Shown here in pieces: positions 1 to 64,000 of a stretch of DNA of 64,000 bases. The position numbers and the translations under genes were made by a program. A model generated the notes under the pieces. That model was not told the DNA's origin. It worked only from the letters and a program-made list of their open reading frames with translations, and did not search any database. The stretch spans positions 2,997,655 to 3,061,654 of the forward strand of contig NZ_CP100448.1 in NCBI RefSeq assembly GCF_024227715.1, read 5' to 3'. The DNA comes from Halomarina litorea. GTDB lineage: Archaea; Halobacteriota; Halobacteria; Halobacteriales; Haloarculaceae. The stretch's first letter is position 1, and each line of letters begins with the position of its first letter.

Positions 1-2
1 CC

Positions 3-1676
3 GAGCGGAAGAACCGCCTCGCGCTCCGCTGGGAGGGGCGACTCGGCGAGACGCGCGCGTACACCTACCTCGACCTCCACCGGGAGGTGAACGCCTTCGC
101 CGCCGCCCTGCGCGAACTGGGCGTCGAGGCCGACGACGTCGTGACGCTGTACATGCCCGTCGTCCCCGAACTCGTCGTGGCGATGCTCGCGTGCGCCCGC
201 CTCGGCGCGCCGCACAACGTCGTCTTCGCCGGCTTCTCGGCGGACGCGCTCACCACCCGGATGGAGCGGGCCGACTCCGCGTTCCTCGTCACCTGCGACG
301 GCTACTACCGCCGGGGAGACGCCATGAACCAGAAGCGCCGGGCCGACCGGGCGCGGATGGCACTCGACTACGACCTGCGGGCGACGGTGGTCGTCGAACG
401 ACTTGGCGGGGCGCGCCTCGGTCCCGACCAGCACGACTACGACGCGCTCGTGGAGCGACACGCGGGCGCGACGGTCGACCCGGTCCCCCGCGACGCCGGG
501 GACACCCTCTTCCAGATGTACACCTCCGGAACGACGGGCACGCCGAAGTCCGTCGCCCACACGACGGGCGGCTACCTCGCGCACGTCGCGTGGACGAGTC
601 GGGCGGTGCTGGACGTCAAACCGGAGGACACCTACTGGTGTACCGCGGACATCGGCTGGATTACGGGCCACTCCTACGTCGTCTACGGCCCCCTCGCGCT
701 GGGGACGACGACGGTGCTGTACGAGGGGACCCCCGACCACCCCGAGCGCGACCGGGTGTGGGAGATCGTCGAGCGCAACGCCGTCGACACCTTCTACACC
801 GCGCCGACGGCCATCCGCTCGTTCGTGAAGTGGGGCGAACAGCACCCCGAGGCCCACGACCTCTCCAGCCTCCGCCTCCTCGGGACGGTCGGCGAACCCA
901 TCGACCCGAGCGCGTGGCGCTGGTACCACGAGCACATCGGCGGCGGGGAGTGCCCCGTCGTCGACACGTGGTGGCAGACCGAGACGGGGGCCATCCTCGT
1001 CTCGACGCTCCCCGGCGTCGACGCGATGAAACCGGGGAGTGCGGGGCCGCCCCTCCCGGGTATCGACGCCGCCGTCCTCCGTCCGGACGGCTCCGAGTGC
1101 GACCCCGGCGAGACGGGTCTGCTCGCCATCCGGTCGCCGTGGCCGGGGATGCCACGCGAACTCGCCCACGCGACCGACTGGGGGCGGGCCGCCGCGGGCG
1201 AGGAGTGGTGCTACCTCGCGGGCGACGAGGCCGTCGCCGACGAGGACGGCTACATCACCGTCCTCGGGCGGGCCGACGACGTCATCAACGTCTCCGGGCG
1301 GCGCGTCGGCACCGCCGAGGTGGAGAGCGCCGTCGTCGCCGTCGAGGGCGTCGCGGAGGCGGCGGTCATCGGCGTCGACCACCCCACCCGCGGCACCGCC
1401 GTCCACGCCTACGTCAGCCCCGAGGTCGACCGGGCGGCGGACGACTCCCTCCGCGAGTCGGTCCTCGCGGCCGTCGAGGCGGCCATCGGCCCGCTGGCGA
1501 GTCCCGAGCAGGTCGTCTTCACGCCCGAACTGCCCAAGACGCGGTCGGGCAAGATCATGCGCCGACTGCTGGAGGCCGTCGCCAACGGCGAGGAGTACGG
1601 CGACACGAGCGCCCTGCGCAACCCCGAGGTGGTCGGCGAACTCGAGGTCCGCCGCGAGGGCGTTTCGGACGAATAG
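3..1676 (+). CDS. acs: acetyl-CoA synthetase, paralogue 1 (5' end cut by window)
   Basis: AMP-forming acetate:CoA ligase, converting acetate, ATP and CoA to acetyl-CoA through acetyl-AMP in the cytoplasm. The reading frame is open from the first full codon, and by comparison with the complete paralogue at 3625 about 100 residues are missing upstream. Visible ANL-superfamily motifs are the P-loop YTSGTTGTPKS, the WWQTETG motif, the hinge region GRADDVINVSGRRVGT and the C-terminal PKTRSGKIMRRLL, which holds the catalytic lysine. It differs from its neighbour at two conserved spots (PKS for PKG, GRRVGT for GHRLGT), so kinetics or acyl preference may differ; that is inference. A Bat-like regulator gene follows after 112 bases. 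Confidence 0.93.
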   Translation, partial: ERKNRLALRWEGRLGETRAYTYLDLHREVNAFAAALRELGVEADDVVTLYMPVVPELVVAMLACARLGAPHNVVFAGFSADALTTRMERADSAFLVTCDGYYRRGDAMNQKRRADRARMALDYDLRATVVVERLGGARLGPDQHDYDALVERHAGATVDPVPRDAGDTLFQMYTSGTTGTPKSVAHTTGGYLAHVAWTSRAVLDVKPEDTYWCTADIGWITGHSYVVYGPLALGTTTVLYEGTPDHPERDRVWEIVERNAVDTFYTAPTAIRSFVKWGEQHPEAHDLSSLRLLGTVGEPIDPSAWRWYHEHIGGGECPVVDTWWQTETGAILVSTLPGVDAMKPGSAGPPLPGIDAAVLRPDGSECDPGETGLLAIRSPWPGMPRELAHATDWGRAAAGEEWCYLAGDEAVADEDGYITVLGRADDVINVSGRRVGTAEVESAVVAVEGVAEAAVIGVDHPTRGTAVHAYVSPEVDRAADDSLRESVLAAVEAAIGPLASPEQVVFTPELPKTRSGKIMRRLLEAVANGEEYGDTSALRNPEVVGELEVRREGVSDE

Positions 1677-1788
1677 AATCTTCCGAAACCGTTCCCCCGC
1701 GTTCGACGCGACTGCCGGCGCGAACACCCCGCACCGAATCCATCAGGGGGAACACCTATTTCGGAGAGTCGAATAGACGCGAAACGCG

Positions 1789-3438
1789 ATGACCGACCTC
1801 GCGGCGTTCCTCTGTGCGGGCGGGTACGACCGCCTCCGGCGGGCCACGGGGACCCACCGGAGCGACCTCGTCGTCCGCCTCTGCGGGGAGGCCGGACTGC
1901 GCCCGAGCGAGGTCGTATCGGTGCGACCCGACGACGTCGTCACCGACGGCGACGCCCGCTTCCTCCGCCTCGACGACCGCGAGGCGTTCCTCCCCGCGGG
2001 CGTGGCCCACGACCTCCGGAAGTTCGCCGAGTCGGTCGGCGACGGCCCCCTCGTCGACGTCTCCGAGCGTCGCGTCCAGATGCTCGTCCGCGAGGCGGGC
2101 GACCGGGCCGCCGACCGGACCAGCGACGCCCGCTTTCGCGAGGTGTCGACGCGCGATCTGCGGGCCGCCCACGCCCGCCGCCTCCTCCACGACGGCGTCC
2201 CCCCGCAGGTAGTGCTCCGGGTGACGGCCTACGACCGACTGGCCGCTCTCAACGGCCACCTCCCGACGCCGGACCGCGAACGGGTCGCCGCCGCCCTGAC
2301 AGGCGGGGAGGCGACGCCCGACGACCCGCCCGCCCGCCTCCGCCGGACGGTGAGCGTCGCGGCGGACGTGGGGGAGGCGCTGGCGGCGGCCACCACCGCC
2401 GCGGACATCCGCGAGACGGTCTGCACCCGACTCGCGGGGACCGACGGCTACCGATTCGCGTGGGTGGCGGAGGCGACCGGCGACGGCCTCGTCGCCGCCG
2501 CTCGCGCCGGTGTCGGGGGCGACGCGGTCGAGCGGACGCTGGCGGACCCCGACGACCTCGTCGCCGCCGCCCTCGACGACCGGGAGGTGCGCTCCGGCAC
2601 CACCGAGAACGGGACGCTCGTCGCCATCCCTCTCGTCGGCGGGGAGACGACCCGCGGGGTCCTCGGTATCGGCGTCGCACCCGAGGCGGTGGAGGGGGCC
2701 GAACTGGACCTGCTGGGGGCGCTCGGCGCGCAGGTGGGCCACGCGCTGGCCGCCGTCGAGCGCAAACGACGACTGCTCGCCGACACGACGACGGAACTGA
2801 CGTTCGCGGTCGGACGTGAGACGGCCCCGCTCCCGTCGCTGGCGGCGGCGCTGGAGTGCACCGCCGAACTGGTCGGCGTCGTCCCGTCCGAGGAGGGTCT
2901 GCTGTGTTACGTCGCCGTCGGCGGTGTCACCCCCGACGCGGCCCTCGACTACCTGGGCGGGACGGACGCCGTCGCGGACGCCCGGTTCGTCGGCGACGAC
3001 GAGTCCGGCGTCCTCCTCGAGGTGACACTCCGGAACTCCCCGGCACGGACGCTCGCCGACGCCGAGGGGCGCGTCAGGACCTACGAGGCCGACGACCGGG
3101 GCGGGCGACTGGTCGGGGAGGTGTCGACGGACGTCGACGTCCGCCGGGTCGTCGAGCGCGTCACCGACGCGTTCCCCGAAATCACGCTGGAGGCGAAACG
3201 GGACGTCGACCGGGCCGGGCGGACCGACACGCGGGTCCGGGAGACGCTGACCGACGAGTTGACCGAGCGACAGGCGGCGGCGCTCCGGTCGGCGTACTTC
3301 GGGGGGTACTTCGAGTGGCCGCGGGACTCGACGGCCGAGGAACTGGCTGACTCGCTCGGCGTCTCCTCGCCGACGCTCCACAACCACCTGCGGACCGCCC
3401 AGCAGAAACTGTTCCGCGCGCTCCTCGACGACACCTAA
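1789..3438 (+). CDS. Bat-like HTH_10 regulator with integrase-like N terminus and GAF domain
   Basis: Probable transcription regulator of the bacterio-opsin activator type, 549 aa. Residues about 20-160 resemble a tyrosine-recombinase catalytic fold (AGLRPSEV around R38, then TRDLRAAHARRLLHDG around 121-136), but the position expected for the nucleophilic tyrosine is not tyrosine in my alignment, so it is probably not a recombinase. Residues about 190-330 look like a GAF sensor. The C terminus from about 487 (LTERQAAALRSAYFGGYFEW, then a helix-turn-helix) is a clear HTH_10 DNA-binding domain. It lies between two acetyl-CoA synthetase genes, which suggests control of acetate metabolism. A weak AT-rich box precedes the ATG by about 27 bases. 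Confidence 0.85.
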   Translation: MTDLAAFLCAGGYDRLRRATGTHRSDLVVRLCGEAGLRPSEVVSVRPDDVVTDGDARFLRLDDREAFLPAGVAHDLRKFAESVGDGPLVDVSERRVQMLVREAGDRAADRTSDARFREVSTRDLRAAHARRLLHDGVPPQVVLRVTAYDRLAALNGHLPTPDRERVAAALTGGEATPDDPPARLRRTVSVAADVGEALAAATTAADIRETVCTRLAGTDGYRFAWVAEATGDGLVAAARAGVGGDAVERTLADPDDLVAAALDDREVRSGTTENGTLVAIPLVGGETTRGVLGIGVAPEAVEGAELDLLGALGAQVGHALAAVERKRRLLADTTTELTFAVGRETAPLPSLAAALECTAELVGVVPSEEGLLCYVAVGGVTPDAALDYLGGTDAVADARFVGDDESGVLLEVTLRNSPARTLADAEGRVRTYEADDRGGRLVGEVSTDVDVRRVVERVTDAFPEITLEAKRDVDRAGRTDTRVRETLTDELTERQAAALRSAYFGGYFEWPRDSTAEELADSLGVSSPTLHNHLRTAQQKLFRALLDDT

Positions 3439-3465
3439 CTGTCTAGCCCGGCGACGTTGGGTGAA

Positions 3466-3501
3466 ACTCCTCCACGCGGGGAGCTATCCCGCGCGAGGAG
3501 T
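3466..3501 (+). terminator. strong hairpin after the Bat-like gene
   Basis: An imperfect inverted repeat starts 28 bases after the stop codon: arm ACTCCTC-CGCGGG pairs with CCCGCG-GAGGAGT around a short loop. No long T tract follows. A transcript-end or RNA-stabilising hairpin is the simplest reading, but termination is inferred. Confidence 0.4.
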
Positions 3502-3590
3502 CAGGATTCCGTTCGGAGACGCCACGAGTCGTCGGCGAACTCCGGGTTCGGGGGGGTCCGCGGTACGCGTTGTGATAGCTAGGTCGACAG

Positions 3591-3598
3591 TTTATATA
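3591..3598 (+). promoter_or_regulatory. TATA box of acs paralogue 2
   Basis: The AT-rich octamer TTTATATA stands out in GC-rich surroundings and lies about 27-34 bases before the ATG at 3625. This is the spacing expected for a leaderless or near-leaderless haloarchaeal transcript, and it supports the ATG over the in-frame GTG at 3613. Confidence 0.75.
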
Positions 3599-3601
3599 GC
3601 C

Positions 3602-3615
3602 CACGTCGTGACGTG
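3602..3615. promoter_or_regulatory. palindrome between TATA box and acs start
   Basis: CACGTC-GT-GACGTG is a perfect 6-bp inverted repeat with a 2-base centre. It lies just downstream of the TATA box and ends ten bases before the start codon. A protein bound here would block transcription initiation, so it is a candidate operator. The binding protein is unknown. Confidence 0.4.
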
Positions 3616-3624
3616 TGTGCAACC

Positions 3625-5604
3625 ATGTCGGAGGAGGAAGTAGAACTGGAAGCGCGACTGGCCGAACAGGACGAGTTCGAGCCACCTGCGTCGTTCGTCG
3701 AACAGGCGAACGTCTCTGACCCCGGACTCTACGAGGAGTTCGGGGAGAACTGGCCGGAGTGCTGGGAACACGCCGCGGACCTGCTGGAGTGGTCCGACGG
3801 CTACGACCAGGTGCTCGACGACTCGAACCCGCCGTTCTACGAGTGGTTCACGGGCGGCGAACTGAACGCCTCGGCGAACTGCGTCGACCGCCACCTCGAC
3901 GAACGCGGCGACGAGGTCGCAATCGAGTGGGTCGGCGAACTGGGCGAGACACGGACGTACACCTACGAGGACCTCCACGAGGAGGTCAACGCGTTCGCCG
4001 CGTCGCTCCGTGACCTCGGCGTCGAGGAGGACGACGTCGTCACGATGTACATGCCGATGGTGCCGGAACTCCCCATCGCCATGCTCGCGTGCGCCCGCAT
4101 CGGCGCGCCCCACTCGGTGGTGTTCGCGGGCTTCTCGGCGGACGCACTCGCCACGCGGATGAACGGCGCGGACTCGGAGTTCCTCGTCACCTGCGACGGC
4201 TACTACCGCCGCGGGGAACCCCTCGAACACAAGTCCAAGAGCGACGAGGGCGTCTCCGGCGTCGACCACGACGTGACGAGCGTCGTCGTGGACCGCCTCG
4301 GCGACGACTACGACCACCCGACCATCGAGGGCGACCACGACTACGACTCGCTGGTGGCCGACCACGCCGGCGAGACGGTCGAACCGGTACCCAGAGACGC
4401 GGAGGACATGCTGTTTCTCATGTACACCTCGGGGACCACCGGCCAGCCCAAGGGTGTCAAACACACCACCGGAGGGTACCTCTCGTGGGCCGCGTGGACG
4501 AGTCAGGCGGTGCTCGACGTCAAGCCCGAGGACACCTACTGGTGTTCGGCCGACATCGGCTGGATTACCGGGCACTCCTACATCGTCTACGGGCCGCTGG
4601 CGCTCGGCACCACGACGGTCATGTACGAGGGGACGCCGGACTACCCCGACAAGGACCGCCTCTGGGAGATTATCGACGACTACGACGTCACCCAGTTGTA
4701 CACCGCGCCGACGGCCATCCGGTCGTTCATGAAGTGGGGCAAGGAGTACCCCGAGAAACACGACCTGTCCTCGCTCCGCCTACTGGGCACCGTCGGCGAA
4801 CCCATCAACCCGCGGGCGTGGAAGTGGTACTACAAGCACATCGGCGGCGAGGACTGCCCCGTCGTCGACACGTGGTGGCAGACCGAGACGGGCGGGATGA
4901 TGGTCACCACGCTCCCCGGCGTCGGGAACATGAAACCCGGCAGCGCGGGACCGCCCCTGCCCGGCCTCGACGTACAGATAGTGGACACGAAAGGCGAGCA
5001 GGTCGAGGCGGGCCGCGCGGGCTACCTCACCGTCCAGAAGCCGTGGCCCGGGATGCTCCGCACGCTGTACAAGAACGACGAGCGGTTCATCGAGGAGTAC
5101 TGGGCGGAGTACTCCGACACCGACTCGGACGACCCGGACGACTGGGTCTACTTCCCGGAGGACGGCGCGAAGATAGACGACGACGGCTACATCACCGTCC
5201 TCGGGCGGGTCGACGACGTCATCAACGTCTCCGGCCACCGACTGGGGACGATGGAGATCGAGAGCGCCATCGTCGGCGTCGAGGGCGTCGCGGAGGCCGC
5301 CGTCGTCGGCGGGACACACGACATCAAGGGCGAGGCGGTGTACGCCTACGTCATCACCGAGGACGGTTACGAGGGCGACGACGACATGCGCGAGCGAATC
5401 GTCGCGGGCGTCGAGGACGCAATCGGTCCCATCGCCCGCCCCGAACAGGTGGTGTTCACCGAGGAACTCCCGAAGACGCGGTCGGGCAAGATCATGCGCC
5501 GACTGCTGGAGGACATCGCCAACGGCGAGGAACTCGGCAACACGAGCACGCTGCGTAACCCCGACGTCGTCACCGAAATCGAGCGGAAGGTCAAGGGCGA
5601 CTGA
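3625..5604 (+). CDS. acs: acetyl-CoA synthetase, paralogue 2
   Basis: Complete AMP-forming acetyl-CoA synthetase of 659 aa, the usual length for the family. Motifs seen are YTSGTTGQPKG (phosphate loop), ADIGWITGHSY, GEPINPRAW, WWQTETGG, GRVDDVINVSGHRLGT and the C-terminal lysine motif PKTRSGKIMRRLL. The start is taken at ATG 3625 because of the TATA box at 3591; GTG 3613 would add four residues. It is highly similar to the protein encoded at 3-1676, so the pair arose by duplication. The symporter genes that follow suggest acetate uptake coupled to activation. Confidence 0.95.
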   Translation: MSEEEVELEARLAEQDEFEPPASFVEQANVSDPGLYEEFGENWPECWEHAADLLEWSDGYDQVLDDSNPPFYEWFTGGELNASANCVDRHLDERGDEVAIEWVGELGETRTYTYEDLHEEVNAFAASLRDLGVEEDDVVTMYMPMVPELPIAMLACARIGAPHSVVFAGFSADALATRMNGADSEFLVTCDGYYRRGEPLEHKSKSDEGVSGVDHDVTSVVVDRLGDDYDHPTIEGDHDYDSLVADHAGETVEPVPRDAEDMLFLMYTSGTTGQPKGVKHTTGGYLSWAAWTSQAVLDVKPEDTYWCSADIGWITGHSYIVYGPLALGTTTVMYEGTPDYPDKDRLWEIIDDYDVTQLYTAPTAIRSFMKWGKEYPEKHDLSSLRLLGTVGEPINPRAWKWYYKHIGGEDCPVVDTWWQTETGGMMVTTLPGVGNMKPGSAGPPLPGLDVQIVDTKGEQVEAGRAGYLTVQKPWPGMLRTLYKNDERFIEEYWAEYSDTDSDDPDDWVYFPEDGAKIDDDGYITVLGRVDDVINVSGHRLGTMEIESAIVGVEGVAEAAVVGGTHDIKGEAVYAYVITEDGYEGDDDMRERIVAGVEDAIGPIARPEQVVFTEELPKTRSGKIMRRLLEDIANGEELGNTSTLRNPDVVTEIERKVKGD

Positions 5605-5661
5605 CCGCGGTACAGCGTTCTCAGAACTCACACCACACGACACCAGAACACGACACGATTC

Positions 5662-6075
5662 ATGACAGACACAGACACGCAACGGTCCGACGAGCCACAG
5701 GTCCGGTCCGACGGCGGGCGGGACGGGTCGGTCGACTACCTGAACAGCGAAGTCAACATCTTCAAACCCAGCACGCCGTTCATGCGCGACCACCTCCGGG
5801 TGGTCTGGGCGATGTTCGCCGCGTGGGCGCTCATCGTCTTCGGGCCGGTGACGGCGACGTATCTCGCCACCGACCTCATGACGAGCGTCACCGTCATCGG
5901 GTTCCCGCTGCACTACCTGCTGACGGCCATCGGGGCGCCGCTCGGCGCACTCGTCCTCTCGCTGGTGTATGCCCGCAAGCGCGACGCCCTCGACGAGAAG
6001 TACGGCGTCGACCACTCGGCTACCCGGCAGTCCACCGAGGGGACACCCGCCGCCGACGGGGGTGTCGAGAAATGA
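5662..6075 (+). CDS. symporter small subunit (DUF4212 family)
   Basis: Membrane protein of 137 aa with a charged soluble N terminus (about 45 residues) and two hydrophobic segments, at about 52-72 and 78-102. It matches the DUF4212 family, the small partner of a two-component sodium:solute symporter. Its stop overlaps the start of the large subunit (ATGA), so the two are translationally coupled. Position after acs suggests acetate or another short-chain acid as substrate; the substrate is inferred. Confidence 0.88.
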   Translation: MTDTDTQRSDEPQVRSDGGRDGSVDYLNSEVNIFKPSTPFMRDHLRVVWAMFAAWALIVFGPVTATYLATDLMTSVTVIGFPLHYLLTAIGAPLGALVLSLVYARKRDALDEKYGVDHSATRQSTEGTPAADGGVEK

Positions 6076-7760
6076 CGGCGACGGCGGCGCTCGCACCCGC
6101 ACAGCTCCTGCCGGACGCGCTGAACGCCTCGTTCAAGCTCGTCCCCTCGATAATGGTGACGGCGATGCTCGCGCTGTTCCTCGCCATCGGCTACGTGTTC
6201 CGCGTGGCCGACACCGAGGGCCTGTGGGTCGCCGGCCGCTCCATCGGGAACCTCGAGAACGGGATGGCCATCGGCGCCAACTGGATGTCCGCCGCCTCCT
6301 ACCTCGGGATGGCCGCGCTCATCGCCCTCTCGGGGTACTACGGGCTGGCGTTCGTCGTCGGCTGGTCGACGGGCTACTTCATCCTGCTCATCTTCCTCGC
6401 CGCCCAGATGCGCCGATTCGGGAAGTACACCGCGCCGGACTTCGTCGGCGACCGCTTCAACTCCGACACCGCGCGCGCCATCGCGGCGCTGACCACCATC
6501 CTCATCGGCTTCGTCTACTCCGTCGGGCAGGCCCGCGGGATGGGGCTGGTCGGCATCTACGTCTTCGGCGGTGACTACACCACCATGGTCATCCTGATGA
6601 TGGCCATCACGGTCGGCTATCTCGCCCTGTCGGGGATGCTCGGCGCGACGAAGAACATGGCCGTCCAGTACGTCATCCTCATCGTCGCGTTCCTCGCCGG
6701 CCTCTACGTCGTCGGCTACGTCGGGGGCTACTCGACGGTGCTCCCGCAGATAGAGTACGGCGCGATGCTCGACCAGTTGAGCAGCGAGTTCACGGAGCCG
6801 TTCATCAGCGGCGGGTTCTACCTCTGGCTGGCGACGGCGTTCTCGCTCATCGTCGGGACCTGCGGCCTGCCGCACGTCCTCGTGCGCTTCTACACCGTCG
6901 AGTCCGAGCGGACCGCCCGCTGGTCGACGGTGTGGGGCCTCTTCTTCATCTGCCTGCTCTACCTCTCCGCGCCGGCGTTCGCGGCGTTCGGTACCGACCT
7001 CTACGCGCAGGCCATCGGCGACCCCTACGGGACGCCCGGCATGACCGGCGCGGAGGGCGACGTCATCGTCGTCCTCGCGGCGCAGCTGGCGAACCTCCCC
7101 GAGTGGTTCGTCGGTCTCGTCGCCGCCGGCGGCATCGCGGCGGCCATCGCGACCACCGCGGGCCTGTTCATCGCCGCCTCCTCGGCCGCGGCCCACGACA
7201 TCTACACGAGCATCATCAACCCCGAGGCGACCCAGCGCCAGCAGCTGCTGGTCGGCCGTGCCACCATCGTCGTGCTCGGCGCCCTCGTCACCGTGACGGC
7301 GCTCGACCCGCCGGCACTCGTCGGCGAACTCGTCGCCTACGCGTTCTCGCTGGCGGGACTCGTCCTGTTCCCGATGTTCTTCCTCGGCCTCTGGTGGGAG
7401 AACACCAACCGGCAGGGCGCGCTGGCGGGCATGACCACGGGCCTGTTCATCTGGTTTGCGGCCATCACCAACCAGGTGCTCCCCGCCTACATCGGCGCGC
7501 TCGACGCCATGACCGGCGAGAGCGGGGCCATCGTCCCCGTCTTCGCGGACGTGTTCCCGGCCATCGGGGCCGCGCTCGCGGGCACGCCCATCGTCTTCGC
7601 GGTCACCATCGCCGTCTCGCTGGCCACCGACGAACCGCCGGAACGCATCAAGCGCATCGTCCGGCAGTGTCACAGCCCCGAACCGATGGGACAACAGCAG
7701 TCCGCCGAGGAGGTCGTCGCCAACAAGACCGGCGAGAGCGGAACCACCGCCGACGACTGA
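6072..7760 (+). CDS. sodium:solute symporter, large subunit (SSS family)
   Basis: Integral membrane transporter of 562 aa with about 13 hydrophobic segments, from the solute:sodium symporter family that contains acetate permease ActP. The start is ATG 6072, overlapping the small-subunit stop; the much longer open frame upstream is non-coding. The stretch GLWVAGRSIGNLENGMAIGANWMSAASYLGM is typical of the family's first core helices (cited here only as a landmark near residues 46-77). Together with the DUF4212 subunit it forms the two-subunit type. Linkage to acs favours acetate or propionate uptake. Confidence 0.9.
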   Translation: MTATAALAPAQLLPDALNASFKLVPSIMVTAMLALFLAIGYVFRVADTEGLWVAGRSIGNLENGMAIGANWMSAASYLGMAALIALSGYYGLAFVVGWSTGYFILLIFLAAQMRRFGKYTAPDFVGDRFNSDTARAIAALTTILIGFVYSVGQARGMGLVGIYVFGGDYTTMVILMMAITVGYLALSGMLGATKNMAVQYVILIVAFLAGLYVVGYVGGYSTVLPQIEYGAMLDQLSSEFTEPFISGGFYLWLATAFSLIVGTCGLPHVLVRFYTVESERTARWSTVWGLFFICLLYLSAPAFAAFGTDLYAQAIGDPYGTPGMTGAEGDVIVVLAAQLANLPEWFVGLVAAGGIAAAIATTAGLFIAASSAAAHDIYTSIINPEATQRQQLLVGRATIVVLGALVTVTALDPPALVGELVAYAFSLAGLVLFPMFFLGLWWENTNRQGALAGMTTGLFIWFAAITNQVLPAYIGALDAMTGESGAIVPVFADVFPAIGAALAGTPIVFAVTIAVSLATDEPPERIKRIVRQCHSPEPMGQQQSAEEVVANKTGESGTTADD

Positions 7761-7762
7761 CC

Positions 7763-8233
7763 ATGTACGAACGCATCCTCGTTCCCACGGACGGTAGCAA
7801 GACCGCCGAGGTCGCCATCGACCACGCGCTCGACCTCGCGGAGCGCTACGGCGCCGAGGTCCACGCGCTGTACGTCGTCGACACCGACGCGATGAACCTC
7901 AGCCTCGGCACCGAACAGGTCGACCGCCTCCGCAGCGGCAAGTTCGGCGAGATGACCGAGGTGCGAGAGCGCGCCGAAGCGGCGACGGCGGCCGTCGCGG
8001 ACCGGGCGCGCGAGCGCGGCATCGACGTCGTCGAGTACCAGACCGGCGGCCGGCCACACGACGCCATCGCCGACTACGCCGAGGACGAGGCCATCGACCT
8101 CATCGTGATGGGCAGTCACGGCCACTCGGGCGTCAGACGGGCGTTGCTCGGGAGCGTCACCGAACGCGTCCTGCGCACGACCCACCGGCCGGTGCTCGTC
8201 GTGGACGAACACGGCGAGGGGCAGCCGAGATGA
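7763..8233 (+). CDS. universal stress protein, UspA family
   Basis: Single-domain Usp protein of 156 aa. The N terminus MYERILVPTDGS and the C-terminal nucleotide loop GSHGHSGVRRALLGSVTE followed by HRPVLVV are the ATP-binding Usp signature. It starts two bases after the symporter stop, and its own stop overlaps the next ATG (ATGA), so it belongs to the acetate-transport operon. In such operons Usp proteins may regulate transport in response to ATP, but that role is inferred. Confidence 0.9.
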   Translation: MYERILVPTDGSKTAEVAIDHALDLAERYGAEVHALYVVDTDAMNLSLGTEQVDRLRSGKFGEMTEVRERAEAATAAVADRARERGIDVVEYQTGGRPHDAIADYAEDEAIDLIVMGSHGHSGVRRALLGSVTERVLRTTHRPVLVVDEHGEGQPR

Positions 8234-8445
8234 ATCTGGAGGACGTCCGGACGCACGTCAGCGAGAACCGCTCGGGGATGCTCGCCGACCTCGCGTTCGC
8301 CGTCGTCTGGGTGACCGTCGTGACCGCGCTGTTCGACGTCCTGCAGGGGCCGCAGTGGGCCTACTACCTCTGCATGCTCGGCGGCGTCGTGGCCCACTGG
8401 GGCTTCTTCACCTCGCTGGCGATGGCGCGCGCCCAGCAGGACTGA
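8230..8445 (+). CDS. small membrane protein, unknown function
   Basis: A 71-aa protein with two predicted membrane segments (about residues 19-38 and 45-64). Its ATG overlaps the stop of the universal stress gene by four bases, which supports real translation and operon membership. I do not recognise a named family. It closes the acs-symporter operon; a 135-base intergenic space follows. Confidence 0.75.
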   Translation: MNLEDVRTHVSENRSGMLADLAFAVVWVTVVTALFDVLQGPQWAYYLCMLGGVVAHWGFFTSLAMARAQQD

Positions 8446-8519
8446 GCACGCGCCCTCGAGCACTTCTCCGGTTTCGACAGTCACAGCCGACAGCACGTCC
8501 CGAGGGAGGTATTTGAACA

Positions 8520-8535
8520 CCCAACACGTGTTGGG
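8520..8535. promoter_or_regulatory. perfect 16-bp palindrome upstream of hyuA
   Basis: CCCAACACGTGTTGGG is a perfect palindrome whose right end lies 45 bases before the hyuA ATG, so just upstream of where the core promoter should be. A dimeric regulator site is likely. The HTH_10 gene at the end of the cluster (15669) is one candidate binder; that link is inference. Confidence 0.5.
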
Positions 8536-8580
8536 AGAACGCTTAGGCGATTTTCGGCGGCGAACAACTCACGGTAACGC

Positions 8581-10644
8581 ATGACACACAACATCGGAGT
8601 GGACGTAGGGGGGACCTTCACGGACGTCATCGCGTTCGACGAGGACACCCGCGAGTTGACCATCGACAAGGTGCTCTCGACGCCCGCCAACCCCTCGGAG
8701 GGGGTGATGGCCGGCGTGAGCGAGGCCGTCGAGAAGGCCGGCGCGTCGTTCGCGGACCTCGATCTCCTCTTTCACGGGACGACCGTCGTGACGAACATGC
8801 TCCTGGAGGAGACGGGGTCGCGCGTCGGCCTCGTCACCACCGCGGGGCACGAACACGTCCTCCACCTCGCCCGGGCGTGGACCCCCGGGCCGCTCTACGG
8901 CTGGATGGGTATGGAGAAACCCGACCCGCTGGCCGCCCTCACCGACACGCGGGGCGTCGAGGGACGAATCGGCTCACCGACCGGCGAGGAGGTCCGCCCC
9001 CTCGACGAGGACGGGGTACGGGAGGCCGTCCGCGAACTCCGGGACGCGGGCGTCGAGTCGCTGACCGTCGCCCTCCTCAACTCCTATCTGAACCCCGACC
9101 ACGAGGAACGAGTGCGAGAAATCGTCGCCGAGGAGGCCCCCGACCTCCCCGTCTCGATTTCCTCGGAGATCGTCGCGGAGTACGGCGAGTACGAGCGCAC
9201 GCTGACGACGGTTATCAACGACTACGCCCGCCCGCAGGTCATCCGCTACCTCGACGACCTGGACGACTCGCTGGCCGAGGCGGGGTCGAGCGCCACGATG
9301 AACGTCGTGCGCTCCGACGGCGGCCTGATGAGTTCGGGCGCGGCGAAACACCGCCCCGTCGAACTCGCCCTCTCGGGGCCGAGCGGTGGCGTCGTCGGCG
9401 CGGCAACCATCGCCGAGAAGAAGGGCGTCGCGGACGTGCTCACCCTCGACATGGGCGGTACGTCGACGGACGTCTCGCTCGTCGAGGACGGGACGGCCGA
9501 GACCACCCGCCAGACGAAAGTGGGCTACCGCGAGTTCAAATCGAGGGCGGTGGACGTGAACACGGTCGGCGCGGGCGGGGGGTCCATCGCCCGCGTGCAA
9601 CTCTCCGGCTCCATGCAGGTGGGCCCCGAGAGCGCGGGGGCGGACCCCGGTCCCGCCTGCTACGGGCAGGGCGGCGAGGAACCGACGGTGACGGACGCGA
9701 ACGTCGTCCTCGGACGCATCCCCTCGTCAGTGCAACTGGGCGGGAAGATGGACCTCGACCGCGAGGCGGCACAGGCGGCCGTCGCCGGACTCGCCGAGGA
9801 GCGCGGGACGTCGGTCGAGGAGGCCGCTCAGGCCGTCCTCGACATCGTCAACGAGAACATGCACGGGGCACTGCGCGTCGTCTCCGTCGAACGCGGCTAC
9901 GACCCGCGTGACTTCGGCCTCGTCGCCTTCGGCGGGGCCGGCCCGATGCACGCCAACGCCCTCGCCGACATCATCGACGCCTACCCCCTCATCATCCCGA
10001 AGGGACCGGGCGTGATGAGCGCCTTCGGCTTCCTCACCAGCGACATCCAGAACGAGTTCGCCGAGACCTATCTCATGACCGACGAGGACGTCGACGGCGA
10101 CGACGTCCACGCGAAGTTCGAGGAGCTAGAGGCGGAGGCCGCAGACTGGCTCCGCTCCGAGGACGTCCCCGAGGGCGACCACGCCTTCGAGTACGCCGCC
10201 GACTGCCGGTACTTCCGCCAGGATATCCAGATGTCCATCCCGGTGGACGTCGAGAACCTGCGCGGCGAGGAGGGCCTCGCGGAAATCAAGGCCGACTTCG
10301 AGGCGCGCCACCGCCAGCGCTTCGGCTTCTCGCTCGACGCGCCCCTCGAAATCGCCAACCTGCGCGTCATCGGCAAGGGCCTACTCGACGGCGTCACCCT
10401 CGAAGAGCGAGAACTCGTCGGCGGCGACGCCGAGGACGCCCGAATCGCCACCGAGGAGGTGTACTTCGACGGCGCGTACCGCGAGACGTCCATCTACGAC
10501 CGCACCCAGTTGGCACCGGGCACCGTCTTCTCCGGGCCGGCCATCGTCACGCAGGACGACTCGACGGTCGTGATTCAGCCGGGTCACGAGGCGCGCATCG
10601 ACCGCTACGAGAACATCGAGATCACCCGCGAGGAAGCACAATGA
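8581..10644 (+). CDS. hyuA: hydantoinase/oxoprolinase A subunit
   Basis: ATP-dependent hydantoinase/oxoprolinase family, A (ATPase-fold) subunit, 687 aa, full family length. The N terminus NIGVDVGGTFTD and the internal DMGGTSTDVS are the two phosphate-binding motifs of the actin/Hsp70-like fold; HGTTVVTNMLLE is also typical. Members open cyclic amides such as N-methylhydantoin or 5-oxoproline using ATP; related ones carboxylate acetone or acetophenone. The stop overlaps the hyuB start (ATGA). The N-carbamoylsarcosine amidase-like gene two places downstream favours a hydantoin substrate, but the exact substrate cannot be read from sequence. Confidence 0.92.
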   Translation: MTHNIGVDVGGTFTDVIAFDEDTRELTIDKVLSTPANPSEGVMAGVSEAVEKAGASFADLDLLFHGTTVVTNMLLEETGSRVGLVTTAGHEHVLHLARAWTPGPLYGWMGMEKPDPLAALTDTRGVEGRIGSPTGEEVRPLDEDGVREAVRELRDAGVESLTVALLNSYLNPDHEERVREIVAEEAPDLPVSISSEIVAEYGEYERTLTTVINDYARPQVIRYLDDLDDSLAEAGSSATMNVVRSDGGLMSSGAAKHRPVELALSGPSGGVVGAATIAEKKGVADVLTLDMGGTSTDVSLVEDGTAETTRQTKVGYREFKSRAVDVNTVGAGGGSIARVQLSGSMQVGPESAGADPGPACYGQGGEEPTVTDANVVLGRIPSSVQLGGKMDLDREAAQAAVAGLAEERGTSVEEAAQAVLDIVNENMHGALRVVSVERGYDPRDFGLVAFGGAGPMHANALADIIDAYPLIIPKGPGVMSAFGFLTSDIQNEFAETYLMTDEDVDGDDVHAKFEELEAEAADWLRSEDVPEGDHAFEYAADCRYFRQDIQMSIPVDVENLRGEEGLAEIKADFEARHRQRFGFSLDAPLEIANLRVIGKGLLDGVTLEERELVGGDAEDARIATEEVYFDGAYRETSIYDRTQLAPGTVFSGPAIVTQDDSTVVIQPGHEARIDRYENIEITREEAQ

Positions 10645-12494
10645 GCACCCAGACACCCGACTTCGTCGGCGACCACGACGTCGACCCGACGACCCTCGAC
10701 ATCATCGAGAGCACGCTGGCGAACACCCGACTGGAGATGGACCGCGTCCTCGAGACGACGGCCATCAGCCCCGTCATCCGCGAACAGTCCGACCAGTTCC
10801 CCCTCATCGCCGACGCGAAGGGGCGGATGGTGATGGGCCAGTTCGGGAGCGCCATCGACACCATCATCGAGAACTCGCCGTTCGACTGGGACGACCTGGA
10901 GGAAGGGGACGTCCTCGCCACGAACGACCCCTACATGTGCGCGGGGGCGCTGTCGCACACCCCCGACATGCTCCTCCTGCGGCCCATCTTCTACGAGGGC
11001 GACCTCGTGGGCTTCTCCAGCCAGTGGGGCAACCTGATGGACGTCGGCGGGAAGACGCCCGGGAGCATGCCCGTCAACGCCCGGACCATCTTCGAGGAGG
11101 GGATGCGCCTCCCGCCCGTCAAACTGTACGAGCGGGGCGAACTCGACGAGAGCTTACTGGAGACGTTCGTGCACAACACCCGCCTGCCCGACCACGCCGA
11201 GGCCGACATCAAGGCGCTCGCGGCGGGGACGAAAGCCGCCGAGGGGCGGGTACAGGAACTCTGCGACCGGTTCGGGAAGGAGACGTACGTCGAGGCGTGC
11301 GACGCCATCCTCGACCGCACCCGCGACGGGATGATCGACCTCATCCGGGAGTTCATCCCCGAGGGCGAACGCTACACCTTCGAGGACTTCGCGGACGACG
11401 ACGGCCTCGGCAACGGCCCCATCAAGCTCCACCTCGAAATCTACCGCGAGGGCGACACCGTCTACCTCGACTGGGAGGGCACCGACGACCAGGTCCCGGG
11501 CACCGTCAACTTCCTCCTGAACGAGAAGATGTTCAAGATGTTCGTCGGGGTGTTCCTCATCATGGCGTTCGACCCCCTCCTGACGTTCAACGACGGCTAC
11601 TACGACCTCTTCGAGGTGAACCTGCCCGAGGGAAGCGTCGTCCAGCCCGAGTTCCCGGCGGCGCTGGGCAACCGCCTGCCGCTGATGGCCCGGCAGTTCG
11701 ACGTCCTGCAGGCGACGTTCTCGAAGCTCATCGACGGGTTCTCCGTGGCGGGCAGTTACGGCACGTCGCCGAACCTCGTCTACGCGGGCACGGACTCCGA
11801 GGGCAACCAGTTCCAGATGCTCGAGATCCTCTACGGCGGCATCCCGGCGCGACCGGGCGGCGACGGCCTCGACGGCCACTCGTGGTGGCCGCTCTTCCGC
11901 ACCGTGCCCGCCGAGTACCAGGAGGCGTACTACCCCCTGACCATCGAGGAGTACAGCACGCGCGAGGACACGGGCGGCCCCGGCGAGTTCCGGGGCGGCC
12001 ACGGCATCACGAAGGTGTACACCTTCGAGGAGGACGGCGCCATCACGTTCCAGGACGACCGGGCGCACACCTACCCGTGGGGCGTCGACGGCGGCACACA
12101 CGCCCGAACGAGCGAGAAGCGCCTCGTCCGCACCGACGGCACCGAGGAGGAGTTGCCCTCGAAGGTGGAGAACGTCGCCGTGAGCGCGGGCGACAAGTTG
12201 GTGTTCCGGACGGCGGGCGGCGGGGGGCTGGGGGACCCACTCGACCGCGACCCCGAGACGGTCGCCACCGACGTCGAGCGGGGGCTGATTTCCGCCGAGG
12301 CCGCCCGCGAGTCGTACGGCGTCGTCCTCTCGGACGGTGGGGTCGACGAGGCGGCCACGGACGACCGGCGCGAGTCGATGCGCGAAGAGCGCGACGACCT
12401 GCCGGAGTTCGACTACGGCCCCCTCCCCGACGAGGACGAACTCGCCGAGCGAATCGCCGAGGAACGGCGCGCCTTCGACGAACGCCACGGATAG
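10641..12494 (+). CDS. hyuB: hydantoinase/oxoprolinase B subunit
   Basis: B subunit partner of HyuA, 617 aa. Family landmarks are the N-terminal LDIIESTLANTRLEMDRVL, the ATNDPYMCAG motif, and glycine-rich segments near the C terminus such as GGPGEFRGGHG and TAGGGGLGDPL. A and B form one enzyme. It starts inside the hyuA stop codon. The C-terminal tail from about residue 560 is a long, highly charged extension ending in SEAAR-to-DERHG-like sequence; it looks like halophilic decoration and not a separate domain. Confidence 0.92.
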   Translation: MSTQTPDFVGDHDVDPTTLDIIESTLANTRLEMDRVLETTAISPVIREQSDQFPLIADAKGRMVMGQFGSAIDTIIENSPFDWDDLEEGDVLATNDPYMCAGALSHTPDMLLLRPIFYEGDLVGFSSQWGNLMDVGGKTPGSMPVNARTIFEEGMRLPPVKLYERGELDESLLETFVHNTRLPDHAEADIKALAAGTKAAEGRVQELCDRFGKETYVEACDAILDRTRDGMIDLIREFIPEGERYTFEDFADDDGLGNGPIKLHLEIYREGDTVYLDWEGTDDQVPGTVNFLLNEKMFKMFVGVFLIMAFDPLLTFNDGYYDLFEVNLPEGSVVQPEFPAALGNRLPLMARQFDVLQATFSKLIDGFSVAGSYGTSPNLVYAGTDSEGNQFQMLEILYGGIPARPGGDGLDGHSWWPLFRTVPAEYQEAYYPLTIEEYSTREDTGGPGEFRGGHGITKVYTFEEDGAITFQDDRAHTYPWGVDGGTHARTSEKRLVRTDGTEEELPSKVENVAVSAGDKLVFRTAGGGGLGDPLDRDPETVATDVERGLISAEAARESYGVVLSDGGVDEAATDDRRESMREERDDLPEFDYGPLPDEDELAERIAEERRAFDERHG

Positions 12495-12500
12495 TCGAGG

Positions 12501-13163
12501 ATGGACTGGCTCCCCGACACCGAGACGGCCGAGGCGTACGCCGACGGCGAGTTCGCCGAGCGGGTGGGCTTCGGCGAGCGACCCGCACTGCTCGTCGTCG
12601 ACCTCATCGAGGCGTTCACCGACCCCGAATCGAACCTCGGGTCGGACGTCGACGAGGTAGTCGAGGCGACGGCGCGACTGCTGGAGGCCTTCCGCGAGCG
12701 CGACCTGCCGCGGTACTTCACCACCGTCGCCTACGAGGAGTCCTACGGCGACGCGGGCCGGTTCGTCGAGAAGGTGCCCGCCCTGCGCGAACTCCGCCTC
12801 GGTACCGACCGCGTCCGGGTGGACGATAGACTCGCCCCCGGGAACGACGAGCGCGTGATCCTGAAGAAGTACGCGAGCGCGTTCTTCGGGACGGACCTCG
12901 CGACGGAACTGACGACCGACCGCGTCGACACCCTCGTCCTGACGGGCGTGACGACCAGCGGGTGCATCCGCGCGACGGCGGTCGACAGCCTTCAGTACGG
13001 CTATCGGACCGTCGTCCCCGCCGACGCGGTGGGCGACCGGGCCGAGGAACCACACCGCGCGAACCTCTTCGACATCGATGCGAAGTACGGCGACGTGACC
13101 GACGTGGAGTCGGTCCTCGACGAACTCGCGGGACTCGACCGTCCCGGGAGGAGGAACGAGTGA
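12501..13163 (+). CDS. isochorismatase-family amidohydrolase, N-carbamoylsarcosine amidase-like
   Basis: Cysteine hydrolase of 220 aa. The catalytic triad of the family is visible: Asp34 (LLVVDLIEAF), a lysine at about 122-123 (VILKKYASAFFGT) and Cys155 (GVTTSGCIRATA). The ASAFFGT and TTSGCIRAT stretches are those of N-carbamoylsarcosine amidohydrolases, which release ammonia and CO2 from N-carbamoyl compounds. Six bases separate it from hyuB. HyuAB plus this enzyme would match ring opening of N-methylhydantoin and then cleavage of N-carbamoylsarcosine; a maleamate-type amidase is the main alternative. Confidence 0.85.
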   Translation: MDWLPDTETAEAYADGEFAERVGFGERPALLVVDLIEAFTDPESNLGSDVDEVVEATARLLEAFRERDLPRYFTTVAYEESYGDAGRFVEKVPALRELRLGTDRVRVDDRLAPGNDERVILKKYASAFFGTDLATELTTDRVDTLVLTGVTTSGCIRATAVDSLQYGYRTVVPADAVGDRAEEPHRANLFDIDAKYGDVTDVESVLDELAGLDRPGRRNE

Positions 13164-13275
13164 CGACACCCGACGGGGGAACCGACGACAGACGACGACA
13201 GACGACGCACGCGATGAACACAGACACACACGACGGAGACGGGCGGACGACCCGCCCGACGGAGCAGGAGCACCG

Positions 13276-14496
13276 ATGACGAGCGCACGCGAACGACAGG
13301 GACCCCTCGACGGCCTCCGGGTCGTCGACATGTCCGGCATGATCAGCGGCGCGTTCGCCACGACCATGCTGGGCGACTTCGGCGCGGACGTGGTGATGAT
13401 AGAGCACCCCGAGGTGGGCGACCCCATCCGGGAGTGGCCCCTGAAGACCGAGGACGGCACCTCGCTGTCGTGGAAGTCCCTCGGGCGCAACAAGCGCTGT
13501 ATCACGCTCGACCTCGGCGACGAACAGGGCCGCGATCTCGCTCTCGACCTCGTCCGGGACGCGGACGTGGCCTTCGAGAACTTCCGGCCGGGGACGATGG
13601 AGCGCTGGGGACTCGGTCCCGACGACCTCCACGAGGTGAACCCCGGACTGGTGTACGTCAGGCTCTCGGGGTACGGCCAGACCGGTCCGAAGTCGGAGAA
13701 GCCGGGCTTCGGCACCATCGCCGAGGGCATCTCGGGGTGGGCGCACGCCAACGGCTTCCCGGACCGCGAACCGCTCCTCCCGCCGGTGAGCCTCGCGGAC
13801 CTCACGGCCGCGCAGTTCGCCCTGCAGGCCACGCTGATGGCCCTGTTCGAACGCGACGTGGGCCGGGGCGGGAGCGGCGAGGGACAGGTCGTCGACGTCT
13901 CGCTCATCGAACCGCTCTGGCGGCTGTTCTTCGGCGACGTGGAGGCCTATGGACGGACGGGCCACGTCCGCGAGCGGACCGGGAACCGCCACCCGAGTAC
14001 GGCCCCGCGTAACATCTACGAGACGGCCGACGGCCACATGACGATGTCCGCGTCGAACCAGAAGATCTTCGAGCGGGTCGCCCGCGCCATCGACAAGCCC
14101 GAACTCATCGAGGACCCCCGCTTCGCCGACAACGCCTCCCGCGTGGAGCACGTCGAACCCCTCGACGCGGCCATCGAAGAGTGGACCCGTCGCCACACGA
14201 CGGAGGAGGCCATCGAGATCCTCGAAGCGCACGACGCCATCGTCGGGCCGGTGTACGACATGGCGGACATCTTCGAGGACGAGCAGTTCCGGGCGCGGGG
14301 GGACCTCCTCGAAGTGGAGGACCCCGACGTGGGGACGACGACGACGTTCGCGCCGGTCCCGAAGTTCTCGCGCACGCCGGGGGACGTGGAGTTCCTCGGC
14401 CCGCGCCACGGCGAGCACAACGTGGAGGTGTACGTCGGCGAACTCGGCCTCTCGCCCGAGGAACTCGCCGAACTGGAGGAGGCGGGCGTCGTCTGA
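13276..14496 (+). CDS. family III (CaiB/BaiF) CoA transferase
   Basis: Acyl-CoA:carboxylate CoA transferase of 406 aa, the normal family length. It has the N-terminal LRVVDMSGMISGAFATTMLG, the GRNKRCITLDL and FENFRPGTM segments, and a candidate catalytic aspartate in PPVSLADLTAAQ. These enzymes move CoA between carboxylic acids through an aspartyl-CoA thioester. A 113-base gap separates it from the amidase gene. Its stop overlaps the following metallolyase start (ATG inside TGATG), so the two are likely used together. The acid substrate is not known. Confidence 0.9.
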   Translation: MTSARERQGPLDGLRVVDMSGMISGAFATTMLGDFGADVVMIEHPEVGDPIREWPLKTEDGTSLSWKSLGRNKRCITLDLGDEQGRDLALDLVRDADVAFENFRPGTMERWGLGPDDLHEVNPGLVYVRLSGYGQTGPKSEKPGFGTIAEGISGWAHANGFPDREPLLPPVSLADLTAAQFALQATLMALFERDVGRGGSGEGQVVDVSLIEPLWRLFFGDVEAYGRTGHVRERTGNRHPSTAPRNIYETADGHMTMSASNQKIFERVARAIDKPELIEDPRFADNASRVEHVEPLDAAIEEWTRRHTTEEAIEILEAHDAIVGPVYDMADIFEDEQFRARGDLLEVEDPDVGTTTTFAPVPKFSRTPGDVEFLGPRHGEHNVEVYVGELGLSPEELAELEEAGVV

Positions 14497-15590
14497 TGCG
14501 CCTCAACGACGTGACCCTGCGCGAGGGCGCCCAGATGCCGGGCCGCGACTACACCGCAGAGCAGAAACTCGCGGCGGGCGCGGCCCTCGACGACCTCGGC
14601 CTCCCGTTCGTCCAGCCGGGATTTCCCGCGACGGGCGAGACGGACCGGCGAGTCGTCCGAGAACTCGCCGAAACCCTCGACGCCGACGTGATCGGCCTCG
14701 CGCGGGCGCTGGAGGGGGACGTGGACGCGGCCATCGACAGCGACGCGGACGTGGTGGAGGTGTTCGTCTCCGCCTCCGACCTGCACCTCGAACACCTCCT
14801 CGGGAAGTCCCGGGCGGAGATGCGCGAGATGCTCGTCGGGAGCGTCGAGTACGTCCGGGAACGTGGGGGCGTCCCGCACGTCACGCTGGCCGACGCCTTC
14901 CGGACGGACCCCGGGGACCTCGCGGACCTGTTCGCGGCGGTGCCCGACGCCGCGTTCGTCACCCTCGCGGACTCCGTGGGAGTGCGGACGCCCGCGAGCG
15001 TTCGCGCGCATCTCGATTCGCTGGTCGAACGAGGCGTCGACCCCGCCCGCGTGGGCGTCCACTTCCACGACGACCTCGGGTGTGCGACGGCGAACGCGCT
15101 GGCGGCGTACGAGGCGGGTGTCGGGAAGGCCGACGTGAGCGTCGCCGCACTCGGCGAGCGGGCGGGCAACAGCCCGTTAGAGGAGGTGGTCGTCGCCTGC
15201 TCGCTGGAACACGACGATTCGCTCGGCGTCGACGAGGGGTCGCTCGTCACGGCGTGTCGGGGGGTGCTCGACGCCCTCGGGGAGTCGTGGGACGACCGGA
15301 AGGCCGTCCTCGGGTCCGCGGTGGCGGAACACGAGTCGGGCATCCACACCGCCGCGATGCTCCGCGACCCCGCGACGCTCGAACCGTACGACCCGGGGCG
15401 ATTCGGCGGGGAGCGACGGCTCGTCTTCGGTCGGAAGACGGGACGGGGCGGTGCCAGACAGGTGCTCGAACGCGCCGACGTCGACGCGGACGACGAGACG
15501 GTCGAGGCGTTCCGAGAGTCGCTGGCGGCGGCGGGACCGCTCGAACTGGCAGAGGCGATCGCGCTCGCCGACCGGGAGTTCGGCGGGTGA
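14496..15590 (+). CDS. DRE-TIM metallolyase/synthase (HMG-CoA lyase or homocitrate-synthase type)
   Basis: TIM-barrel metal enzyme of 364 aa. The N-terminal LREGAQ motif (residues 8-13; Glu in place of the Asp of many relatives, as in homocitrate-synthase branches), the HFHDDLG metal motif (189-195) and GERAGNSPLEE identify the HMGL-like/2-isopropylmalate synthase superfamily. It lacks the C-terminal regulatory domain of LeuA. The start is fixed by overlap with the CoA transferase stop. Downstream of a CoA transferase, cleavage of an acyl-CoA into acetyl-CoA and an oxoacid, or the reverse condensation, are both possible. I cannot decide between them. Confidence 0.83.
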   Translation: MRLNDVTLREGAQMPGRDYTAEQKLAAGAALDDLGLPFVQPGFPATGETDRRVVRELAETLDADVIGLARALEGDVDAAIDSDADVVEVFVSASDLHLEHLLGKSRAEMREMLVGSVEYVRERGGVPHVTLADAFRTDPGDLADLFAAVPDAAFVTLADSVGVRTPASVRAHLDSLVERGVDPARVGVHFHDDLGCATANALAAYEAGVGKADVSVAALGERAGNSPLEEVVVACSLEHDDSLGVDEGSLVTACRGVLDALGESWDDRKAVLGSAVAEHESGIHTAAMLRDPATLEPYDPGRFGGERRLVFGRKTGRGGARQVLERADVDADDETVEAFRESLAAAGPLELAEAIALADREFGG

Positions 15591-15668
15591 GCGTCGCCAC
15601 GTGACGGTCGCCACGGGCGACACAACACGTATCCCCCTCGCGTCCCCGACGGTAGACGAGCAGACGCC

Positions 15669-16319
15669 ATGTACCAGGCCGAGATACACCTCCACCAGGA
15701 GAAACCGTGTGTCCTCTCGTCGTTCGCCGACGAGTTCGACGCCGCGTTCGACATCGCCATCGAGGAACTGCACAACGAACGCGTCACCTTCGTCCTGGAG
15801 ATAGACGACCCGCCGGAGGGGGTGTACGAGCACTTCGCCGCCTCCGAACAGGTCCACCACGTCGAGCGACTGGACGAGGGCAGCTACCTCGTCACGAAGA
15901 CCTCCTGCGGGGCGTACTCGGCCATCGACCGCAACCACGGCATCCTCCGTCGGCGCAACGAGATCGGGCGCCACCACCGCGTGTACACAGTGCTGTTCTT
16001 CCGCCGCGAGGACCTGCGCTCGATGGTCGCCGACTTCAGGCGCATCGGGTCGGTCACGCTCGGCAAGCTCAAACGGTTCGACGAGCCCTCCTCGACCCTG
16101 ACTGAGCGCCAGCGCGAGGTGGTCGAACACGCCTTCGACCGGGGGTACTTCGAGTGGCCCCGGCGGGCGAACTGTGACGAACTCGCGGAGGACCTCGGGG
16201 TCAGTCGCGCGACGTTCCTCGAACACCTCCGGAAGGCCGAGGCGAAACTCCTGGCCGAGGCACTGGAGGACCGTCCGTCGCGAGCGGAGCGGTACGCCGA
16301 CCCGGTGCGGGGGACCTGA
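15669..16319 (+). CDS. HTH_10 family transcription regulator
   Basis: Bat-type regulator of 216 aa. The C-terminal HTH_10 domain is clear: LTERQREVVEHAFDRGYFEW followed by CDELAEDLGVSRATFLEHLRKAEAKLL. The N-terminal 140 residues are a sensor-like region seen in short HTH_10 proteins, without a recognisable cofactor motif. It lies 78 bases after the metallolyase gene on the same strand and is the natural candidate regulator of the hyu cluster. The ATG at 15669 is the first in the open frame. Confidence 0.9.
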   Translation: MYQAEIHLHQEKPCVLSSFADEFDAAFDIAIEELHNERVTFVLEIDDPPEGVYEHFAASEQVHHVERLDEGSYLVTKTSCGAYSAIDRNHGILRRRNEIGRHHRVYTVLFFRREDLRSMVADFRRIGSVTLGKLKRFDEPSSTLTERQREVVEHAFDRGYFEWPRRANCDELAEDLGVSRATFLEHLRKAEAKLLAEALEDRPSRAERYADPVRGT

Positions 16320-16435
16320 GCCACCCCACCGGGACGGACCCTCCGTCTCGCACCCGGGAGCGCTCCACGCCCGACGATTGGGACTCGTTGTCACGCCGTC
16401 CGAACGCTGAACACCGAGCGTCGAGCATATCGCGC

Positions 16436-16903
16436 ATGGAACTCGTCGAAGCCACCGCCGCCGACCTCGACGACCTCGTCGAGCGCTGGTACGACCTCGC
16501 GACGGCGATGGAGGGGTACTCCGAACTGAACGAACTGGTCTACGGTAAGGTCGATGCGGTCCCCGACGACGGGTTCCGCGCGCACCTCGACGACGACGGC
16601 GTCACCGACTACCTCGTCGTCCACCGCGGCGAGACGGTCGGCTTCCTCACGCTCTCGGAGGGCCGCCACCCGTCCCGCCGGTACTCGCGGTATCTCCGTC
16701 TCGTGAACCTCGCCATCGACGAGGGCCACCGGAGTCGGGGCCACGGCGCAGCGGTCGTCGAACGCGTCGAAGAGTTGGCCCGAGAGCGCGGGTGCGACCA
16801 CCTCAAAGTCTCCTGTGAGTGGCACAACGAGGACGCGCGTCGGTTCTACCGCGACACGGGCTTCCGACCGAAACAGGTGGACTACGCGCGGCCACTCGAA
16901 TAG
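16436..16903 (+). CDS. GNAT family N-acetyltransferase
   Basis: Acetyltransferase of 155 aa. The GNAT acetyl-CoA loop is seen as LAIDEGHRSRGHGAAVVERVEELARE, followed by the C-terminal CEWHNEDARRFYRDTGF that is typical of small-molecule or protein N-acetyltransferases (landmarks at about residues 92-140). ATG 16436 is preferred because the protein then begins MELVEATAADLDDL, the usual family start; the frame stays open upstream to 16388. The substrate is unknown. Confidence 0.88.
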   Translation: MELVEATAADLDDLVERWYDLATAMEGYSELNELVYGKVDAVPDDGFRAHLDDDGVTDYLVVHRGETVGFLTLSEGRHPSRRYSRYLRLVNLAIDEGHRSRGHGAAVVERVEELARERGCDHLKVSCEWHNEDARRFYRDTGFRPKQVDYARPLE

Positions 16904-16952
16904 GTCGGGAACCCTCTCGGGCCGGTCGGCGTTCGTCGTGACGCGAAGGATT

Positions 16953-16971
16953 GGTTGGGGCAGATTTGAAC
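16953..16971 (-). repeat. partial copy 1 of tRNA-Val 3' end
   Basis: These 19 bases match the T-arm and acceptor 3' strand of the tRNA-Val at 17263-17337 on the same strand. It is the copy farthest from the gene, with no tRNA body attached. Right after it an inverted pair TTTGAACC/GGTTCAAA forms a hairpin across 16966-17012. Confidence 0.7.
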
Positions 16972-17071
16972 CTCACTCGCTCCCTGCGGTCGCTCGTTGG
17001 TTCAAACTCCCCGTGTCCGATTTCGGTTCCACGAACTCCTCGCTTCGCTCGTCGTCTTGTGGAACCAGAAA

Positions 17072-17094
17072 TGGGTTGGGGCAGATTTGAACTG
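17072..17094 (-). repeat. partial copy 2 of tRNA-Val 3' end
   Basis: Twenty-three bases identical to the 3' end of tRNA-Val (17263-17285). With flanking sequence, about 29 of 30 bases match. The spacer up to the true tRNA holds a loose inverted partner of the same sequence near 17131-17146 and an inverted pair GGTGGCGC/GCGCCACC ending beside the gene. Such stranded tRNA 3' ends usually mark integration sites of mobile elements. Confidence 0.75.
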
Positions 17095-17262
17095 TGGTCG
17101 TTCCGCTCACGTCCGTTCGCTTCACTCCCGAGTTCAGAATCTGCCAGTAACACCATTCGGTGGCGCTGGCTCCTCGCTTTGCTCACGGTTCACTTCGTTC
17201 ACCGTTCGCATCCGTGGTCGCTCCGCGACCACGCGTCGCTCGTCGCGTTGCGCCACCAGAAG

Positions 17263-17337
17263 TGGGTTGGGGCAGATTTGAACTGCCGACCTCCTCCATG
17301 TCAAGGAGGTGTCATAACCAGCCTAGACCACCAACCC
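17263..17337 (-). tRNA. tRNA-Val (GAC)
   Basis: A 75-nt cloverleaf can be drawn on the minus strand. Acceptor GGGTTGG pairs with CCAACCC, the anticodon stem is CCTCC/GGAGG with loop TTGACAT giving anticodon GAC, and the T-arm GGCAG-TTCAAAT-CTGCC is canonical. The discriminator base is A and CCA is not encoded. Two stranded copies of its 3' end lie further along in the direction of transcription, at 17072 and 16953. Confidence 0.96.
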
Positions 17338-17483
17338 CTGCACTCATTCGTATCCGGTGGGTGTACTTGAACCTTTCCGAACGCACCGGCGATGCGTCCC
17401 CGTGCCGTGGGTCGGTTTCCCGACCGGTCCGGCGGGTCGTCCGACCCGCCCGCCGCGCCGACAGGGTTAAGTCGATGAACATA

Positions 17484-17498
17484 CTTGTACAGAACAAG
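17484..17498. promoter_or_regulatory. candidate trp operator with TGTACA core
   Basis: CTTGT-ACAGA-ACAAG is an inverted repeat with 5-bp arms, 24 bases before the trpD ATG and overlapping the expected core promoter. It contains TGTACA, the box bound by the tryptophan regulator TrpY of Methanothermobacter. That a similar regulator works here is inference. Confidence 0.4.
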
Positions 17499-17521
17499 CC
17501 AATAACGGTCATCTCTAGACT

Positions 17522-18532
17522 ATGAAGGACCACATCGCACGCGTGACGGACGGCGGGAACCTGACACAGGAGGAAGCACGGGCGGCGGCGACGGCCGTGT
17601 TCGAGGACGCCACGGAGGCGCAGATCGGGGCGTTGCTCGCCGCTCTCCGGGCGAAAGGCGAGACGGAAGCTGAGATAGCCGGGTTCGCACAGGGGATGCG
17701 CGACGCGGCGCTGACCATCTCGCCCGACCGGTCGCCGCTGGTCGACACGTGCGGGACGGGCGGCGACGACCACGACACCATCAACGTCTCGACGACGAGC
17801 GCGCTCGTCGTCTCGGCGGCGGGCGTCCCCGTCGCCAAGCACGGCAACTACTCCGTCTCCTCCTCGTCGGGGAGTTCCGACGTGCTGGCGGCGGTGGGCG
17901 TCGACCTCGACAGCACGCCCGAGGCCGTCGAGGCGCGCATCGAGGCCGACGGCATCGGCTACATGCACGCCCCGGCGTTCCACCCCGCGATGAAGGCCGT
18001 CATCGGCCCGCGCAAGGAACTCGGCGTGCCGACGCTGTTCAACATCCTCGGCCCGCTGACGAACCCCGCGGGCGCGAACGGGCAGGTGGTGGGCGTCTAC
18101 AGCGCCGACCTCGTCCCCGTCATCGCCCGCGCACTCGCCAAGATGGACGTCGACCGCGCGCTCGTCGTCCACAGCGAGGGACTGGACGAGGTCGGCCTGC
18201 ACAGCGAGACGACGGTGGCAGAGGTTCGTGGGACCGAGGTCGAAGAGTACACCATCACGCCCGAGGACCTCGGCCTCTCGCCGGCGCCCATCGAGGCAGT
18301 CGTGGGCGGCACCCCCGAGGAGAACGCCGCCGACCTGCGCGGCATCGTCACCGGCGAGGTCACCGGTCCCAAGTGCGATATCATCCTCGCGAACGCCGGG
18401 GCCGCGGTCTACGTCGCGGGGGAGGCCGATACCCTCGCGGACGGCGTCGAACAGGCCCGCGAGGCCATCGAGTCGGGCCGGGCCGAGGAGAAACTGGACG
18501 ACCTCCGCGCCGGGGTCTCGGTCTCCGCCTAG
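17522..18532 (+). CDS. trpD: anthranilate phosphoribosyltransferase
   Basis: Second step of tryptophan synthesis: anthranilate plus PRPP gives phosphoribosylanthranilate. The protein is 336 aa, standard length. The PRPP-binding glycine motif DTCGTGGDDHDTINVST and the KHGNYSVSSSSGSSDVL segment are family signatures. It is the first gene of trpDFEG; trpF starts on the base after its stop. This split arrangement, with trpCBA elsewhere, is known in haloarchaea. A TGTACA-containing inverted repeat lies just upstream. Confidence 0.96.
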   Translation: MKDHIARVTDGGNLTQEEARAAATAVFEDATEAQIGALLAALRAKGETEAEIAGFAQGMRDAALTISPDRSPLVDTCGTGGDDHDTINVSTTSALVVSAAGVPVAKHGNYSVSSSSGSSDVLAAVGVDLDSTPEAVEARIEADGIGYMHAPAFHPAMKAVIGPRKELGVPTLFNILGPLTNPAGANGQVVGVYSADLVPVIARALAKMDVDRALVVHSEGLDEVGLHSETTVAEVRGTEVEEYTITPEDLGLSPAPIEAVVGGTPEENAADLRGIVTGEVTGPKCDIILANAGAAVYVAGEADTLADGVEQAREAIESGRAEEKLDDLRAGVSVSA

Positions 18533-19165
18533 ATGGTCGTCCGCGTCAAACTCTGCGGCGTCACGACCGACGCCGACAGGGACGCCGCCGTCGAGGCCGG
18601 GGCGGACGCTATCGGGGTCGTCTGTGGCGTCCCCATCGACACCCCCCGCGAGGTGACCCCGGCACGAGCGCGGGCCCTCGTCGCCGACGCCCCGCCGTTC
18701 GTGACGACGACGCTCGTGACGATGCCCGACGACGTGACGGAGGGCGTCGAACTCGTCGAACGCGTCCGGCCCGACGCGGTGCAGGTCCACGCCGCGAGCA
18801 CCGACCTCGTGGCGGCACTCGCGAGCGACATCGACGCGAAGGTGGTCGCCGCCGTCGACCTCGCGGACGACGTCGCGGCGTACGCCGAGGTGGCGGACGC
18901 CGTCCTCGTGGACTCCACCGACGAGTCGGGCGCTGGCGGCACCGGCGAGACCCACGACTGGGAGCGCACCCGCGTCGTCGCCGACCGAATCGACGTCCCC
19001 CTGATTCTCGCGGGGGGCCTCACCCCGGAGAACGTCGCGGAGGCCGTCGGGACCGTCCGTCCGTACGCGGCGGACGTCTCCAGCGGCATCGAAGGGGACG
19101 AACCGGGCCGGAAAGACCACGCGACGATGCGCGCGTTCGTCGAGGCGGCGCGGGGGGCGCTGTGA
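18533..19165 (+). CDS. trpF: phosphoribosylanthranilate isomerase
   Basis: Third step of tryptophan synthesis, an Amadori rearrangement in a TIM barrel, 210 aa. The N-terminal VKLCGVTTDADRDAAVEAGAD motif carries the catalytic cysteine, and LILAGGLTPENVAEAV with SSGIEG forms the phosphate site. It begins directly after the trpD stop with no gap and overlaps the trpE start (GTGA). The family usually has KICG; KLCG here is conservative. Confidence 0.95.
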   Translation: MVVRVKLCGVTTDADRDAAVEAGADAIGVVCGVPIDTPREVTPARARALVADAPPFVTTTLVTMPDDVTEGVELVERVRPDAVQVHAASTDLVAALASDIDAKVVAAVDLADDVAAYAEVADAVLVDSTDESGAGGTGETHDWERTRVVADRIDVPLILAGGLTPENVAEAVGTVRPYAADVSSGIEGDEPGRKDHATMRAFVEAARGAL

Positions 19166-20760
19166 GCCTCGACCTCTCGCGGGCGGACTTCCGGGAGCAC
19201 GCCGATTGCCCCCGACCCGCCGTGGTTCGCGCCACGGCCACGCTGGACGTGGACGTGGACCCACTCACGGCGTACGCGGCCCTCCGGGACGCGGGGGACA
19301 CGGCGTACGGCTTCCTCCTCGAGAGCGGCGAGAAGGTCGCCTCCAGCGACCCCGACGGCGCGTTCTCGCCGGGCGGGGCAGACCGCCACGCGCGGTACTC
19401 CTACGTGGGCGTCGACCCCGCCGCCGTCGTCACCGTCGACCCCGAGGGGACCGACCTCGCAGTCCTCGACGGACGGTACGAGGGCCTGCTGGACGAGGGC
19501 ACAGATGGCGAGGGTGGAGACGTACTGGACTCCCTGCGGGCGACGGTGCCCGACGTGACCCTGCGGAACTTCCCGGAGAGCGACCGCCAGCGACTCGACG
19601 GCGGCCTCGTCGGCTTCCTCGCCTACGACGCCGTCTACGACCTCTGGCTGGACGAGGTGGGCGTCGACCGCCCCGACTCGCGGTTCCCCGACGCGCAGTT
19701 CGTCCTGACCGACACCACCGTCGCCTTCGACCACGTCGCGGACACCGTCGAGGTGGTGTTCACGCCCGTCGTCCACCCGGCGGAGGACGCAGGGAGCGTG
19801 TACGACTCGCTGGTCGCCGAGGCCGAGCGAATCGAGTCCGTCCTCGCGGGCGCAGGACCCGTCGAGACGGGCGGGTTCCGGCGGACCCGCGAACGCGCCG
19901 GGCCGCGCGAGGAGTACGAGGCGGCCGTCCGGGAGGCGAAAGAACACGTCCTCGACGGCGACATCTATCAGGGCGTCATCTCGCGGACGCGGGAACTCGA
20001 AGGCGAGGTGGACCCCCTCGGCCTGTACGCCGCCCTGCGCGACGTGAACCCCTCGCCGTACATGTACATCCTCGACCACGGCGACCTGACCGTCGTCGGC
20101 GCGAGTCCCGAGACGCTCGTCTCCGTGCGGGGCCGCGAGGTGATGGCCAACCCCATCGCCGGCACCTGCCCCCGCGGGACGAGTCCCGTCGAGGACCGCC
20201 GCCTCGCGGGCGAGATGCTCGCCGACGACAAGGAGCGCTCCGAGCACACGATGCTCGTCGACCTCGCGCGCAACGACGTGCGCCGGGTCAGCGACTCGGG
20301 GAGCGTGCAGGTCGAGGAGTTCATGAACGTCCTCAAGTACAGCCACGTCCAGCACATCGAGTCGACGGTGACGGGCCGCCTCGCCGGGGAGTGCGACTCC
20401 TTCGACGCGACTCGGGCGGCATTCCCCGCCGGGACGCTCTCGGGCGCGCCGAAGGTGCGCGCGATGGAACTCATCGACGAACTGGAACTGACGCCGCGCG
20501 GTCCCTACGGTGGCGGCGTCGGCTACTACTCGTGGACCGGCGACGCCGACATGGCCATCGTCATCCGGTCGGCGACGGTCGAACGCGGCGCGGGCGCGGA
20601 CGGCGACTCGCTGGTGACGGTCCGCGCCGGCGCGGGCATCGTCGCCGACTCCGACCCCGCGAGCGAGTACGAGGAGACCGAATCGAAGATGCGGGGGGTG
20701 CTCGTCGCCCTCGAAGCCATCGAGGAGGAACCGACCGCGCCCGCGGAGGCCCACAGATGA
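19162..20760 (+). CDS. trpE: anthranilate synthase component I
   Basis: Chorismate-binding subunit of anthranilate synthase, 532 aa. The start is taken at GTG 19162, overlapping the trpF stop; the very long open frame upstream is a shadow of trpD and trpF. Family motifs include SPYMYILDHGDLTVVGASPE, the GTCPRGTS loop, and ESTVTGRLAG plus GTLSGAPKVRAMELIDELE near the C terminus. The stop overlaps an ATG that formerly would have started trpG; a 221-base duplication/insertion now sits between the genes. Confidence 0.95.
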   Translation: MSLDLSRADFREHADCPRPAVVRATATLDVDVDPLTAYAALRDAGDTAYGFLLESGEKVASSDPDGAFSPGGADRHARYSYVGVDPAAVVTVDPEGTDLAVLDGRYEGLLDEGTDGEGGDVLDSLRATVPDVTLRNFPESDRQRLDGGLVGFLAYDAVYDLWLDEVGVDRPDSRFPDAQFVLTDTTVAFDHVADTVEVVFTPVVHPAEDAGSVYDSLVAEAERIESVLAGAGPVETGGFRRTRERAGPREEYEAAVREAKEHVLDGDIYQGVISRTRELEGEVDPLGLYAALRDVNPSPYMYILDHGDLTVVGASPETLVSVRGREVMANPIAGTCPRGTSPVEDRRLAGEMLADDKERSEHTMLVDLARNDVRRVSDSGSVQVEEFMNVLKYSHVQHIESTVTGRLAGECDSFDATRAAFPAGTLSGAPKVRAMELIDELELTPRGPYGGGVGYYSWTGDADMAIVIRSATVERGAGADGDSLVTVRAGAGIVADSDPASEYEETESKMRGVLVALEAIEEEPTAPAEAHR

Positions 20761-20785
20761 CCCGCCCGAAGGTACTCTTCGTCGA
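20745..20785 (+). repeat. 41-bp direct repeat, copy A (trpE end/trpG stub start)
   Basis: Identical over 41 bases to 20966-21006. It covers the last trpE codons and the first nine codons of trpG. After it the sequence leaves the trpG frame and enters a hairpin-rich spacer. Confidence 0.95.
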
Positions 20786-20981
20786 GCACGTTTTTGCGGG
20801 AGGGCGTCCTCGCTCGCGGTCGCTCGCTCGTCGACCCCCCTGCAAAAACCTGCAGCAAAAATGCCGCTCGCTCCCTTCGGAAGACTCGTTGCACTCGCCT
20901 TCCGAGCTCCCGTTCACTCCGTTCACGGGAACGTCGGTCGCTCGCGGGTGCAGTGCTCGTACTTCGGAGGCCCACAGATGA
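20757..20981 (+). pseudogene. trpG start stub created by duplication
   Basis: An open frame of 74 codons begins at the old trpG ATG (overlapping the trpE stop), encodes the first nine residues of TrpG (MTRPKVLFV), then runs through the insert and stops in a TGA that overlaps the true trpG ATG at 20978. The rest has no similarity to TrpG and is arginine/serine-rich, unlike acidic halophile proteins. It is probably not functional as a protein, but ribosomes could pass through it and so keep trpE-trpG coupling. Confidence 0.7.
20786..20965. other. 180-bp hairpin-rich insert between trpE and trpG
   Basis: The spacer between the two 41-bp copies is bounded by inverted ends CGAGCAC (from 20783) and GTGCTCG (near 20952). 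It contains an arm GTTTTTGC pairing with GCAAAAAC and a hairpin CCCGT/ACGGG. The motif style (short inverted repeats with GCTCGC and TTCACTCCGTTCAC) recurs beside tRNA-Val. No coding function is seen. It looks like a small palindromic insertion element. Confidence 0.6.
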
Positions 20982-21006
20982 CCCGCCCGAAGGTACTCTT
21001 CGTCGA
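20966..21006 (+). repeat. 41-bp direct repeat, copy B (start of functional trpG)
   Basis: Second identical copy of the 41-bp unit. It supplies the intact trpG start, including the ATG at 20978, and is followed by the true TrpG sequence. Confidence 0.95.
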
Positions 21007-21577
21007 CAACTTCGACTCGTTCACGTACAACCTCGTGGAGTACGTCAGCCAGCACGCCGACACCGAGGTGGTGAAGAACACCGCGTCGCTGGACGACGTG
21101 CGCGCCGCCGACCCGGACGCCATCGTCCTCTCGCCCGGCCCCGGCCACCCCGAGAACGACCGTGACGTGGGCGTCACCCTCGACGTGTTGCGCGAACTCA
21201 GCCCCGAGACACCCACGCTCGGCGTCTGTCTCGGCCTCGAAGCCGCCATCTACGCCTACGGCGGCACCGTGGGGCGCGCGCCCGAACCCGTCCACGGGAA
21301 GGCCTACCCGGTCGACCACGACGGGCAGGGCGTCTTCGTCGGACTGGACAACCCGCTTCAGGGCGGGCGCTACCACTCGCTGGTGGCGACGACGGTACCG
21401 GACTGTTTCGAGGTGACGGCGACCACCGAGGCTGGCGAGGCGTCGCTCGTGATGGGGATTCGCCACCGCGAGCACCCCATCGAATGCGTCCAGTTCCATC
21501 CGGAGAGCGTGCTCACCAGCGGGGGGCACGCGCTCGTCGAGAACTTCCTGCGGGCGGTCCGACCCGCGCGCGCCTAG
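20978..21577 (+). CDS. trpG: anthranilate synthase component II (glutamine amidotransferase)
   Basis: Class I glutamine amidotransferase subunit that supplies ammonia to TrpE, 199 aa. The catalytic cysteine is in LGVCLGLEAAI, and the catalytic His/Glu pair is in CVQFHPESVLT. The N-terminal KVLFVDNFDSFTYNLVEYV is typical. The start is ATG 20978 in the second copy of a 41-bp repeat. Its stop TAG shares a CTAG with the stop of the convergent small gene at 21574. Confidence 0.95.
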   Translation: MTRPKVLFVDNFDSFTYNLVEYVSQHADTEVVKNTASLDDVRAADPDAIVLSPGPGHPENDRDVGVTLDVLRELSPETPTLGVCLGLEAAIYAYGGTVGRAPEPVHGKAYPVDHDGQGVFVGLDNPLQGGRYHSLVATTVPDCFEVTATTEAGEASLVMGIRHREHPIECVQFHPESVLTSGGHALVENFLRAVRPARA

Positions 21578-21774
21578 ACCGGGAGCGACCCGAGGACGGC
21601 GAGCGCGTCGGCCCCCCCGAACAGCCACAGCGCGCCGACGACGAGCGTCGCGACGACCACGACTTTCCAGACGACACGTAAGAGCAGTCGTCCCAGCAAC
21701 AGCACGACACCGAGGATGACGAGCACCGCGAGCAGGTCGGGGAGGGCGAGCGCCTGCGCGGGGAGGGGTGCCAT
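21574..21774 (-). CDS. small membrane protein, unknown function
   Basis: A 66-aa, almost wholly hydrophobic protein with two membrane segments (about residues 12-32 and 35-58). ATG 21774 is chosen over the longer frame because an AT-rich box (TTTATGA on the minus strand, about 27 bases upstream) fits a leaderless start. It converges on trpG and the two stop codons overlap. No family recognised. Confidence 0.65.
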   Translation of the reverse strand: MAPLPAQALALPDLLAVLVILGVVLLLGRLLLRVVWKVVVVATLVVGALWLFGGADALAVLGSLPV

Positions 21775-22142
21775 GTGTGATAGTTCTCTTCGGGAGTCAT
21801 AAACGCGTCGGCGACAGTCGGGGGGGGGCGAGTGGAGAGAAGGGGCCCCCTGCGACACCCGCCGGAGGGCACGTTCGGAGTATTATACAGCCGGCGAATT
21901 TTGCTTACGAACCCCCGCTCGCTTCGACTCGAAGACCGCCGCCATCGTGCGGTTTTCTCGCTCCGATGCCACTTCCACCACGGTCTACTTACGGTTATGT
22001 TTCGTAGCTCCCTGTGGAGAAGACGTACGACAGAGCGCCGAGGTACGGCGCTCGTCTGGCAGCGACACACACGGGAGGATGTCCTTCCGCTGGTCATATA
22101 CGAGCCGAACCGCAGAACTACATCTACCCGAACACCCCATCA
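21775..22142. other. intergenic region upstream of nrdJ
   Basis: About 370 bases without a convincing gene. It holds the promoter of the small membrane gene at its left end, an AT-rich TATTATACA near 21880-21890 and another AT-rich box CATATACG near 22096, which is the nearer candidate promoter for the nrdJ leader. I looked for a cobalamin-riboswitch core, as nrdJ encodes a B12 enzyme, and did not see one. Confidence 0.5.
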
Positions 22143-22205
22143 ATGACCGAACCTCACTCAGCCATCACCGACACCGCATCGCTCTCCCGGAGGACCCATG
22201 AGTAG
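22143..22205 (+). CDS. 20-aa leader ORF overlapping the nrdJ start
   Basis: An ATG-initiated frame of 20 codons ([20 protein letters not shown]) ends in a TAG eight bases inside nrdJ, in another frame. It contains the Shine-Dalgarno of nrdJ within its last codons. Translation of this frame would run ribosomes over the nrdJ start, so it may act as a coupling or attenuating leader. No protein function is proposed. Confidence 0.35.
   Translation: MTEPHSAITDTASLSRRTHE
22189..22193 (+). promoter_or_regulatory. Shine-Dalgarno of nrdJ
   Basis: GGAGG lies four bases before ATG 22198. Such a site is uncommon in mostly leaderless haloarchaeal genes. It indicates that nrdJ is translated from a leadered mRNA and fixes its start. 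Confidence 0.65.
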
Positions 22206-25200
22206 TCGAGAGGACCTCTCCGCGAACGAACTCTCCTTGCCCGTCAAGCGCACCGACGGGGAGACGCTCGCCGACCGGATGACCGGCAACGCCTACGACA
22301 ACATCCTGCCCGCGCGCTACCTCCGCAAGGACGCCGAGGGGAACCTGGTCGAGACGCAGGAGGACCTCTTTGTGCGCGTCGCGAAGAACATCGCGCTCGC
22401 CGAGGCCGTCTTCGAGGCCGAGAAGCGCGACGTCGAGGTCACGGTGACCCCGGAACAGCTCAAACCCGGCCACCCCCGGCGCGACGAACTCGCCGCCGAG
22501 GTCTTCGGCGCGGGCACCACCGCCGACGCCGAGGCGGAGACGACGCTCTCGGTGTACAACGTCAACAAGTTCGCCTACGACACCGTCGTCCCCGAACTCC
22601 CCGACGGCGTCCGGGAGCACGTCGAGAGCGTCGCCGCCGAGTTCCAGGACCTGATGGAGCGCCTCTCCTTTATCCCCAACTCGCCCACCCTCATGAACGC
22701 GGGCGACGAGCTCCAGCAGCTCTCGGCGTGTTTCGTCGACTCGCCCGACGACGACCTGACGGACATCCACCAGACGGCCAAGGAGGCCGCCGAGGTGTTC
22801 CAGTCCGGCGGCGGCATGGGCTACGCCTTCTGGCGGCTCCGACCGTACGGCGACCCCGTCGGCTCCACCGGCGGCATCGCCAGCGGCCCGATGACGTTCA
22901 TGGAGACGTTCGACCAGATGTGCGAGACCATCGCGCAGGGCGGCACCCGGCGCGGCGCACAGATGGGCGTCATGCGCGTCTCGCACCCCGACGTCATCGA
23001 GTTCATCCACTCGAAGAACAAGGACGTCTCGCTGGCACACACCCTCCGCCTGAACGACCCCGACGACTACACCTACACGTCGTTCAGCGAGGCGCTGGAG
23101 GAGGCCCGCGACCTCATCGACGAGGACGGCCGCGTCCCCAAGCACCTCCGCAACGCCGTCGAGGGCCACCTCTCGAACTTCAACATCTCCGTCGGCGTCA
23201 CCGACGACTTCATGGAAGCGCTGTACGACGACGGGGAGTTCACCTTCACGAACCCCCGCACGGAGGAGCCACACATCGCCACCGAGGAGACGAAGGAGAT
23301 GTACTCCCGGTACGGTCTCGGCGAGTACGTCGAACCCGGCGAGGAGTTCTCCATCCCCGCGCAGGTCCTCTGGGACCGCATCGTCGGCGGCGCCCACGAG
23401 AACGGCGAACCCGGCGTCGTCTACCTCGAACGCATCAACAAGGAGCACTCCTTCGACGTGGAGGCACACCCCGACCATCGCATCCTCGCGACGAACCCGT
23501 GTGTCACCGGTGACACGCTCATCAGCACCGAGAGCGGGCTGGTATCCGCCGAGGAACTGTACGAGCAGGGCGTCGCTCGTGACGTGGTCGTCGATGGCCG
23601 TCTCAGCGAGGACACGCTCAAGGAAGCGAGCAGCGTGTACAAGACGGGCGAGAAGGACGTGTACAAGCTCACGACCGAAGAGGGGTACGAACTTCGTCTC
23701 ACCGCAGACCACCGCATCATGACCGACGACGGCTGGGTTGAAGCACAGGACCTGGACGCTGGCGACACGGTCCACATCCAGAACCGGAAAGGTGCGTTCG
23801 GCCAGCACGGTTCGGCGGCAGAAGGTCGTGTCCTCGGTTGGCTCGTCGGTGACGGCCACCTCAAGCACGGCGAAGAGCGTGCCGTCCTCAACTTCTACGA
23901 CGAGGACAGCCAGATTTCTGCTGACTTCGCTACGGACGTGAACGAAGTCGTTCGCGCCCCGAACGGCAACGCGGACTACACCGTTGGGGTGAGCGACATC
24001 AACCGCGGTGACGACTACCGTGGGGCACAGGCAGTCGAACAGCGTGTTCGGTCTGCCCGCTTGTACGAGTACGCAGAGGAGGTTGGACTCGCGGAGACGA
24101 AACATCAGGTCCCGGACGCTGTTATGCGGGGCAGCGAAGAGATGGCTCGCGGATTCCTGCAGGCGCTGTTCACCGCAGACGGAAGCGTACAGGGAACCGT
24201 CGAGAAGGGCATCTCTGTCCGACTGTCGAGTTCCGAACTCGGACTGCTCAAAGACACCCAGCAGTTACTCCTCAACGTTGGTATCGGGAGCAACATCTAC
24301 CAGAACCGCCGCGACGCCGGAGCGAAGGAACTGCCCGATGGGAACGGCGGTACGAACGAATACGAGACGAAGGCACAGCACGAACTCGTCGTCTCCAGTT
24401 CCCATACGGTCGCTTTCGAGGAAGAAATCGGATTCCTTCTCGACTCGAAAAACGAGGCGCTCGCAAACCGACTGGACCAGTACAGTCGCGGCCCGTACCA
24501 GCCGGCGTTCGAGGCCACCGTCGAAGCCATCGAAGCCGACGGTCACGAGGCAGTGTACGACCTCACCGAACCCGACACGCACTCGTTCGTCGCGAACGGA
24601 ATCGTCGTTCACAACTGCGGCGAGCAGCCACTCGAAGAGTACGAGGCGTGCAACCTCGGGCACATCAACCTCTCGACGCTCGTCGCCGAGGACGCCCCCG
24701 ACTGGCGTGTCTGGTCGGCCGAACACGGTGACGAGTACGACAGCCACGCAGCGGCCGTCGAAGCGTTCTTGGAGGAGGCACTGGACGTCGAGGAGTTCGA
24801 CCACCGCATCGAACAGGGGACTCGGTTCCTCGAGAATGTCGTCACGATGTCGGACTTCCCGGTGCCCGAAATCGAGCAGAAGGTCCGCGAGATGCGGAAA
24901 ATCGGCCTCGGCGTCATGGGCCTCGCACAGCTGTACATCCAGCTAGGCATCCGCTACGGCAGCGACGCGGGCAACGAGGTCGCCCGGCAGGTCATGGCCC
25001 ACATCAACCACGGGTCGAAGTGGGCCTCCCACGAACTCGCCGAGGAGCGCGGGAGCTTCGAGGAGTGGGACAACTCCAAGTACGCGACCCCCACCGAGTA
25101 CCGCGAGTGGTTCGAGCACCAGACGGGTCTCGACGCCGACGAGTGGGCCGACGGCTTCGCGATGCGCAACCACAACACGACGACCATCGCCCCGACGGGC

Positions 25201-26433
25201 ACCACCTCGATGGTCGGCAACACCACCGGCGGGTGTGAGCCCATCTACAACGTCGCCTACTACAAGAACGTCTCCGACGACGTGCAGGGCGACGAGATGC
25301 TCGTCGAGTTCGACGACTACTTCCTCCGGGTGCTGGAGGCCAACGACATCGACGTCGACGAGGTCAAGCGCGAGGCCGTCGAGCAGATGGGGAACAACGA
25401 GTTCGACGGCGTCGCCTCGCTGTCGACGGTGCCCGACGCCATCTCCGAACTGTTCGTCGTCACCGCCGACCTCTCGGGGCTGGACCACGCGAGCGTCCAG
25501 TGTGCCTGTCAGGAGGGCGTCGACTCCGCCATCTCGAAGACCTGCAACTTCCCGAACAGCGCCTCGAAGGAGGACATGGACGAGGTGTACCGCTACATCT
25601 ACGACCACGGCGGGAAGGGCGTCACCGTCTACCGCGACGGCACCCGCTCGAAGCAGGTGCTGACCACGCGCGCCGACAACGCCGAGTTCGCCGACGAGAG
25701 CGAGGCCGCCGAGGCCATCGTCGAGCAGATTCGCGAGGTGTTCGGCGGGCTGGAGGGCTTCCTCGACAACGAGGACGTGCAGGCCGCACTCGACACCGAG
25801 TTCGACGCTCTCGCGGCACCGGACTACGCCGAGAAACAGCCCCGGCCCGACGTGCTCCGCGGGGTCACCCAGCGCATCGACACCGGCTACGGCAAGGTGT
25901 ACGTGAACATCAACGAGGACGAGTACGGCCGTCCGTTCGAACTGTTCGCGAACATCGGCCACTCCGGCGGCTTCACCAACTCCTTCACGGAGGCGCTGGC
26001 GAAGGTCATCTCGACGGCGCTCCGCAGCGGCGTCGACCCCGAGGAGATCGTCGACGAACTGCAGGGCACCCGTAGCCCGAAGGTGGCGTGGGACAAGGGC
26101 GAGCAGATCCAGTCCATCCCGGACGCCATCGGCACCGCGATGCGCCGCTACCTCGACGACGAGATCGACAAGCCCTACCCCAAACAGCAGAGCCTCGACG
26201 AACTGAGCGAGGACGCGAACGCGAGTCGGGAGACCGACGGCGGACTCGAAGCCGCCTCCGCCGACGCCCCCGATCCGAACGTGGACGTCGAGCGCGAGGA
26301 CGCCCGCGACATCACGCAGGACCTCATCGCCGCCGGCGAGTCCCCGGAGTGTCCCGAGTGTGGCTCCATGACGCTCAACATGAGCGAGGGCTGCAAGACC
26401 TGCCAGTCGTGTGGCTGGTCGGAGTGCTCGTAG
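22198..26433 (+). CDS. nrdJ: adenosylcobalamin-dependent ribonucleotide reductase with intein
   Basis: Class II ribonucleoside reductase: reduces ribonucleotides to deoxyribonucleotides using B12. The 1411-codon frame encodes about 1039 aa of host protein plus a 372-aa intein (residues 435-806). Host motifs are [12 protein letters not shown], the active-site region [22 protein letters not shown] (split by the intein), [20 protein letters not shown] and a C-terminal zinc-like CPECG...[18 protein letters not shown] site sets the start. Splicing is needed for function because the intein interrupts the catalytic cysteine motif. Confidence 0.95.
23500..24615 (+). mobile_element. intein with LAGLIDADG homing endonuclease in NrdJ
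   Basis: A 372-aa in-frame insert begins with Cys ([10 protein letters not shown]) and ends GIVVHN before Cys+1 of the C-extein, the standard splice junctions. Internal blocks include [12 protein letters not shown] (block B) and two dodecapeptide-like motifs, [10 protein letters not shown] and [12 protein letters not shown], of a LAGLIDADG endonuclease. Codon use differs visibly from the host gene, with more T- and A-ending codons, which points to horizontal spread. Inteins at this RNR site are known in other haloarchaea. It is removed after translation by protein splicing. Confidence 0.95.
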
Positions 26434-26480
26434 ACTGAACTGACGCCGCTCCCGATTTCTTCTTCGCGCGCTTCGACGCC

Positions 26481-26705
26481 TCAGTCCCGCCGCAGGAGGT
26501 GGTACGTCTGCGAGGCGAGGTCGACTGCGAGACCCGCACCCAGCACCGCCAGCACCTCCCTGTCCACCTCGCCGTCGCGCGCGAGGCGACGGAGGAACAC
26601 GGCGACCAGCCCCACCCAGACCGCGCGGTAGGCGTCCTGATTCCCCCGTCGGAGCACGTCCTCGACGTCGATACCCGTCCCGTTCGCGTCTGTCGTCCCG
26701 TCCAT
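26481..26705 (-). CDS. small conserved-looking protein, unknown function
   Basis: A 74-aa protein (N terminus [19 protein letters not shown] terminus ending TYHLLRRD). It has an acidic N terminus and a mildly hydrophobic helical middle ([14 protein letters not shown] and [14 protein letters not shown]). The start at 26705 is preferred because an AT-rich GCTATCC lies about 27 bases upstream on the minus strand. A truncated winged-helix gene lies just upstream in the same direction. Function unknown. Confidence 0.6.
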
Positions 26706-26772
26706 GTTCGGACCCCGGTGACGAGGACGGATAGCGGTTCCCACCGGAAGCCGGGGGAGATTCTAGCGGGAC

Positions 26773-26889
26773 AAGGCGCTCGGAGAGCTGGTTGGCGTTC
26801 CGCGGACACTCCGAGAGCGCGCGGATGATCCGCACCCGGTTGGTCCCGCCACGGGTGCCCGCGAGCAGGTACCAGAGCGCCTTCTCCAT
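26773..26889 (-). pseudogene. truncated winged-helix regulator remnant
   Basis: From ATG 26889 the minus strand reads [20 protein letters not shown] and on to ANQLSERL, the first half of a common haloarchaeal ArsR-like winged-helix protein. Where such proteins continue into a DYKTVRHHL-type recognition helix, this frame runs into unrelated sequence. About 39 codons remain and the DNA-binding helix is gone. I read it as a decayed gene. Confidence 0.65.
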
Positions 26890-26964
26890 CTGGTAGCCCC
26901 TCTGGCCTCCGACGTGGTTAGCGGTCCGGTGCCCGTGCGCCGAGACGCCGTCGGCGAAACCGTG

Positions 26965-27108
26965 ATGTGTCGGGAGTGGCTCACCCGTGACATGGAACGC
27001 GGTGGCCGCCCCTGTCCCTTCTGCGAGACGCCGATGTTCAAGCGCCACTGCAAGTACGTCTGTCCGAACCACGGCGTCGTGGTGGACTGTTCGGACCCGT
27101 TCGTCTAG
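26965..27108 (+). CDS. small zinc-finger protein
   Basis: A 47-aa protein with CPFCETPM and [18 protein letters not shown], giving four or five Cys/His zinc ligands in a zinc-ribbon pattern found in many haloarchaea. A shorter start at ATG 26992 (38 aa, [11 protein letters not shown]) is equally plausible, and an upstream in-frame start at 26914 is less likely. Its stop overlaps the stop of the convergent TVP38-type gene within a shared CTAG. Role unknown; nucleic-acid or protein binding is likely for this class. Confidence 0.75.
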
Positions 27109-27758
27109 TCGGCCGCGACGCCGCCCGCGAGGCGTTCGTACACCGGTCCGGCGAGCAGCAGGGTGGCGACGGCCGCCCCGCCGGCGACGAGGGGGAGGCC
27201 AGCCGAGAGGCCCTCCGCCGTGAGGCGCTCCATCGAACTGCCGGCGACGACACTCGCGACCACCCACGGCACCTCGCCGAGGGCCGTCCCGAGGAGGAAC
27301 GGGCGGAACCGGACGCGGGCGAGGCCCGCCCCGTAGGAGACGACGTCCGTCGGAACGGGTGCGAGGCGGGCCGCGAGGACGCCGCGGGTGTCGCCCGTCG
27401 TGGCGAAGAGGTCCGCGCCGGTCGCACCCGCCCGGCCCAGTACGCCCTCCGTCGGTCGGGTCGTCCAGGCGAACAGGTACGGCGGGAGCGTCGTGAGGAC
27501 GACGACGGCGAACGCCACCGGGAGTCCCGCGAGACCGAGGACGTACCCTGCGAGGCCCGCGAGCACCCCGACCGGCCACGCGAGGAACGGGCGGACGAGC
27601 GCGAGACCCACCAGCACGAGGCCGAACGCGAGGGGGTCCTCGCCGAGCGCGACGAGCGAGGAGAGGAGGTGCGACGGCGAGAAGGCGAGCGAGAGGGCGA
27701 GGACGACGGCGGCCGCGAGCGAGAGGCCCGTGACCTGCCGTCGTGTCGCCCCGTTCAT
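27105..27758 (-). CDS. TVP38/TMEM64-type (VTT domain) membrane protein
   Basis: Integral membrane protein of 217 aa with five or six hydrophobic segments. The central segment [33 protein letters not shown] (residues about 125-157) is the diagnostic loop of the SNARE-associated/VTT family, related to DedA proteins. Members are thought to act in lipid scrambling or membrane maintenance; the substrate is unknown. It ends tail-to-tail with the zinc-finger gene at 26965 by a 4-base overlap. Confidence 0.85.
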
Positions 27759-28036
27759 ACCTCCGCGTTCGCCGGGGCGGGCAAACCTCTTGTGGTCATC
27801 ACTGTCGTGGTCGCGCGAGCGAAGTCCGGTCGTCGACGCCGCCCGGCGAGCGCACCGGGGCGAACGACCCCGGCTGTCGGTGGTCGCTCACCCGATTCGC
27901 GCCCGAACGACGATCAGAAACCCGAGTGGTGGCGGTCGGCCGAGGCGGAACCCGGGGCCCGGGCGGTGTCCGTTCCCGGTCGGACGTGTCGCTGACAAGT
28001 GTAGGCTTTATTGGGATGGGAGTATTTGGAGTAAAC
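27759..28036. other. intergenic, promoter region
   Basis: Left part of a 723-base gap between divergent genes. No gene seen. It contains an AT-rich CTTTATT at 28006-28012, spaced about 27 bases before the first of two strong hairpins. Confidence 0.5.
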
Positions 28037-28131
28037 GACGCTTCGTCTGGAGGGCCGAAGCGTCAGCGGGGACCAATTTCAGGACGGCAGGCCCGGGCGG
28101 GCCCTTTTCATCCCGCCCGGGCCTGTGTCCT
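28037..28131 (+). ncRNA. candidate structured small RNA, two strong hairpins
   Basis: Two consecutive perfect stems occur in a gene-free gap. 28037-28045 (GACGCTTCG) pairs with 28056-28064 (CGAAGCGTC). 28088-28101 (CAGGCCCGGGCGGG) pairs with 28112-28125 over a 10-base loop, and this stem can extend with AGGAC/GTCCT at its base (28081-28131). A TATA-like CTTTATT at 28006-28012 would place a transcription start at about 28036. The strand is chosen from that promoter. No known RNA family is recognised. Confidence 0.45.
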
Positions 28132-28481
28132 GTTCCGCATCAGAATCGACGAGCGGTGCGTCTCTCCCGACGGAACGCGAGAGAGCCTGAGAGCCTCAGC
28201 GGCCGGCAGAGCCGAGTTCGAAGCCACCCGACGCACACGAGTGGCAACACTCCCCGCCGGTGTTCCGCCGTGGTGGGTGTCGGACTCGCGGCGCACCGAC
28301 TGCCTCCGACCCCGCCCTGGGCCGGTCCGTGGCCACTGGCCCCCTCGCGGTCGTCCGTATCCGTTCGCCACCTCGGTCCTCGGTCGGGCGGCGTCGTGAG
28401 GGGAGACCGAATCCGAGACCCCCGACGGCCCTGTCGGGCACGCGCGAGGGATTTAACCCGTCGCGTGTGGTATCGCGCGAT
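28132..28481. other. intergenic, nothing clear
   Basis: About 350 bases before the next gene. Open frames here lack halophilic amino-acid composition and look non-coding. A box GATTTAAC near 28450-28457 fits as promoter of the gene starting at 28482. Confidence 0.5.
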
Positions 28482-28838
28482 GTGACGGACGAGACGGTCG
28501 AACTCGGGGTGCAACTGCTCGAACGCCTCGAACACGAGGAGCTCTCGCTCGCCGAGACCATCGACCGGCTGGAGACGGTCACGACCCACCCGACGACGAC
28601 GCGGACCATCCTCGACGAGGCCGAGAAGCGGGGCATCATCCACCGCGAGGACGGCCTCATCCGCCCGACGGGCGGTCGGTTCCTGCGGTTCCAGAGCGAG
28701 GTCGTCGTCAAGGAAGGCGAGTTCACCTGCCGGCGCTGTGGCGCGTCTATCTCGACGGGGCACTTCATGCGCCTCGAAGCCGGCGAGCACGGCCCGTTCG
28801 GCTCCTCGTGCATCCGCAAGGTGACGGGACGGGAGTGA
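28482..28838 (+). CDS. conserved haloarchaeal protein with C-terminal zinc-type motif
   Basis: A 118-aa protein (GTG start, MTDETVELGVQLLERLEHEE). The first 70 residues are helical and resemble a winged-helix fold (TIDRLETVTTHPTTTRTILDEAEKRGII). The C terminus has CRRCGASISTGHF and GPFGSSCIRKVTG, giving three Cys and a His as likely metal ligands. It resembles haloarchaeal DUF5830-type proteins, though I cannot confirm the family name. The start is set by an AT-rich box 27 bases upstream. A nucleic-acid binding role is plausible. Confidence 0.75.
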   Translation: MTDETVELGVQLLERLEHEELSLAETIDRLETVTTHPTTTRTILDEAEKRGIIHREDGLIRPTGGRFLRFQSEVVVKEGEFTCRRCGASISTGHFMRLEAGEHGPFGSSCIRKVTGRE

Positions 28839-28839
28839 G

Positions 28840-29865
28840 CTACCTGCCGCGGCGGAGTTCCTCGATGAGGCGGTCGATGGTCGCCTCCTGCCGTTCGAGC
28901 GCGGCGGCCTGTCGCTCGACGGCCGCCGAGAGGCGGGCGAGTTCCGCCGACGGGTCCGCCGGGTCGTCGCTGGTCCGGCCGAAGCGGAACCCGCCGTCCT
29001 CGGGGTCGGGGTCCACGTCGGTAGCGGTGTCCGCATCGCCCTCGCCCGTCCCGGACGGGGGCGCCCCGGCGTCCCCCGACTCCGAGGTGGCGATCGCATC
29101 CGCGAGCGCGTCGGTCGACGTCCGTTCGTCCGCGGCGCTCGCCCCCTCCTCGTCCTCCAGGAGCGACCCGATGGCGTCGCCCTCCTCGCCGACGACGGCG
29201 GAACGGGCGTCGACGCGCGGTTCCTCCTCGGCGTCCTCGGGCGCGAGGTCGTCGAGCGACCCGACGCCGTGGTGGTCGAGCAGTGCGGTCTCGAGCGTCC
29301 GCCGGACCTCGCGGGCGCTGTCGGCGGGCGCTTTCACCCGCTGGGGGCGGCCGTCGACGCGCAAGACGAGTTCGGTGGCGACGCGCCCCTCCTCGGTGTC
29401 GAGGCCCGTCACGCCGTCGAAGGGGTAGGACTCGGCGTCGTCGTCCCAGAGGGCGGTCCCGACGTGTTTGACGAGGCGGCGGTCGGTGACGACGAGGGTG
29501 AGTTCGCTGAAGCGATAGACGCGCCTGACCGACTCGCCGTCGTCCGCCACGTCCGCTGCCGCGAGGACGCCCCCGAGGAGCGGTTCGAGCACGTCGTCGA
29601 GGCGGTCCTTCGGGACGACGAACTCACGGGTGCCGTCGAAGTAGGCCAGTCGGACGGTGGCCTTGCGCCTGCCGACGGCGCACTCGACGCGGTCGGTCTC
29701 GTGGGGGAACTCGTCGACGGACTCGTCGCGCAGGAGGCCCTCCGCCCGGTAGACGAGCGTTCGGGTGGGCGTGACGGCGACGGCGTCGTCGTCGAGGGGG
29801 ACCAGGGCGTCGACCGTCTCCCCGTCGAGACGAGCGGCCAGCAGGTCCGGTGACTCGGAGTCCAT
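28840..29865 (-). CDS. conserved haloarchaeal protein, PH-like N terminus and coiled-coil C terminus
   Basis: A 341-aa acidic protein. Residues about 1-180 are beta-rich with two similar halves (for example VRLAYFDGTREFVVPKDRL and ELVLRVDGRPQRVKAPADS), suggestive of tandem PH-like or short bacterial PH domains. Residues about 195-300 are a low-complexity acidic linker. The last 40 residues (SAELARLSAAVERQAAALER) form a coiled coil that could drive oligomerisation. It converges on the zinc-type gene at 28482, with stops one base apart. Function unknown. Confidence 0.75.
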   Translation of the reverse strand: MDSESPDLLAARLDGETVDALVPLDDDAVAVTPTRTLVYRAEGLLRDESVDEFPHETDRVECAVGRRKATVRLAYFDGTREFVVPKDRLDDVLEPLLGGVLAAADVADDGESVRRVYRFSELTLVVTDRRLVKHVGTALWDDDAESYPFDGVTGLDTEEGRVATELVLRVDGRPQRVKAPADSAREVRRTLETALLDHHGVGSLDDLAPEDAEEEPRVDARSAVVGEEGDAIGSLLEDEEGASAADERTSTDALADAIATSESGDAGAPPSGTGEGDADTATDVDPDPEDGGFRFGRTSDDPADPSAELARLSAAVERQAAALERQEATIDRLIEELRRGR

Positions 29866-29906
29866 GCGCGGGACTATCCCTCGCCCGACATAAGCCTGCG
29901 GGCGAA

Positions 29907-29915
29907 GATAATAAG
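29907..29915 (+). promoter_or_regulatory. box A promoter of tRNA-Met
   Basis: GATAATAAG is the most AT-rich run in the region and lies about 34-42 bases before the tRNA 5' end. This suits an archaeal tRNA promoter with a short 5' leader. Confidence 0.55.
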
Positions 29916-29948
29916 AGTCAAGTGCGGTACGGCGGTATCATCGAGTGC

Positions 29949-30086
29949 GCCCGGGTGGCTTAGCTGGACATAGCGCCGCACTCATAGGGTATTCACCTCG
30001 CGGCATTCTGCCCGCATCCCTCGGGACCACGCCGGTCCCGTACCTGGGACATGCGGAGATCGTGGGTTCGGAGCCCACCCCGGGCA
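29949..30086 (+). tRNA. elongator tRNA-Met (CAT) with intron
   Basis: The acceptor GCCCGGG pairs with CCCGGGC, the discriminator is A and there is no CCA. The anticodon stem is CCGCA/TGCGG with anticodon CAT at 29983-29985. After position 37 (29986) an intron runs to about 30050 (64 nt), the standard archaeal site, and exon 2 restores the loop and the T-arm GTGGG-TTCGGAG-CCCAC. The mature length is 74 nt. Haloarchaeal elongator tRNA-Met genes are known to carry an intron here. Removal needs the splicing endonuclease and the RtcB ligase, whose gene is at 53263. Confidence 0.93.
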
Positions 30087-30624
30087 CTCATTGTTTCGAC
30101 GCCACACCGCGAGCGACGGGTCCGTCGAACCGTGACAATCGTTGCACCGACATGAATGCTCATACCAGTGGGGCCCCTCCCCCCGTACGACGGCACATGG
30201 TAGGCAACCTGACACGCGGAACCTGAGCGTCCACACATCGCTCTGGGGTGTCCGCCGTCGCACCCCGTTTCTCGCTCGCAGAGCGACCGCTCTCCGTCGG
30301 TCACGAGTGCGTCGAAGGAGGATGGGGCCGCCGGTGAGGTCACCGACCCACTCCCATGCGTCGAGGCCGGCGACCAGCGCCGGCCCGTATCCGACGACTC
30401 GATGACGACGGGAAAAGCTACGGCTTGTCCACAGGGACGAGCGGCCGCTCTCCCGACCCGCTCGCTGCCCGCAAACCGCCAGACGTGACGGCGAAACTTG
30501 CTCAGGCAGGCCGCATTCTGATGCCCGAGGCTGGAGTTGACTGCTACCGTCGGAGGGGCGAGAGCGGGCGACGACAACTCCGTCCGCCGAGGACTCGACG
30601 ACACGCGAAAGCGACACTACTCCC
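30087..30624. other. gene-poor, hairpin-rich region
   Basis: 538 bases with no convincing protein gene. Several perfect stems are present: GGGGTG/CACCCC (30245-30266), GGTGA/TCACC (30333-30344) and GGCCGGCG/CGCCGGCC with a 5-base loop (30365-30385). The open frames here have tryptophan/cysteine/arginine-rich composition unlike halophile proteins. It may contain a non-coding RNA, but neither ends nor family can be assigned. Confidence 0.4.
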
Positions 30625-30777
30625 ATGACAGACCGAACAATCGTATCCTGCGAGGACTGCCAGCACGTCTACACGGCACGCGTCCGGGACGACGGTGGGC
30701 TCATCCTGCCGACGCCGGGCAACGCCTGTGGCTGTGGCTGTGAATCGTTCGCGAAAGTGACCGCACAACAGATCTGA
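30625..30777 (+). CDS. small zinc-binding protein
   Basis: A 50-aa protein starting MTDRTIVSCEDCQHVYTAR. The CxxC at residues 9-12 and NACGCGCES (35-43) make a compact zinc-ribbon-like ligand set. It has acidic composition typical of halophiles and good codon use, so it is probably real despite its size. It stands alone after the gene-poor gap. Function unknown. Confidence 0.65.
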   Translation: MTDRTIVSCEDCQHVYTARVRDDGGLILPTPGNACGCGCESFAKVTAQQI

Positions 30778-30955
30778 CGACGGCCGGTGGGTGGCCCCAC
30801 CGCCGAGGCCCGTCGGCGCACGACGCGCCGGACCGCTTCTTTCGACGCTCGATACACGGCCCGCGAGTCACGGCGATATCGTCCGGTTCGGGGGACCTGA
30901 GGTTCGAGGGGACAAGACTATACTGGCGCCGTGAGTCGCCGGAGAGTGAGTGAAC

Positions 30956-31024
30956 ATGGTTTCCGAGACAGCGACGCGTTCGGACCGGCCGACGAGTGAG
31001 ACCGACGGGAGGAGCGAGCGGTGA
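30956..31024 (+). CDS. 22-aa leader ORF overlapping the mscS start
   Basis: An ATG frame (MVSETATRSDRPTSETDGRSER) whose TGA overlaps the GTG start of mscS (GTGA). A TATA-like ACTATACT at 30917-30924 would start transcription only a few bases before this ATG. This frame would therefore be translated first and mscS reached by coupling. Its peptide may have no function of its own. Confidence 0.4.
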   Translation: MVSETATRSDRPTSETDGRSER

Positions 31025-31968
31025 ACCTGCTCGACGCGTTGATCGTCCTCCAGCAGAACGAGTCGCCGGGAACCGAACCGGGCGATTTCATCCCCGACTC
31101 TCCCGAGGAGGCCCTCGTGATGCTCAGCGGCGTCATCGAGGGCGCGGCGAAGTTCATCGTCGCGTTCATCGCCGTCTACCTGTTGGGGAAACTCGTCCTC
31201 GCACCCCTCGCCCGACGGGCGCTGAAGGCTCGGGGGTTCAACGAGAGCATCCGCGGCCTCGCCGACAGCGTCGTGAGTGTCGTCGTGCTGTTCGCCGCCG
31301 TCGCCATCGCGTTCACCGTCGCCGGGTTCGGGACGTTCCTCGCCGCGTTCGCCACCCTCGGCGGTGCCCTCGCGCTTGCCGTCGGGTTCGCCGCACAGGA
31401 CCTGATGGGCAACTTCGTCGCGGGCGTCTTCATCCTCAAGGACCGTCCCTTCGAGGTGGGCGACTGGATCGAGAAAGGTGACCTCGTCGGCCGGGTACAG
31501 GACATCGACCTGCGCGTGACGACGCTCAAGACCTTCGACAACGAGAAGATCACCGTCCCGAACTCCGAACTCGCCAACAACGCCGTCAAGAACCCGGTCG
31601 CCTACGACAAACTCCGCCAGAAGTTCGTCTTCGGCATCGGCTACGACGACGACATCGACGCCGCGAAGGAGGTCATCCTCGAGGAGGCGCGGAACCTCGA
31701 CACCATCATGGACAACCCGGAACCCGCGGTCCGGGTGACGGAACTCGCGGACTCCTACGTCGGCCTCCAGAGCCGGTTCTGGATCGACGACCCCTCCCGG
31801 GCGGACTTCATGAAGGTCCGCTCGGACTTCATCCAGTCCGTCAAGGAGCGCTGTGACGCCGAGACCATCGAGATGCCCTACCCCTACCGGGAACTCGTCG
31901 GCGGCCTCGGCGTGGACGTGGAGGGCGAACTCCAGACCACCGAGTCGCAGGCGACCACCGCCGACTGA
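31021..31968 (+). CDS. MscS-family mechanosensitive channel
   Basis: Small-conductance mechanosensitive channel of 315 aa. There are three hydrophobic segments in the first 135 residues, the last being the glycine/alanine-rich pore helix (LGGALALAVGFAAQDLMGNF). The MscS beta domain follows with RPFEVGDWIE and the conserved VPNSELANN. It protects against osmotic down-shock by opening under membrane tension. GTG 31021 is the start, coupled to a 22-codon leader frame. The acidic C-terminal tail is typical of halophiles. Confidence 0.9.
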   Translation: MNLLDALIVLQQNESPGTEPGDFIPDSPEEALVMLSGVIEGAAKFIVAFIAVYLLGKLVLAPLARRALKARGFNESIRGLADSVVSVVVLFAAVAIAFTVAGFGTFLAAFATLGGALALAVGFAAQDLMGNFVAGVFILKDRPFEVGDWIEKGDLVGRVQDIDLRVTTLKTFDNEKITVPNSELANNAVKNPVAYDKLRQKFVFGIGYDDDIDAAKEVILEEARNLDTIMDNPEPAVRVTELADSYVGLQSRFWIDDPSRADFMKVRSDFIQSVKERCDAETIEMPYPYRELVGGLGVDVEGELQTTESQATTAD

Positions 31969-32044
31969 GCCGTTCGCTGTCTCTCCCCGCTCCACCTGCC
32001 GGAGCAACGCCTATCGGTCGCGAGCGCCTCCCTCGGGTAGACCG

Positions 32045-33019
32045 ATGGACGAGGCCACCGCCCGCGCCGCCTGCCGGGAGGCGTTCCCCGAGGCGACGGT
32101 CCGGTCGCTCTCGGTCACGGGGACCGGGAACGTCAAGCGGTCTTTCGACGCCACCCTCGCCCGCGAGGGGAGGTCGGAGCGGGTCGTCGTCCAGTTGTAC
32201 CCCGACGTCGCCCGCCTGCGCGCCGAGGCGGCGCTCCTCCGGGCCATCGCCGGGGGAACCGACGTCCCCGTCCCCGCGGTGCGCGCCGTCGGGCGCGTCA
32301 GCGAGGCGGGCTATCTCGTCACCGACCACGTCGCGGGCGTCGACTTGCACCGCCGGTTCTCCGACCTCGCGCCCGACGACCAGCGAAGCGTGGTCCGGAC
32401 CTTCGGACGCGCCCTCGGTGACCTCCACGGGGCGTTCACCTTCGAGGGGTTCGGCCGCCTCGTCGACCGGGGCGGGTCGCTGGTCGTGGCCGACCCCGCG
32501 ACGGACTGGCCAACGTACCTCCGGTCGCTCGTCGACGAGGGCCTCGACCGCCTCGCGCCGTCGCTCGCGGACCTCCGCGACCCCGTCCGCGAGGCGGTCG
32601 CCGAGGCGCGGTCCGCGGGACGCCTCCCCGCCGCCCCGCCCGCGGCGCTCTACCCGTGGGACCTCCGACCCGGGAACGCGCTGTACGACGGGGGCGGCGT
32701 GACCGCCTTCCTCGACTGGGGGGACCCGCGGACCGCCCACGCGGAGTTCTCGCTGGCGAAAGTCGAGTACCTCGTCGCCGACTGGTACGCGGGGGGCGAC
32801 CGGGCCGAGTCGCTCCGCGGGGCGTTCTACGACGGCTACCGCGAGGCGTCGAGCGTCGACCCGGCGTACTGGGTGGAGCGGCGACGACTCTACCGGATGG
32901 GTGCCGTCGTCCTGAGCGCGATGGACTCGCAGGGGCGGGTCACCCGCCCGCGCTACCCGATGGTCCCGCCCGACGAGGCGGCCGCCCTCCACCGGGACGC
33001 GGTCGAGTCGCTCCTCTGA
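32045..33019 (+). CDS. aminoglycoside-phosphotransferase-fold kinase-like protein
   Basis: A 324-aa member of the APH/choline-kinase fold. The catalytic loop reads YPWDLRPGN (203-211), keeping the Asp (206) and Asn (211) but with Trp before the Asp where Gly is common and without the usual His two before it. The metal Asp is in FLDWGDP (224). N-lobe landmarks are GTGNVKRSF and VVVQLYP. Likely a small-molecule kinase; the substrate is not predictable. It lies alone on the plus strand, convergent with the hydratase gene at 33026. Confidence 0.8.
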   Translation: MDEATARAACREAFPEATVRSLSVTGTGNVKRSFDATLAREGRSERVVVQLYPDVARLRAEAALLRAIAGGTDVPVPAVRAVGRVSEAGYLVTDHVAGVDLHRRFSDLAPDDQRSVVRTFGRALGDLHGAFTFEGFGRLVDRGGSLVVADPATDWPTYLRSLVDEGLDRLAPSLADLRDPVREAVAEARSAGRLPAAPPAALYPWDLRPGNALYDGGGVTAFLDWGDPRTAHAEFSLAKVEYLVADWYAGGDRAESLRGAFYDGYREASSVDPAYWVERRRLYRMGAVVLSAMDSQGRVTRPRYPMVPPDEAAALHRDAVESLL

Positions 33020-33025
33020 CGCCGC

Positions 33026-33814
33026 TCAGCGGCCCTCGAACTCCGGGTCGCGCCCCTCCAGTAGCGCGCCGAACCCCTCCTCGCGGTCCTCGGTCGCGTA
33101 GAGGTCCATCGCGAGGTAGTGTTCGATGTCGAGGCCGTCGTCGAGGGGGACGTCGAAGGCGTGCCCGAACGCTTCGAGCGCGCGCTGGACCCCCAGCGGA
33201 GCCTTCTCGCAGAGGTCGTCCGCGAAGTCGCGCGCCCGGTCGTCGACCTCGTCGCCGGGACACACCTCCGTCACGAGGTCGATGCGGTCGGCCTCCTCGG
33301 GGTCGATGAACTCCGCGGTGAGCACCATCTCCTTGGCGCGCGCCAGCCCCACGAGTCGCGGGAGGCGCTGGGTCGTCCCCGCGTGGGGGAACACGCCGAG
33401 TTCGACCTCGATGACGCCGTAGCGGGCGTCGTCCCCGATGATGCGGAAGTCGGCGGGGAGCGTCAACTCGAAGGCACCCGCCGGCGCGGCGCGTTTGATG
33501 CCCACGACGGAGGGTTTCGAGAGGTCGTCGATGGCGTCCATCAGACCCGTGAGTTCCCGGTGGATGTCGCGGTGGGTCGCCTCGCTGCTCTCGTACATCA
33601 TGTCGAGGTCCATCCCCGCGGAGAACACGTCGCCGCGGCCGAGGAGGGTCACGGCCCGCACGTCGTCGTTAGCGTCGACCCGTTCGACCGCCTCGGTGAG
33701 GTCCGCGATGAGCGCGCGGTTCATCGCGTTGCGCTTGTCGGGGCGGTTCAGGTAGACGTCCGCGCGGTGCCCTTCGTACGCGATGCCCGCGAGTCCCGTG
33801 CCAACTGTGTCCAT
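33026..33814 (-). CDS. enoyl-CoA hydratase/isomerase family protein
   Basis: Crotonase-fold protein of 262 aa. The oxyanion-hole regions are LLGRGDVFSAGMDLDMM and VVGIKRAAPAGAFELTLPAD, and the second contains an AAPAG variant of the usual glycine loop. EVELGVFPHAGTTQRLPRLVG is the typical third segment, in which a catalytic Glu may sit. Reactions in the family include hydration, isomerisation or thioester hydrolysis of acyl-CoA. No clustered fatty-acid genes are present, so the exact substrate is open. Confidence 0.88.
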   Translation of the reverse strand: MDTVGTGLAGIAYEGHRADVYLNRPDKRNAMNRALIADLTEAVERVDANDDVRAVTLLGRGDVFSAGMDLDMMYESSEATHRDIHRELTGLMDAIDDLSKPSVVGIKRAAPAGAFELTLPADFRIIGDDARYGVIEVELGVFPHAGTTQRLPRLVGLARAKEMVLTAEFIDPEEADRIDLVTEVCPGDEVDDRARDFADDLCEKAPLGVQRALEAFGHAFDVPLDDGLDIEHYLAMDLYATEDREEGFGALLEGRDPEFEGR

Positions 33815-33846
33815 ACCACCCGGTCCGGGGCGAGGGGCTTAACCGT

Positions 33847-35379
33847 TCAGGCGTCCCGTCGGGTCGCCAGCAGGGCGGCCGCGACGAGGGCGACCAGCGC
33901 CGCGAGGACGCCGAAGCCGGGGCCGTCGCCGCTGGAGGTGTCCTCATTGTTCGCATCCCCGATGTTCCGCGAGAGGTTCCCGTCGCCCTCGACGGTCGTG
34001 CTGTTGTTGGCGGGCGGGGCGGACGGCCCGGCGGCCACGTCGCTCCCGTTGCCGGTCGTGTTCGTCGCCGTCGCCGTGGAGTCGGCGGTCGAAGTCGCGT
34101 CGCCGCCTTCGGTACCGGTCGCCGTCTGCGTGGTCGTCCCGGTCTGCTCCGTCGCCGTCCGCGTCGCGGTGCCCGCGCCGCCCTCGCCGTCACCCGCGTC
34201 GTCCGTCGACTCGGGCGTGTCGGTCGGGTTCGGCGTGGGCGTGGGGTCGGGGGTCCCGGTCGGCGTCGCCGTCGGGTCCGGCGTCGGCGTGGCCGTCTCC
34301 GTCGGTCGCTCGTCCGAGAGGGGCGCGTCGCCGGTCCGCGGGTCCTGGACGTAGTACGGGTCGAACCGGACGTTGGAGACGCCCGCGGAGGCACCCTCGC
34401 TCACCGACTGTCCGTTCCCGTCGGCGAGGAGGCCGGTCGAGGGGTCCTCGAAGGGCGCGTCGGCGTCGGCGGCGCTCGAGGGGCCGTCGTCTGCCCCCCA
34501 CCAGTTGCGGCGGGCGTCGACGACCACGTCCTCGGCGGCGACGCCCATCCCTCCGTTCCCGTCGATGATGGAGACGTGAATCTCGCCCGACGGGTCCACG
34601 ATGCCGTCCCCGCTGTCGGCGACGTGCAGGCCGTGGCCCGCGTTGTCCACGAGGACCGAGCGGTCGACGGAGACCTCGCCGGTGTCGACCGAGACGCCGT
34701 CGCCCTCGTTGTCCGCGACGGTCGTCTCGACGACCGTGAACGTGGTGTGGAGGCCGTCGATACCGGGGCCGCCGTTGGCCTCGACCGTCGAGTCGCGGAC
34801 CGTGACGCCGCTGTCGGCGGCGGCGATGCCGGCCTTGCGGTTGTCGGAGATGTCCGAGTCGACGACCGACGCGTCGGCACTGATCTCGTAGTAGATGCCG
34901 AGTTCGTTTCCGGAGACGGTCGAACCGGTGAGGGTGGCGTCCGTGGCGTCGACGGCGCGGATACCGTAGCGGGCGTTGTCGGTGATGGTGGCGCCGCTGA
35001 TGGTCGTCGACGACGACGAACTGAGCGCGACGCCGTCCTCCCAGCCGGTGACGGTGACGTCGGAGAGACGATGACCGCTAGTCACTTCGAAGAGGACGCC
35101 GGTCTTGCTCCCGTCGCCGGCGATGGTGTGGCCGTTCCCGTCGATGGTGACGTCGCTCGCGGCGACGCGGAGGCAGGCGTCGTCCGGTGCGTTCCCGGCC
35201 CCGACACCGTCCCCGATGTCGTTCGTGAGGACGTACTCGCCGGACTCGTCGATGGCGGTACAGGACGACAGTTCGGTGGCCGAGGACTGGGCGACGACCG
35301 GCAGGCCCGTCCACGCGGCCGCGACGACGAACGCCGTGACCGCGAGCGCGGCGATTCGCCGTGAGCTGGAGGCTGTCAT
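33847..35379 (-). CDS. secreted right-handed beta-helix protein with PGF-CTERM anchor
   Basis: Surface protein of 510 aa. The N-terminal signal peptide has an RR pair and a hydrophobic stretch ending near VVAQSS. Residues about 45-320 are pectate-lyase-like parallel beta-helix repeats with recurrent DVTIDGNGHTI and SGNELGI patterns. A Thr/Pro/Asp-rich stalk (about 340-480) is probably O-glycosylated. The C terminus GPGFGVLAALVALVAAALLATRR is a PGF-CTERM signal, processed by archaeosortase A. ATG 35379 is preferred; GTG 35388 would add three residues. Ligand or substrate unknown, possibly polysaccharide. Confidence 0.88.
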   Translation of the reverse strand: MTASSSRRIAALAVTAFVVAAAWTGLPVVAQSSATELSSCTAIDESGEYVLTNDIGDGVGAGNAPDDACLRVAASDVTIDGNGHTIAGDGSKTGVLFEVTSGHRLSDVTVTGWEDGVALSSSSSTTISGATITDNARYGIRAVDATDATLTGSTVSGNELGIYYEISADASVVDSDISDNRKAGIAAADSGVTVRDSTVEANGGPGIDGLHTTFTVVETTVADNEGDGVSVDTGEVSVDRSVLVDNAGHGLHVADSGDGIVDPSGEIHVSIIDGNGGMGVAAEDVVVDARRNWWGADDGPSSAADADAPFEDPSTGLLADGNGQSVSEGASAGVSNVRFDPYYVQDPRTGDAPLSDERPTETATPTPDPTATPTGTPDPTPTPNPTDTPESTDDAGDGEGGAGTATRTATEQTGTTTQTATGTEGGDATSTADSTATATNTTGNGSDVAAGPSAPPANNSTTVEGDGNLSRNIGDANNEDTSSGDGPGFGVLAALVALVAAALLATRRDA

Positions 35380-35649
35380 GGGAGCCACTCTGCGCTATCG
35401 ACCCTTCGTTACCCGTGAAATAAACACTGAAACAACAGAGCATCGAGGGTGGTCGTATCGAACGAGTCGATTCCAGAGCGACCCGTCGAGAGCCGCTGAG
35501 ACGGCTGTATCGCCCCGGTTAACCGGGGCGTTCGTCCGGTTCCGGGGTCGACGGTCACCCGCCCGCCCATCGGTGTCGGCGTCGTGGTGTCGTGAACCGG
35601 GCCTCCCGAACCGTCGGGGGGGAGACGACGGGTCGCTTCGAAGCGAGTG

Positions 35650-35874
35650 TCAGGCCGTGTCGTGTTCCCCGCGCCAGCGCTCGACCACCCCCAGCGCCTC
35701 CTCGCGGGTCGGGAGGGTCTCGCGGTCGTAGCCCGGTCCCTCGGGGGCCTGTTCGAGGCGGTCGAGCGTGACCGCCCACCGCGCGTCAGCCGTCTTGCGC
35801 AGGGTGACGACGACGGTGCCGTCCCCGCGCGTCCATTCGTGGCCCGTCCGCGTCTCGCGGTCCGTCCAGTCCAT
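35650..35874 (-). CDS. small conserved-looking haloarchaeal protein
   Basis: A 74-aa protein (MDWTDRETRTGHEWTRGDGT). The pattern of beta strands (GTVVVTLRKTADARWAVTLD) and a C-terminal helix (PTREEALGVVERWRGEHD) suggests a small alpha/beta fold. The start is supported by an AT-rich box in the 51-base gap to the divergent gene at 35926, and both genes may share this promoter. Function unknown. Confidence 0.7.
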   Translation of the reverse strand: MDWTDRETRTGHEWTRGDGTVVVTLRKTADARWAVTLDRLEQAPEGPGYDRETLPTREEALGVVERWRGEHDTA

Positions 35875-35925
35875 GCGGGGGAGTTCGTCGCGGGGGTTAA
35901 GTCGTTCCCGCACGCTCGCTCGGAC

Positions 35926-36357
35926 GTGCAGGGGGGAACGCCGAACCCGGCCGACGTCCGGTCGCTGGCGATCACGGTCGACGACGTGGTGAGCGCCGTG
36001 GAGGCACGACGGAACGGGCGACCCGTCGTCCTCCGGGTGACGCCGCCGTTCCACGCCCGGATGCGCGCCCGCATCCACCTCGCCGCGGGGGAGGGCGAAG
36101 AGCGCGACGACCCGGACGCCGTCCACCTCGACCCGACGCGCCTGCTCGCGCCGTCGGCCCCCGACTACCCGACGCCCGCCGAGACCGAGGACCGCCTGCG
36201 GGCGTCCGACGAGGAGTACACCCGCGAGGTCCACCACGACCACCACCGGGAGGCCGTCGAGGCGTGGCGCGAGGCGGTCCGCGACCACCTCGTGGCCGAC
36301 CTCACCTTCGAGACCCCGGACGGGCCACACACGGTGCGGGTGAAACCGCTCGGGTGA
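35926..36357 (+). CDS. conserved-looking haloarchaeal protein, unknown function
   Basis: A 143-aa acidic protein. GTG 35926 is chosen because GGTTAAG at about 35895-35901 sits 27 bases upstream; the frame stays open much further, antisense to the divergent gene. The C-terminal part (HHDHHREAVEAWREAVRDHL) is helical and His-rich, and the last 25 residues are beta. No family recognised; it looks like one of the numerous DUFs confined to haloarchaea. Confidence 0.65.
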   Translation: MQGGTPNPADVRSLAITVDDVVSAVEARRNGRPVVLRVTPPFHARMRARIHLAAGEGEERDDPDAVHLDPTRLLAPSAPDYPTPAETEDRLRASDEEYTREVHHDHHREAVEAWREAVRDHLVADLTFETPDGPHTVRVKPLG

Positions 36358-36399
36358 ACGGAAGCCAAGCCTGAAGCCGCTGGCTCCGCGTTCTCCGGT

Positions 36400-36654
36400 A
36401 TGCGCTCCATCCTCAGCAGCGGCGAACGGGAGGTCGCCTGGCGACTGGCGGACGGCCAGAGCGTCGAGGACATCGCCGCCGCCCGCGACCAGTCCGTCGA
36501 GACCGTCGAGAAGCACGTCGACCGCATCCGCGAGAAGACCGAGCGCGCGGTCGCGACGCTCGTCGAGAGCCCGTTCGCCGAGGCGGTGCTCGCCGACCTC
36601 GACCCGGAGGCGCGCGAGACCGTCGCCGCACTCGCCCGTCGTGCCGACTCCTGA
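36400..36654 (+). CDS. small LuxR-like helix-turn-helix protein
   Basis: An 84-aa protein. Residues 5-55 (SSGEREVAWRLADGQSVEDI, then SVETVEKHVDRIREKTERAV) match the LuxR/sigma-region-4 type helix-turn-helix. The C-terminal 25 residues form one more helix. It may regulate transcription or be an accessory subunit. It lies 42 bases after the previous gene on the same strand, so co-transcription is possible. Confidence 0.75.
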   Translation: MRSILSSGEREVAWRLADGQSVEDIAAARDQSVETVEKHVDRIREKTERAVATLVESPFAEAVLADLDPEARETVAALARRADS

Positions 36655-36864
36655 CCCTTCATTCGAGTCGGAGACGGGGCGGTCATCGGGGTGCCCGTAC
36701 CCGGAGTTACAACGTCAGCGGCGGTTGTAAAAGTTCTAAGCGCCTCTCCCCCCGTCGTGAAACGTTCCCGAATTCGAATTAGTCGTGAGTGAAAAGTCTC
36801 ATTCTCGGTGAAAGCTCTGGGGTGTATAAGGTATCGGAGGTGTTCGTACCACCTGTCCCCGACG

Positions 36865-37122
36865 ATGTCAACCGAAACCGCCACCCCCGACCGAACCGCC
36901 GCCGAGCGCCCCTCGCTCCCCTCCCTCCTCGCTCGGGCGCGGGCCACCCTCGCGCGCGGTGTCACAGCCCTCTCGTTCTGGCTGGCCGTGGTGCTGCCGC
37001 TGGTCTACCTCCCGCTGTTGCTCGCCGGCATCGAGACCCCACAGCGCGGCGCGCTCGTGGGTGGTCTCCTCCTCGCGAACGCCGGGACCCTCCTCCTCGG
37101 CCACACGCATCGCCGCGATTAA
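36865..37122 (+). CDS. small membrane protein, unknown function
   Basis: An 85-aa protein with a charged N terminus and two membrane segments (about 36-54 and 60-78). A clear TATA box (GTGTATAAGG at about 36823-36830) precedes ATG 36865. The next gene, an aldo/keto reductase, starts 24 bases after its stop, so the two may form one transcript. No family recognised. Confidence 0.7.
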   Translation: MSTETATPDRTAAERPSLPSLLARARATLARGVTALSFWLAVVLPLVYLPLLLAGIETPQRGALVGGLLLANAGTLLLGHTHRRD

Positions 37123-37146
37123 CTCCCCTCCACGAGAGCCCCCGTT

Positions 37147-38136
<990 letters not shown>

Positions 38137-38219
38137 GACGGCGCGAAAAGGGGAGGGTGTGATACGGCACGTGCGCGTGGACCGCGAGGGTCACGCGGCG
38201 GGTCGGCCGTCGACCCGGC

Positions 38220-38462
38220 TCAGAACCGCTCGAGGCGGACTTCGTCGTCGGTGATGGCGCTGATGCGGTCCGCGCGGAGGGGGTACGTGTCCTCGTCCAT
38301 CTCGGCCCAGCCGAGCTTCGACAGGAGGGTATCCGCGATGCTCGGGTCGGGGTCGACGTAGGCGGTCCCGCTTCGGACCTCCACGATTCGACCGACTGTG
38401 TCGCCGTTCGCGTTCACGACCTTCTTCCCCTCGTCGCTCTCCGAGAATCTCGTCTGTTGCAT
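38220..38462 (-). CDS. PRC-barrel domain protein
   Basis: An 80-aa protein with a single PRC-barrel (GKKVVNANGDTVGRIVEVRSGTAYVDPDP region, residues about 13-41). The start ATG 38462 gives MQQTRFSESDEGKKVV, typical of small haloarchaeal PRC proteins; the longer open frame lacks support. Related proteins bind RNA (RimM) or sit in photosynthetic complexes; in archaea one has been linked to cell division. Specific role unknown. Confidence 0.8.
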   Translation of the reverse strand: MQQTRFSESDEGKKVVNANGDTVGRIVEVRSGTAYVDPDPSIADTLLSKLGWAEMDEDTYPLRADRISAITDDEVRLERF

Positions 38463-38712
38463 TGCTGTCTCCGGGCCGGTGGGGGCCGTCGGGCGATTCC
38501 CGTCGGCCACACCACGCGGCACAACCCGAGGGAGGCCACCACCAGCAATCAGAGAGTGCCTTGCAGGGGCAACGGTTCGGTTGGTCCGGTGACTGCGTGT
38601 TCCGGTTCGGCCGCGGTTCGTCTCCAGAACACACCATCGGTGCCGGAGTGACACATGAATCACCAAACGAACGCACTCAGTTGCGGTGCTGAGTGAGCCG
38701 CTACTGTACCGC
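38463..38712. other. intergenic region between two minus-strand genes
   Basis: 250 bases without a supported gene, followed by the palindromic repeat block at 38713. It contains the promoter region of the PRC-barrel gene. The three overlapping plus-strand frames have non-halophilic composition and are rejected. Confidence 0.5.
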
Positions 38713-38829
38713 GAGCGAGTGAAACGAGCGAGCGGGGTGACGACCGAATGGAGGCGCGAAGCGCCGAAATGAGGGAGGAATCCTTTTGGTCCAGCTTTTG
38801 CCGAGGGGGTGAGCGAGTGAAACGAGCGA
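38713..38829. repeat. pair of 19-bp semi-palindromic repeats
   Basis: GAGCGAGTGAAACGAGCGA occurs twice, at 38713-38731 and 38811-38829. Each lies inside a hairpin: the second is clasped by GGGGGT/ACCCCC and by CTTTTG/CAAAAG, and a GGCGCGAAGCGCC stem lies between them. The block sits just past the 3' end of the KaiC-type gene and may end its transcript, or be a small palindromic element. Confidence 0.65.
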
Positions 38830-38854
38830 ACCCCCGCAGCGCAAAAGGTGGGGC

Positions 38855-39715
38855 TCAGAAGATATTCGCCTGCTGATAGACGGAGATGCCCTCGCTCGTA
38901 ATCTCGTAGGGCTTTGTCTCGCGCGAGTGGTTCGCGTTGCGAATCTTCTGAATCTCGACGGCGAGGCGCGTCTCGCGGAACTCCGAGCGGACGTACTGGA
39001 GGACGAACACGCCGTCGGTGAGGTACTCGATGATGCCGTGGCGGGAGGCGTAGGGGGTGTCGTCGCTCGCCTCGCTCGTGAGCATCGTCGTCACGCCCGC
39101 CTCCTTCAGCGCGCGGGTGAAGTCGAATATCTCGGTGCGGCGCTCCGCCTGGTCCTCGTACATCACCTCCAGGAGGGAGACGGAGTCGAGGACGAGGCGG
39201 GAGGCGCCGAACTCCTCGACGAGTTCGGGCAGTTCACTCCGGATGGAGGCGAGACTGTTCGCCATCTCGATGGGGTCGAGGTCCACGATGGCGAGACGCT
39301 CCTCGTCGAGGTGCCTCTGGAAGTCCCAGCCCTTCTCGTTGGCGGCGTCGAGGACGGCCTGCTGGCTCTCCTCGAGCGTGATGAACACCGCCGTCTCGTC
39401 GGCCTCCAGCGCCTGATTGAGGAACTGGAGGCCGAAGGTGGTCTTCCCGGTCCCGGGGCTGCCGATGACGACCATCAGCGAGCGCTCGGGGACGCCGCCC
39501 TGTACCATCTCGTCGAGTCCCTCGACGCCGATGTCGATTCGCGGGAGGTTCGATTCGAACGCCTCGTCGAACTCGCCGCCGGACAGTCCGCTGTCGAACG
39601 CGGCGGCGAAGTCCTCCTCGAAGGGGCCTTCGGTCTCGCCGAAGCCACCGTCGGGACCGTCACCGAACGTCTCGTCGAACTCCTCGAAGTCGTCGTCCGG
39701 GGCCTCGCCACTCAT
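38855..39715 (-). CDS. single-domain KaiC/RecA-superfamily ATPase
   Basis: A 286-aa RecA-fold ATPase. An acidic 55-residue N terminus is followed by [20 protein letters not shown], Walker A GSPGTGKT (85-92), a catalytic Glu pair in FITLEESQQ and Walker B-like [13 protein letters not shown]. One KaiC domain only, as is common in archaea, where such proteins act in signal transduction and not in a full clock. The last residues [10 protein letters not shown] match known family ends. Divergent from nadK across a shared AT-rich promoter region. Confidence 0.88.
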
Positions 39716-39822
39716 CGCCCCCCCCGTGTGGACGCAGCCATACCCTCGATTGTCATTCGAGCGTATTATGCTTGCCCGTCGGTGCGGTCCGCTTTTGTGC
39801 CGGGAGGGAGAGAGGACGGACG

Positions 39823-40641
39823 ATGCACGTCGGTATCGTCGCGCAGAAGGGCAACCCCCGGGCCGCGGCCCTGGCGGGCGACATCAGCCGGGCCGTGGGG
39901 GCGACGGTGGTCGTCGACGAGTCGACCGCCGGGGCCGTCGACGCCGAGGGGATACCCGCCGACCGGATGGACACCTGCGACCTCGTAGTGAGCATCGGCG
40001 GCGACGGCACGTTCCTCTTCGCGGCGCGCGGGGCGGGCGACACCCCCATCATGGGCGTCAACCTCGGCGAGGTGGGCTTCCTGAACGCCACGGCACCCGA
40101 GGACTGCGTCGAGACGGTCGAACGCGTGGTCACGGACTACCAGGCCGGCGCGATGGCCATCCAGGAGATGCCCCGAATCGAGGCGAGCGGCGAGGGGTGG
40201 TCGCTCCCACCGGCGCTCAACGAGGTGGTCGTCATGGGCACGCAACGCGGACACGGCAACGGCATCGAGGCCGAGGTCAGGGTGGACGGGTCGCTGTACG
40301 GCAGCGGGCAGGCCGACGGCGTCCTCGTCGCCACGCCCGCGGGGACGACGGCGTACAACCTCTCGGAGGGCGGCCCGCTGGTTCACCCGAGCGTCGAGGG
40401 CTTCGTCGTGACGGAGATGGCCGCGCGCGACCCGATGCCCTCGCTCGTCGTCACCCCGGACAGCGAGGTGACGGTCCGGGTGGACGCGAGCGGGACCGAC
40501 GGAGCCGTCGTCGTCGGCGACGGAAGACGCTCGCACGACCTCGACCCGCCCGCGGCGGTGACGGTCAGACGGGCCGACGTGCCCGTGCGCGTCGCGGGAC
40601 CGGACCTCGACTTCTTCGCAGCACTGAGCAAACTCGACTGA
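39823..40641 (+). CDS. nadK: NAD kinase
   Basis: Phosphorylates NAD to NADP in the cytoplasm, 272 aa. The GGDGT motif (59-63, [16 protein letters not shown]) and the second signature [20 protein letters not shown] are diagnostic, and LNEVVVMG is also typical. ATG 39823 is chosen over the longer frame since [11 protein letters not shown] is the usual family start. It stands alone between the KaiC-type gene and mptA. Confidence 0.95.
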
Positions 40642-40725
40642 CGCGCCGTCCCACAGCGGGCGACAGAACGCCCCTTCCTCCCCTATTCGGAATGCATAAC
40701 CGAGTGGCACGCTACTTGCATACTG

Positions 40726-41664
40726 ATGAAGCAACAGCTGCCGGACGTACAGGCGTCGAGCCCCGACGTCACGGTAGGCCTCAACCGCGTCGGCGTCACC
40801 GGCGTCGAGAAGCTCGTCAAACTCGACCGGCAGGACCAGCGACCGATCGTGCTGATGGCCGAGTTCGAGGTGTTCGTCGACCTGCCCTCCTGGCGGAAGG
40901 GCGCGGACATGAGCCGGAACATGGAGGTCATCGACGAGACGCTCGAAGCCGCGGTCAGCCAGACCGCCTACCGCGTCGAGGACGTCTGTGGCGACGCCGC
41001 CGAACGCCTCCTCGAGAAACACGACTACACAACCGAGGCGGAGGTCCGCATGGAGGCGACGTACGTCACCCACGACCACACGCCCGAGTCCGACCGCGTC
41101 ACCCAGTCCACCGCAGACATCATCGCCAGCGCGACTGCCTCCGATGAGGGGACCCACGAGGAGATCGGCGCCCGTGTCGTCGGCATGACTGTCTGTCCCT
41201 GCTCGCAGGGGATGTCGGCCGCCCGGGCCAGAGAGACGCTGGAGGACCTGAGCGTCGAACGCGACGTCATCGACGAGTTCCTCGAACGCGTCCCGCAACC
41301 CGGCCACTCTCAGCGGGGGCACGCCACCGTCACGATTCGCAGCGAGGGGTCGCCCGAGGTGGACTTCCGCGACATCATCGACGTCGCCCGCGACTCGATG
41401 AGCGCGCGCATCTACAACCTCGCGAAGCGCCCCGACGAGGACCACATGACCTACGAGAGTCACGCCGACGCGAAGTTCGTCGAGGACTGCGTCCGCGCGA
41501 TGGCCGAGGGCGTCGTCGAGCAGTTCCCGCACCTCCCGGACGACGCCGTCGTGACGATGAAGCAGTCGAACGACGAGTCCATCCACCAGCACAACGCGCA
41601 CGCCGAACGCGTCGCCGAGGTGGGCACCCTCCGCGCCGAACTCGACGGCGAGCGCGCGGACTGA
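40726..41664 (+). CDS. mptA: GTP cyclohydrolase MptA (FolE2-related)
   Basis: First step of archaeal pterin and tetrahydrofolate synthesis: GTP to dihydroneopterin 2',3'-cyclic phosphate, iron-dependent. The 312-aa length fits. Family landmarks are the N-terminal [37 protein letters not shown] and the metal/active site [12 protein letters not shown] with a downstream [10 protein letters not shown]. An AT-rich GCATAAC 27 bases upstream supports the ATG. Monocistronic. Confidence 0.94.
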
Positions 41665-41781
41665 GCGTCCCCCGACGAACCGGACCCCGTTTCTCACACG
41701 ACACTCTGCCGACAGTCAGTCTATTCCGGTGTCGGGCTGACAAGCACAACGCCCAACCTCCGTTGCCGAGTCCCCGGGAGT

Positions 41782-41991
41782 ATGAGTGGCCCCTGCCAGT
41801 CGCGTCTCGGGTTCGACCTCGTCACGACTCTCGTGGGGTCCGGCCTCACGCTCCTCGTCTCGGCGGCGGCGCTCCGCTACGGCGAGCAGGTGCGCTGGAC
41901 GCTCCCGGAACTGTACGCGGGCGTCGGTGCGGGCCTCCTCGGCCTCGGGCTGCTCGTGGGGCTGGTGTACGTCGCCGCCGGGTGGCGGTAA
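41782..41991 (+). CDS. small membrane protein, unknown function
   Basis: A 69-aa protein with two membrane segments (about 12-30 and 45-66), the second glycine/leucine-rich. It converges on the TrmB-type gene with two bases between the stops. No family recognised; coding is judged from the ATG start and the hydrophobic pattern. Confidence 0.6.
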   Translation: MSGPCQSRLGFDLVTTLVGSGLTLLVSAAALRYGEQVRWTLPELYAGVGAGLLGLGLLVGLVYVAAGWR

Positions 41992-41993
41992 GT

Positions 41994-42797
41994 TCAGAAC
42001 GAGAGCGGGTCGGCCTGCTCCCAGCGGGGTTCGAACTCCTCGCGCACGTCGGCGGCGAACTCCCGGTCCTTGAGGTCGATCATCGCCAGCGAGTCGGCCG
42101 CTCGGAGCGGGTGGGCCACCTCGATGACCACCTCGACGTCGTCGACGATGGTGAAGCTCCCGCTGACGTCGGGGCTGGTGCGACAGTCGAAGCGCTCGTG
42201 TGGCGCGAGGCTCTCGCGGTAGCGCCGGCCGACCGAGTCCGGGAGTTCGTCGACCAGTTGCGGGCGCATCAGGAGCGACACCTCGACGCCCCGGTCGAGA
42301 GCCCCTTCCAGTTCGGCGGCGACGCGTTCCCCGAGGCGGTCCACGTCGAACTGCTGGGAGAAGGTGGAGGCGACCATCTGGATGCGCGTGTCGGCGGCCG
42401 CGAGGCGTTCGACGAGGAGGTCCGCCGTCTCGCTCGGGCCGACGGCGGCGGTCCAGAAGCGCTCCTCGACGGTCTCCGTGGTCTCCAGACTCCCGACGAG
42501 GTCCGAGACGATGGACTCGTACTGGGACTCCTTCTCCGCGAGTTCGCGTTTCTTGTCCTGCAGGAGGCGGTCGAGGGCGGTGTCGGGTTCGACCGCGACG
42601 TACTTCTTCGGGCGCGAGGCGCTCTGCGAGCGCACGAGGTTGTACTGCTCGATGCTGTTGAGCACGTCGTAGATGCGCCCCATCGGCACGTCGCTCACCT
42701 GTGACAACTCCTTGGCGGTTGTCGGGCCCGTCGTGAGGAGCGCGCGGTAGGCCCTCGCCTCGTACTCCGACAGACCGAGGTCACGGAGACTTGCCAT
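41994..42797 (-). CDS. TrmB family transcription regulator
   Basis: A 267-aa protein. The N-terminal winged helix MASLRDLGLSEYEARAYRAL with PMGRIYDVLNSIEQYNLV is the TrmB DNA-binding domain. It is followed by a short coiled coil (about 80-100) and a C-terminal PLD-like sensor domain (about 110-260). TrmB relatives sense sugars or other metabolites and control central carbon genes; the effector here is not known. ATG 42797 gives the canonical start; the frame is open 27 bases further. Confidence 0.9.
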   Translation of the reverse strand: MASLRDLGLSEYEARAYRALLTTGPTTAKELSQVSDVPMGRIYDVLNSIEQYNLVRSQSASRPKKYVAVEPDTALDRLLQDKKRELAEKESQYESIVSDLVGSLETTETVEERFWTAAVGPSETADLLVERLAAADTRIQMVASTFSQQFDVDRLGERVAAELEGALDRGVEVSLLMRPQLVDELPDSVGRRYRESLAPHERFDCRTSPDVSGSFTIVDDVEVVIEVAHPLRAADSLAMIDLKDREFAADVREEFEPRWEQADPLSF

Positions 42798-42839
42798 CGT
42801 CGGGAACTGGACCCCACCCGACAAAAACGCACCGGCGGT

Positions 42840-44471
42840 TTACGTGTGCGCTTCGACCCGACGCTGGAGTTCGGCGGGCGAGTCCGCCGGTTCGGAGGTC
42901 GAATCGCCCACGCGGACCCACGCCGTCCCGCGTTCGTGGCCCCCGGTCGCGTCGGCGTCGGGGACGACCACCTTCTCGTGGTCGGACATCCGCAGGGCCG
43001 CCCGGTGGAGGTCGCTGCCGGGGTCGTCGGCGACGGAGATGGTCAGGGGCGTGTCGACGACCCGCGCGGCGGCCGTCGCGTAGCCGGCCACCTCGACGCC
43101 CATCCGGTCGCGCGCGCCAGCGAACGCCGACAGCGCCTCGCGTGCGACCTCGCGGTAGGAGTCCTCGCCCGTGAGGACCGCGAGGTCCACGAGGGCGTCG
43201 GCGAGTTCGACCGTCGTGTCCAGCGGTCTGAGCGGCCGGTCCAGCAGTGCCGGGCTGTCGGCGTCGAGTGGCGCGTCGAGGAAAGTGCCGTCCTCGGCCC
43301 GGCAGTGCTCGACGGTCCAGTCGGCCACCTCCCGGGCGTCGCCGAGGCCCTCTCCGGCGATCTGTGCGGCGGTCGTGAGCGCCCCGAGGACGCGCGCCTG
43401 GTCGGCGAGGAGGCCCGTCTCGCTGTCGGGGCCGTCGAAGTGCGTCACCGCGCCGCCGTCGAGGAGCGTCCCGCGGACGTGCGAGAGCGCGCGGTCCGCG
43501 TAGCGCCGACAGGTCTCGTCGTCGGTGTAGGCGTGCAAGCGCAGGAGAGCCTCGGCGGCGAGGCCGTTGCGGTCGGCGAACACCGTCGAGTCGACGTGCG
43601 GCGGGTCGGCGGCCTCGCGCTCGGTCGGTTCGAGCGTGTAGTAGTCGCCCCCGCCCGCCTGGCTCCCGGCGAAGGCCTCGCCGGTCCAGAGGTCGGTCGT
43701 CAGGTAGTCGACGGTCCCGAGGGCGGGGTCGCGGTAGCCCTCGTCGCCGGTGTAGAGGTAGGCGTCGGCGAACGCGCGGACCAGCGCCGCGTTCTCGTCG
43801 AGCAGTTTCTCGCGGTGCGGGTCGCTCCAGTCGCGGTTGCTCGCGTAGCGGTAGAAGCCGCCGTCGTAGGTGTCGTAGAGGTGCGTGTAGACGGCGTCGA
43901 GGGTGCGAAGCGCCCGCGAGCGGTCGCGCTTGAGGGCGAACGCGACGGTCCGGGGGAGGGGGAACTTCGCGTCGGTCCCCCACCCGCCGTAGGTCTCGTC
44001 GTACGCCACCTCCAACTGCCCGGCCATGTGCGCCTCGACGCTCGAGTCGAGCGTCCCCCGGGGCGGATCGGGGTCCTGCAGGGCGCGCGGAATCCGGCCG
44101 GCGTCGTCGCCGCGGTCGGTCCACGTCTCGCGGACGCGTTCGACCACCGAGCGAAGCGCCTCCGTCGAGAGATACGTCGCGCCCGTGATGACCTCGCCGT
44201 CGGGGGTGAGGAAGACGGTCGAGGGGAACCCGCCCATCTGGTAGCGCTCCCGGACGCGCGGGCGGCGGTCGACGTCGACCCGGACGGGGACGAAGTCGTC
44301 GGCCACGTTGGCGGCGACGGCGGGGTTGCCGTACGCCTCGCGTTCCATCCGGTCGCACCAGTCACACCACGGCGCGGTCAGGAAGAGCAGCACCGGTCGG
44401 TCGGCCTCGCGGGCGTCGGCGAAGGCGTCGGCCCCCCACTCGCGCCACTCGACCAGCGTCTCGTCGGTCAT
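42840..44471 (-). CDS. DUF255/YyaL-like thioredoxin-domain protein
   Basis: A 543-aa protein. Residues 1-110 are a thioredoxin-like domain with CxxC in TAPWCDWCDRMEREAYGNP (residues about 33-50); the rest is an (alpha/alpha) barrel of the N-acylglucosamine-2-epimerase/cellulase type. This is the architecture of YyaL/SPATA20 proteins, although at 543 aa it is somewhat shorter than many bacterial members (650-700). ATG 44471 gives MTDETLVEWREWGADAF. The biochemical role of the family is not established. Confidence 0.88.
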   Translation of the reverse strand: MTDETLVEWREWGADAFADAREADRPVLLFLTAPWCDWCDRMEREAYGNPAVAANVADDFVPVRVDVDRRPRVRERYQMGGFPSTVFLTPDGEVITGATYLSTEALRSVVERVRETWTDRGDDAGRIPRALQDPDPPRGTLDSSVEAHMAGQLEVAYDETYGGWGTDAKFPLPRTVAFALKRDRSRALRTLDAVYTHLYDTYDGGFYRYASNRDWSDPHREKLLDENAALVRAFADAYLYTGDEGYRDPALGTVDYLTTDLWTGEAFAGSQAGGGDYYTLEPTEREAADPPHVDSTVFADRNGLAAEALLRLHAYTDDETCRRYADRALSHVRGTLLDGGAVTHFDGPDSETGLLADQARVLGALTTAAQIAGEGLGDAREVADWTVEHCRAEDGTFLDAPLDADSPALLDRPLRPLDTTVELADALVDLAVLTGEDSYREVAREALSAFAGARDRMGVEVAGYATAAARVVDTPLTISVADDPGSDLHRAALRMSDHEKVVVPDADATGGHERGTAWVRVGDSTSEPADSPAELQRRVEAHT

Positions 44472-44559
44472 GGCGGGTCTACAGCGGTGGCGAGAAAGCG
44501 TGTTACGACTCGGCGCTCGCTCGGCGACCCGCACGTCGTGACGGGCGGAGCGGTGCGGG

Positions 44560-44640
44560 GGTGGTGCGCGAGTGGTGCGAATGGTGGTGCGCGAGTGGTG
44601 CGAGTGGTGGTGCGCGAGTGGTGCGAGTGGTGGTGCGGGG
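44560..44640 (+). repeat. 23-bp tandem repeat, 3.5 units
   Basis: Three full units (44560-44582, 44583-44605, 44606-44628) of GGTGGTGCGCGAGTGGTGCG plus AGT, then a half unit. They differ by a single base. The array lies in the 246-base gap between the divergent DUF255 and fxsA genes, upstream of both promoters. Slippage would change its copy number between strains. Confidence 0.9.
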
Positions 44641-44717
44641 GGTCGGCGGTGACGGTGGCGCGGTGGCAGACCCCTGCAGTCGGAACACGTTTGCATATCG
44701 GCCCAGTACTCGGGACT

Positions 44718-45221
44718 ATGGGCTTGCTCCGGGTCATCGGGCTGTTGTTGCTCATTCCGCTGTTCGACATGGTCCTCCTCGTGGTGGTCGCGAACTGGAT
44801 CGGCATCGTCCCGTCGGTGGCGCTGGTCGTCCTGACCGCGCTCGTCGGGATGTTGCTCGTGCGGGCGGAGGGGAGACACACCCTCAGACGCATCCAGCAG
44901 AAGCTCTCGACGGGCCGCCTGCCAGAGGACGAACTCATCGACGGTGCGTTGCTCATCGCCGCCGGGGCGATGTTGCTCACGCCCGGCCTCGTGACGGACG
45001 CCATCGGCCTGCTGTTGACGCTCCCACCGACGCGCTACCCCGTCCGGGTGGCGGTCCGGAAGTTCGTCGTCACGCCGTACGTGGACGCCAAGACGGGCGG
45101 CATCTACACCGGTCAGGTGTACACCGGGGGCTTCCCGAACCCCGACCAGGGGTCGTCGGACACCTACGACATGGACGACGACGAGTACGACGTGAGCCGC
45201 GGGTCCGGCAGCGAGAACTGA
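44718..45221 (+). CDS. FxsA family membrane protein
   Basis: A 167-aa protein with hydrophobic segments at about 4-20, 25-45 and 77-100. The pattern LLLLIPLFDMVLLVVVANWIG, then LRRIQQKLSTGRLPEDELIDG and AGAMLLTPGLVTDAIGLLLTLPPTR defines the FxsA family (landmarks given in parts). The E. coli member suppresses phage T7 exclusion by F; the normal role is unclear. A GCATATC box 27 bases before ATG 44718 supports the start. The C-terminal tail is acidic and tyrosine-rich. Confidence 0.9.
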   Translation: MGLLRVIGLLLLIPLFDMVLLVVVANWIGIVPSVALVVLTALVGMLLVRAEGRHTLRRIQQKLSTGRLPEDELIDGALLIAAGAMLLTPGLVTDAIGLLLTLPPTRYPVRVAVRKFVVTPYVDAKTGGIYTGQVYTGGFPNPDQGSSDTYDMDDDEYDVSRGSGSEN

Positions 45222-45286
45222 CGCACGGTTCCGTCGAAGCGACACGCTTAATTGTATTACGGGGGTACGACCTGATGCGCCCAGTC

Positions 45287-45360
45287 GGGTCGGTAGCTCA
45301 GTCAGGTTGAGCGCTCGGCTGATAACCGGGAGGTCCGCGGTTCAAATCCGTGCCGACCCA
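45287..45360 (+). tRNA. tRNA-Ile (GAT)
   Basis: 74-nt cloverleaf: acceptor GGGTCGG/CCGACCC with discriminator A, D-arm GCTC...GAGC, anticodon stem CTCGG/CCGGG with loop CTGATAA (anticodon GAT) and a T-arm with the TTCAAAT loop. No intron and no encoded CCA. An AT-rich CTTAATTGTATT lies about 30-40 bases upstream as promoter. Confidence 0.96.
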
Positions 45361-45529
45361 CTCCACCGGGGACGCGTTCCCCACCAGACGACGGGCGCAC
45401 CTCCCCAGCCATCTAACTTCCGACGCTACCCGACGAGCGACGGGTACGCGTCGCTCTCCGTTCGTCTCCCGATAGCGACTGCGCTCCTCGGCGGGTGCGC
45501 AAAGAGTGAGTTTGCCGCGAGCGAATCGG

Positions 45530-45679
45530 CTACTTCGTCTGACTCCGCTCGCGGGAGACGTCGGCGATTCCTGCGTTCGCCGAACAACTCGGACACGCCA
45601 TCACATCGCCGTCGTTGTCGGCGAAGACCGTTGCGAACCGCTCCGATACGTGCGCATCGCAGTGGTCACAGGTCGGCAT
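45530..45679 (-). CDS. small zinc-finger protein (DUF7563-like)
   Basis: A 49-aa protein on the minus strand: MPTCDHCDAHVSERFATVFA at the start, then MACPSCSANAGIADV. Two CxxC pairs (residues 4-7 and about 29-32) make a zinc ribbon. This short protein type is widespread in haloarchaea, and I believe it corresponds to DUF7563, though the name is from memory. Intergenic sequence lies on both sides (tRNA-Ile and the CBS gene). Confidence 0.75.
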   Translation of the reverse strand: MPTCDHCDAHVSERFATVFADNDGDVMACPSCSANAGIADVSRERSQTK

Positions 45680-45838
45680 GTCCACCGGTCAGACGAGGGG
45701 GGGTTCCTTTGGTGTTGTGCCTGTCAGATTCCAACAAAATACCGGCAATCGGCGTACCCGAACGGGACGAACGCGCGTCGACGTGCCGACGCGATACCGC
45801 GCGGACTGCACAGAAAGCGACGGTCCTCCCGGACGCGA

Positions 45839-46249
45839 CTACGCCGGCGTGGGCGTCTGGACGTGCGAGAGGTACGCCGCGAGGTCGGTGGTGGTGACCA
45901 TCCCGATGAGGCCGCCGTCCTCGTCGACGACGGGGAGGTGGTGGATGCCGTAGGTGATCATCCGGTCGGCCAGTTCGTGGATGGGGTCCTGTGCCGACGC
46001 GGTCACCACGTCCGTCGTCATGTAGCGCGAGACGGCCGTCTCCGCCTTCGGGTGGCTCTTGGCGACGATGCTGACGAAGTCCGTCGTCGTCAGGATGCCC
46101 TCCAGTCGGCCCTCGTCGTCGACCACCAGCACCGACCCGATGTCGTTGTCCAGCATCGTCCGCGCCGCCTCCTCGACGAGGGTGTCGGGCGTGACGGTGT
46201 AGAGGTTCGAGGACATCAACTGACCGGCGAAAATATCGTCCATAATCAT
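45839..46249 (-). CDS. CBS-domain pair protein
   Basis: A 136-aa stand-alone CBS pair (Bateman module). CBS1 covers about residues 15-65 (ILTTTDFVSIVAKS) and CBS2 about 75-130 (GIHHLPVVDEDGGLIGMVTTTDLAAYL). Such proteins bind adenosine nucleotides and act as energy sensors for partner proteins. Two ATGs are possible, 46249 and 46243; a GCTTATC box on the minus strand about 27 bases upstream of 46249 favours the first. Partner unknown. Confidence 0.9.
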   Translation of the reverse strand: MIMDDIFAGQLMSSNLYTVTPDTLVEEAARTMLDNDIGSVLVVDDEGRLEGILTTTDFVSIVAKSHPKAETAVSRYMTTDVVTASAQDPIHELADRMITYGIHHLPVVDEDGGLIGMVTTTDLAAYLSHVQTPTPA

Positions 46250-46497
46250 CGTTAATGCGTGACTCTGATAAGCGTTGTCGTCGTGTCAAACTGGAGGCGG
46301 CCCGCGCACGAGACGCCTCCCGAGGACTCACTAGACGGGAAGGAGGTCCGTCCCGTCCGCGTGTTCGTCGGTCGGTTCCACCCGAAACGGGGGAGTTCTG
46401 TGAACGTGTACCATAGCCGTGGGGTGGGCTACTGTGACGAGGCGTAGTTGGCGTATGCCCTCTCCCAGACTCACCGGGAGAGTCAGAGAGGGGTAGG

Positions 46498-46713
46498 CTA
46501 CAGGTCCAAACAGCGAGCGTGAGCCTCTCGAAAAACATCGTCAAGGTGAGTAATTTTCGATCGGTTGACTCTACCACCCGAGAACTCACAGCTACAGTCA
46601 ACATCGGAACACTCGAAGTGAACAGTCCAGCAGTCAGGTTCGCTTGACACGCCGTACAGGAGAGGGGCACCACACTGTGAGCAGTTCGCATCGTCGCTTC
46701 GCCGCATGATCAT
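46498..46713 (-). CDS. small zinc-ribbon-like protein at edge of restriction island
   Basis: A 71-aa protein with CSQCG near residue 11 and CSDVDCSC near residue 35, likely zinc ligands. Its base composition is lower in GC than the surroundings and like the adjacent mcrB-like gene, which is divergent from it, 81 bases away. ATG 46713 is chosen; 46707 or the longer 46764 are alternatives. It may be a regulator or accessory of the island. Function unknown. Confidence 0.6.
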   Translation of the reverse strand: MIMRRSDDANCSQCGAPLLYGVSSEPDCWTVHFECSDVDCSCEFSGGRVNRSKITHLDDVFREAHARCLDL

Positions 46714-46793
46714 ACGACGATTGGTCGAGGTATCAGGTATGAACTTCCGGGGGAACCTCCACATTTATCAGATAGCGTACCACAGCAGAATTA

Positions 46794-48341
46794 ATGACGT
46801 ATGACGGTCCCGGCGTGTTTCGGGCACCGTACGGAAACGACGACGCACTAGAGAACTTCCATCGGACGGTTTTGGATGGCGTCGAGATCGAGACAGTTGC
46901 TCCACATACAGAGGTGACGTTCGACAATGACGTGGTCCGGCTCTGGGGAACGAAGGAAACCGTCGAATCATCTTGGTCGAACGTCAGTCCGGGTGACTAC
47001 CTCATCTTCTACCGAGACGGAACATACACGCACGCGGTCGAAGTCCTTGGGACGGAGAAGAACGAAGATCTCGGAAGACAAATCTGGCCGAATCACGAGG
47101 CGGACAAACCGTGGATCTGTATCGTCTACCTCGACGTACCGACTAGAATCGACGTCGACTCCTCGTTGGTCCACGGACTCGCCGGGTACGACATCGACTA
47201 TCCGATGGGTTTCAGCCCCCTGAACGACATGGGAATCGGTGGGCTCCGAGGGAAGTATGGGTCTATCGAGCAGTTCGCTACGGGACCAGAACGTGAAACC
47301 CTACCCGACATCGAAGTCGTTTCGGCACCATCGATCACCATCCCACCCGAAGCGATTTCCGAGTTGTACTTCCCTAATAAGCAGAAGCAGGAGATCACGA
47401 GTCAGATATCCACAGCAATCAACGCCGGGAAGCACGTCGTTCTGACCGGACCACCCGGCACCGGAAAGACCGAAATCGCTCGCCTCGTCTGTGAGTACCT
47501 CGCCAGTGAGTACGGAGACCACTACACGGGGTATCAAACGACGACCGCAACAGCGGACTGGTCGACGTTTGAAACAGTCGGTGGCTACATGCCTGATGAG
47601 GGGGATGGGGACCTCCAGTTCGAACCCGGGCAAGTCCTCAGACGATTCAAGCGAGACGGAGTGCAGCAGAACGAACCGCTCATCGTCGACGAGATCAACC
47701 GAGCGGACATTGACAAGGCGTTCGGTCAGTTGTTCACACTCCTCTCGGGGCACGCCGTGCAACTGCCGTACAAGCGAGCGGGTCGGGAAATCGAGGTCAA
47801 GTTGGGCGAGAACTTCGAAGGGACTCCAGAGGCACACGAGTACGTAATGCCCGCGTCGTGGCGACTGTTCGCGACCATGAACAGCTACGACAAGACGTCG
47901 CTCTATGAGCTCTCGTACGCATTCATGCGGCGATTCGCGTTCGTCCACATCGACGCACCGTCCGTCCCCGAGGATGAGGCGGGTCAGACGGCGCTCGTAG
48001 GAGAGTACGCGAACGTATGGGAGATAACAGCTGATGAGGACTCACTCCGTGCGGTCGGAATCGTATGGCATGCGACCAACACTGCTGTCCAGAACCGGAA
48101 CATCGGCCCAGCGATAATCAAAGATCTCCTGTCCCATCTAGAGCAAGCCCCTCGTGATCCAGAGGCGAGAAGACGAGTACTGACCCGAGCGGTAGTGAGT
48201 TACGTTTTCCCACAGCTAGAAGGCGTCCCGCGTCGTGGTCGGGTCGTTGAGCGAATCGCGTCGACGGGTGTCGTCGACGGCAAGGAACTACGACGGTCTG
48301 CGGGGGAGATACTCGCCGTCGACCTCGAACAGGATGGATAG
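46794..48341 (+). CDS. McrB-like AAA+ ATPase with N-terminal EVE/PUA-like domain
   Basis: A 515-aa protein. Residues about 60-113 (WSNVSPGDYLIFYRDGTYTH, then LGRQIW and KPWICIVYLD) look like an EVE/PUA-type fold, a modified-base reader. The McrB-type AAA+ motor follows: Walker A GPPGTGKT (219-226), Walker B with the McrB signature LIVDEINRADIDKAFGQLF, and sensor ATMNSYDKTSLYELSYAFMRRF. It probably moves on DNA by GTP or ATP hydrolysis and activates the nuclease encoded next, which overlaps it by 8 bases. Lower GC indicates transfer. Confidence 0.85.
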   Translation: MTYDGPGVFRAPYGNDDALENFHRTVLDGVEIETVAPHTEVTFDNDVVRLWGTKETVESSWSNVSPGDYLIFYRDGTYTHAVEVLGTEKNEDLGRQIWPNHEADKPWICIVYLDVPTRIDVDSSLVHGLAGYDIDYPMGFSPLNDMGIGGLRGKYGSIEQFATGPERETLPDIEVVSAPSITIPPEAISELYFPNKQKQEITSQISTAINAGKHVVLTGPPGTGKTEIARLVCEYLASEYGDHYTGYQTTTATADWSTFETVGGYMPDEGDGDLQFEPGQVLRRFKRDGVQQNEPLIVDEINRADIDKAFGQLFTLLSGHAVQLPYKRAGREIEVKLGENFEGTPEAHEYVMPASWRLFATMNSYDKTSLYELSYAFMRRFAFVHIDAPSVPEDEAGQTALVGEYANVWEITADEDSLRAVGIVWHATNTAVQNRNIGPAIIKDLLSHLEQAPRDPEARRRVLTRAVVSYVFPQLEGVPRRGRVVERIASTGVVDGKELRRSAGEILAVDLEQDG

Positions 48342-49695
48342 AGACGAACTTCTCGGGGAACTCACGCAGGACGTATTCGCCTACGTGATGCACGGCACGT
48401 TCTCCGAGCGACGGTTCGTGGGTGAGATTCGTCCGTCCGGTCTCGGTGAACGGTTCGAGGACTTCGAATCGCTGGTACGACTCCACTTCGTACTCCGGCC
48501 GGAGGTAGTCGACTTCGTCGAACAGCTCCCGCGCCGGATCCGCAGCGTCAAAACACAGACAGAGGATAGCAGGTCGCGGCAGCGAGGGCACGCCAGCGGG
48601 CGAGTCGATTGGTCTGCGACGGTCCGGGAACGATACTCCCGTGCACCCGGGGACAAGTCGTTGTTCGTCTGTGAGAACCGGACCGAGAACTACGACGTTC
48701 CCGAGAACATCGTCTTGAAGCGAATCCTCTCACTCGTCCACCGGACACTGGTTGATTGCCAAACCCACTTGCAGAAGGAGTACGACTGGGTAACGGACCG
48801 ATGGAAGGAGAATCTCGAACTAGCGGAGACGCTGATCGAGATTTTCGAACGGAACGTCCATGTTACCCGCATCCGGGACCCGACCGAGTACGAACCGACC
48901 GAACGAATGCTCCGTGCTGCAGAGGAGTCACGCAGTGAGATCTATCGTGACGCCGCGCGACTCTTACGTGAGTACCACGATGCAGCACGTGGCGACGAGG
49001 ACGCAATCAGAGACCTCTTAGCGTCGACAGCAATCACCCCTGACGACGACGAGACACTTCTCGAACTGTTCGTCCTGTTCAAATACATCAGAGTAATCGA
49101 AGAGCTACAGGACGAGAACTTCACGCTTCGGACCATCGAATCAGGGACACAGGAAATCGCTCGCCTCCAAGGTGGTGACAGCGAGTTCGTTCTGTACCAC
49201 GACCGCTCCGGAAGAAGCAGGGGACTGAGTTTCACGACGGCGGAACACGACAAACCTCGGGCCGAACTCGGACGTGCGGAGATGGTGAAACGGGAGGCAC
49301 AGGAGACCACAGCCAACTACTTCAGGGACGACGATCTGTCGCGCCGCAGCAATCGACCGGACGTCATCGTTCTTGAGGTCCGTGGAGATGACCGACGAGA
49401 GTACCTTATTACCGAGGTCAAGAACTCCACCCGCCGCGAGACGATTCGGCAAGGAATCGAAGAGACTCTGGAGTACGTCGCGTTTCTCAGACAGGATGGA
49501 GAGTTCGTCTTCGACCGAGATACCGACTTCTTCGGTTCGGGATGGAATGGATTGCTCGTCGTTCAAGACCTGAAAGACATGGAGACGGCCCGATTGGAGG
49601 ACCAACAGTCGATTCGAATTCTTCAGGCATCAGAGGTGTCAGACCGACTGCGAGACATCCTACTTGGTGTCCTCTCGAACAAACCATCTGACTGA
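48334..49695 (+). CDS. McrC-like/DUF2357-type PD-(D/E)XK nuclease
   Basis: A 453-aa partner of the AAA+ protein; its ATG overlaps the end of the mcrB-like gene. The C terminus holds a PD-(D/E)XK core: Asp343 (NRPDVIVLEV) and Glu361-x-Lys363 (YLITEVKNS), followed by a helix with EETLEYVAFLRQ. The middle is a long helical region (about 140-240). This arrangement fits McrC or the DUF2357 nucleases that accompany McrB homologues in modification-dependent restriction. Which of the two it is cannot be settled here. Codon use matches its partner and differs from the host. Confidence 0.78.
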   Translation: MDRDELLGELTQDVFAYVMHGTFSERRFVGEIRPSGLGERFEDFESLVRLHFVLRPEVVDFVEQLPRRIRSVKTQTEDSRSRQRGHASGRVDWSATVRERYSRAPGDKSLFVCENRTENYDVPENIVLKRILSLVHRTLVDCQTHLQKEYDWVTDRWKENLELAETLIEIFERNVHVTRIRDPTEYEPTERMLRAAEESRSEIYRDAARLLREYHDAARGDEDAIRDLLASTAITPDDDETLLELFVLFKYIRVIEELQDENFTLRTIESGTQEIARLQGGDSEFVLYHDRSGRSRGLSFTTAEHDKPRAELGRAEMVKREAQETTANYFRDDDLSRRSNRPDVIVLEVRGDDRREYLITEVKNSTRRETIRQGIEETLEYVAFLRQDGEFVFDRDTDFFGSGWNGLLVVQDLKDMETARLEDQQSIRILQASEVSDRLRDILLGVLSNKPSD

Positions 49696-49812
49696 CAGGT
49701 GAGCAAGCAACCCTGCTGGGTCAGCCTCTTCTTATCCGGAGACCGTCCGGGTCGCCGGACAATCTTTTCAATCAGATGAAACTTTTTCCCGTCCGATAGC
49801 CTCCCTCCACGC

Positions 49813-51165
49813 ATGACCACGACCGACGAACTCGCCACCTTCGCCGGGGAGGTGTCGTTCGACGAACTCCCCGACGAGGTCGTCGAGGAACTGAAGAAGC
49901 GCGTGCTCGACTCGCTGGGGATCGCGGTGGGTGCGATGGGCGCGACGCCCGTCGAACAGGTCCGGCGGACCGTCGAGGGGGCGAACGCCGACGGCGCGTG
50001 TCGCCTGTGGGGGTCCGACAGGCGGGCACCGTCGGACGACGCGGCGATGCTCAACACCGCGCTCGTCAGGTATCTGGACTTCATGGACTCCTTCCTCGCG
50101 CCGGGCGAGACGCCACACCCGAGCGACAACGTCGCGGCCGTCGTCGCGATGGGGGAAGCGGGCGACGTGAGCGGCGCGGACCTCCTCGCGGCCGTCGGGG
50201 TGGCCTACGAGGTACAGGGGGAACTGGCGTGGAACGCGCCCGTCCGGGACCGGGGGTGGGACCACGTCACCCACACGGTTCTCTCGGCGGCCTGCGGGGC
50301 GGCCCACGTCGCCGGACTGGACTACGAGGAGTTCAGGAACGCCGTCGGCATCGCGGGGACGGCCCACAACGCCCTCCGGGTCACGCGGACGGGAGGCATC
50401 AACGAGTGGAAGGGCGTCGCGAGCGCCAACACCGCCCGCAACGCCGTCTACAGCGTGATGCTCGCCGCTCAGGGGATGGAGGGGCCGACGAACCTCTTCG
50501 AGGGACAGAAGGGGTGGAAGCAGGTGGTGTCGGGGCCGTTCGAGATAGACCCCAGCCCCGAGTGCTCGCGCGTCTTCGACACGATGACGAAGCGGTACGT
50601 CGCCGAGACGTACGCCCAGTCGGCCGTCGAGGGCATCATCGAACTCGCGACGGCACACGACGTGGACCCCGGCGAGGTGGTCGCCGTCCGCCTCGACACC
50701 TTCGCCGGGGCGAAACTCATCATCGGAGGCGGCGAGGGGTCGCGCTACGAGGTGGAGACGAAGGCGCAGGCCGACCACTCGCTGCCCTACATGCTCGCGG
50801 CGGCGCTCATCGACCGCGAGATGGGCGTCGACGCGTACGACCCGAAGCGCATCCGCCGCGAGGACGTCCAGACCCTCCTCCGGACGGTCGACGTCGAGGA
50901 GGACCCCGCGCTCACCGACCGCTTCGAGGCCGGCGAGATGCCCGCACACCTCGAGGTGGAACTCGCCGACGGGACGGTCCACCGCGTCGAGAAGGCCGAC
51001 TTCGCGGGCCACCCGAACAACCCGATGTCGTGGGAGGACGTGGTGGCGAAGTTCGAGTCACTCACGGACGGGCGCTACGACGCCGCTCACCGTGAGGCCG
51101 TCGTCGAGACGGTCCGCACCCTCGAGGACCACGACGTCTCGGACCTCGTCGCCCTCCTCGACTGA
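49813..51165 (+). CDS. MmgE/PrpD family protein
   Basis: A 450-aa protein of the 2-methylcitrate dehydratase (PrpD)/MmgE family. Landmarks are LKKRVLDSLGIAVGAM, the conserved RYLDFMDSFL and HPSDNVAAVVAMGE, and KADHSLPYMLAAALID-like sequence (QADHSLPYMLAAALID) at about residue 320. PrpD proteins dehydrate 2-methylcitrate; others in this family act on citrate or remain unassigned. No methylcitrate synthase or lyase gene is nearby, so the substrate is open. A ComA-type gene follows after 71 bases on the same strand. Confidence 0.88.
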   Translation: MTTTDELATFAGEVSFDELPDEVVEELKKRVLDSLGIAVGAMGATPVEQVRRTVEGANADGACRLWGSDRRAPSDDAAMLNTALVRYLDFMDSFLAPGETPHPSDNVAAVVAMGEAGDVSGADLLAAVGVAYEVQGELAWNAPVRDRGWDHVTHTVLSAACGAAHVAGLDYEEFRNAVGIAGTAHNALRVTRTGGINEWKGVASANTARNAVYSVMLAAQGMEGPTNLFEGQKGWKQVVSGPFEIDPSPECSRVFDTMTKRYVAETYAQSAVEGIIELATAHDVDPGEVVAVRLDTFAGAKLIIGGGEGSRYEVETKAQADHSLPYMLAAALIDREMGVDAYDPKRIRREDVQTLLRTVDVEEDPALTDRFEAGEMPAHLEVELADGTVHRVEKADFAGHPNNPMSWEDVVAKFESLTDGRYDAAHREAVVETVRTLEDHDVSDLVALLD

Positions 51166-51236
51166 CTCCCGGCGAGAGGGCGACGGGACCGAAACCTGTC
51201 AACAGCCCTATCTTCTCTCACGTGCTAGTACCCCCC

Positions 51237-52082
51237 ATGCCGATGGAAAACCGCGCGTTCGACTTCCTGCGGGTGAACGACCGGCCGGACAAGCCCCGCG
51301 AGCGTGGTATCACGGAGATTCGGGGCCCCTACTACGACCCGATGGGGCCGCGCCACCTCCGGGACATCCTGGAGACGATGGGTCACTGGGTAGACATCTA
51401 CAAGTTCTCGGGCGGGTCGTTCGCGCTGATGCCCGAGTCGGCGGTTCGCGAACTCGTCGACACCTGCCACGAGTTCGACGTGCAGGTGTCGACCGGCGGG
51501 TTCATCGAACACGTCCTCGTCGCGGACCACGACCACGTCGAGGAGTACGTCGCCGAGGCGGCCGAACTCGGCTTCGACATCGTGGAAGTCTCCTCGGGCT
51601 TCCTCGCCATCGACACGGACGACATGGTCGCGCTCACCGAACTCGTCCAGGACCACGGCCTGAAGGCGAAACCCGAGATAAACGTCCAGTTCGGGGCGGG
51701 CGGCGCCTCCAGCGTCGAGGAACTGGAGGGCGAGGCGGCCATCGACCCCGCGAGCGCCATCCACGCCGCGAAGCGCCACCTCGAGGCGGGCGCGTACAAG
51801 GTGATGGTCGAGTCCGAGGGCATCACCGAACGGGTCCGCGAGTGGCGCACCGACGTCGCCTTCGACATCGCCACCGAGGTGGGCGTCGAACACTGCGTGT
51901 TCGAGGCGGCCGACCCACCCGTCTTCGAGTGGTACATCAAAAACTTCGGGCCGAACGTCAACCTGTTCGTCGACCACTCCCAGATCGTCGAGTGCGAGTG
52001 CATGCGCTCGGGGCTGTGGGGCAAGAAGTCCTCGTGGGGGCGCATCACCAGCTACCGTCGCGAGGGTCGCCGAGGGGAGTGA
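51237..52082 (+). CDS. phosphosulfolactate synthase family (ComA-like)
   Basis: A 281-aa TIM-barrel protein of the ComA family, whose known reaction adds sulfite to phosphoenolpyruvate to give phosphosulfolactate, the first step of coenzyme M synthesis. Motifs seen are KPRERGITEIRGPYY, VDIYKFSGGSFALMP, VSTGGFIEHVL, GFDIVEVSSGFLAI and LKAKPEINVQFGAGG. ATG 51237 is favoured by a CCCTATC box 27 bases upstream. Haloarchaea are not methanogens, so the product may serve sulfolactate or another sulfonate; that is inference. Confidence 0.87.
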   Translation: MPMENRAFDFLRVNDRPDKPRERGITEIRGPYYDPMGPRHLRDILETMGHWVDIYKFSGGSFALMPESAVRELVDTCHEFDVQVSTGGFIEHVLVADHDHVEEYVAEAAELGFDIVEVSSGFLAIDTDDMVALTELVQDHGLKAKPEINVQFGAGGASSVEELEGEAAIDPASAIHAAKRHLEAGAYKVMVESEGITERVREWRTDVAFDIATEVGVEHCVFEAADPPVFEWYIKNFGPNVNLFVDHSQIVECECMRSGLWGKKSSWGRITSYRREGRRGE

Positions 52083-52089
52083 CCCGCCC

Positions 52090-52536
52090 ATGGAGCACGT
52101 CGACTACACCTACACGGTCGGCATGACCGACGAGGAGGTGGCCGACCACCTCCGGACGGAGACCAGCGGCGTCCTCTCGCTAGCGCGCGACGGGGACGCC
52201 TACGCGCTGCCCGTCTCGTACCACTACGACGGCGAGTCGCTGTACCTCCGTCTCACCGAGGACGGCCACAGCAAGAAGATGGCGTTCCTCACTGCCACCG
52301 ACGAGGCCTGCTTCCTCCTGTACGACGTCGAGGGCGAGGACTCGTGGAGCATCGTCGTCACCGGGGGGCTCCGCCGACTCACCGCCGAGGAGGACGGCGC
52401 ACTCGCGGAGGCGGGCGTCCACGCGAAGTTCGCCCCCCTGCGCGTCTTCGACGAGGACATCGACGACGTCGAGATAGCGGTGTACGAACTCGCGACGACG
52501 GCGGTGACGGGCCGTCGAACCGGTCGCCGCCTCTGA
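52090..52536 (+). CDS. pyridoxamine 5'-phosphate oxidase-like flavin-binding protein
   Basis: A 148-aa split-barrel FMN-binding protein. The N-terminal LRTETSGVLSLARDGDAYALPVSYHYDGE, the KKMAFL turn and SWSIVVTGGLRRLT are typical of the haloarchaeal PNPOx-like group. Seven bases separate it from the ComA-like gene, so they may be co-transcribed. The actual substrate is unknown; F420 or flavin-linked reductions are common in the fold. Confidence 0.82.
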   Translation: MEHVDYTYTVGMTDEEVADHLRTETSGVLSLARDGDAYALPVSYHYDGESLYLRLTEDGHSKKMAFLTATDEACFLLYDVEGEDSWSIVVTGGLRRLTAEEDGALAEAGVHAKFAPLRVFDEDIDDVEIAVYELATTAVTGRRTGRRL

Positions 52537-52579
52537 ATGACGGGCAAGGGTATTGCCCACTGGCACCACATATCACAGT

Positions 52580-52723
52580 ATGCCGACCTGCCCGCACTGC
52601 GAGACCGACCTCGACGCGTCGGACCTCTGTCGCCACGAGCGCGAGGGACTGGTGACGGTCCACTGCCCGACGTGTAACTTCGTCCTCGGCTACTACCGCG
52701 ACCGGGCGCTCCGGTACGCCTGA
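52580..52723 (+). CDS. small zinc-ribbon protein
   Basis: A 47-aa protein: MPTCPHCETDLDASDLCRHE, then VHCPTCNFVLGYYRD. The CxxC pairs at residues 4-7 and about 30-33 give a classic zinc ribbon. A TATA-like GGTATTG lies about 27-32 bases before the ATG. It fits between the flavin-binding protein and archease genes on the same strand. Function unknown. Confidence 0.75.
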   Translation: MPTCPHCETDLDASDLCRHEREGLVTVHCPTCNFVLGYYRDRALRYA

Positions 52724-52783
52724 ACCCGTGCGAGGACGCCTCGGTCGCAACCGCTTTGCCCCACCGCCCGCGACCCGGACGCC

Positions 52784-53191
52784 ATGAGCTACGAGATTCT
52801 CCCTCACCCCGCCGACGTGCGCTTCCGGGCGACCGGCCCCACCCTCGACGCGGCCTTCGCGGCGGTCGTGGACGCCTTCGCCGACCTCTCGGAGGGAGCG
52901 GGCGAGGACGGCCAGCGCCACGAGATACGCATCGAGAGCGAGGACGGCGAGGCCCTCCTGTTCGACTTCCTCGCGAAACTCGTCCTCCTCCAGGAGCTAG
53001 AGGAGTGTGCCGTCTCGCGCGCCGAGACCGTCGACATCGAGGAGCGAGGAGAGGGGTACGCCCTCGTCTCGACCGTTCGCGCCGGCCCCATCGAAGAGGC
53101 GCTGTTCGACATCAAGAGCCCCACCTACAGTCAGATGGTCGTCGAGGAACGCGACGGCGAGTGGGTACTGGAGGCGACGCTGGACATCTGA
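52784..53191 (+). CDS. archease
   Basis: A 135-aa archease, the chaperone-like cofactor that activates the RNA ligase RtcB and allows multiple turnover. Conserved acidic sites are visible in HPADVRFRATGPTLDAAFAA and LFDFLAKLVLLQE, and near the C terminus in VEERDGEWVLEATLDI. Its gene lies 71 bases before rtcB on the same strand, the arrangement known from many archaea and bacteria. Confidence 0.92.
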   Translation: MSYEILPHPADVRFRATGPTLDAAFAAVVDAFADLSEGAGEDGQRHEIRIESEDGEALLFDFLAKLVLLQELEECAVSRAETVDIEERGEGYALVSTVRAGPIEEALFDIKSPTYSQMVVEERDGEWVLEATLDI

Positions 53192-53262
53192 CCCGCGACG
53201 GGACGGTCCCCGACCCACGCACGTCGCGGGTGACTTTTCCCCTCGCCGCCGAAACTCGGGGT

Positions 53263-54684
53263 ATGGACCTCACCGAAGTCGACGACAACGTCTACGAGAT
53301 AGCTCGGGAGGGCGACATGCGCGTCCCCGCGCGCGTGTTCGCCTCGAAGCCACTGCTGGAGAAGATGCAGGAGGAGGGCCAGACGCTCACGCAGGTCCGG
53401 AACGTCGCCACCCTCCCCGGCATCCAGAAGTACTCCATCGTCCTGCCCGACGGCCACCTCGGGTACGGCTTCCCCATCGGCGGGGTGGCCGCCGTCGACA
53501 TGGAGAAGGGCGTCATCTCGCCAGGGGGAATCGGGTTCGACATCAACTGCGGCGTGCGCGTCCTGAAGACCGACCTCACGTACGCGGACGTGCAGGGCCG
53601 CGAGGAGGAACTGGTCGAACGCCTCTACGACCTCGTCCCCTGCGGACTCGGGAAGGGCGCGTACGTCCACACCGACCGCGAGGACATCGACGGCATCCTC
53701 GAGGGCGGCATGGAGTGGATGCTGGAGAACGGCCACGCGCGCGAGGCCGACCTCGAACACTGCGAGGAGAACGGTCGACTGCCCGGCGACCCAGACGCCG
53801 TCCCCGAGGACGCGAAGAAACGCGGGGTCGACCAGGTCGGGTCGCTCGGGTCGGGCAACCACTTCCTCGAAGTCCAGCGAGTCAGCGACGTGTACGACGC
53901 GGCCACCGCGGAGGCGTACGGTCTCCACGAGGATCAGGTCGTCGTCATGGTCCACTCCGGGTCGCGCGGCCTCGGCCACCAGGTCTGTCAGGAGTTCATC
54001 CGCCGGTTCGAGCGCACCTACCCGGACCTCGTGGACTCGCTGCCCGACCGTCAACTCGTCTACGCCCCCATCGGCGACGACGCGGCCGAGGAGTACCGGA
54101 AGGCGATGTACGCCGCCGCGAACTTCGCGTGGGCGAACCGGCAGGCGATGACGCAGGCCGTCCGCGAGGCGTTCGCCGACCTCTTCGGAACCGAGGAGGT
54201 GGACCTCGTCTACGACGTCTGTCACAACGTCGCCAAGGAGGAGACCCACGAGGTCGACGGGGAGGAGAAGGACCTCCTCGTCCACCGCAAGGGCGCGACG
54301 CGGGCGTTCCCGGCGGGCCACCCGCAGGTCCCCGAGGCGTACCGCGACGTGGGCCAGCCAGTCCTCCTGCCGGGGAGCATGGGCACCCACTCGTACATCC
54401 TCGCGGGCGGCGAGCGCTCGATGGACCTCACCTTCGGGTCGACGGCCCACGGCGCGGGCCGCCTCAAGTCGCGCACGCAGGCCAAGAAGGACTACACGGC
54501 CGGCGACCTCCAGCAGGAACTCCGTGGCGAGGGCGTCTACGTGAAGGCCCGCTCCGGCGAGACCGTCGCCGAGGAGGCCCCCGGCGCGTACAAGGACGTC
54601 GACGAGGTGGTCCGGGTGAGCGACGCCCTCGGCATCGGGACGAAGGTGGCCCGCACCCGCCCCATCGCGAACATCAAGGGCTGA
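53263..54684 (+). CDS. rtcB: RtcB tRNA-splicing ligase
   Basis: GTP-dependent RNA ligase joining 2',3'-cyclic phosphate and 5'-OH ends, as in archaeal tRNA exon ligation. 473 aa, intein-free. Active-site elements are PGGIGFDINCGVR (metal Cys), GSGNHFLEVQ, MVHSGSRGLGH and the C-terminal GSMGTHSYIL and STAHGAGR, the latter with the histidine that is guanylylated. ATG 53263 is chosen; the frame upstream is a shadow of archease. The intron-bearing tRNA-Met at 29949 is a direct substrate candidate. Confidence 0.95.
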   Translation: MDLTEVDDNVYEIAREGDMRVPARVFASKPLLEKMQEEGQTLTQVRNVATLPGIQKYSIVLPDGHLGYGFPIGGVAAVDMEKGVISPGGIGFDINCGVRVLKTDLTYADVQGREEELVERLYDLVPCGLGKGAYVHTDREDIDGILEGGMEWMLENGHAREADLEHCEENGRLPGDPDAVPEDAKKRGVDQVGSLGSGNHFLEVQRVSDVYDAATAEAYGLHEDQVVVMVHSGSRGLGHQVCQEFIRRFERTYPDLVDSLPDRQLVYAPIGDDAAEEYRKAMYAAANFAWANRQAMTQAVREAFADLFGTEEVDLVYDVCHNVAKEETHEVDGEEKDLLVHRKGATRAFPAGHPQVPEAYRDVGQPVLLPGSMGTHSYILAGGERSMDLTFGSTAHGAGRLKSRTQAKKDYTAGDLQQELRGEGVYVKARSGETVAEEAPGAYKDVDEVVRVSDALGIGTKVARTRPIANIKG

Positions 54685-54748
54685 CGTGTCGCCCTCGCCC
54701 GGACGTGACGAGGGGAAGAGACTTGCTGGGTGACACGTCATTCGTGGC

Positions 54749-55324
54749 ATGGACCGCCGCCGGTTCCTCACTGCCCTCACGAGTACCACCGCCCTCCCCC
54801 TCGCCGGGTGTTCGCTCCCGACGGACGCGAAATCGATGCCGAGTGCCACGACCTACCACGACCCCGACGCGGGCGACTACGTCTACGAGTACGGCCCCGG
54901 CGACACCCAGTGGGCGCAGTACGCCGTCGAGTTCGCCCGGTCGGGGGGGCCGGACGATCCCGTCGACGTGACTCTCGTCGTGACGGGGAGCGACCGCCTC
55001 GCCACCACGGACCTCCGGTTCGTCGTCGAACCCGCCCCGAACGTGGTGGGGACGGTCCCCGAGGTGCGCTACCTCGCCAAGTCGTGGCCGCCCGTCACCG
55101 TCTCCGGCGAGGGCCGGCGGACCGTCCTCGACGTGGGCGGCATCGACGACCCCGTCGACGCGACGCTCCACTTCGACCTCACCGTCGACCCGGTGGGAGA
55201 GGGGATGGAACAGGTGTTCGTCGTCGCCGAGGGGTCGTTCACCTCGGGGGAGCCCTCGCCCTTCGGGCGCTACCGGCTACGCGAGTCCGAGGTGTACGAC
55301 CTCCCCGCCCCGCGGTCGGCGTGA
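54749..55324 (+). CDS. Tat-exported lipoprotein, unknown function
   Basis: A 191-aa protein. The N terminus MDRRRFLTALTSTTALPLAGC has a twin-arginine motif and a lipobox (LAGC, Cys21), so it is exported by Tat and lipid-anchored outside the cell. The mature part is beta-rich and acidic, with no recognised domain. It is followed by msrB 30 bases later, perhaps in one transcript. Confidence 0.8.
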   Translation: MDRRRFLTALTSTTALPLAGCSLPTDAKSMPSATTYHDPDAGDYVYEYGPGDTQWAQYAVEFARSGGPDDPVDVTLVVTGSDRLATTDLRFVVEPAPNVVGTVPEVRYLAKSWPPVTVSGEGRRTVLDVGGIDDPVDATLHFDLTVDPVGEGMEQVFVVAEGSFTSGEPSPFGRYRLRESEVYDLPAPRSA

Positions 55325-55354
55325 ATTGATAGGGCTCGAACACCTAGGAGGGCC

Positions 55355-55768
55355 ATGAGCGATTCCACGGAACGGTTCGACCTGCCCGAGACCGACGAGG
55401 AGTGGCGCGAGGTGCTCACCGACGAGGAGTACGAGATACTCAGAGAGCAGGGGACCGAACCGAAGTTCACGGGCGAGTTCATCGGCAAGGACGACGAGGG
55501 GACGTACGTCTGTGCTGGCTGTGGCGCGGAACTGTTCGACTCGGAGACGAAGTTCGACAGGGAGGGGTCGGGGTGGCCCTCGTTCTACGACGCGGCCGAG
55601 GACTCGGTCGAACTGCGCCGAGACACCAGCCACGGTATGGACCGCACGGAAGTCGTCTGTGCCAACTGCGGCGGCCACCTCGGCCACGTCTTCGACGACG
55701 GACCCGATCCGACCGGGAAGCGCTTCTGTATCAACTCGGCGGCGCTGGACTTCGAGGGCGAGGAGTAG
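55355..55768 (+). CDS. msrB: peptide-methionine (R)-S-oxide reductase
   Basis: Repairs the R form of methionine sulfoxide in proteins, 137 aa. Zinc Cys pairs are in VCAGCGAELF and VCANCGGHLGH; the catalytic Cys is in GKRFCINSAALDF. ATG 55355 has a GGAGG five bases upstream. The last 57 bases before its final codons are repeated at 55846, so the gene now ends in GEE where the distal copy ends EEED. Function should be intact, as the change lies after the catalytic site. Confidence 0.95.
   Translation: MSDSTERFDLPETDEEWREVLTDEEYEILREQGTEPKFTGEFIGKDDEGTYVCAGCGAELFDSETKFDREGSGWPSFYDAAEDSVELRRDTSHGMDRTEVVCANCGGHLGHVFDDGPDPTGKRFCINSAALDFEGEE
55700..55756 (+). repeat. 57-bp direct repeat, copy A (inside msrB)
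   Basis: Identical to 55846-55902. It encodes the catalytic C-terminal segment of MsrB (GPDPTGKRFCINSAALDFE region). It lies 146 bases before the second copy. Confidence 0.95.
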
Positions 55769-55845
55769 TCGGCACCCCTGCCACGGCTTCGACGACGTCC
55801 GACGGCGGAGCCGTCGGGCAGGTCGGGCGCGGAGCGTCCGACCGC
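55757..55845. other. 89-bp hairpin-rich spacer between msrB tail repeats
   Basis: It contains a perfect stem CCGACGGC-GGA-GCCGTCGG and a near-perfect stem GGTCGGGCGC-GGA-GCGTCCGACC next to each other, with the same GGA loop. No gene. The design matches the spacers at tRNA-Val and trpE/trpG. Confidence 0.7.
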
Positions 55846-55914
55846 GGACCCGATCCGACCGGGAAGCGCTTCTGTATCAACTCGGCGGCGCTGGACTTCG
55901 AGGAGGAGGACTGA
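55846..55914 (+). pseudogene. detached duplicate of msrB 3' end
   Basis: Second copy of the 57-bp unit (55846-55902) followed by codons EED and a TGA. It keeps the MsrB frame and a proper stop but has no start, zinc sites or body. It may be the original end of msrB, displaced by insertion of a spacer carrying a replacement end. Confidence 0.7.
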
Positions 55915-55926
55915 CGCGTCGTCGCG

Positions 55927-56079
55927 TCAGGCCGACTCGTCGCCGCCGCGCGCCAGCGTCAGCCCCTCCGCCTCGTAGATGCTGATGAGTTCCGAGACGA
56001 GTTCCTCGTAGCTCTCGTCTTCCGTCCGCAGGGCGTCCAGTCGCTCGATGGTCTCCTCGCTGAGTTCGACCTGGGGCAT
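55927..56079 (-). CDS. small ribbon-helix-helix/antitoxin-like protein
   Basis: A 50-aa protein starting MPQVELSEETIERLDALRTE, with the strand-helix-helix pattern of CopG/VapB-like proteins (second helix about SYEELVSELISIYEAEG). No toxin-like gene is adjacent, so it could be a solitary regulator. The start at 56079 is supported by an ATTTACG box about 27 bases upstream. The frame is open to 56124 but lacks promoter support. Confidence 0.7.
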   Translation of the reverse strand: MPQVELSEETIERLDALRTEDESYEELVSELISIYEAEGLTLARGGDESA

Positions 56080-56331
56080 GGACGGTGGTTCGTCGCCACG
56101 GTACGTAAATCCGGGGCAGTACACTGCCTGTCGTCAGCCCACGGGGAGTATTCGTCGCCCGGCGCGTGGCGGTCGCCAGAGCGGCATCGTCGGCTTCTCG
56201 AGGTCAGGGGCCTCCTCGTCGCGGTCCGGTTCGTCCGACGGGTACACGGGTACTGGCATGGCGGAACACCACTACCACGGTAACACGGCGCACACAGGAA
56301 AGCGTTACGCATTCGACGTGCCGGGAGGCTC
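56080..56331. other. intergenic, nothing clear
   Basis: 252 bases with the promoter of the ribbon-helix-helix-like gene at the left end. No gene, repeat or strong hairpin that I can support. Confidence 0.45.
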
Positions 56332-56784
56332 ATGTCCCGCGCGGTCGGTCGTCCGGGTATGGACGGCGAGGGAACCTACACGCTGGTGGTCGAACTGACC
56401 GACGGGGCGACAGTCGAGTTCGGCGCGGCGGGCGCGCGCGACCTGCAGGCTGGGTGGTACGCCTACGTCGGGAGCGCGTTCGGCCCGGGCGGGTTCTCGC
56501 GGGTCGACCGACACCGCGAACTCGCCCGCGGGAACCGCGACACCCGCCACTGGCACGTCGATTCCCTGCTCGGCCACCCCGCGAGCCGCCTCGCCGAGGT
56601 GGTCACGACGGCGGACGCCGACGTGGAGTGTGCGGTCGCCCGGTCGCTCGCGGAGACCCTGACGCCCGTCGCCGGCCTCGGCGCATCCGACTGCGACTGC
56701 GACTCCCACCTCGCCTTCGCGCCCGACCACGAGCGGCTGGTCGACGCGGTCGAACGGACACACGAGAGCGCCGTCGAGGGGTGA
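56332..56784 (+). CDS. DUF123 (GIY-YIG-related) protein
   Basis: A 150-aa protein. GTYTLVVELTDGATVEFGAAGARDL with WYAYVGSAFGPGGFSRVDRH is the GIY-YIG-like core of the DUF123 family (landmarks in parts), and DTRHWHVDSLLGH follows as in archaeal members. Relatives are putative nucleases or endonuclease III-associated domains. ATG 56332 has a GGAGG three bases upstream; ATG 56359, giving MDGEGTYTL, is the alternative. Confidence 0.83.
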   Translation: MSRAVGRPGMDGEGTYTLVVELTDGATVEFGAAGARDLQAGWYAYVGSAFGPGGFSRVDRHRELARGNRDTRHWHVDSLLGHPASRLAEVVTTADADVECAVARSLAETLTPVAGLGASDCDCDSHLAFAPDHERLVDAVERTHESAVEG

Positions 56785-56847
56785 CGCCCCGGGACGCGAC
56801 GGCCCCCGACCGACGACCTCTTCTCGGCGCACCACTCCCTCCCGGTA

Positions 56848-57414
56848 GTGACACTCGACCTCCCCGACAGCGCGCGCGTCCTCGTGGACGTGGACGGTAC
56901 CCTCTGTGCGAACCTCCCACGCCTCGTCGAGTACGTCGACGCGGAACACGGCGTCGGCATCACGACCGACGAGGTGACGGAGTGGAGCTACCCCGTGGAC
57001 GGGACCGGCAAGCACGTCGGGCAACTCATCGACGACGCGATGGCCCACCGCCGGGAGTGGTTCCTGCTCGGGATGGACCCGATTCCGGGAGCCGACGAGG
57101 CGATGCGCTCGCTCTCCGAGGCGGGCCACGACCTCCACATCGCCACGCACCGCCCGAGCGAGACCCACGAGGTGACCGAGCAGTGGCTCGCGGAACACGA
57201 CATCCCCTACGACGCCTACGAGTACGACGTGCCCGCGAACAAGGGCTGCCTCGACGGTGACCTCCTCGTCGACGACTACCACCGGAACGTGGGCGACACC
57301 CTCGCCGAGGGGAAGGCGGGCGCGCTGTTCCGCCAGCCCTACAGCGACCCCGCGGCCTGCGAGGGGGCACTCGTCGTCGACTCGTGGGCGGACCTCGTCG
57401 CGGCCGTCCGGTAG
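56848..57414 (+). CDS. HAD-superfamily phosphatase, 5'-nucleotidase-like
   Basis: A 188-aa HAD phosphatase. The catalytic motif is VLVDVDGTL (Asp14, Asp16), motif II is in LHIATHRPSE and motif IV is LLVDDYHRNV. Its length and the capped insertion resemble the NT5C-type 5'(3')-deoxyribonucleotidases. GTG 56848 is the start (MTLDLPDSARVLVDVDGT). Substrate inferred only from family shape. Confidence 0.8.
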   Translation: MTLDLPDSARVLVDVDGTLCANLPRLVEYVDAEHGVGITTDEVTEWSYPVDGTGKHVGQLIDDAMAHRREWFLLGMDPIPGADEAMRSLSEAGHDLHIATHRPSETHEVTEQWLAEHDIPYDAYEYDVPANKGCLDGDLLVDDYHRNVGDTLAEGKAGALFRQPYSDPAACEGALVVDSWADLVAAVR

Positions 57415-57415
57415 G

Positions 57416-59011
57416 TCACCCGAGGTAGTAGTCCTCGAAGCGCCCGACCGCGTAGCGCAGGCTCAGCCCGCCCGCGAGTCCGGCGAGGACGACCGAGAGC
57501 GCGACCCCCCCGGCGACGACGAGGGTGGTCCCGACGCCGAGTGAGGAGACGACCCCCTCGCGGAGGAGCGGCGTTCCCGCGACGAGGACCGGGATGCCGG
57601 TGACGACGAGGACGAGCGAGTACACCGCGAAGGCGATCAGACTGGGGACGATGGCCTCGTGGGTCCGCGAGACGCGCACCGACTCCATCCGGGGGAACAG
57701 CGTCCCGATGCCCGTCGCGAGCGCCGTCGCCGACAGCGGGAGGACGACGCTCCCGACGAGAACCGCCGCGAGCGCGGGGGTGCCGAGGTCGCTCAGCACG
57801 CCGGAGACGCCCGCCGCGAGCACCGTCAGCGGGACGCCGACGACGGCCCCCGCGAGGCAGAGTCCGCCCATGAACGTCCGCCCGCCGACGGGCGTCGTGA
57901 GCGTGACGGGCAACACGGGGCCCTCGTCGCCGATGGGGTTGAGCGTGAACGCCGCGCCCGTCGCCCACGCTCCGTAGAACGCCAGCAAGGGCGGGAGTGC
58001 GGTGGGGACCCGTCCCTCCACGACGGCGTCCTGTATCGGGGCGACGAGCAGGAACAGCGGGTAGAGGACGTAGAGAAGGCGGATGGGGCCGCGCTTCGCC
58101 CGAATCCACGACTTGCGGGCGATGCGGGCCATCCGCCGGGGGAGGAAGGCGACGGTCCCGATGCCCGAGGACTCGGCGTCATCGCTCTCCGGCCGGACGG
58201 GTTGCGCGTACCAGAGCCACGCCGCCAGCCAGCTACACGCCCCCGCGAGCGCAGGGACGCCGACGAGCGTGAGCACCCCCGCACCGGCGGCGCGGACGGC
58301 GACGGCGTCGGGCGTCGTCCCGTACAGCGCGAGGTCGGCGAACCACCCGAGGGGCGTCTCACCCACCGCCCCGACGACGGGTGCGAGCGCCGCGCCCGTC
58401 TCGGCGTTCGTGACCGCGACGAAGTAGACGACGAACAGGACGGCCGCGATGGCCGTCTTGTAGCGGGCCAGCGTCTCCGACCGGGCGACGGCGTTGCGGA
58501 CGACGAGGCCGAGGGCGAACCCCGAGAGCACCCCAAGGACGATCAGCGAGAGGAGGGCGAGGAAGGCGAGAGGAATCGCGAGGAGCGCCCCCGACCCGAC
58601 GCCGTAGGCGACGGGGACGCCGACCAGCGGTGCCCCGAGGACGCCGAGCGTCACCGTCAGTTCCGTCAGGAGGAGGCCCGCGACGGCCTCCCGGTGGGGG
58701 ACAGTCGTCAGCAGGCCGTCGGGGTGGACGGGCACCGACGTGGTCTGGACTGCCCGCAACGCGGTCAGGAGGGCGAGGACGGTCGGCAGGCCCGCCGCGA
58801 GGAGGCGGCCGACGCCGACCGGGTCCCCGAACTCGCCGGCGGCGACCCCCTGCCCGGCGAAGTACGCGACCACGATGCTGCCGAAGAGAGGGACCACGCC
58901 GAACAGCAGACCGACGCCGAGGGCGACGAGTTGCGCCCGCATCCCGGTGACGACGCGGAAGCGCCGGACGAGTTCGGTCCGGGCGATGCGAATCGCGTGT
59001 GCCGCGTTCAT
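57416..59011 (-). CDS. ABC transporter permease
   Basis: A 531-aa integral membrane protein with about 12 hydrophobic segments and short loops. Its ATG overlaps the stop of the ATP-binding gene (59008), so it is the membrane subunit of that transporter. It resembles haloarchaeal ABC-2-type exporter permeases. No substrate-binding protein gene is nearby, in keeping with export. It converges on the HAD phosphatase with one base between stops. Confidence 0.85.
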   Translation of the reverse strand: MNAAHAIRIARTELVRRFRVVTGMRAQLVALGVGLLFGVVPLFGSIVVAYFAGQGVAAGEFGDPVGVGRLLAAGLPTVLALLTALRAVQTTSVPVHPDGLLTTVPHREAVAGLLLTELTVTLGVLGAPLVGVPVAYGVGSGALLAIPLAFLALLSLIVLGVLSGFALGLVVRNAVARSETLARYKTAIAAVLFVVYFVAVTNAETGAALAPVVGAVGETPLGWFADLALYGTTPDAVAVRAAGAGVLTLVGVPALAGACSWLAAWLWYAQPVRPESDDAESSGIGTVAFLPRRMARIARKSWIRAKRGPIRLLYVLYPLFLLVAPIQDAVVEGRVPTALPPLLAFYGAWATGAAFTLNPIGDEGPVLPVTLTTPVGGRTFMGGLCLAGAVVGVPLTVLAAGVSGVLSDLGTPALAAVLVGSVVLPLSATALATGIGTLFPRMESVRVSRTHEAIVPSLIAFAVYSLVLVVTGIPVLVAGTPLLREGVVSSLGVGTTLVVAGGVALSVVLAGLAGGLSLRYAVGRFEDYYLG

Positions 59012-59793
59012 CGGCGAGCCTCGGACTCCGCTCCGGGGCCGCCGGACCCGTCGAAGTCCGCCTCCTGCGTCACCTCGAGGAAGACGTCCTCCAGCGTGCG
59101 CTCCTCGCCCGTCTCCGCACGGCGCTTGAGCTTCTCCGGCGGTCCCTCCGCGACGAGGTCACCGTCGAACAGGACCCCCACCGTGTCGGCGAGTTCGTCC
59201 ACCACGGGGAGGATGTGCGTCGAGAGGAAGACGGTCGTGTCGCCCGCCGCGAGGTCCGCGAGGGTGTTTCGCACCGTGCGGGCGGCCCGCGGGTCCAGCC
59301 CCGAGGTGGGTTCGTCGAGGAAGACGACGGCGGGGTCGTGGAGGATGGCCTGGATGATGCCCGCCTTCTGTTTCATCCCCTTCGAGTACGTCGAGACGCG
59401 CTTGTCGGCGTCCCCCGCGAGGTCGAAGCGGTCCAGCAGGGAGTCGATTCGCTCGTCGGCCACCTCGTCCGGGATGTCGCGCAGGCCGGCGACGTACTGC
59501 AACTGCTCGCGCCCGGTGAGTTCGTCGTACAGCGGGGGCGTCTCGGGGAGGTAGCCGATGCGCTCGCGGACCGCGTCGCGGTCCGTGATGGACACGCCGT
59601 CGATGCTCGCCGACCCCGAAGTGGGCCGGAGGAGCGTCACGAGCATCCGGATGGTCGTCGTCTTGCCCGCGCCGTTCGGCCCGAGAAAGCCGTAGACCGA
59701 CCCCCGCCTGACGGCGAGGTCGAGTCCCTCCACGGCCGTCTCAGACCCGTAGCGCTTGGTGAGGGCGTCCGACTGGATGGCGAACGAGGACAT
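59008..59793 (-). CDS. ABC transporter ATP-binding protein
   Basis: A 261-aa ATPase. Walker A GPNGAGKT (38-45), Q-loop near YLPETPPLYDEL, signature YSKGMKQK (136-143), Walker B VVFLDEPTSGLDP (156-168) and the switch His in FLSTHILPVVDELA are all present. This is the DRA/NodI/CcmA-like exporter class (ABC-2). It is the first gene of a two-gene unit, and the permease starts within its stop codon. Confidence 0.95.
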   Translation of the reverse strand: MSSFAIQSDALTKRYGSETAVEGLDLAVRRGSVYGFLGPNGAGKTTTIRMLVTLLRPTSGSASIDGVSITDRDAVRERIGYLPETPPLYDELTGREQLQYVAGLRDIPDEVADERIDSLLDRFDLAGDADKRVSTYSKGMKQKAGIIQAILHDPAVVFLDEPTSGLDPRAARTVRNTLADLAAGDTTVFLSTHILPVVDELADTVGVLFDGDLVAEGPPEKLKRRAETGEERTLEDVFLEVTQEADFDGSGGPGAESEARR

Positions 59794-59856
59794 GGAGAGC
59801 GGGTTAGTAGTGAGGTACTAAAACCCTGCCCGTCGGCTCTCGCGCCCGGGGGGCGG

Positions 59857-62535
59857 TCACTCCCGGGCGGACCAGAAGCGCTCCAGGCCGAGGTCGAGCA
59901 TGTCGGGGCTGACCGCGCTGAACTCCCGCCGCTCGCGTTCGCCGAGGAGGCCGTTGACCGAGCGCGGCGCGTCGCGCAGGTAGCGCTCGTCGAGGAGGAC
60001 GCGCACGCCGGACTCGTCGGGGCCGCGAAGGACGCGCCCGAAGGCCTGTCGCGCCTTCCGGACGGCGGGCACCTGCACGGCAGTCGAGAACCCGGCGCTC
60101 CCGCCGCCCGCGCCGGGCGGGGCCGACCCGCCCTCCTCGCCGAACGTCCGGTCGTAGGCGTTCATCACCGCCTTCATCCGCGGGGTGGCGGTGTTGGCGT
60201 AGGGGACGCCGACGACGACGGCGCAGTGGAGTCGGTCCCCCCGGTAGTCGACGCCCTCCGTGACGGTGCCACGCGCGCTCGTGACGAGGACGCGGTCGAC
60301 GCCGTCTCGCTGGAAGAACCGGTCGAGCATCTCGTCGGTCTCGCTGGCCTCCGAGGAGCGGTCCCGGAGGACGGGTTTCTCGACGTGGTCGCGGAGGTAC
60401 TCGACGGCCCACTCCGCTTCGCGGTAGGAGGGCAGGCAGACGAGGACGTTGCCGTGCGACCGGGCGAGCGTCGTCATCGCCCCCGCGTACGCCTTCCTCG
60501 TGCGGGTCATCTCCCCGTACTCGGTGACCGGCGGACCGCGGTTCCGGTAGGTGAACGCCGGGAGGTCGACGACCCACGACTCGCGGTTCGCCTCGGGGAA
60601 CGCGAGGCCGTAGCTGGCAGTCTCGACGGTCCGTGGCTCGCGGTCCTCGCCCTCCCTGTCCCCGTCGGCCGACTCCTCGGAATCGGCCGGTTCGCCCGAC
60701 CCGCTCAGCACGTCCAGTCCGCTCACGGTCCGGTAGACGTCGAACGGTTCGAGCGTGGCGGACATCAGCACGCCGCCCGCCAGGTCGTCGAGGACGGCGG
60801 CGAGGGGGTCACGCGGGATGCAGTTGAACAGCGTCAGGTCGGCGTTGTAGGCGCTCGCCCAGTCGGGGAGGGTGGTATCGGCGACGGCCTTCTCGGAGAA
60901 CTCCAGTTCGAGTTCCCGGAAGTAGGTCCCCCGGTCGGCGGTCCCCCAGTCGAACAGGACGCGGCCGACGCCCGCGCTGACGGGCGTGCGGTCGGTCTGG
61001 CCGTCGTTCTCGTGTATCTTCGCGACGACGTAGCCCGCGTCGCGGACGCGCGCCCAGATGTCGCCCGCGAACCGCTCCTCGGCGGCGTCGGTGACGCGGT
61101 CCGTCTCCACGGCTTCGGGGTCGCGAAGGGGTATCTCGTGGTCCTCCTCGGGCAGGGACCCCTCGCGGAACCGACGTTGCCAGTCGCCGTACTCGGATTC
61201 GAGGAACTCGCTCACCTCGTCGTCGATGCGTCCGGCGACCCACTCGAGGAACGACCCGACGGCCGCGAGGTCCCGTCCCGTGACGCTCTCGAACTCCTTC
61301 AGGGTCTCCTCGGCGTGCCTGCGGTGGGCGGCGGCGTCCGCGCCCGGTTCGCCGCCCGTCCCCGAGAGGTACTCGCGGGCGAGCGTCACGTCCCGGTGGG
61401 CGGTCCGCAGGGCGTGCAGCGAGACAGAGTCGGAGAGCAGGTCGCGCACCCGCTCTTCGAGCATGTGCGCCTCGTCCACCACGAGGAGGGTCTCCTCGTC
61501 TAACACGCCCGCCTTCTCGTTCGTGAGCCGTCGGGTGAGGGGGTCGAACGCGTGGTTGTAATTCCCTATCAGAACGTCCGCCTCGCCCATCAGCGACGCC
61601 ATCGCCTCGTGGGGGCAGGTGCCCCGGCGGACGGCGGCGTTCACCAGCGAGTCTGGCGTCAGCACGCCCTCCTCGCCCGCCGAGAAGTCGAATGGTATCC
61701 ACTCCTCGTCGGCGAAGTAGCGGGCGTAGAACGGGTCGAAGTAGCCGGCGTCGCCCGCCGGGAGGTCCTCGCTGTCGTAGATGTCCAGCACGTCTCGGGT
61801 GTGCGGCGGGTCGGCGGAGTAGGGGGCGCTCGCGCCCGCCGTCTCCAGTCGCGGGCCGTCCATCCCTTCCACGAGGTGACAGAGCGCCGCGGCGCGGACC
61901 GGGTCGTACCACGGCACGTCCTCCTCGCGTTCGCCGCGGTGTTCCGGGCACTTCAGTTCCGAGTACGAGAGGCGGTCGCAGTCGGCCGCCTCGCAGACGT
62001 TGATTCGGCCGTCGAGCGCACCGGGCGCGACGTCGAGTTCGAGGCGCGACTCGCGACTGACGAGGCGGGCGGTCGTCTCGCGCATGTCGCTCGACGCCTC
62101 GTGGACGCTCTCGCCGGGTATCGCCCCCGTCCGGGCGTACGGGAGCAGGTCGCGCTTGCCGACCATCACCAGGCCGTCCACGTCGGCCCCGTTCCGGACG
62201 AGCGCCTGCACCTCGCTGACGAACTGCTTCAACTGCTGTTTGACGGGCGTGACCGCCATCACGCGCTCGCCCGCACCGTCCGCGACGGCCTGCAGGCCGG
62301 CGACGAGGGCGATGAGCGTCTTGCCCGTCCCGCAGGCCCCCTCCAGCATGAGGTAGCCGCCGTCGGACATCGTGTCGAGGGCGCGTTCGACCCCGTCGGC
62401 CTGCTGGGGGTACGGGTCGAACGGGAACAGGTCGGCCCACGCCGCGTCGATGGACTCGCGAGGGACCGTCCGCCCGTCGGCACCGCTCCCGTCCTCAGCC
62501 TCGCGCTCCGGGACCGGCGAGTCGCTGTCGCTCAT
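59857..62535 (-). CDS. XPD/Rad3-type superfamily 2 DNA helicase
   Basis: An 892-aa ATP-dependent helicase. Walker A GACGTGKT (66-73) and the DEAH box in LLVVDEAHMLEERV are clear. Cysteines in INVCEAADC, LKCPEH and GTCPHEAM are placed like the iron-sulfur ligands of XPD and DinG relatives. C-terminal motifs VLVTSARGTVTEGVDYRG and FGRVLRGPDESGVRVLLDER complete the RecA2 domain (landmarks). ATG 62535 has a strong GGAGGTG Shine-Dalgarno. Role: DNA repair or R-loop/structure unwinding by family. Confidence 0.92.
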   Translation of the reverse strand: MSDSDSPVPEREAEDGSGADGRTVPRESIDAAWADLFPFDPYPQQADGVERALDTMSDGGYLMLEGACGTGKTLIALVAGLQAVADGAGERVMAVTPVKQQLKQFVSEVQALVRNGADVDGLVMVGKRDLLPYARTGAIPGESVHEASSDMRETTARLVSRESRLELDVAPGALDGRINVCEAADCDRLSYSELKCPEHRGEREEDVPWYDPVRAAALCHLVEGMDGPRLETAGASAPYSADPPHTRDVLDIYDSEDLPAGDAGYFDPFYARYFADEEWIPFDFSAGEEGVLTPDSLVNAAVRRGTCPHEAMASLMGEADVLIGNYNHAFDPLTRRLTNEKAGVLDEETLLVVDEAHMLEERVRDLLSDSVSLHALRTAHRDVTLAREYLSGTGGEPGADAAAHRRHAEETLKEFESVTGRDLAAVGSFLEWVAGRIDDEVSEFLESEYGDWQRRFREGSLPEEDHEIPLRDPEAVETDRVTDAAEERFAGDIWARVRDAGYVVAKIHENDGQTDRTPVSAGVGRVLFDWGTADRGTYFRELELEFSEKAVADTTLPDWASAYNADLTLFNCIPRDPLAAVLDDLAGGVLMSATLEPFDVYRTVSGLDVLSGSGEPADSEESADGDREGEDREPRTVETASYGLAFPEANRESWVVDLPAFTYRNRGPPVTEYGEMTRTRKAYAGAMTTLARSHGNVLVCLPSYREAEWAVEYLRDHVEKPVLRDRSSEASETDEMLDRFFQRDGVDRVLVTSARGTVTEGVDYRGDRLHCAVVVGVPYANTATPRMKAVMNAYDRTFGEEGGSAPPGAGGGSAGFSTAVQVPAVRKARQAFGRVLRGPDESGVRVLLDERYLRDAPRSVNGLLGERERREFSAVSPDMLDLGLERFWSARE

Positions 62536-62541
62536 CGAGGA

Positions 62542-62548
62542 CACCTCC
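62542..62548 (-). promoter_or_regulatory. Shine-Dalgarno of the XPD-type helicase gene
   Basis: On the minus strand GGAGGTG lies six bases before the ATG at 62535. It is a full-strength site, unusual in a genome where most genes look leaderless, and it fixes the start despite an open frame further upstream. Confidence 0.7.
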
Positions 62549-62644
62549 CGAGGGGGACGAACGTGACGGAGGACGGGGCGGGAATCACTACGCGAGTCTC
62601 GCTCCTCCTCGGGTATAAACCGTCGGAGAGGGGCCGCCGAGGCG

Positions 62645-63259
62645 TCAGTCCACGTCGGCGACGACCCGCGCGGGCGCGCCGTCGCCGGGGTCGAGTGCGA
62701 GCGGGAAGGCGTAGACGGTGACCCGGTCGGGCAGGTCGCCGAGGTCACGCAAGTTCTCGACGATGAGGCAGTCCTCGCGCAGGAGTTCGTGGTGTGCTCC
62801 GAGGTCTGCATCCGGGGCGTCGACGCTCGGGGCGTCGATGCCCACGTCCACGCCGCGGGCGGCACACTCGCGGGCGCACGGCGGCGTGAGGTAGGGGTGC
62901 TCCCAGTAGGTCTCCTCGCCCCAGTGGTCGTCCCACCCCGTCGAGAAGAGGAGGAGGTCCTCCTCGCCCGCCTCGGGGAGCAAGTCGGGGGTAATCGCCT
63001 CGGCGCGCCCGAGGGGGCAGTCGACGACGCGCGCGTCGTATCGGAAGCGGTCGACCGGGTAGGAGGTGATGGGCGCGCCGTCGGGTTCGACGTGTGCCGG
63101 CGCGTCGATGTGCGTCCCGGTGTGGGACGTCAGGCCGACCGCCGTGAGGTTGAACCCGGTGGCGTCGATAGTCGCGTGCGGGAACGTCTCGACGACCGGG
63201 TCGCCGGGGAACGCGGGCATGCCGTCCGTGATGACGTGCGAGAGGTCACGCACGGTCAC
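62645..63259 (-). CDS. cyclase-family (kynurenine formamidase-like) metal hydrolase
   Basis: A 204-aa protein. The metal motif HTGTHIDAPAH near residue 45 and the N-terminal DLSHVITDGMPAFPGDP define the cyclase/KynB family, hydrolases of formyl-kynurenine and related amides or lactones. FSTGWDDHWGEETYWEHPYLT is the second conserved region. GTG 63259 (MTVRDLSHV) is chosen as the family-like start; GTG 63316 would add 19 residues and has some promoter support. Substrate unknown. Confidence 0.85.
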   Translation of the reverse strand: MTVRDLSHVITDGMPAFPGDPVVETFPHATIDATGFNLTAVGLTSHTGTHIDAPAHVEPDGAPITSYPVDRFRYDARVVDCPLGRAEAITPDLLPEAGEEDLLLFSTGWDDHWGEETYWEHPYLTPPCARECAARGVDVGIDAPSVDAPDADLGAHHELLREDCLIVENLRDLGDLPDRVTVYAFPLALDPGDGAPARVVADVD

Positions 63260-63491
63260 GCCGTGGGTCCGTCGGGTCGTCGGGACTCGCCAGTCGCTGG
63301 TCGGGTGCGCCCACACCGGAGGGCGACAGATGAGAGCGCGCTAGTGCGATATCGGTCCGTCGACGTCACTCCGTGGTCCTCCATACGGGTACACTACTGC
63401 CACCGAGAATATATAGGTACCACCCCATCCGTGACCGCGAGGCCCGTTGCACAATCGATTTACCTCACCCGCCGAAGGTCCAAGGGACTCA

Positions 63492-64000
63492 ATGAGATTG
63501 GTCCGCCAGACGGCAACGCTGTGCTGTATCGCCCTCGTCCTCCTCGCCGGTTGTTCCGGCGTCCCCGGATTCGGGGGCGGCGGTGAGGCCTACACCGCCG
63601 CCGACGAACCGCTGAACACCTCTACCCTCCAGGAGGACCACACCGAGAACCTCCGCGACGCGGGGTCGTTCACCGTCACGCTGAACGGCAGTTCGGCGGT
63701 CGGAAACGACACCAGCAGCCAGCAGACGGTGATTCGCGCCGACCTCGAGGCGAACCGCACCTACCAGCGCTCGCAGGTCGACCAGAGCCTCAGGGGACAG
63801 TCGAGCGGTGTGGTGTCCGAACTCTACCTCGACAACGGGTCCGGGTACGCCCGGTTCGTCCTCGGCTCCGGCAACCAGTCGCAGGCCCAGTACCAGACCG
63901 TCGACCTCTCCCAGTTGCCCCCCGGTAGTTCGGCGCCGAGCGAGCGGTTCCTCACCCTCGACCAGTCCTTCGCCATCACCGAGGGTGCGAACTGGACCCA
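63492..64000 (+). CDS. secreted lipoprotein (3' end cut by window)
   Basis: The first 169 codons of a lipoprotein. MRLVRQTATLCCIALVLLAG is followed by the lipobox Cys (LLAGC), then a glycine-rich linker and a beta-rich domain with many Asn-x-Thr/Ser sites likely to be N-glycosylated. The pattern (helical EDHTENLRDAGSFTV, then alternating strands) resembles a haloarchaeal lipoprotein family of unknown role. An ATTTACC box about 27-33 bases before ATG 63492 fits a leaderless start. Confidence 0.82.
   Translation, partial: MRLVRQTATLCCIALVLLAGCSGVPGFGGGGEAYTAADEPLNTSTLQEDHTENLRDAGSFTVTLNGSSAVGNDTSSQQTVIRADLEANRTYQRSQVDQSLRGQSSGVVSELYLDNGSGYARFVLGSGNQSQAQYQTVDLSQLPPGSSAPSERFLTLDQSFAITEGANWT

Follow-up and report, generated by a model that had tools for sequence, protein, structure and literature searches.

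A predicted McrBC-type restriction cassette of haloarchaea with a recurrent, divergently transcribed zinc protein gene

A three-gene cassette and its distribution

We describe a compact cassette of three genes in a 64,000-nucleotide stretch of the Halomarina litorea genome (the window): a gene for an McrB-type AAA+ protein (B), a gene for an McrC-like partner (C) and, divergently transcribed from B, a gene for a small zinc protein. Judged from its sequence, the B-C pair is a type IV restriction system like the McrBC of Thermococcus gammatolerans (TgMcrBC), a kind that is already known, with activity predicted. The zinc gene, on the other hand, is an unexpected part of the cassette: systems of this class are usually described as having two components, and here a third one recurs. 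In the open-licence full texts that we searched, we found no report of a constant zinc gene with McrBC. PADLOC lacks a model specific to the B protein and gave no match for C or the zinc protein.

The zinc gene lies on the minus strand at 46498-46713 (product of ~71 residues; family profile E 9.9e-27). It is followed on the plus strand by B at 46794-48341 (515 residues; assigned by alignment, profile and fold) and C at 48334-49695 (453 residues; alignment and fold), so that the zinc ORF, the AAA+ gene and the partner sit where the first-pass annotation of this DNA had placed them. The eight-base overlap that it gave for the B stop and C start is exact (48334-48341, plus strand), and the identical overlap is retained in most homologous loci. 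Its description of a low-GC island also holds, as GC drops to 0.53-0.61 over ~46250-49750 against ~0.65-0.72 on both flanks (~0.68 for the surroundings overall). A weak terminator-like hairpin from a consensus scan stands 3' of C, at 49745-49760 on the plus strand.

Among 292 Halobacteria, motor relatives occur in 147 genomes and partner relatives in 101, while the short type, in which reader and motor together take up ~515 residues, is present in 26 genomes including H. litorea. The zinc gene was found at all 26 short-type loci. It is head-to-head near the B start in 24 of the 26, 78-130 bp away in those loci whose start codons could be assigned; in the other two it lies 1.5 kb off (L091) or on the 3' side (L107). 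One locus (G073) is divided between two contigs, with the zinc gene adjoining the N-terminal half. Apparent absences at L106 and L109 were rejected: the gene had been overlooked by tblastn and was recovered by an ORF scan. A scan of GTDB r220 returned nine short-type loci, each with the zinc gene (9/9), and three new species with the cassette, namely Natronomonas gomsonensis, Halapricum sp. CBA1109 and Halonotius pteroides. None of the 71 other McrBC loci checked has the gene. When genome contigs were scanned, the single-protein query P0002 gave no match and an alignment query gave the relatives; a scan of viral contigs returned two distant motors only, and no relatives of P0003 were found in phage records.

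The earlier proposal that the zinc protein belongs with the pair was to fall if the two never co-occurred, and the survey gave the reverse. The arrangement is not peculiar to this haloarchaeon: at least 29 genomes of haloarchaea have it, with flanks that represent at least nine genomic contexts (by shared neighbour genes, grouped by eye). Protein distances of the zinc protein correlate with those of B (r 0.66) and C (r 0.72; p 0.0002), to which species history contributes in part. Two more distant systems with a reader of this kind, L127 (42%) and the nanohaloarchaeal L187 (45%), lack the zinc gene. The B-C pair can thus exist without the zinc gene, which is a trait of one clade.

The McrB-type protein

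The motor of B covers about residues 184-490 (47343-48263, plus strand) and is recognised by motifs, profile and fold. In an alignment of 24 B relatives, the Walker A residues GPPGTGKT are invariant, the Walker B segment is of the DEINRADID type found in the window protein, and the first and last residues of its NxxD motif (N363-S-Y-D366) are invariant, as expected of an McrB-type motor. The best PDB profile matches of the motor are the McrB proteins of T. gammatolerans (5.9e-21) and E. coli (8.9e-19), and the motor in the predicted model (pLDDT of B, 85.8) aligns to them with Z of 15.3 and 16.8, respectively.

For the N-terminal 165 residues, the best PDB profile match is the N-terminal domain of TgMcrB (6p0f; E=1e-4). 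The model aligns to this structure with a Z of 16.1 and an rmsd of 2.6 over 152 of 175 residues, which identifies residues 4-164 (46803-47285, plus strand) as a reader with the TgMcrB fold; five of its aromatic residues (W51, W61, Y73, W98 and W107) are invariant in the B alignment. The TgMcrB domain has been described as a YTH domain that reads N6-methyladenine (m6A), and was reported to bind m6A DNA (PMC7897488, PMC7641849). Pfam EVE (PF01878) does not match the window protein and matches 6 of 22 relatives weakly (best E 0.025). The fusion of an McrB motor to a modified-base reader of the PUA superfamily, read from the bare sequence in the first-pass annotation, is supported by profile and fold. 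Its more specific assignment of an EVE/PUA-like reader at residues 60-113 named the right superfamily and missed both the extent and the nearest family, which is the YTH-like domain of TgMcrB and not canonical EVE.

Two loci (L110, L115) have a B gene that is broken across frames, possibly by decay, sequencing error or switching. Some long haloarchaeal McrBs (L188, L195, L206) appear to carry two reader regions before the motor, one YTH-like and one PUA/EVE-like, the second recognised by eye.

The McrC-like partner

The nuclease core that had been proposed for the partner, D343 ... E361-x-K363 (49360-49422, plus strand), proved invariant in 26 aligned relatives, and Pfam PDDEXK_9 matches 9 of the 26 family members weakly (E 0.0015). 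The predicted model is modest (pLDDT 68.5); nevertheless, its C-terminal half has the strand-helix order of a PD-(D/E)XK domain, and by fold it resembles Can2 (Z 8.5) as well as the nuclease domain of McrC (6hz4_N; Z 7.3, 133 residues). Invariant residues, model order and fold matches together identify a C-terminal PD-(D/E)XK nuclease like that of McrC. Over the whole chain, McrC 7vsr_M is matched with a Z of 8.1 but an rmsd of 13.8. The partner has no Pfam match to McrC or to DUF2357, the type of N-terminal domain by which McrC docks on McrB; a PDB profile search with it gave no match, and Foldseek with the weak model returned nothing convincing, McrC having turned up only in the later fold comparison. 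The partner takes the place of McrC in the system, and we call it McrC-like by role, leaving its descent aside.

One locus (L179) has a C gene broken across frames, for which decay, sequencing error or switching may account. Also seen were several stand-alone copies of the partner's C-terminal nuclease part, some with stops (G130, G132, G264, G192).

Comparison with known systems

The closest known system is TgMcrBC (PDB 6p0f, 6ut5), in which, likewise, a YTH-like reader is joined straight to the AAA+ motor of McrB and the partner has a PD-(D/E)XK nuclease. It differs in that its reader is only 18% identical, and the conserved divergent zinc gene is, among the haloarchaeal loci surveyed, restricted to one clade. 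EVE-McrB and other haloarchaeal long-type McrBC systems have related motors (~40-58%) and partners (~30-57%), but their McrB is longer, has additional reader regions, and comes without a zinc gene. E. coli McrBC shares the motor fold and motifs and the two-gene B-C order, whereas its reader is DUF3578 (PMC7641849) and its partner is unmatched by sequence. CoCoNuTs are McrBC relatives of which some have zinc-ribbon parts; unlike the cassette they have NxD instead of NxxD, coiled coils and many genes, and they are described as nearly absent in archaea (PMC11090510).

Methylated adenine as the probable target

A system that attacks m6A DNA is expected in hosts that seldom make m6A themselves, and N6-methyltransferases of family PF02384 were found in 6 of the 26 cassette genomes, compared to 156 of 266 others (Fisher p=0.0007). 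The difference is retained within the 13 informative genera, where 5 of 22 cassette genomes have the family and 10.1 would be expected (p=0.008). The cassette class was the planned test among three McrBC classes compared for methyltransferase content. Genomes with long-type McrBC show no such depletion (17 of 34, with 17.8 expected), and those with EVE-type McrBC have more than expected within genus (23 of 32 vs 17.4; one-sided p 0.012). These numbers are correlational, genome size was not among the factors compared, and PF02384 misses some m6A enzymes; one of the six methyltransferase-bearing cassette genomes is at threshold (8.8e-11). The H. litorea genome itself has no PF02384 or PF02086 match and one match to PF01555, a family that includes both m4C and m6A enzymes.

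A depletion that goes with the cassette and is absent with other McrBC types fits an m6A target, and we conclude that the cassette McrBC probably attacks DNA with methylated adenine. Readers of the EVE/YTH superfamily bind various modified bases (PMC7641849, PMC7897488), and the target might instead be 5mC, 5hmC, 4mC, phosphorothioate or RNA. We regard this as unlikely, however, as the nearest relative of the reader is the m6A-reading domain of TgMcrB and the methyltransferase depletion is confined to the cassette genomes. A concrete and testable target prediction is thus derived from genome content alone, in a group of archaea for which genetic tools exist; it bears on the difficulty of introducing methylated E. 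coli DNA into some haloarchaea.

The zinc protein and its promoter region

The zinc ORF is open to 46764. We place its start at M18 (46713), which probably gives a protein of 71 residues, because homologs begin there and because the resulting 80-bp gap to the B start (46714-46793) fits the 78-130 bp seen elsewhere. Its cysteines form the strings CSQCG and CSDVDCSC, corresponding to C11xxC14G ... C35x4C40, and W29 is invariant. CPxCG-related small zinc proteins are defined by fewer than 100 residues, one CxxCG-like pattern and, 7-40 residues away, a second pair of Cys or His 2-3 residues apart; the protein agrees in size, with C35, C40 and C42 off the exact spacing, and the spacing differs among relatives. 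The family profile is too divergent for a pattern scan.

In an alignment of 22 intergenic regions inspected by eye, putative archaeal TATA-like elements were seen for both genes: CATTTATCA at 46762-46770 for B, and GTTCATACC on the minus strand at ~46736-46744 for the zinc gene. The putative divergent promoters are ~20-25 bp apart. No conserved palindromic operator was seen by eye between the divergent starts in these 22 regions.

Role of the zinc protein

Based on the domains and their likeness to McrBC, reading of a modified base, a ring motor and a nuclease are all supported. In the mechanism that we propose, the AAA+ protein would form a ring, recognise a modified base, most likely m6A, through its YTH-like N-terminal domain and translocate DNA with its motor, while the McrC-like partner, made from the overlapping start, would dock on the ring and cut with its PD-(D/E)XK site. 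The zinc protein, transcribed divergently from the common 80-bp region, would most likely act as a modulator, whether by regulating transcription locally or by binding the complex or its DNA. We consider this combined reading of reader, motor, nuclease and modulator to be reasonably likely as a whole. For local regulation there is a precedent in Brz, a small CPxCG zinc protein that controls the neighbouring bop gene in haloarchaea (PMC2253796). The cassette protein resembles proteins of the Brz type in size, in cysteine motif and in adjoining a possible target gene; Brz has the same orientation as its target, however, whereas the cassette gene is divergent. The zinc protein is thus probably a regulator of, or an accessory to, McrBC. 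We rank regulation or modulation first, and antagonism and a subunit role next, although the data do not separate them.

As an antagonist, the zinc protein would restrain restriction in an antitoxin-like or restriction-alleviation-like manner, a safeguard that would be needed upon entry of the cassette into an m6A-bearing cell or upon self-methylation. It evolves faster than its neighbours (mean identity 0.41 vs 0.59 for B and 0.62 for C), and the restriction alleviation family Lar (PF14354) gives weak matches (E up to 1, best 0.0031) to 7 of 31 family members, the zinc protein of the window not among them. Other zinc ribbons match no worse than Lar, which may therefore reflect the ribbon alone. 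Further, eight strong paralogs are encoded away from the cassette (L117-L122, L260, L265), and each has a type I or type IIG/DrmMI-like methyltransferase gene no more than 10 kb away. A search of plasmid records with one paralog found no relatives. These paralogs, of which two are broken or split (L121, L260) and one is incomplete (L265), usually share small neighbours in a conserved operon that includes a 78-aa protein resembling ribosomal protein L21e by eye. As R-M genes and paralog operons may share islands, the link to R-M may run through the island and is an association only; two further strong homologs (L123, L124) have no R-M neighbour that we could see. Near HsdM there are also weaker zinc ribbons (L261-L264), perhaps of a different family. 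On balance, we think antagonism improbable.

We put forward, as a tentative and rather unlikely idea, that the zinc family is a shared modulator of DNA-methylation-based immunity in haloarchaea, accompanying both makers of m6A (type I, IIG) and the m6A-attacking McrBC and setting when restriction is allowed. If true, R-M and anti-m6A restriction would have a control step in common.

Somewhat less probable than antagonism is a role of the zinc protein as a third McrBC subunit, structural or DNA-binding, contributing for instance site specificity as the second reader of the long type would. Co-occurrence in 26 of 26 loci agrees with this, as do long-type McrBs with a second PUA/EVE-like region (by eye) between YTH-like domain and motor and without a zinc gene. 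On the other hand, the zinc gene has its own divergent, putative promoter and is not co-translated with B and C, and we found no McrB, long McrBs included, to which the zinc domain is fused. That the gene is a functionally unlinked passenger of the insertion site is highly improbable: haloarchaea have very many small zinc proteins of the CPxCG kind (PMC2253796), but this one follows the cassette through at least nine contexts with its cysteines and tryptophan conserved, and other McrBC types lack it.

Insertion site

The cassette lies between tRNA-Ile (45287-45361, plus strand), the upstream edge of a variable insertion site at 45287-49813, and an MmgE/PrpD gene. Two congeners (L275, L276) also lack the CBS-domain gene that stands here at 45839-46249. 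Both have the same two borders and other gene content: one has a TnpB-like gene together with PhoX, and the second has a glycosyltransferase together with GtrA. This variation, together with low GC and changing contexts, indicates that the cassette is mobile and horizontally transferred.
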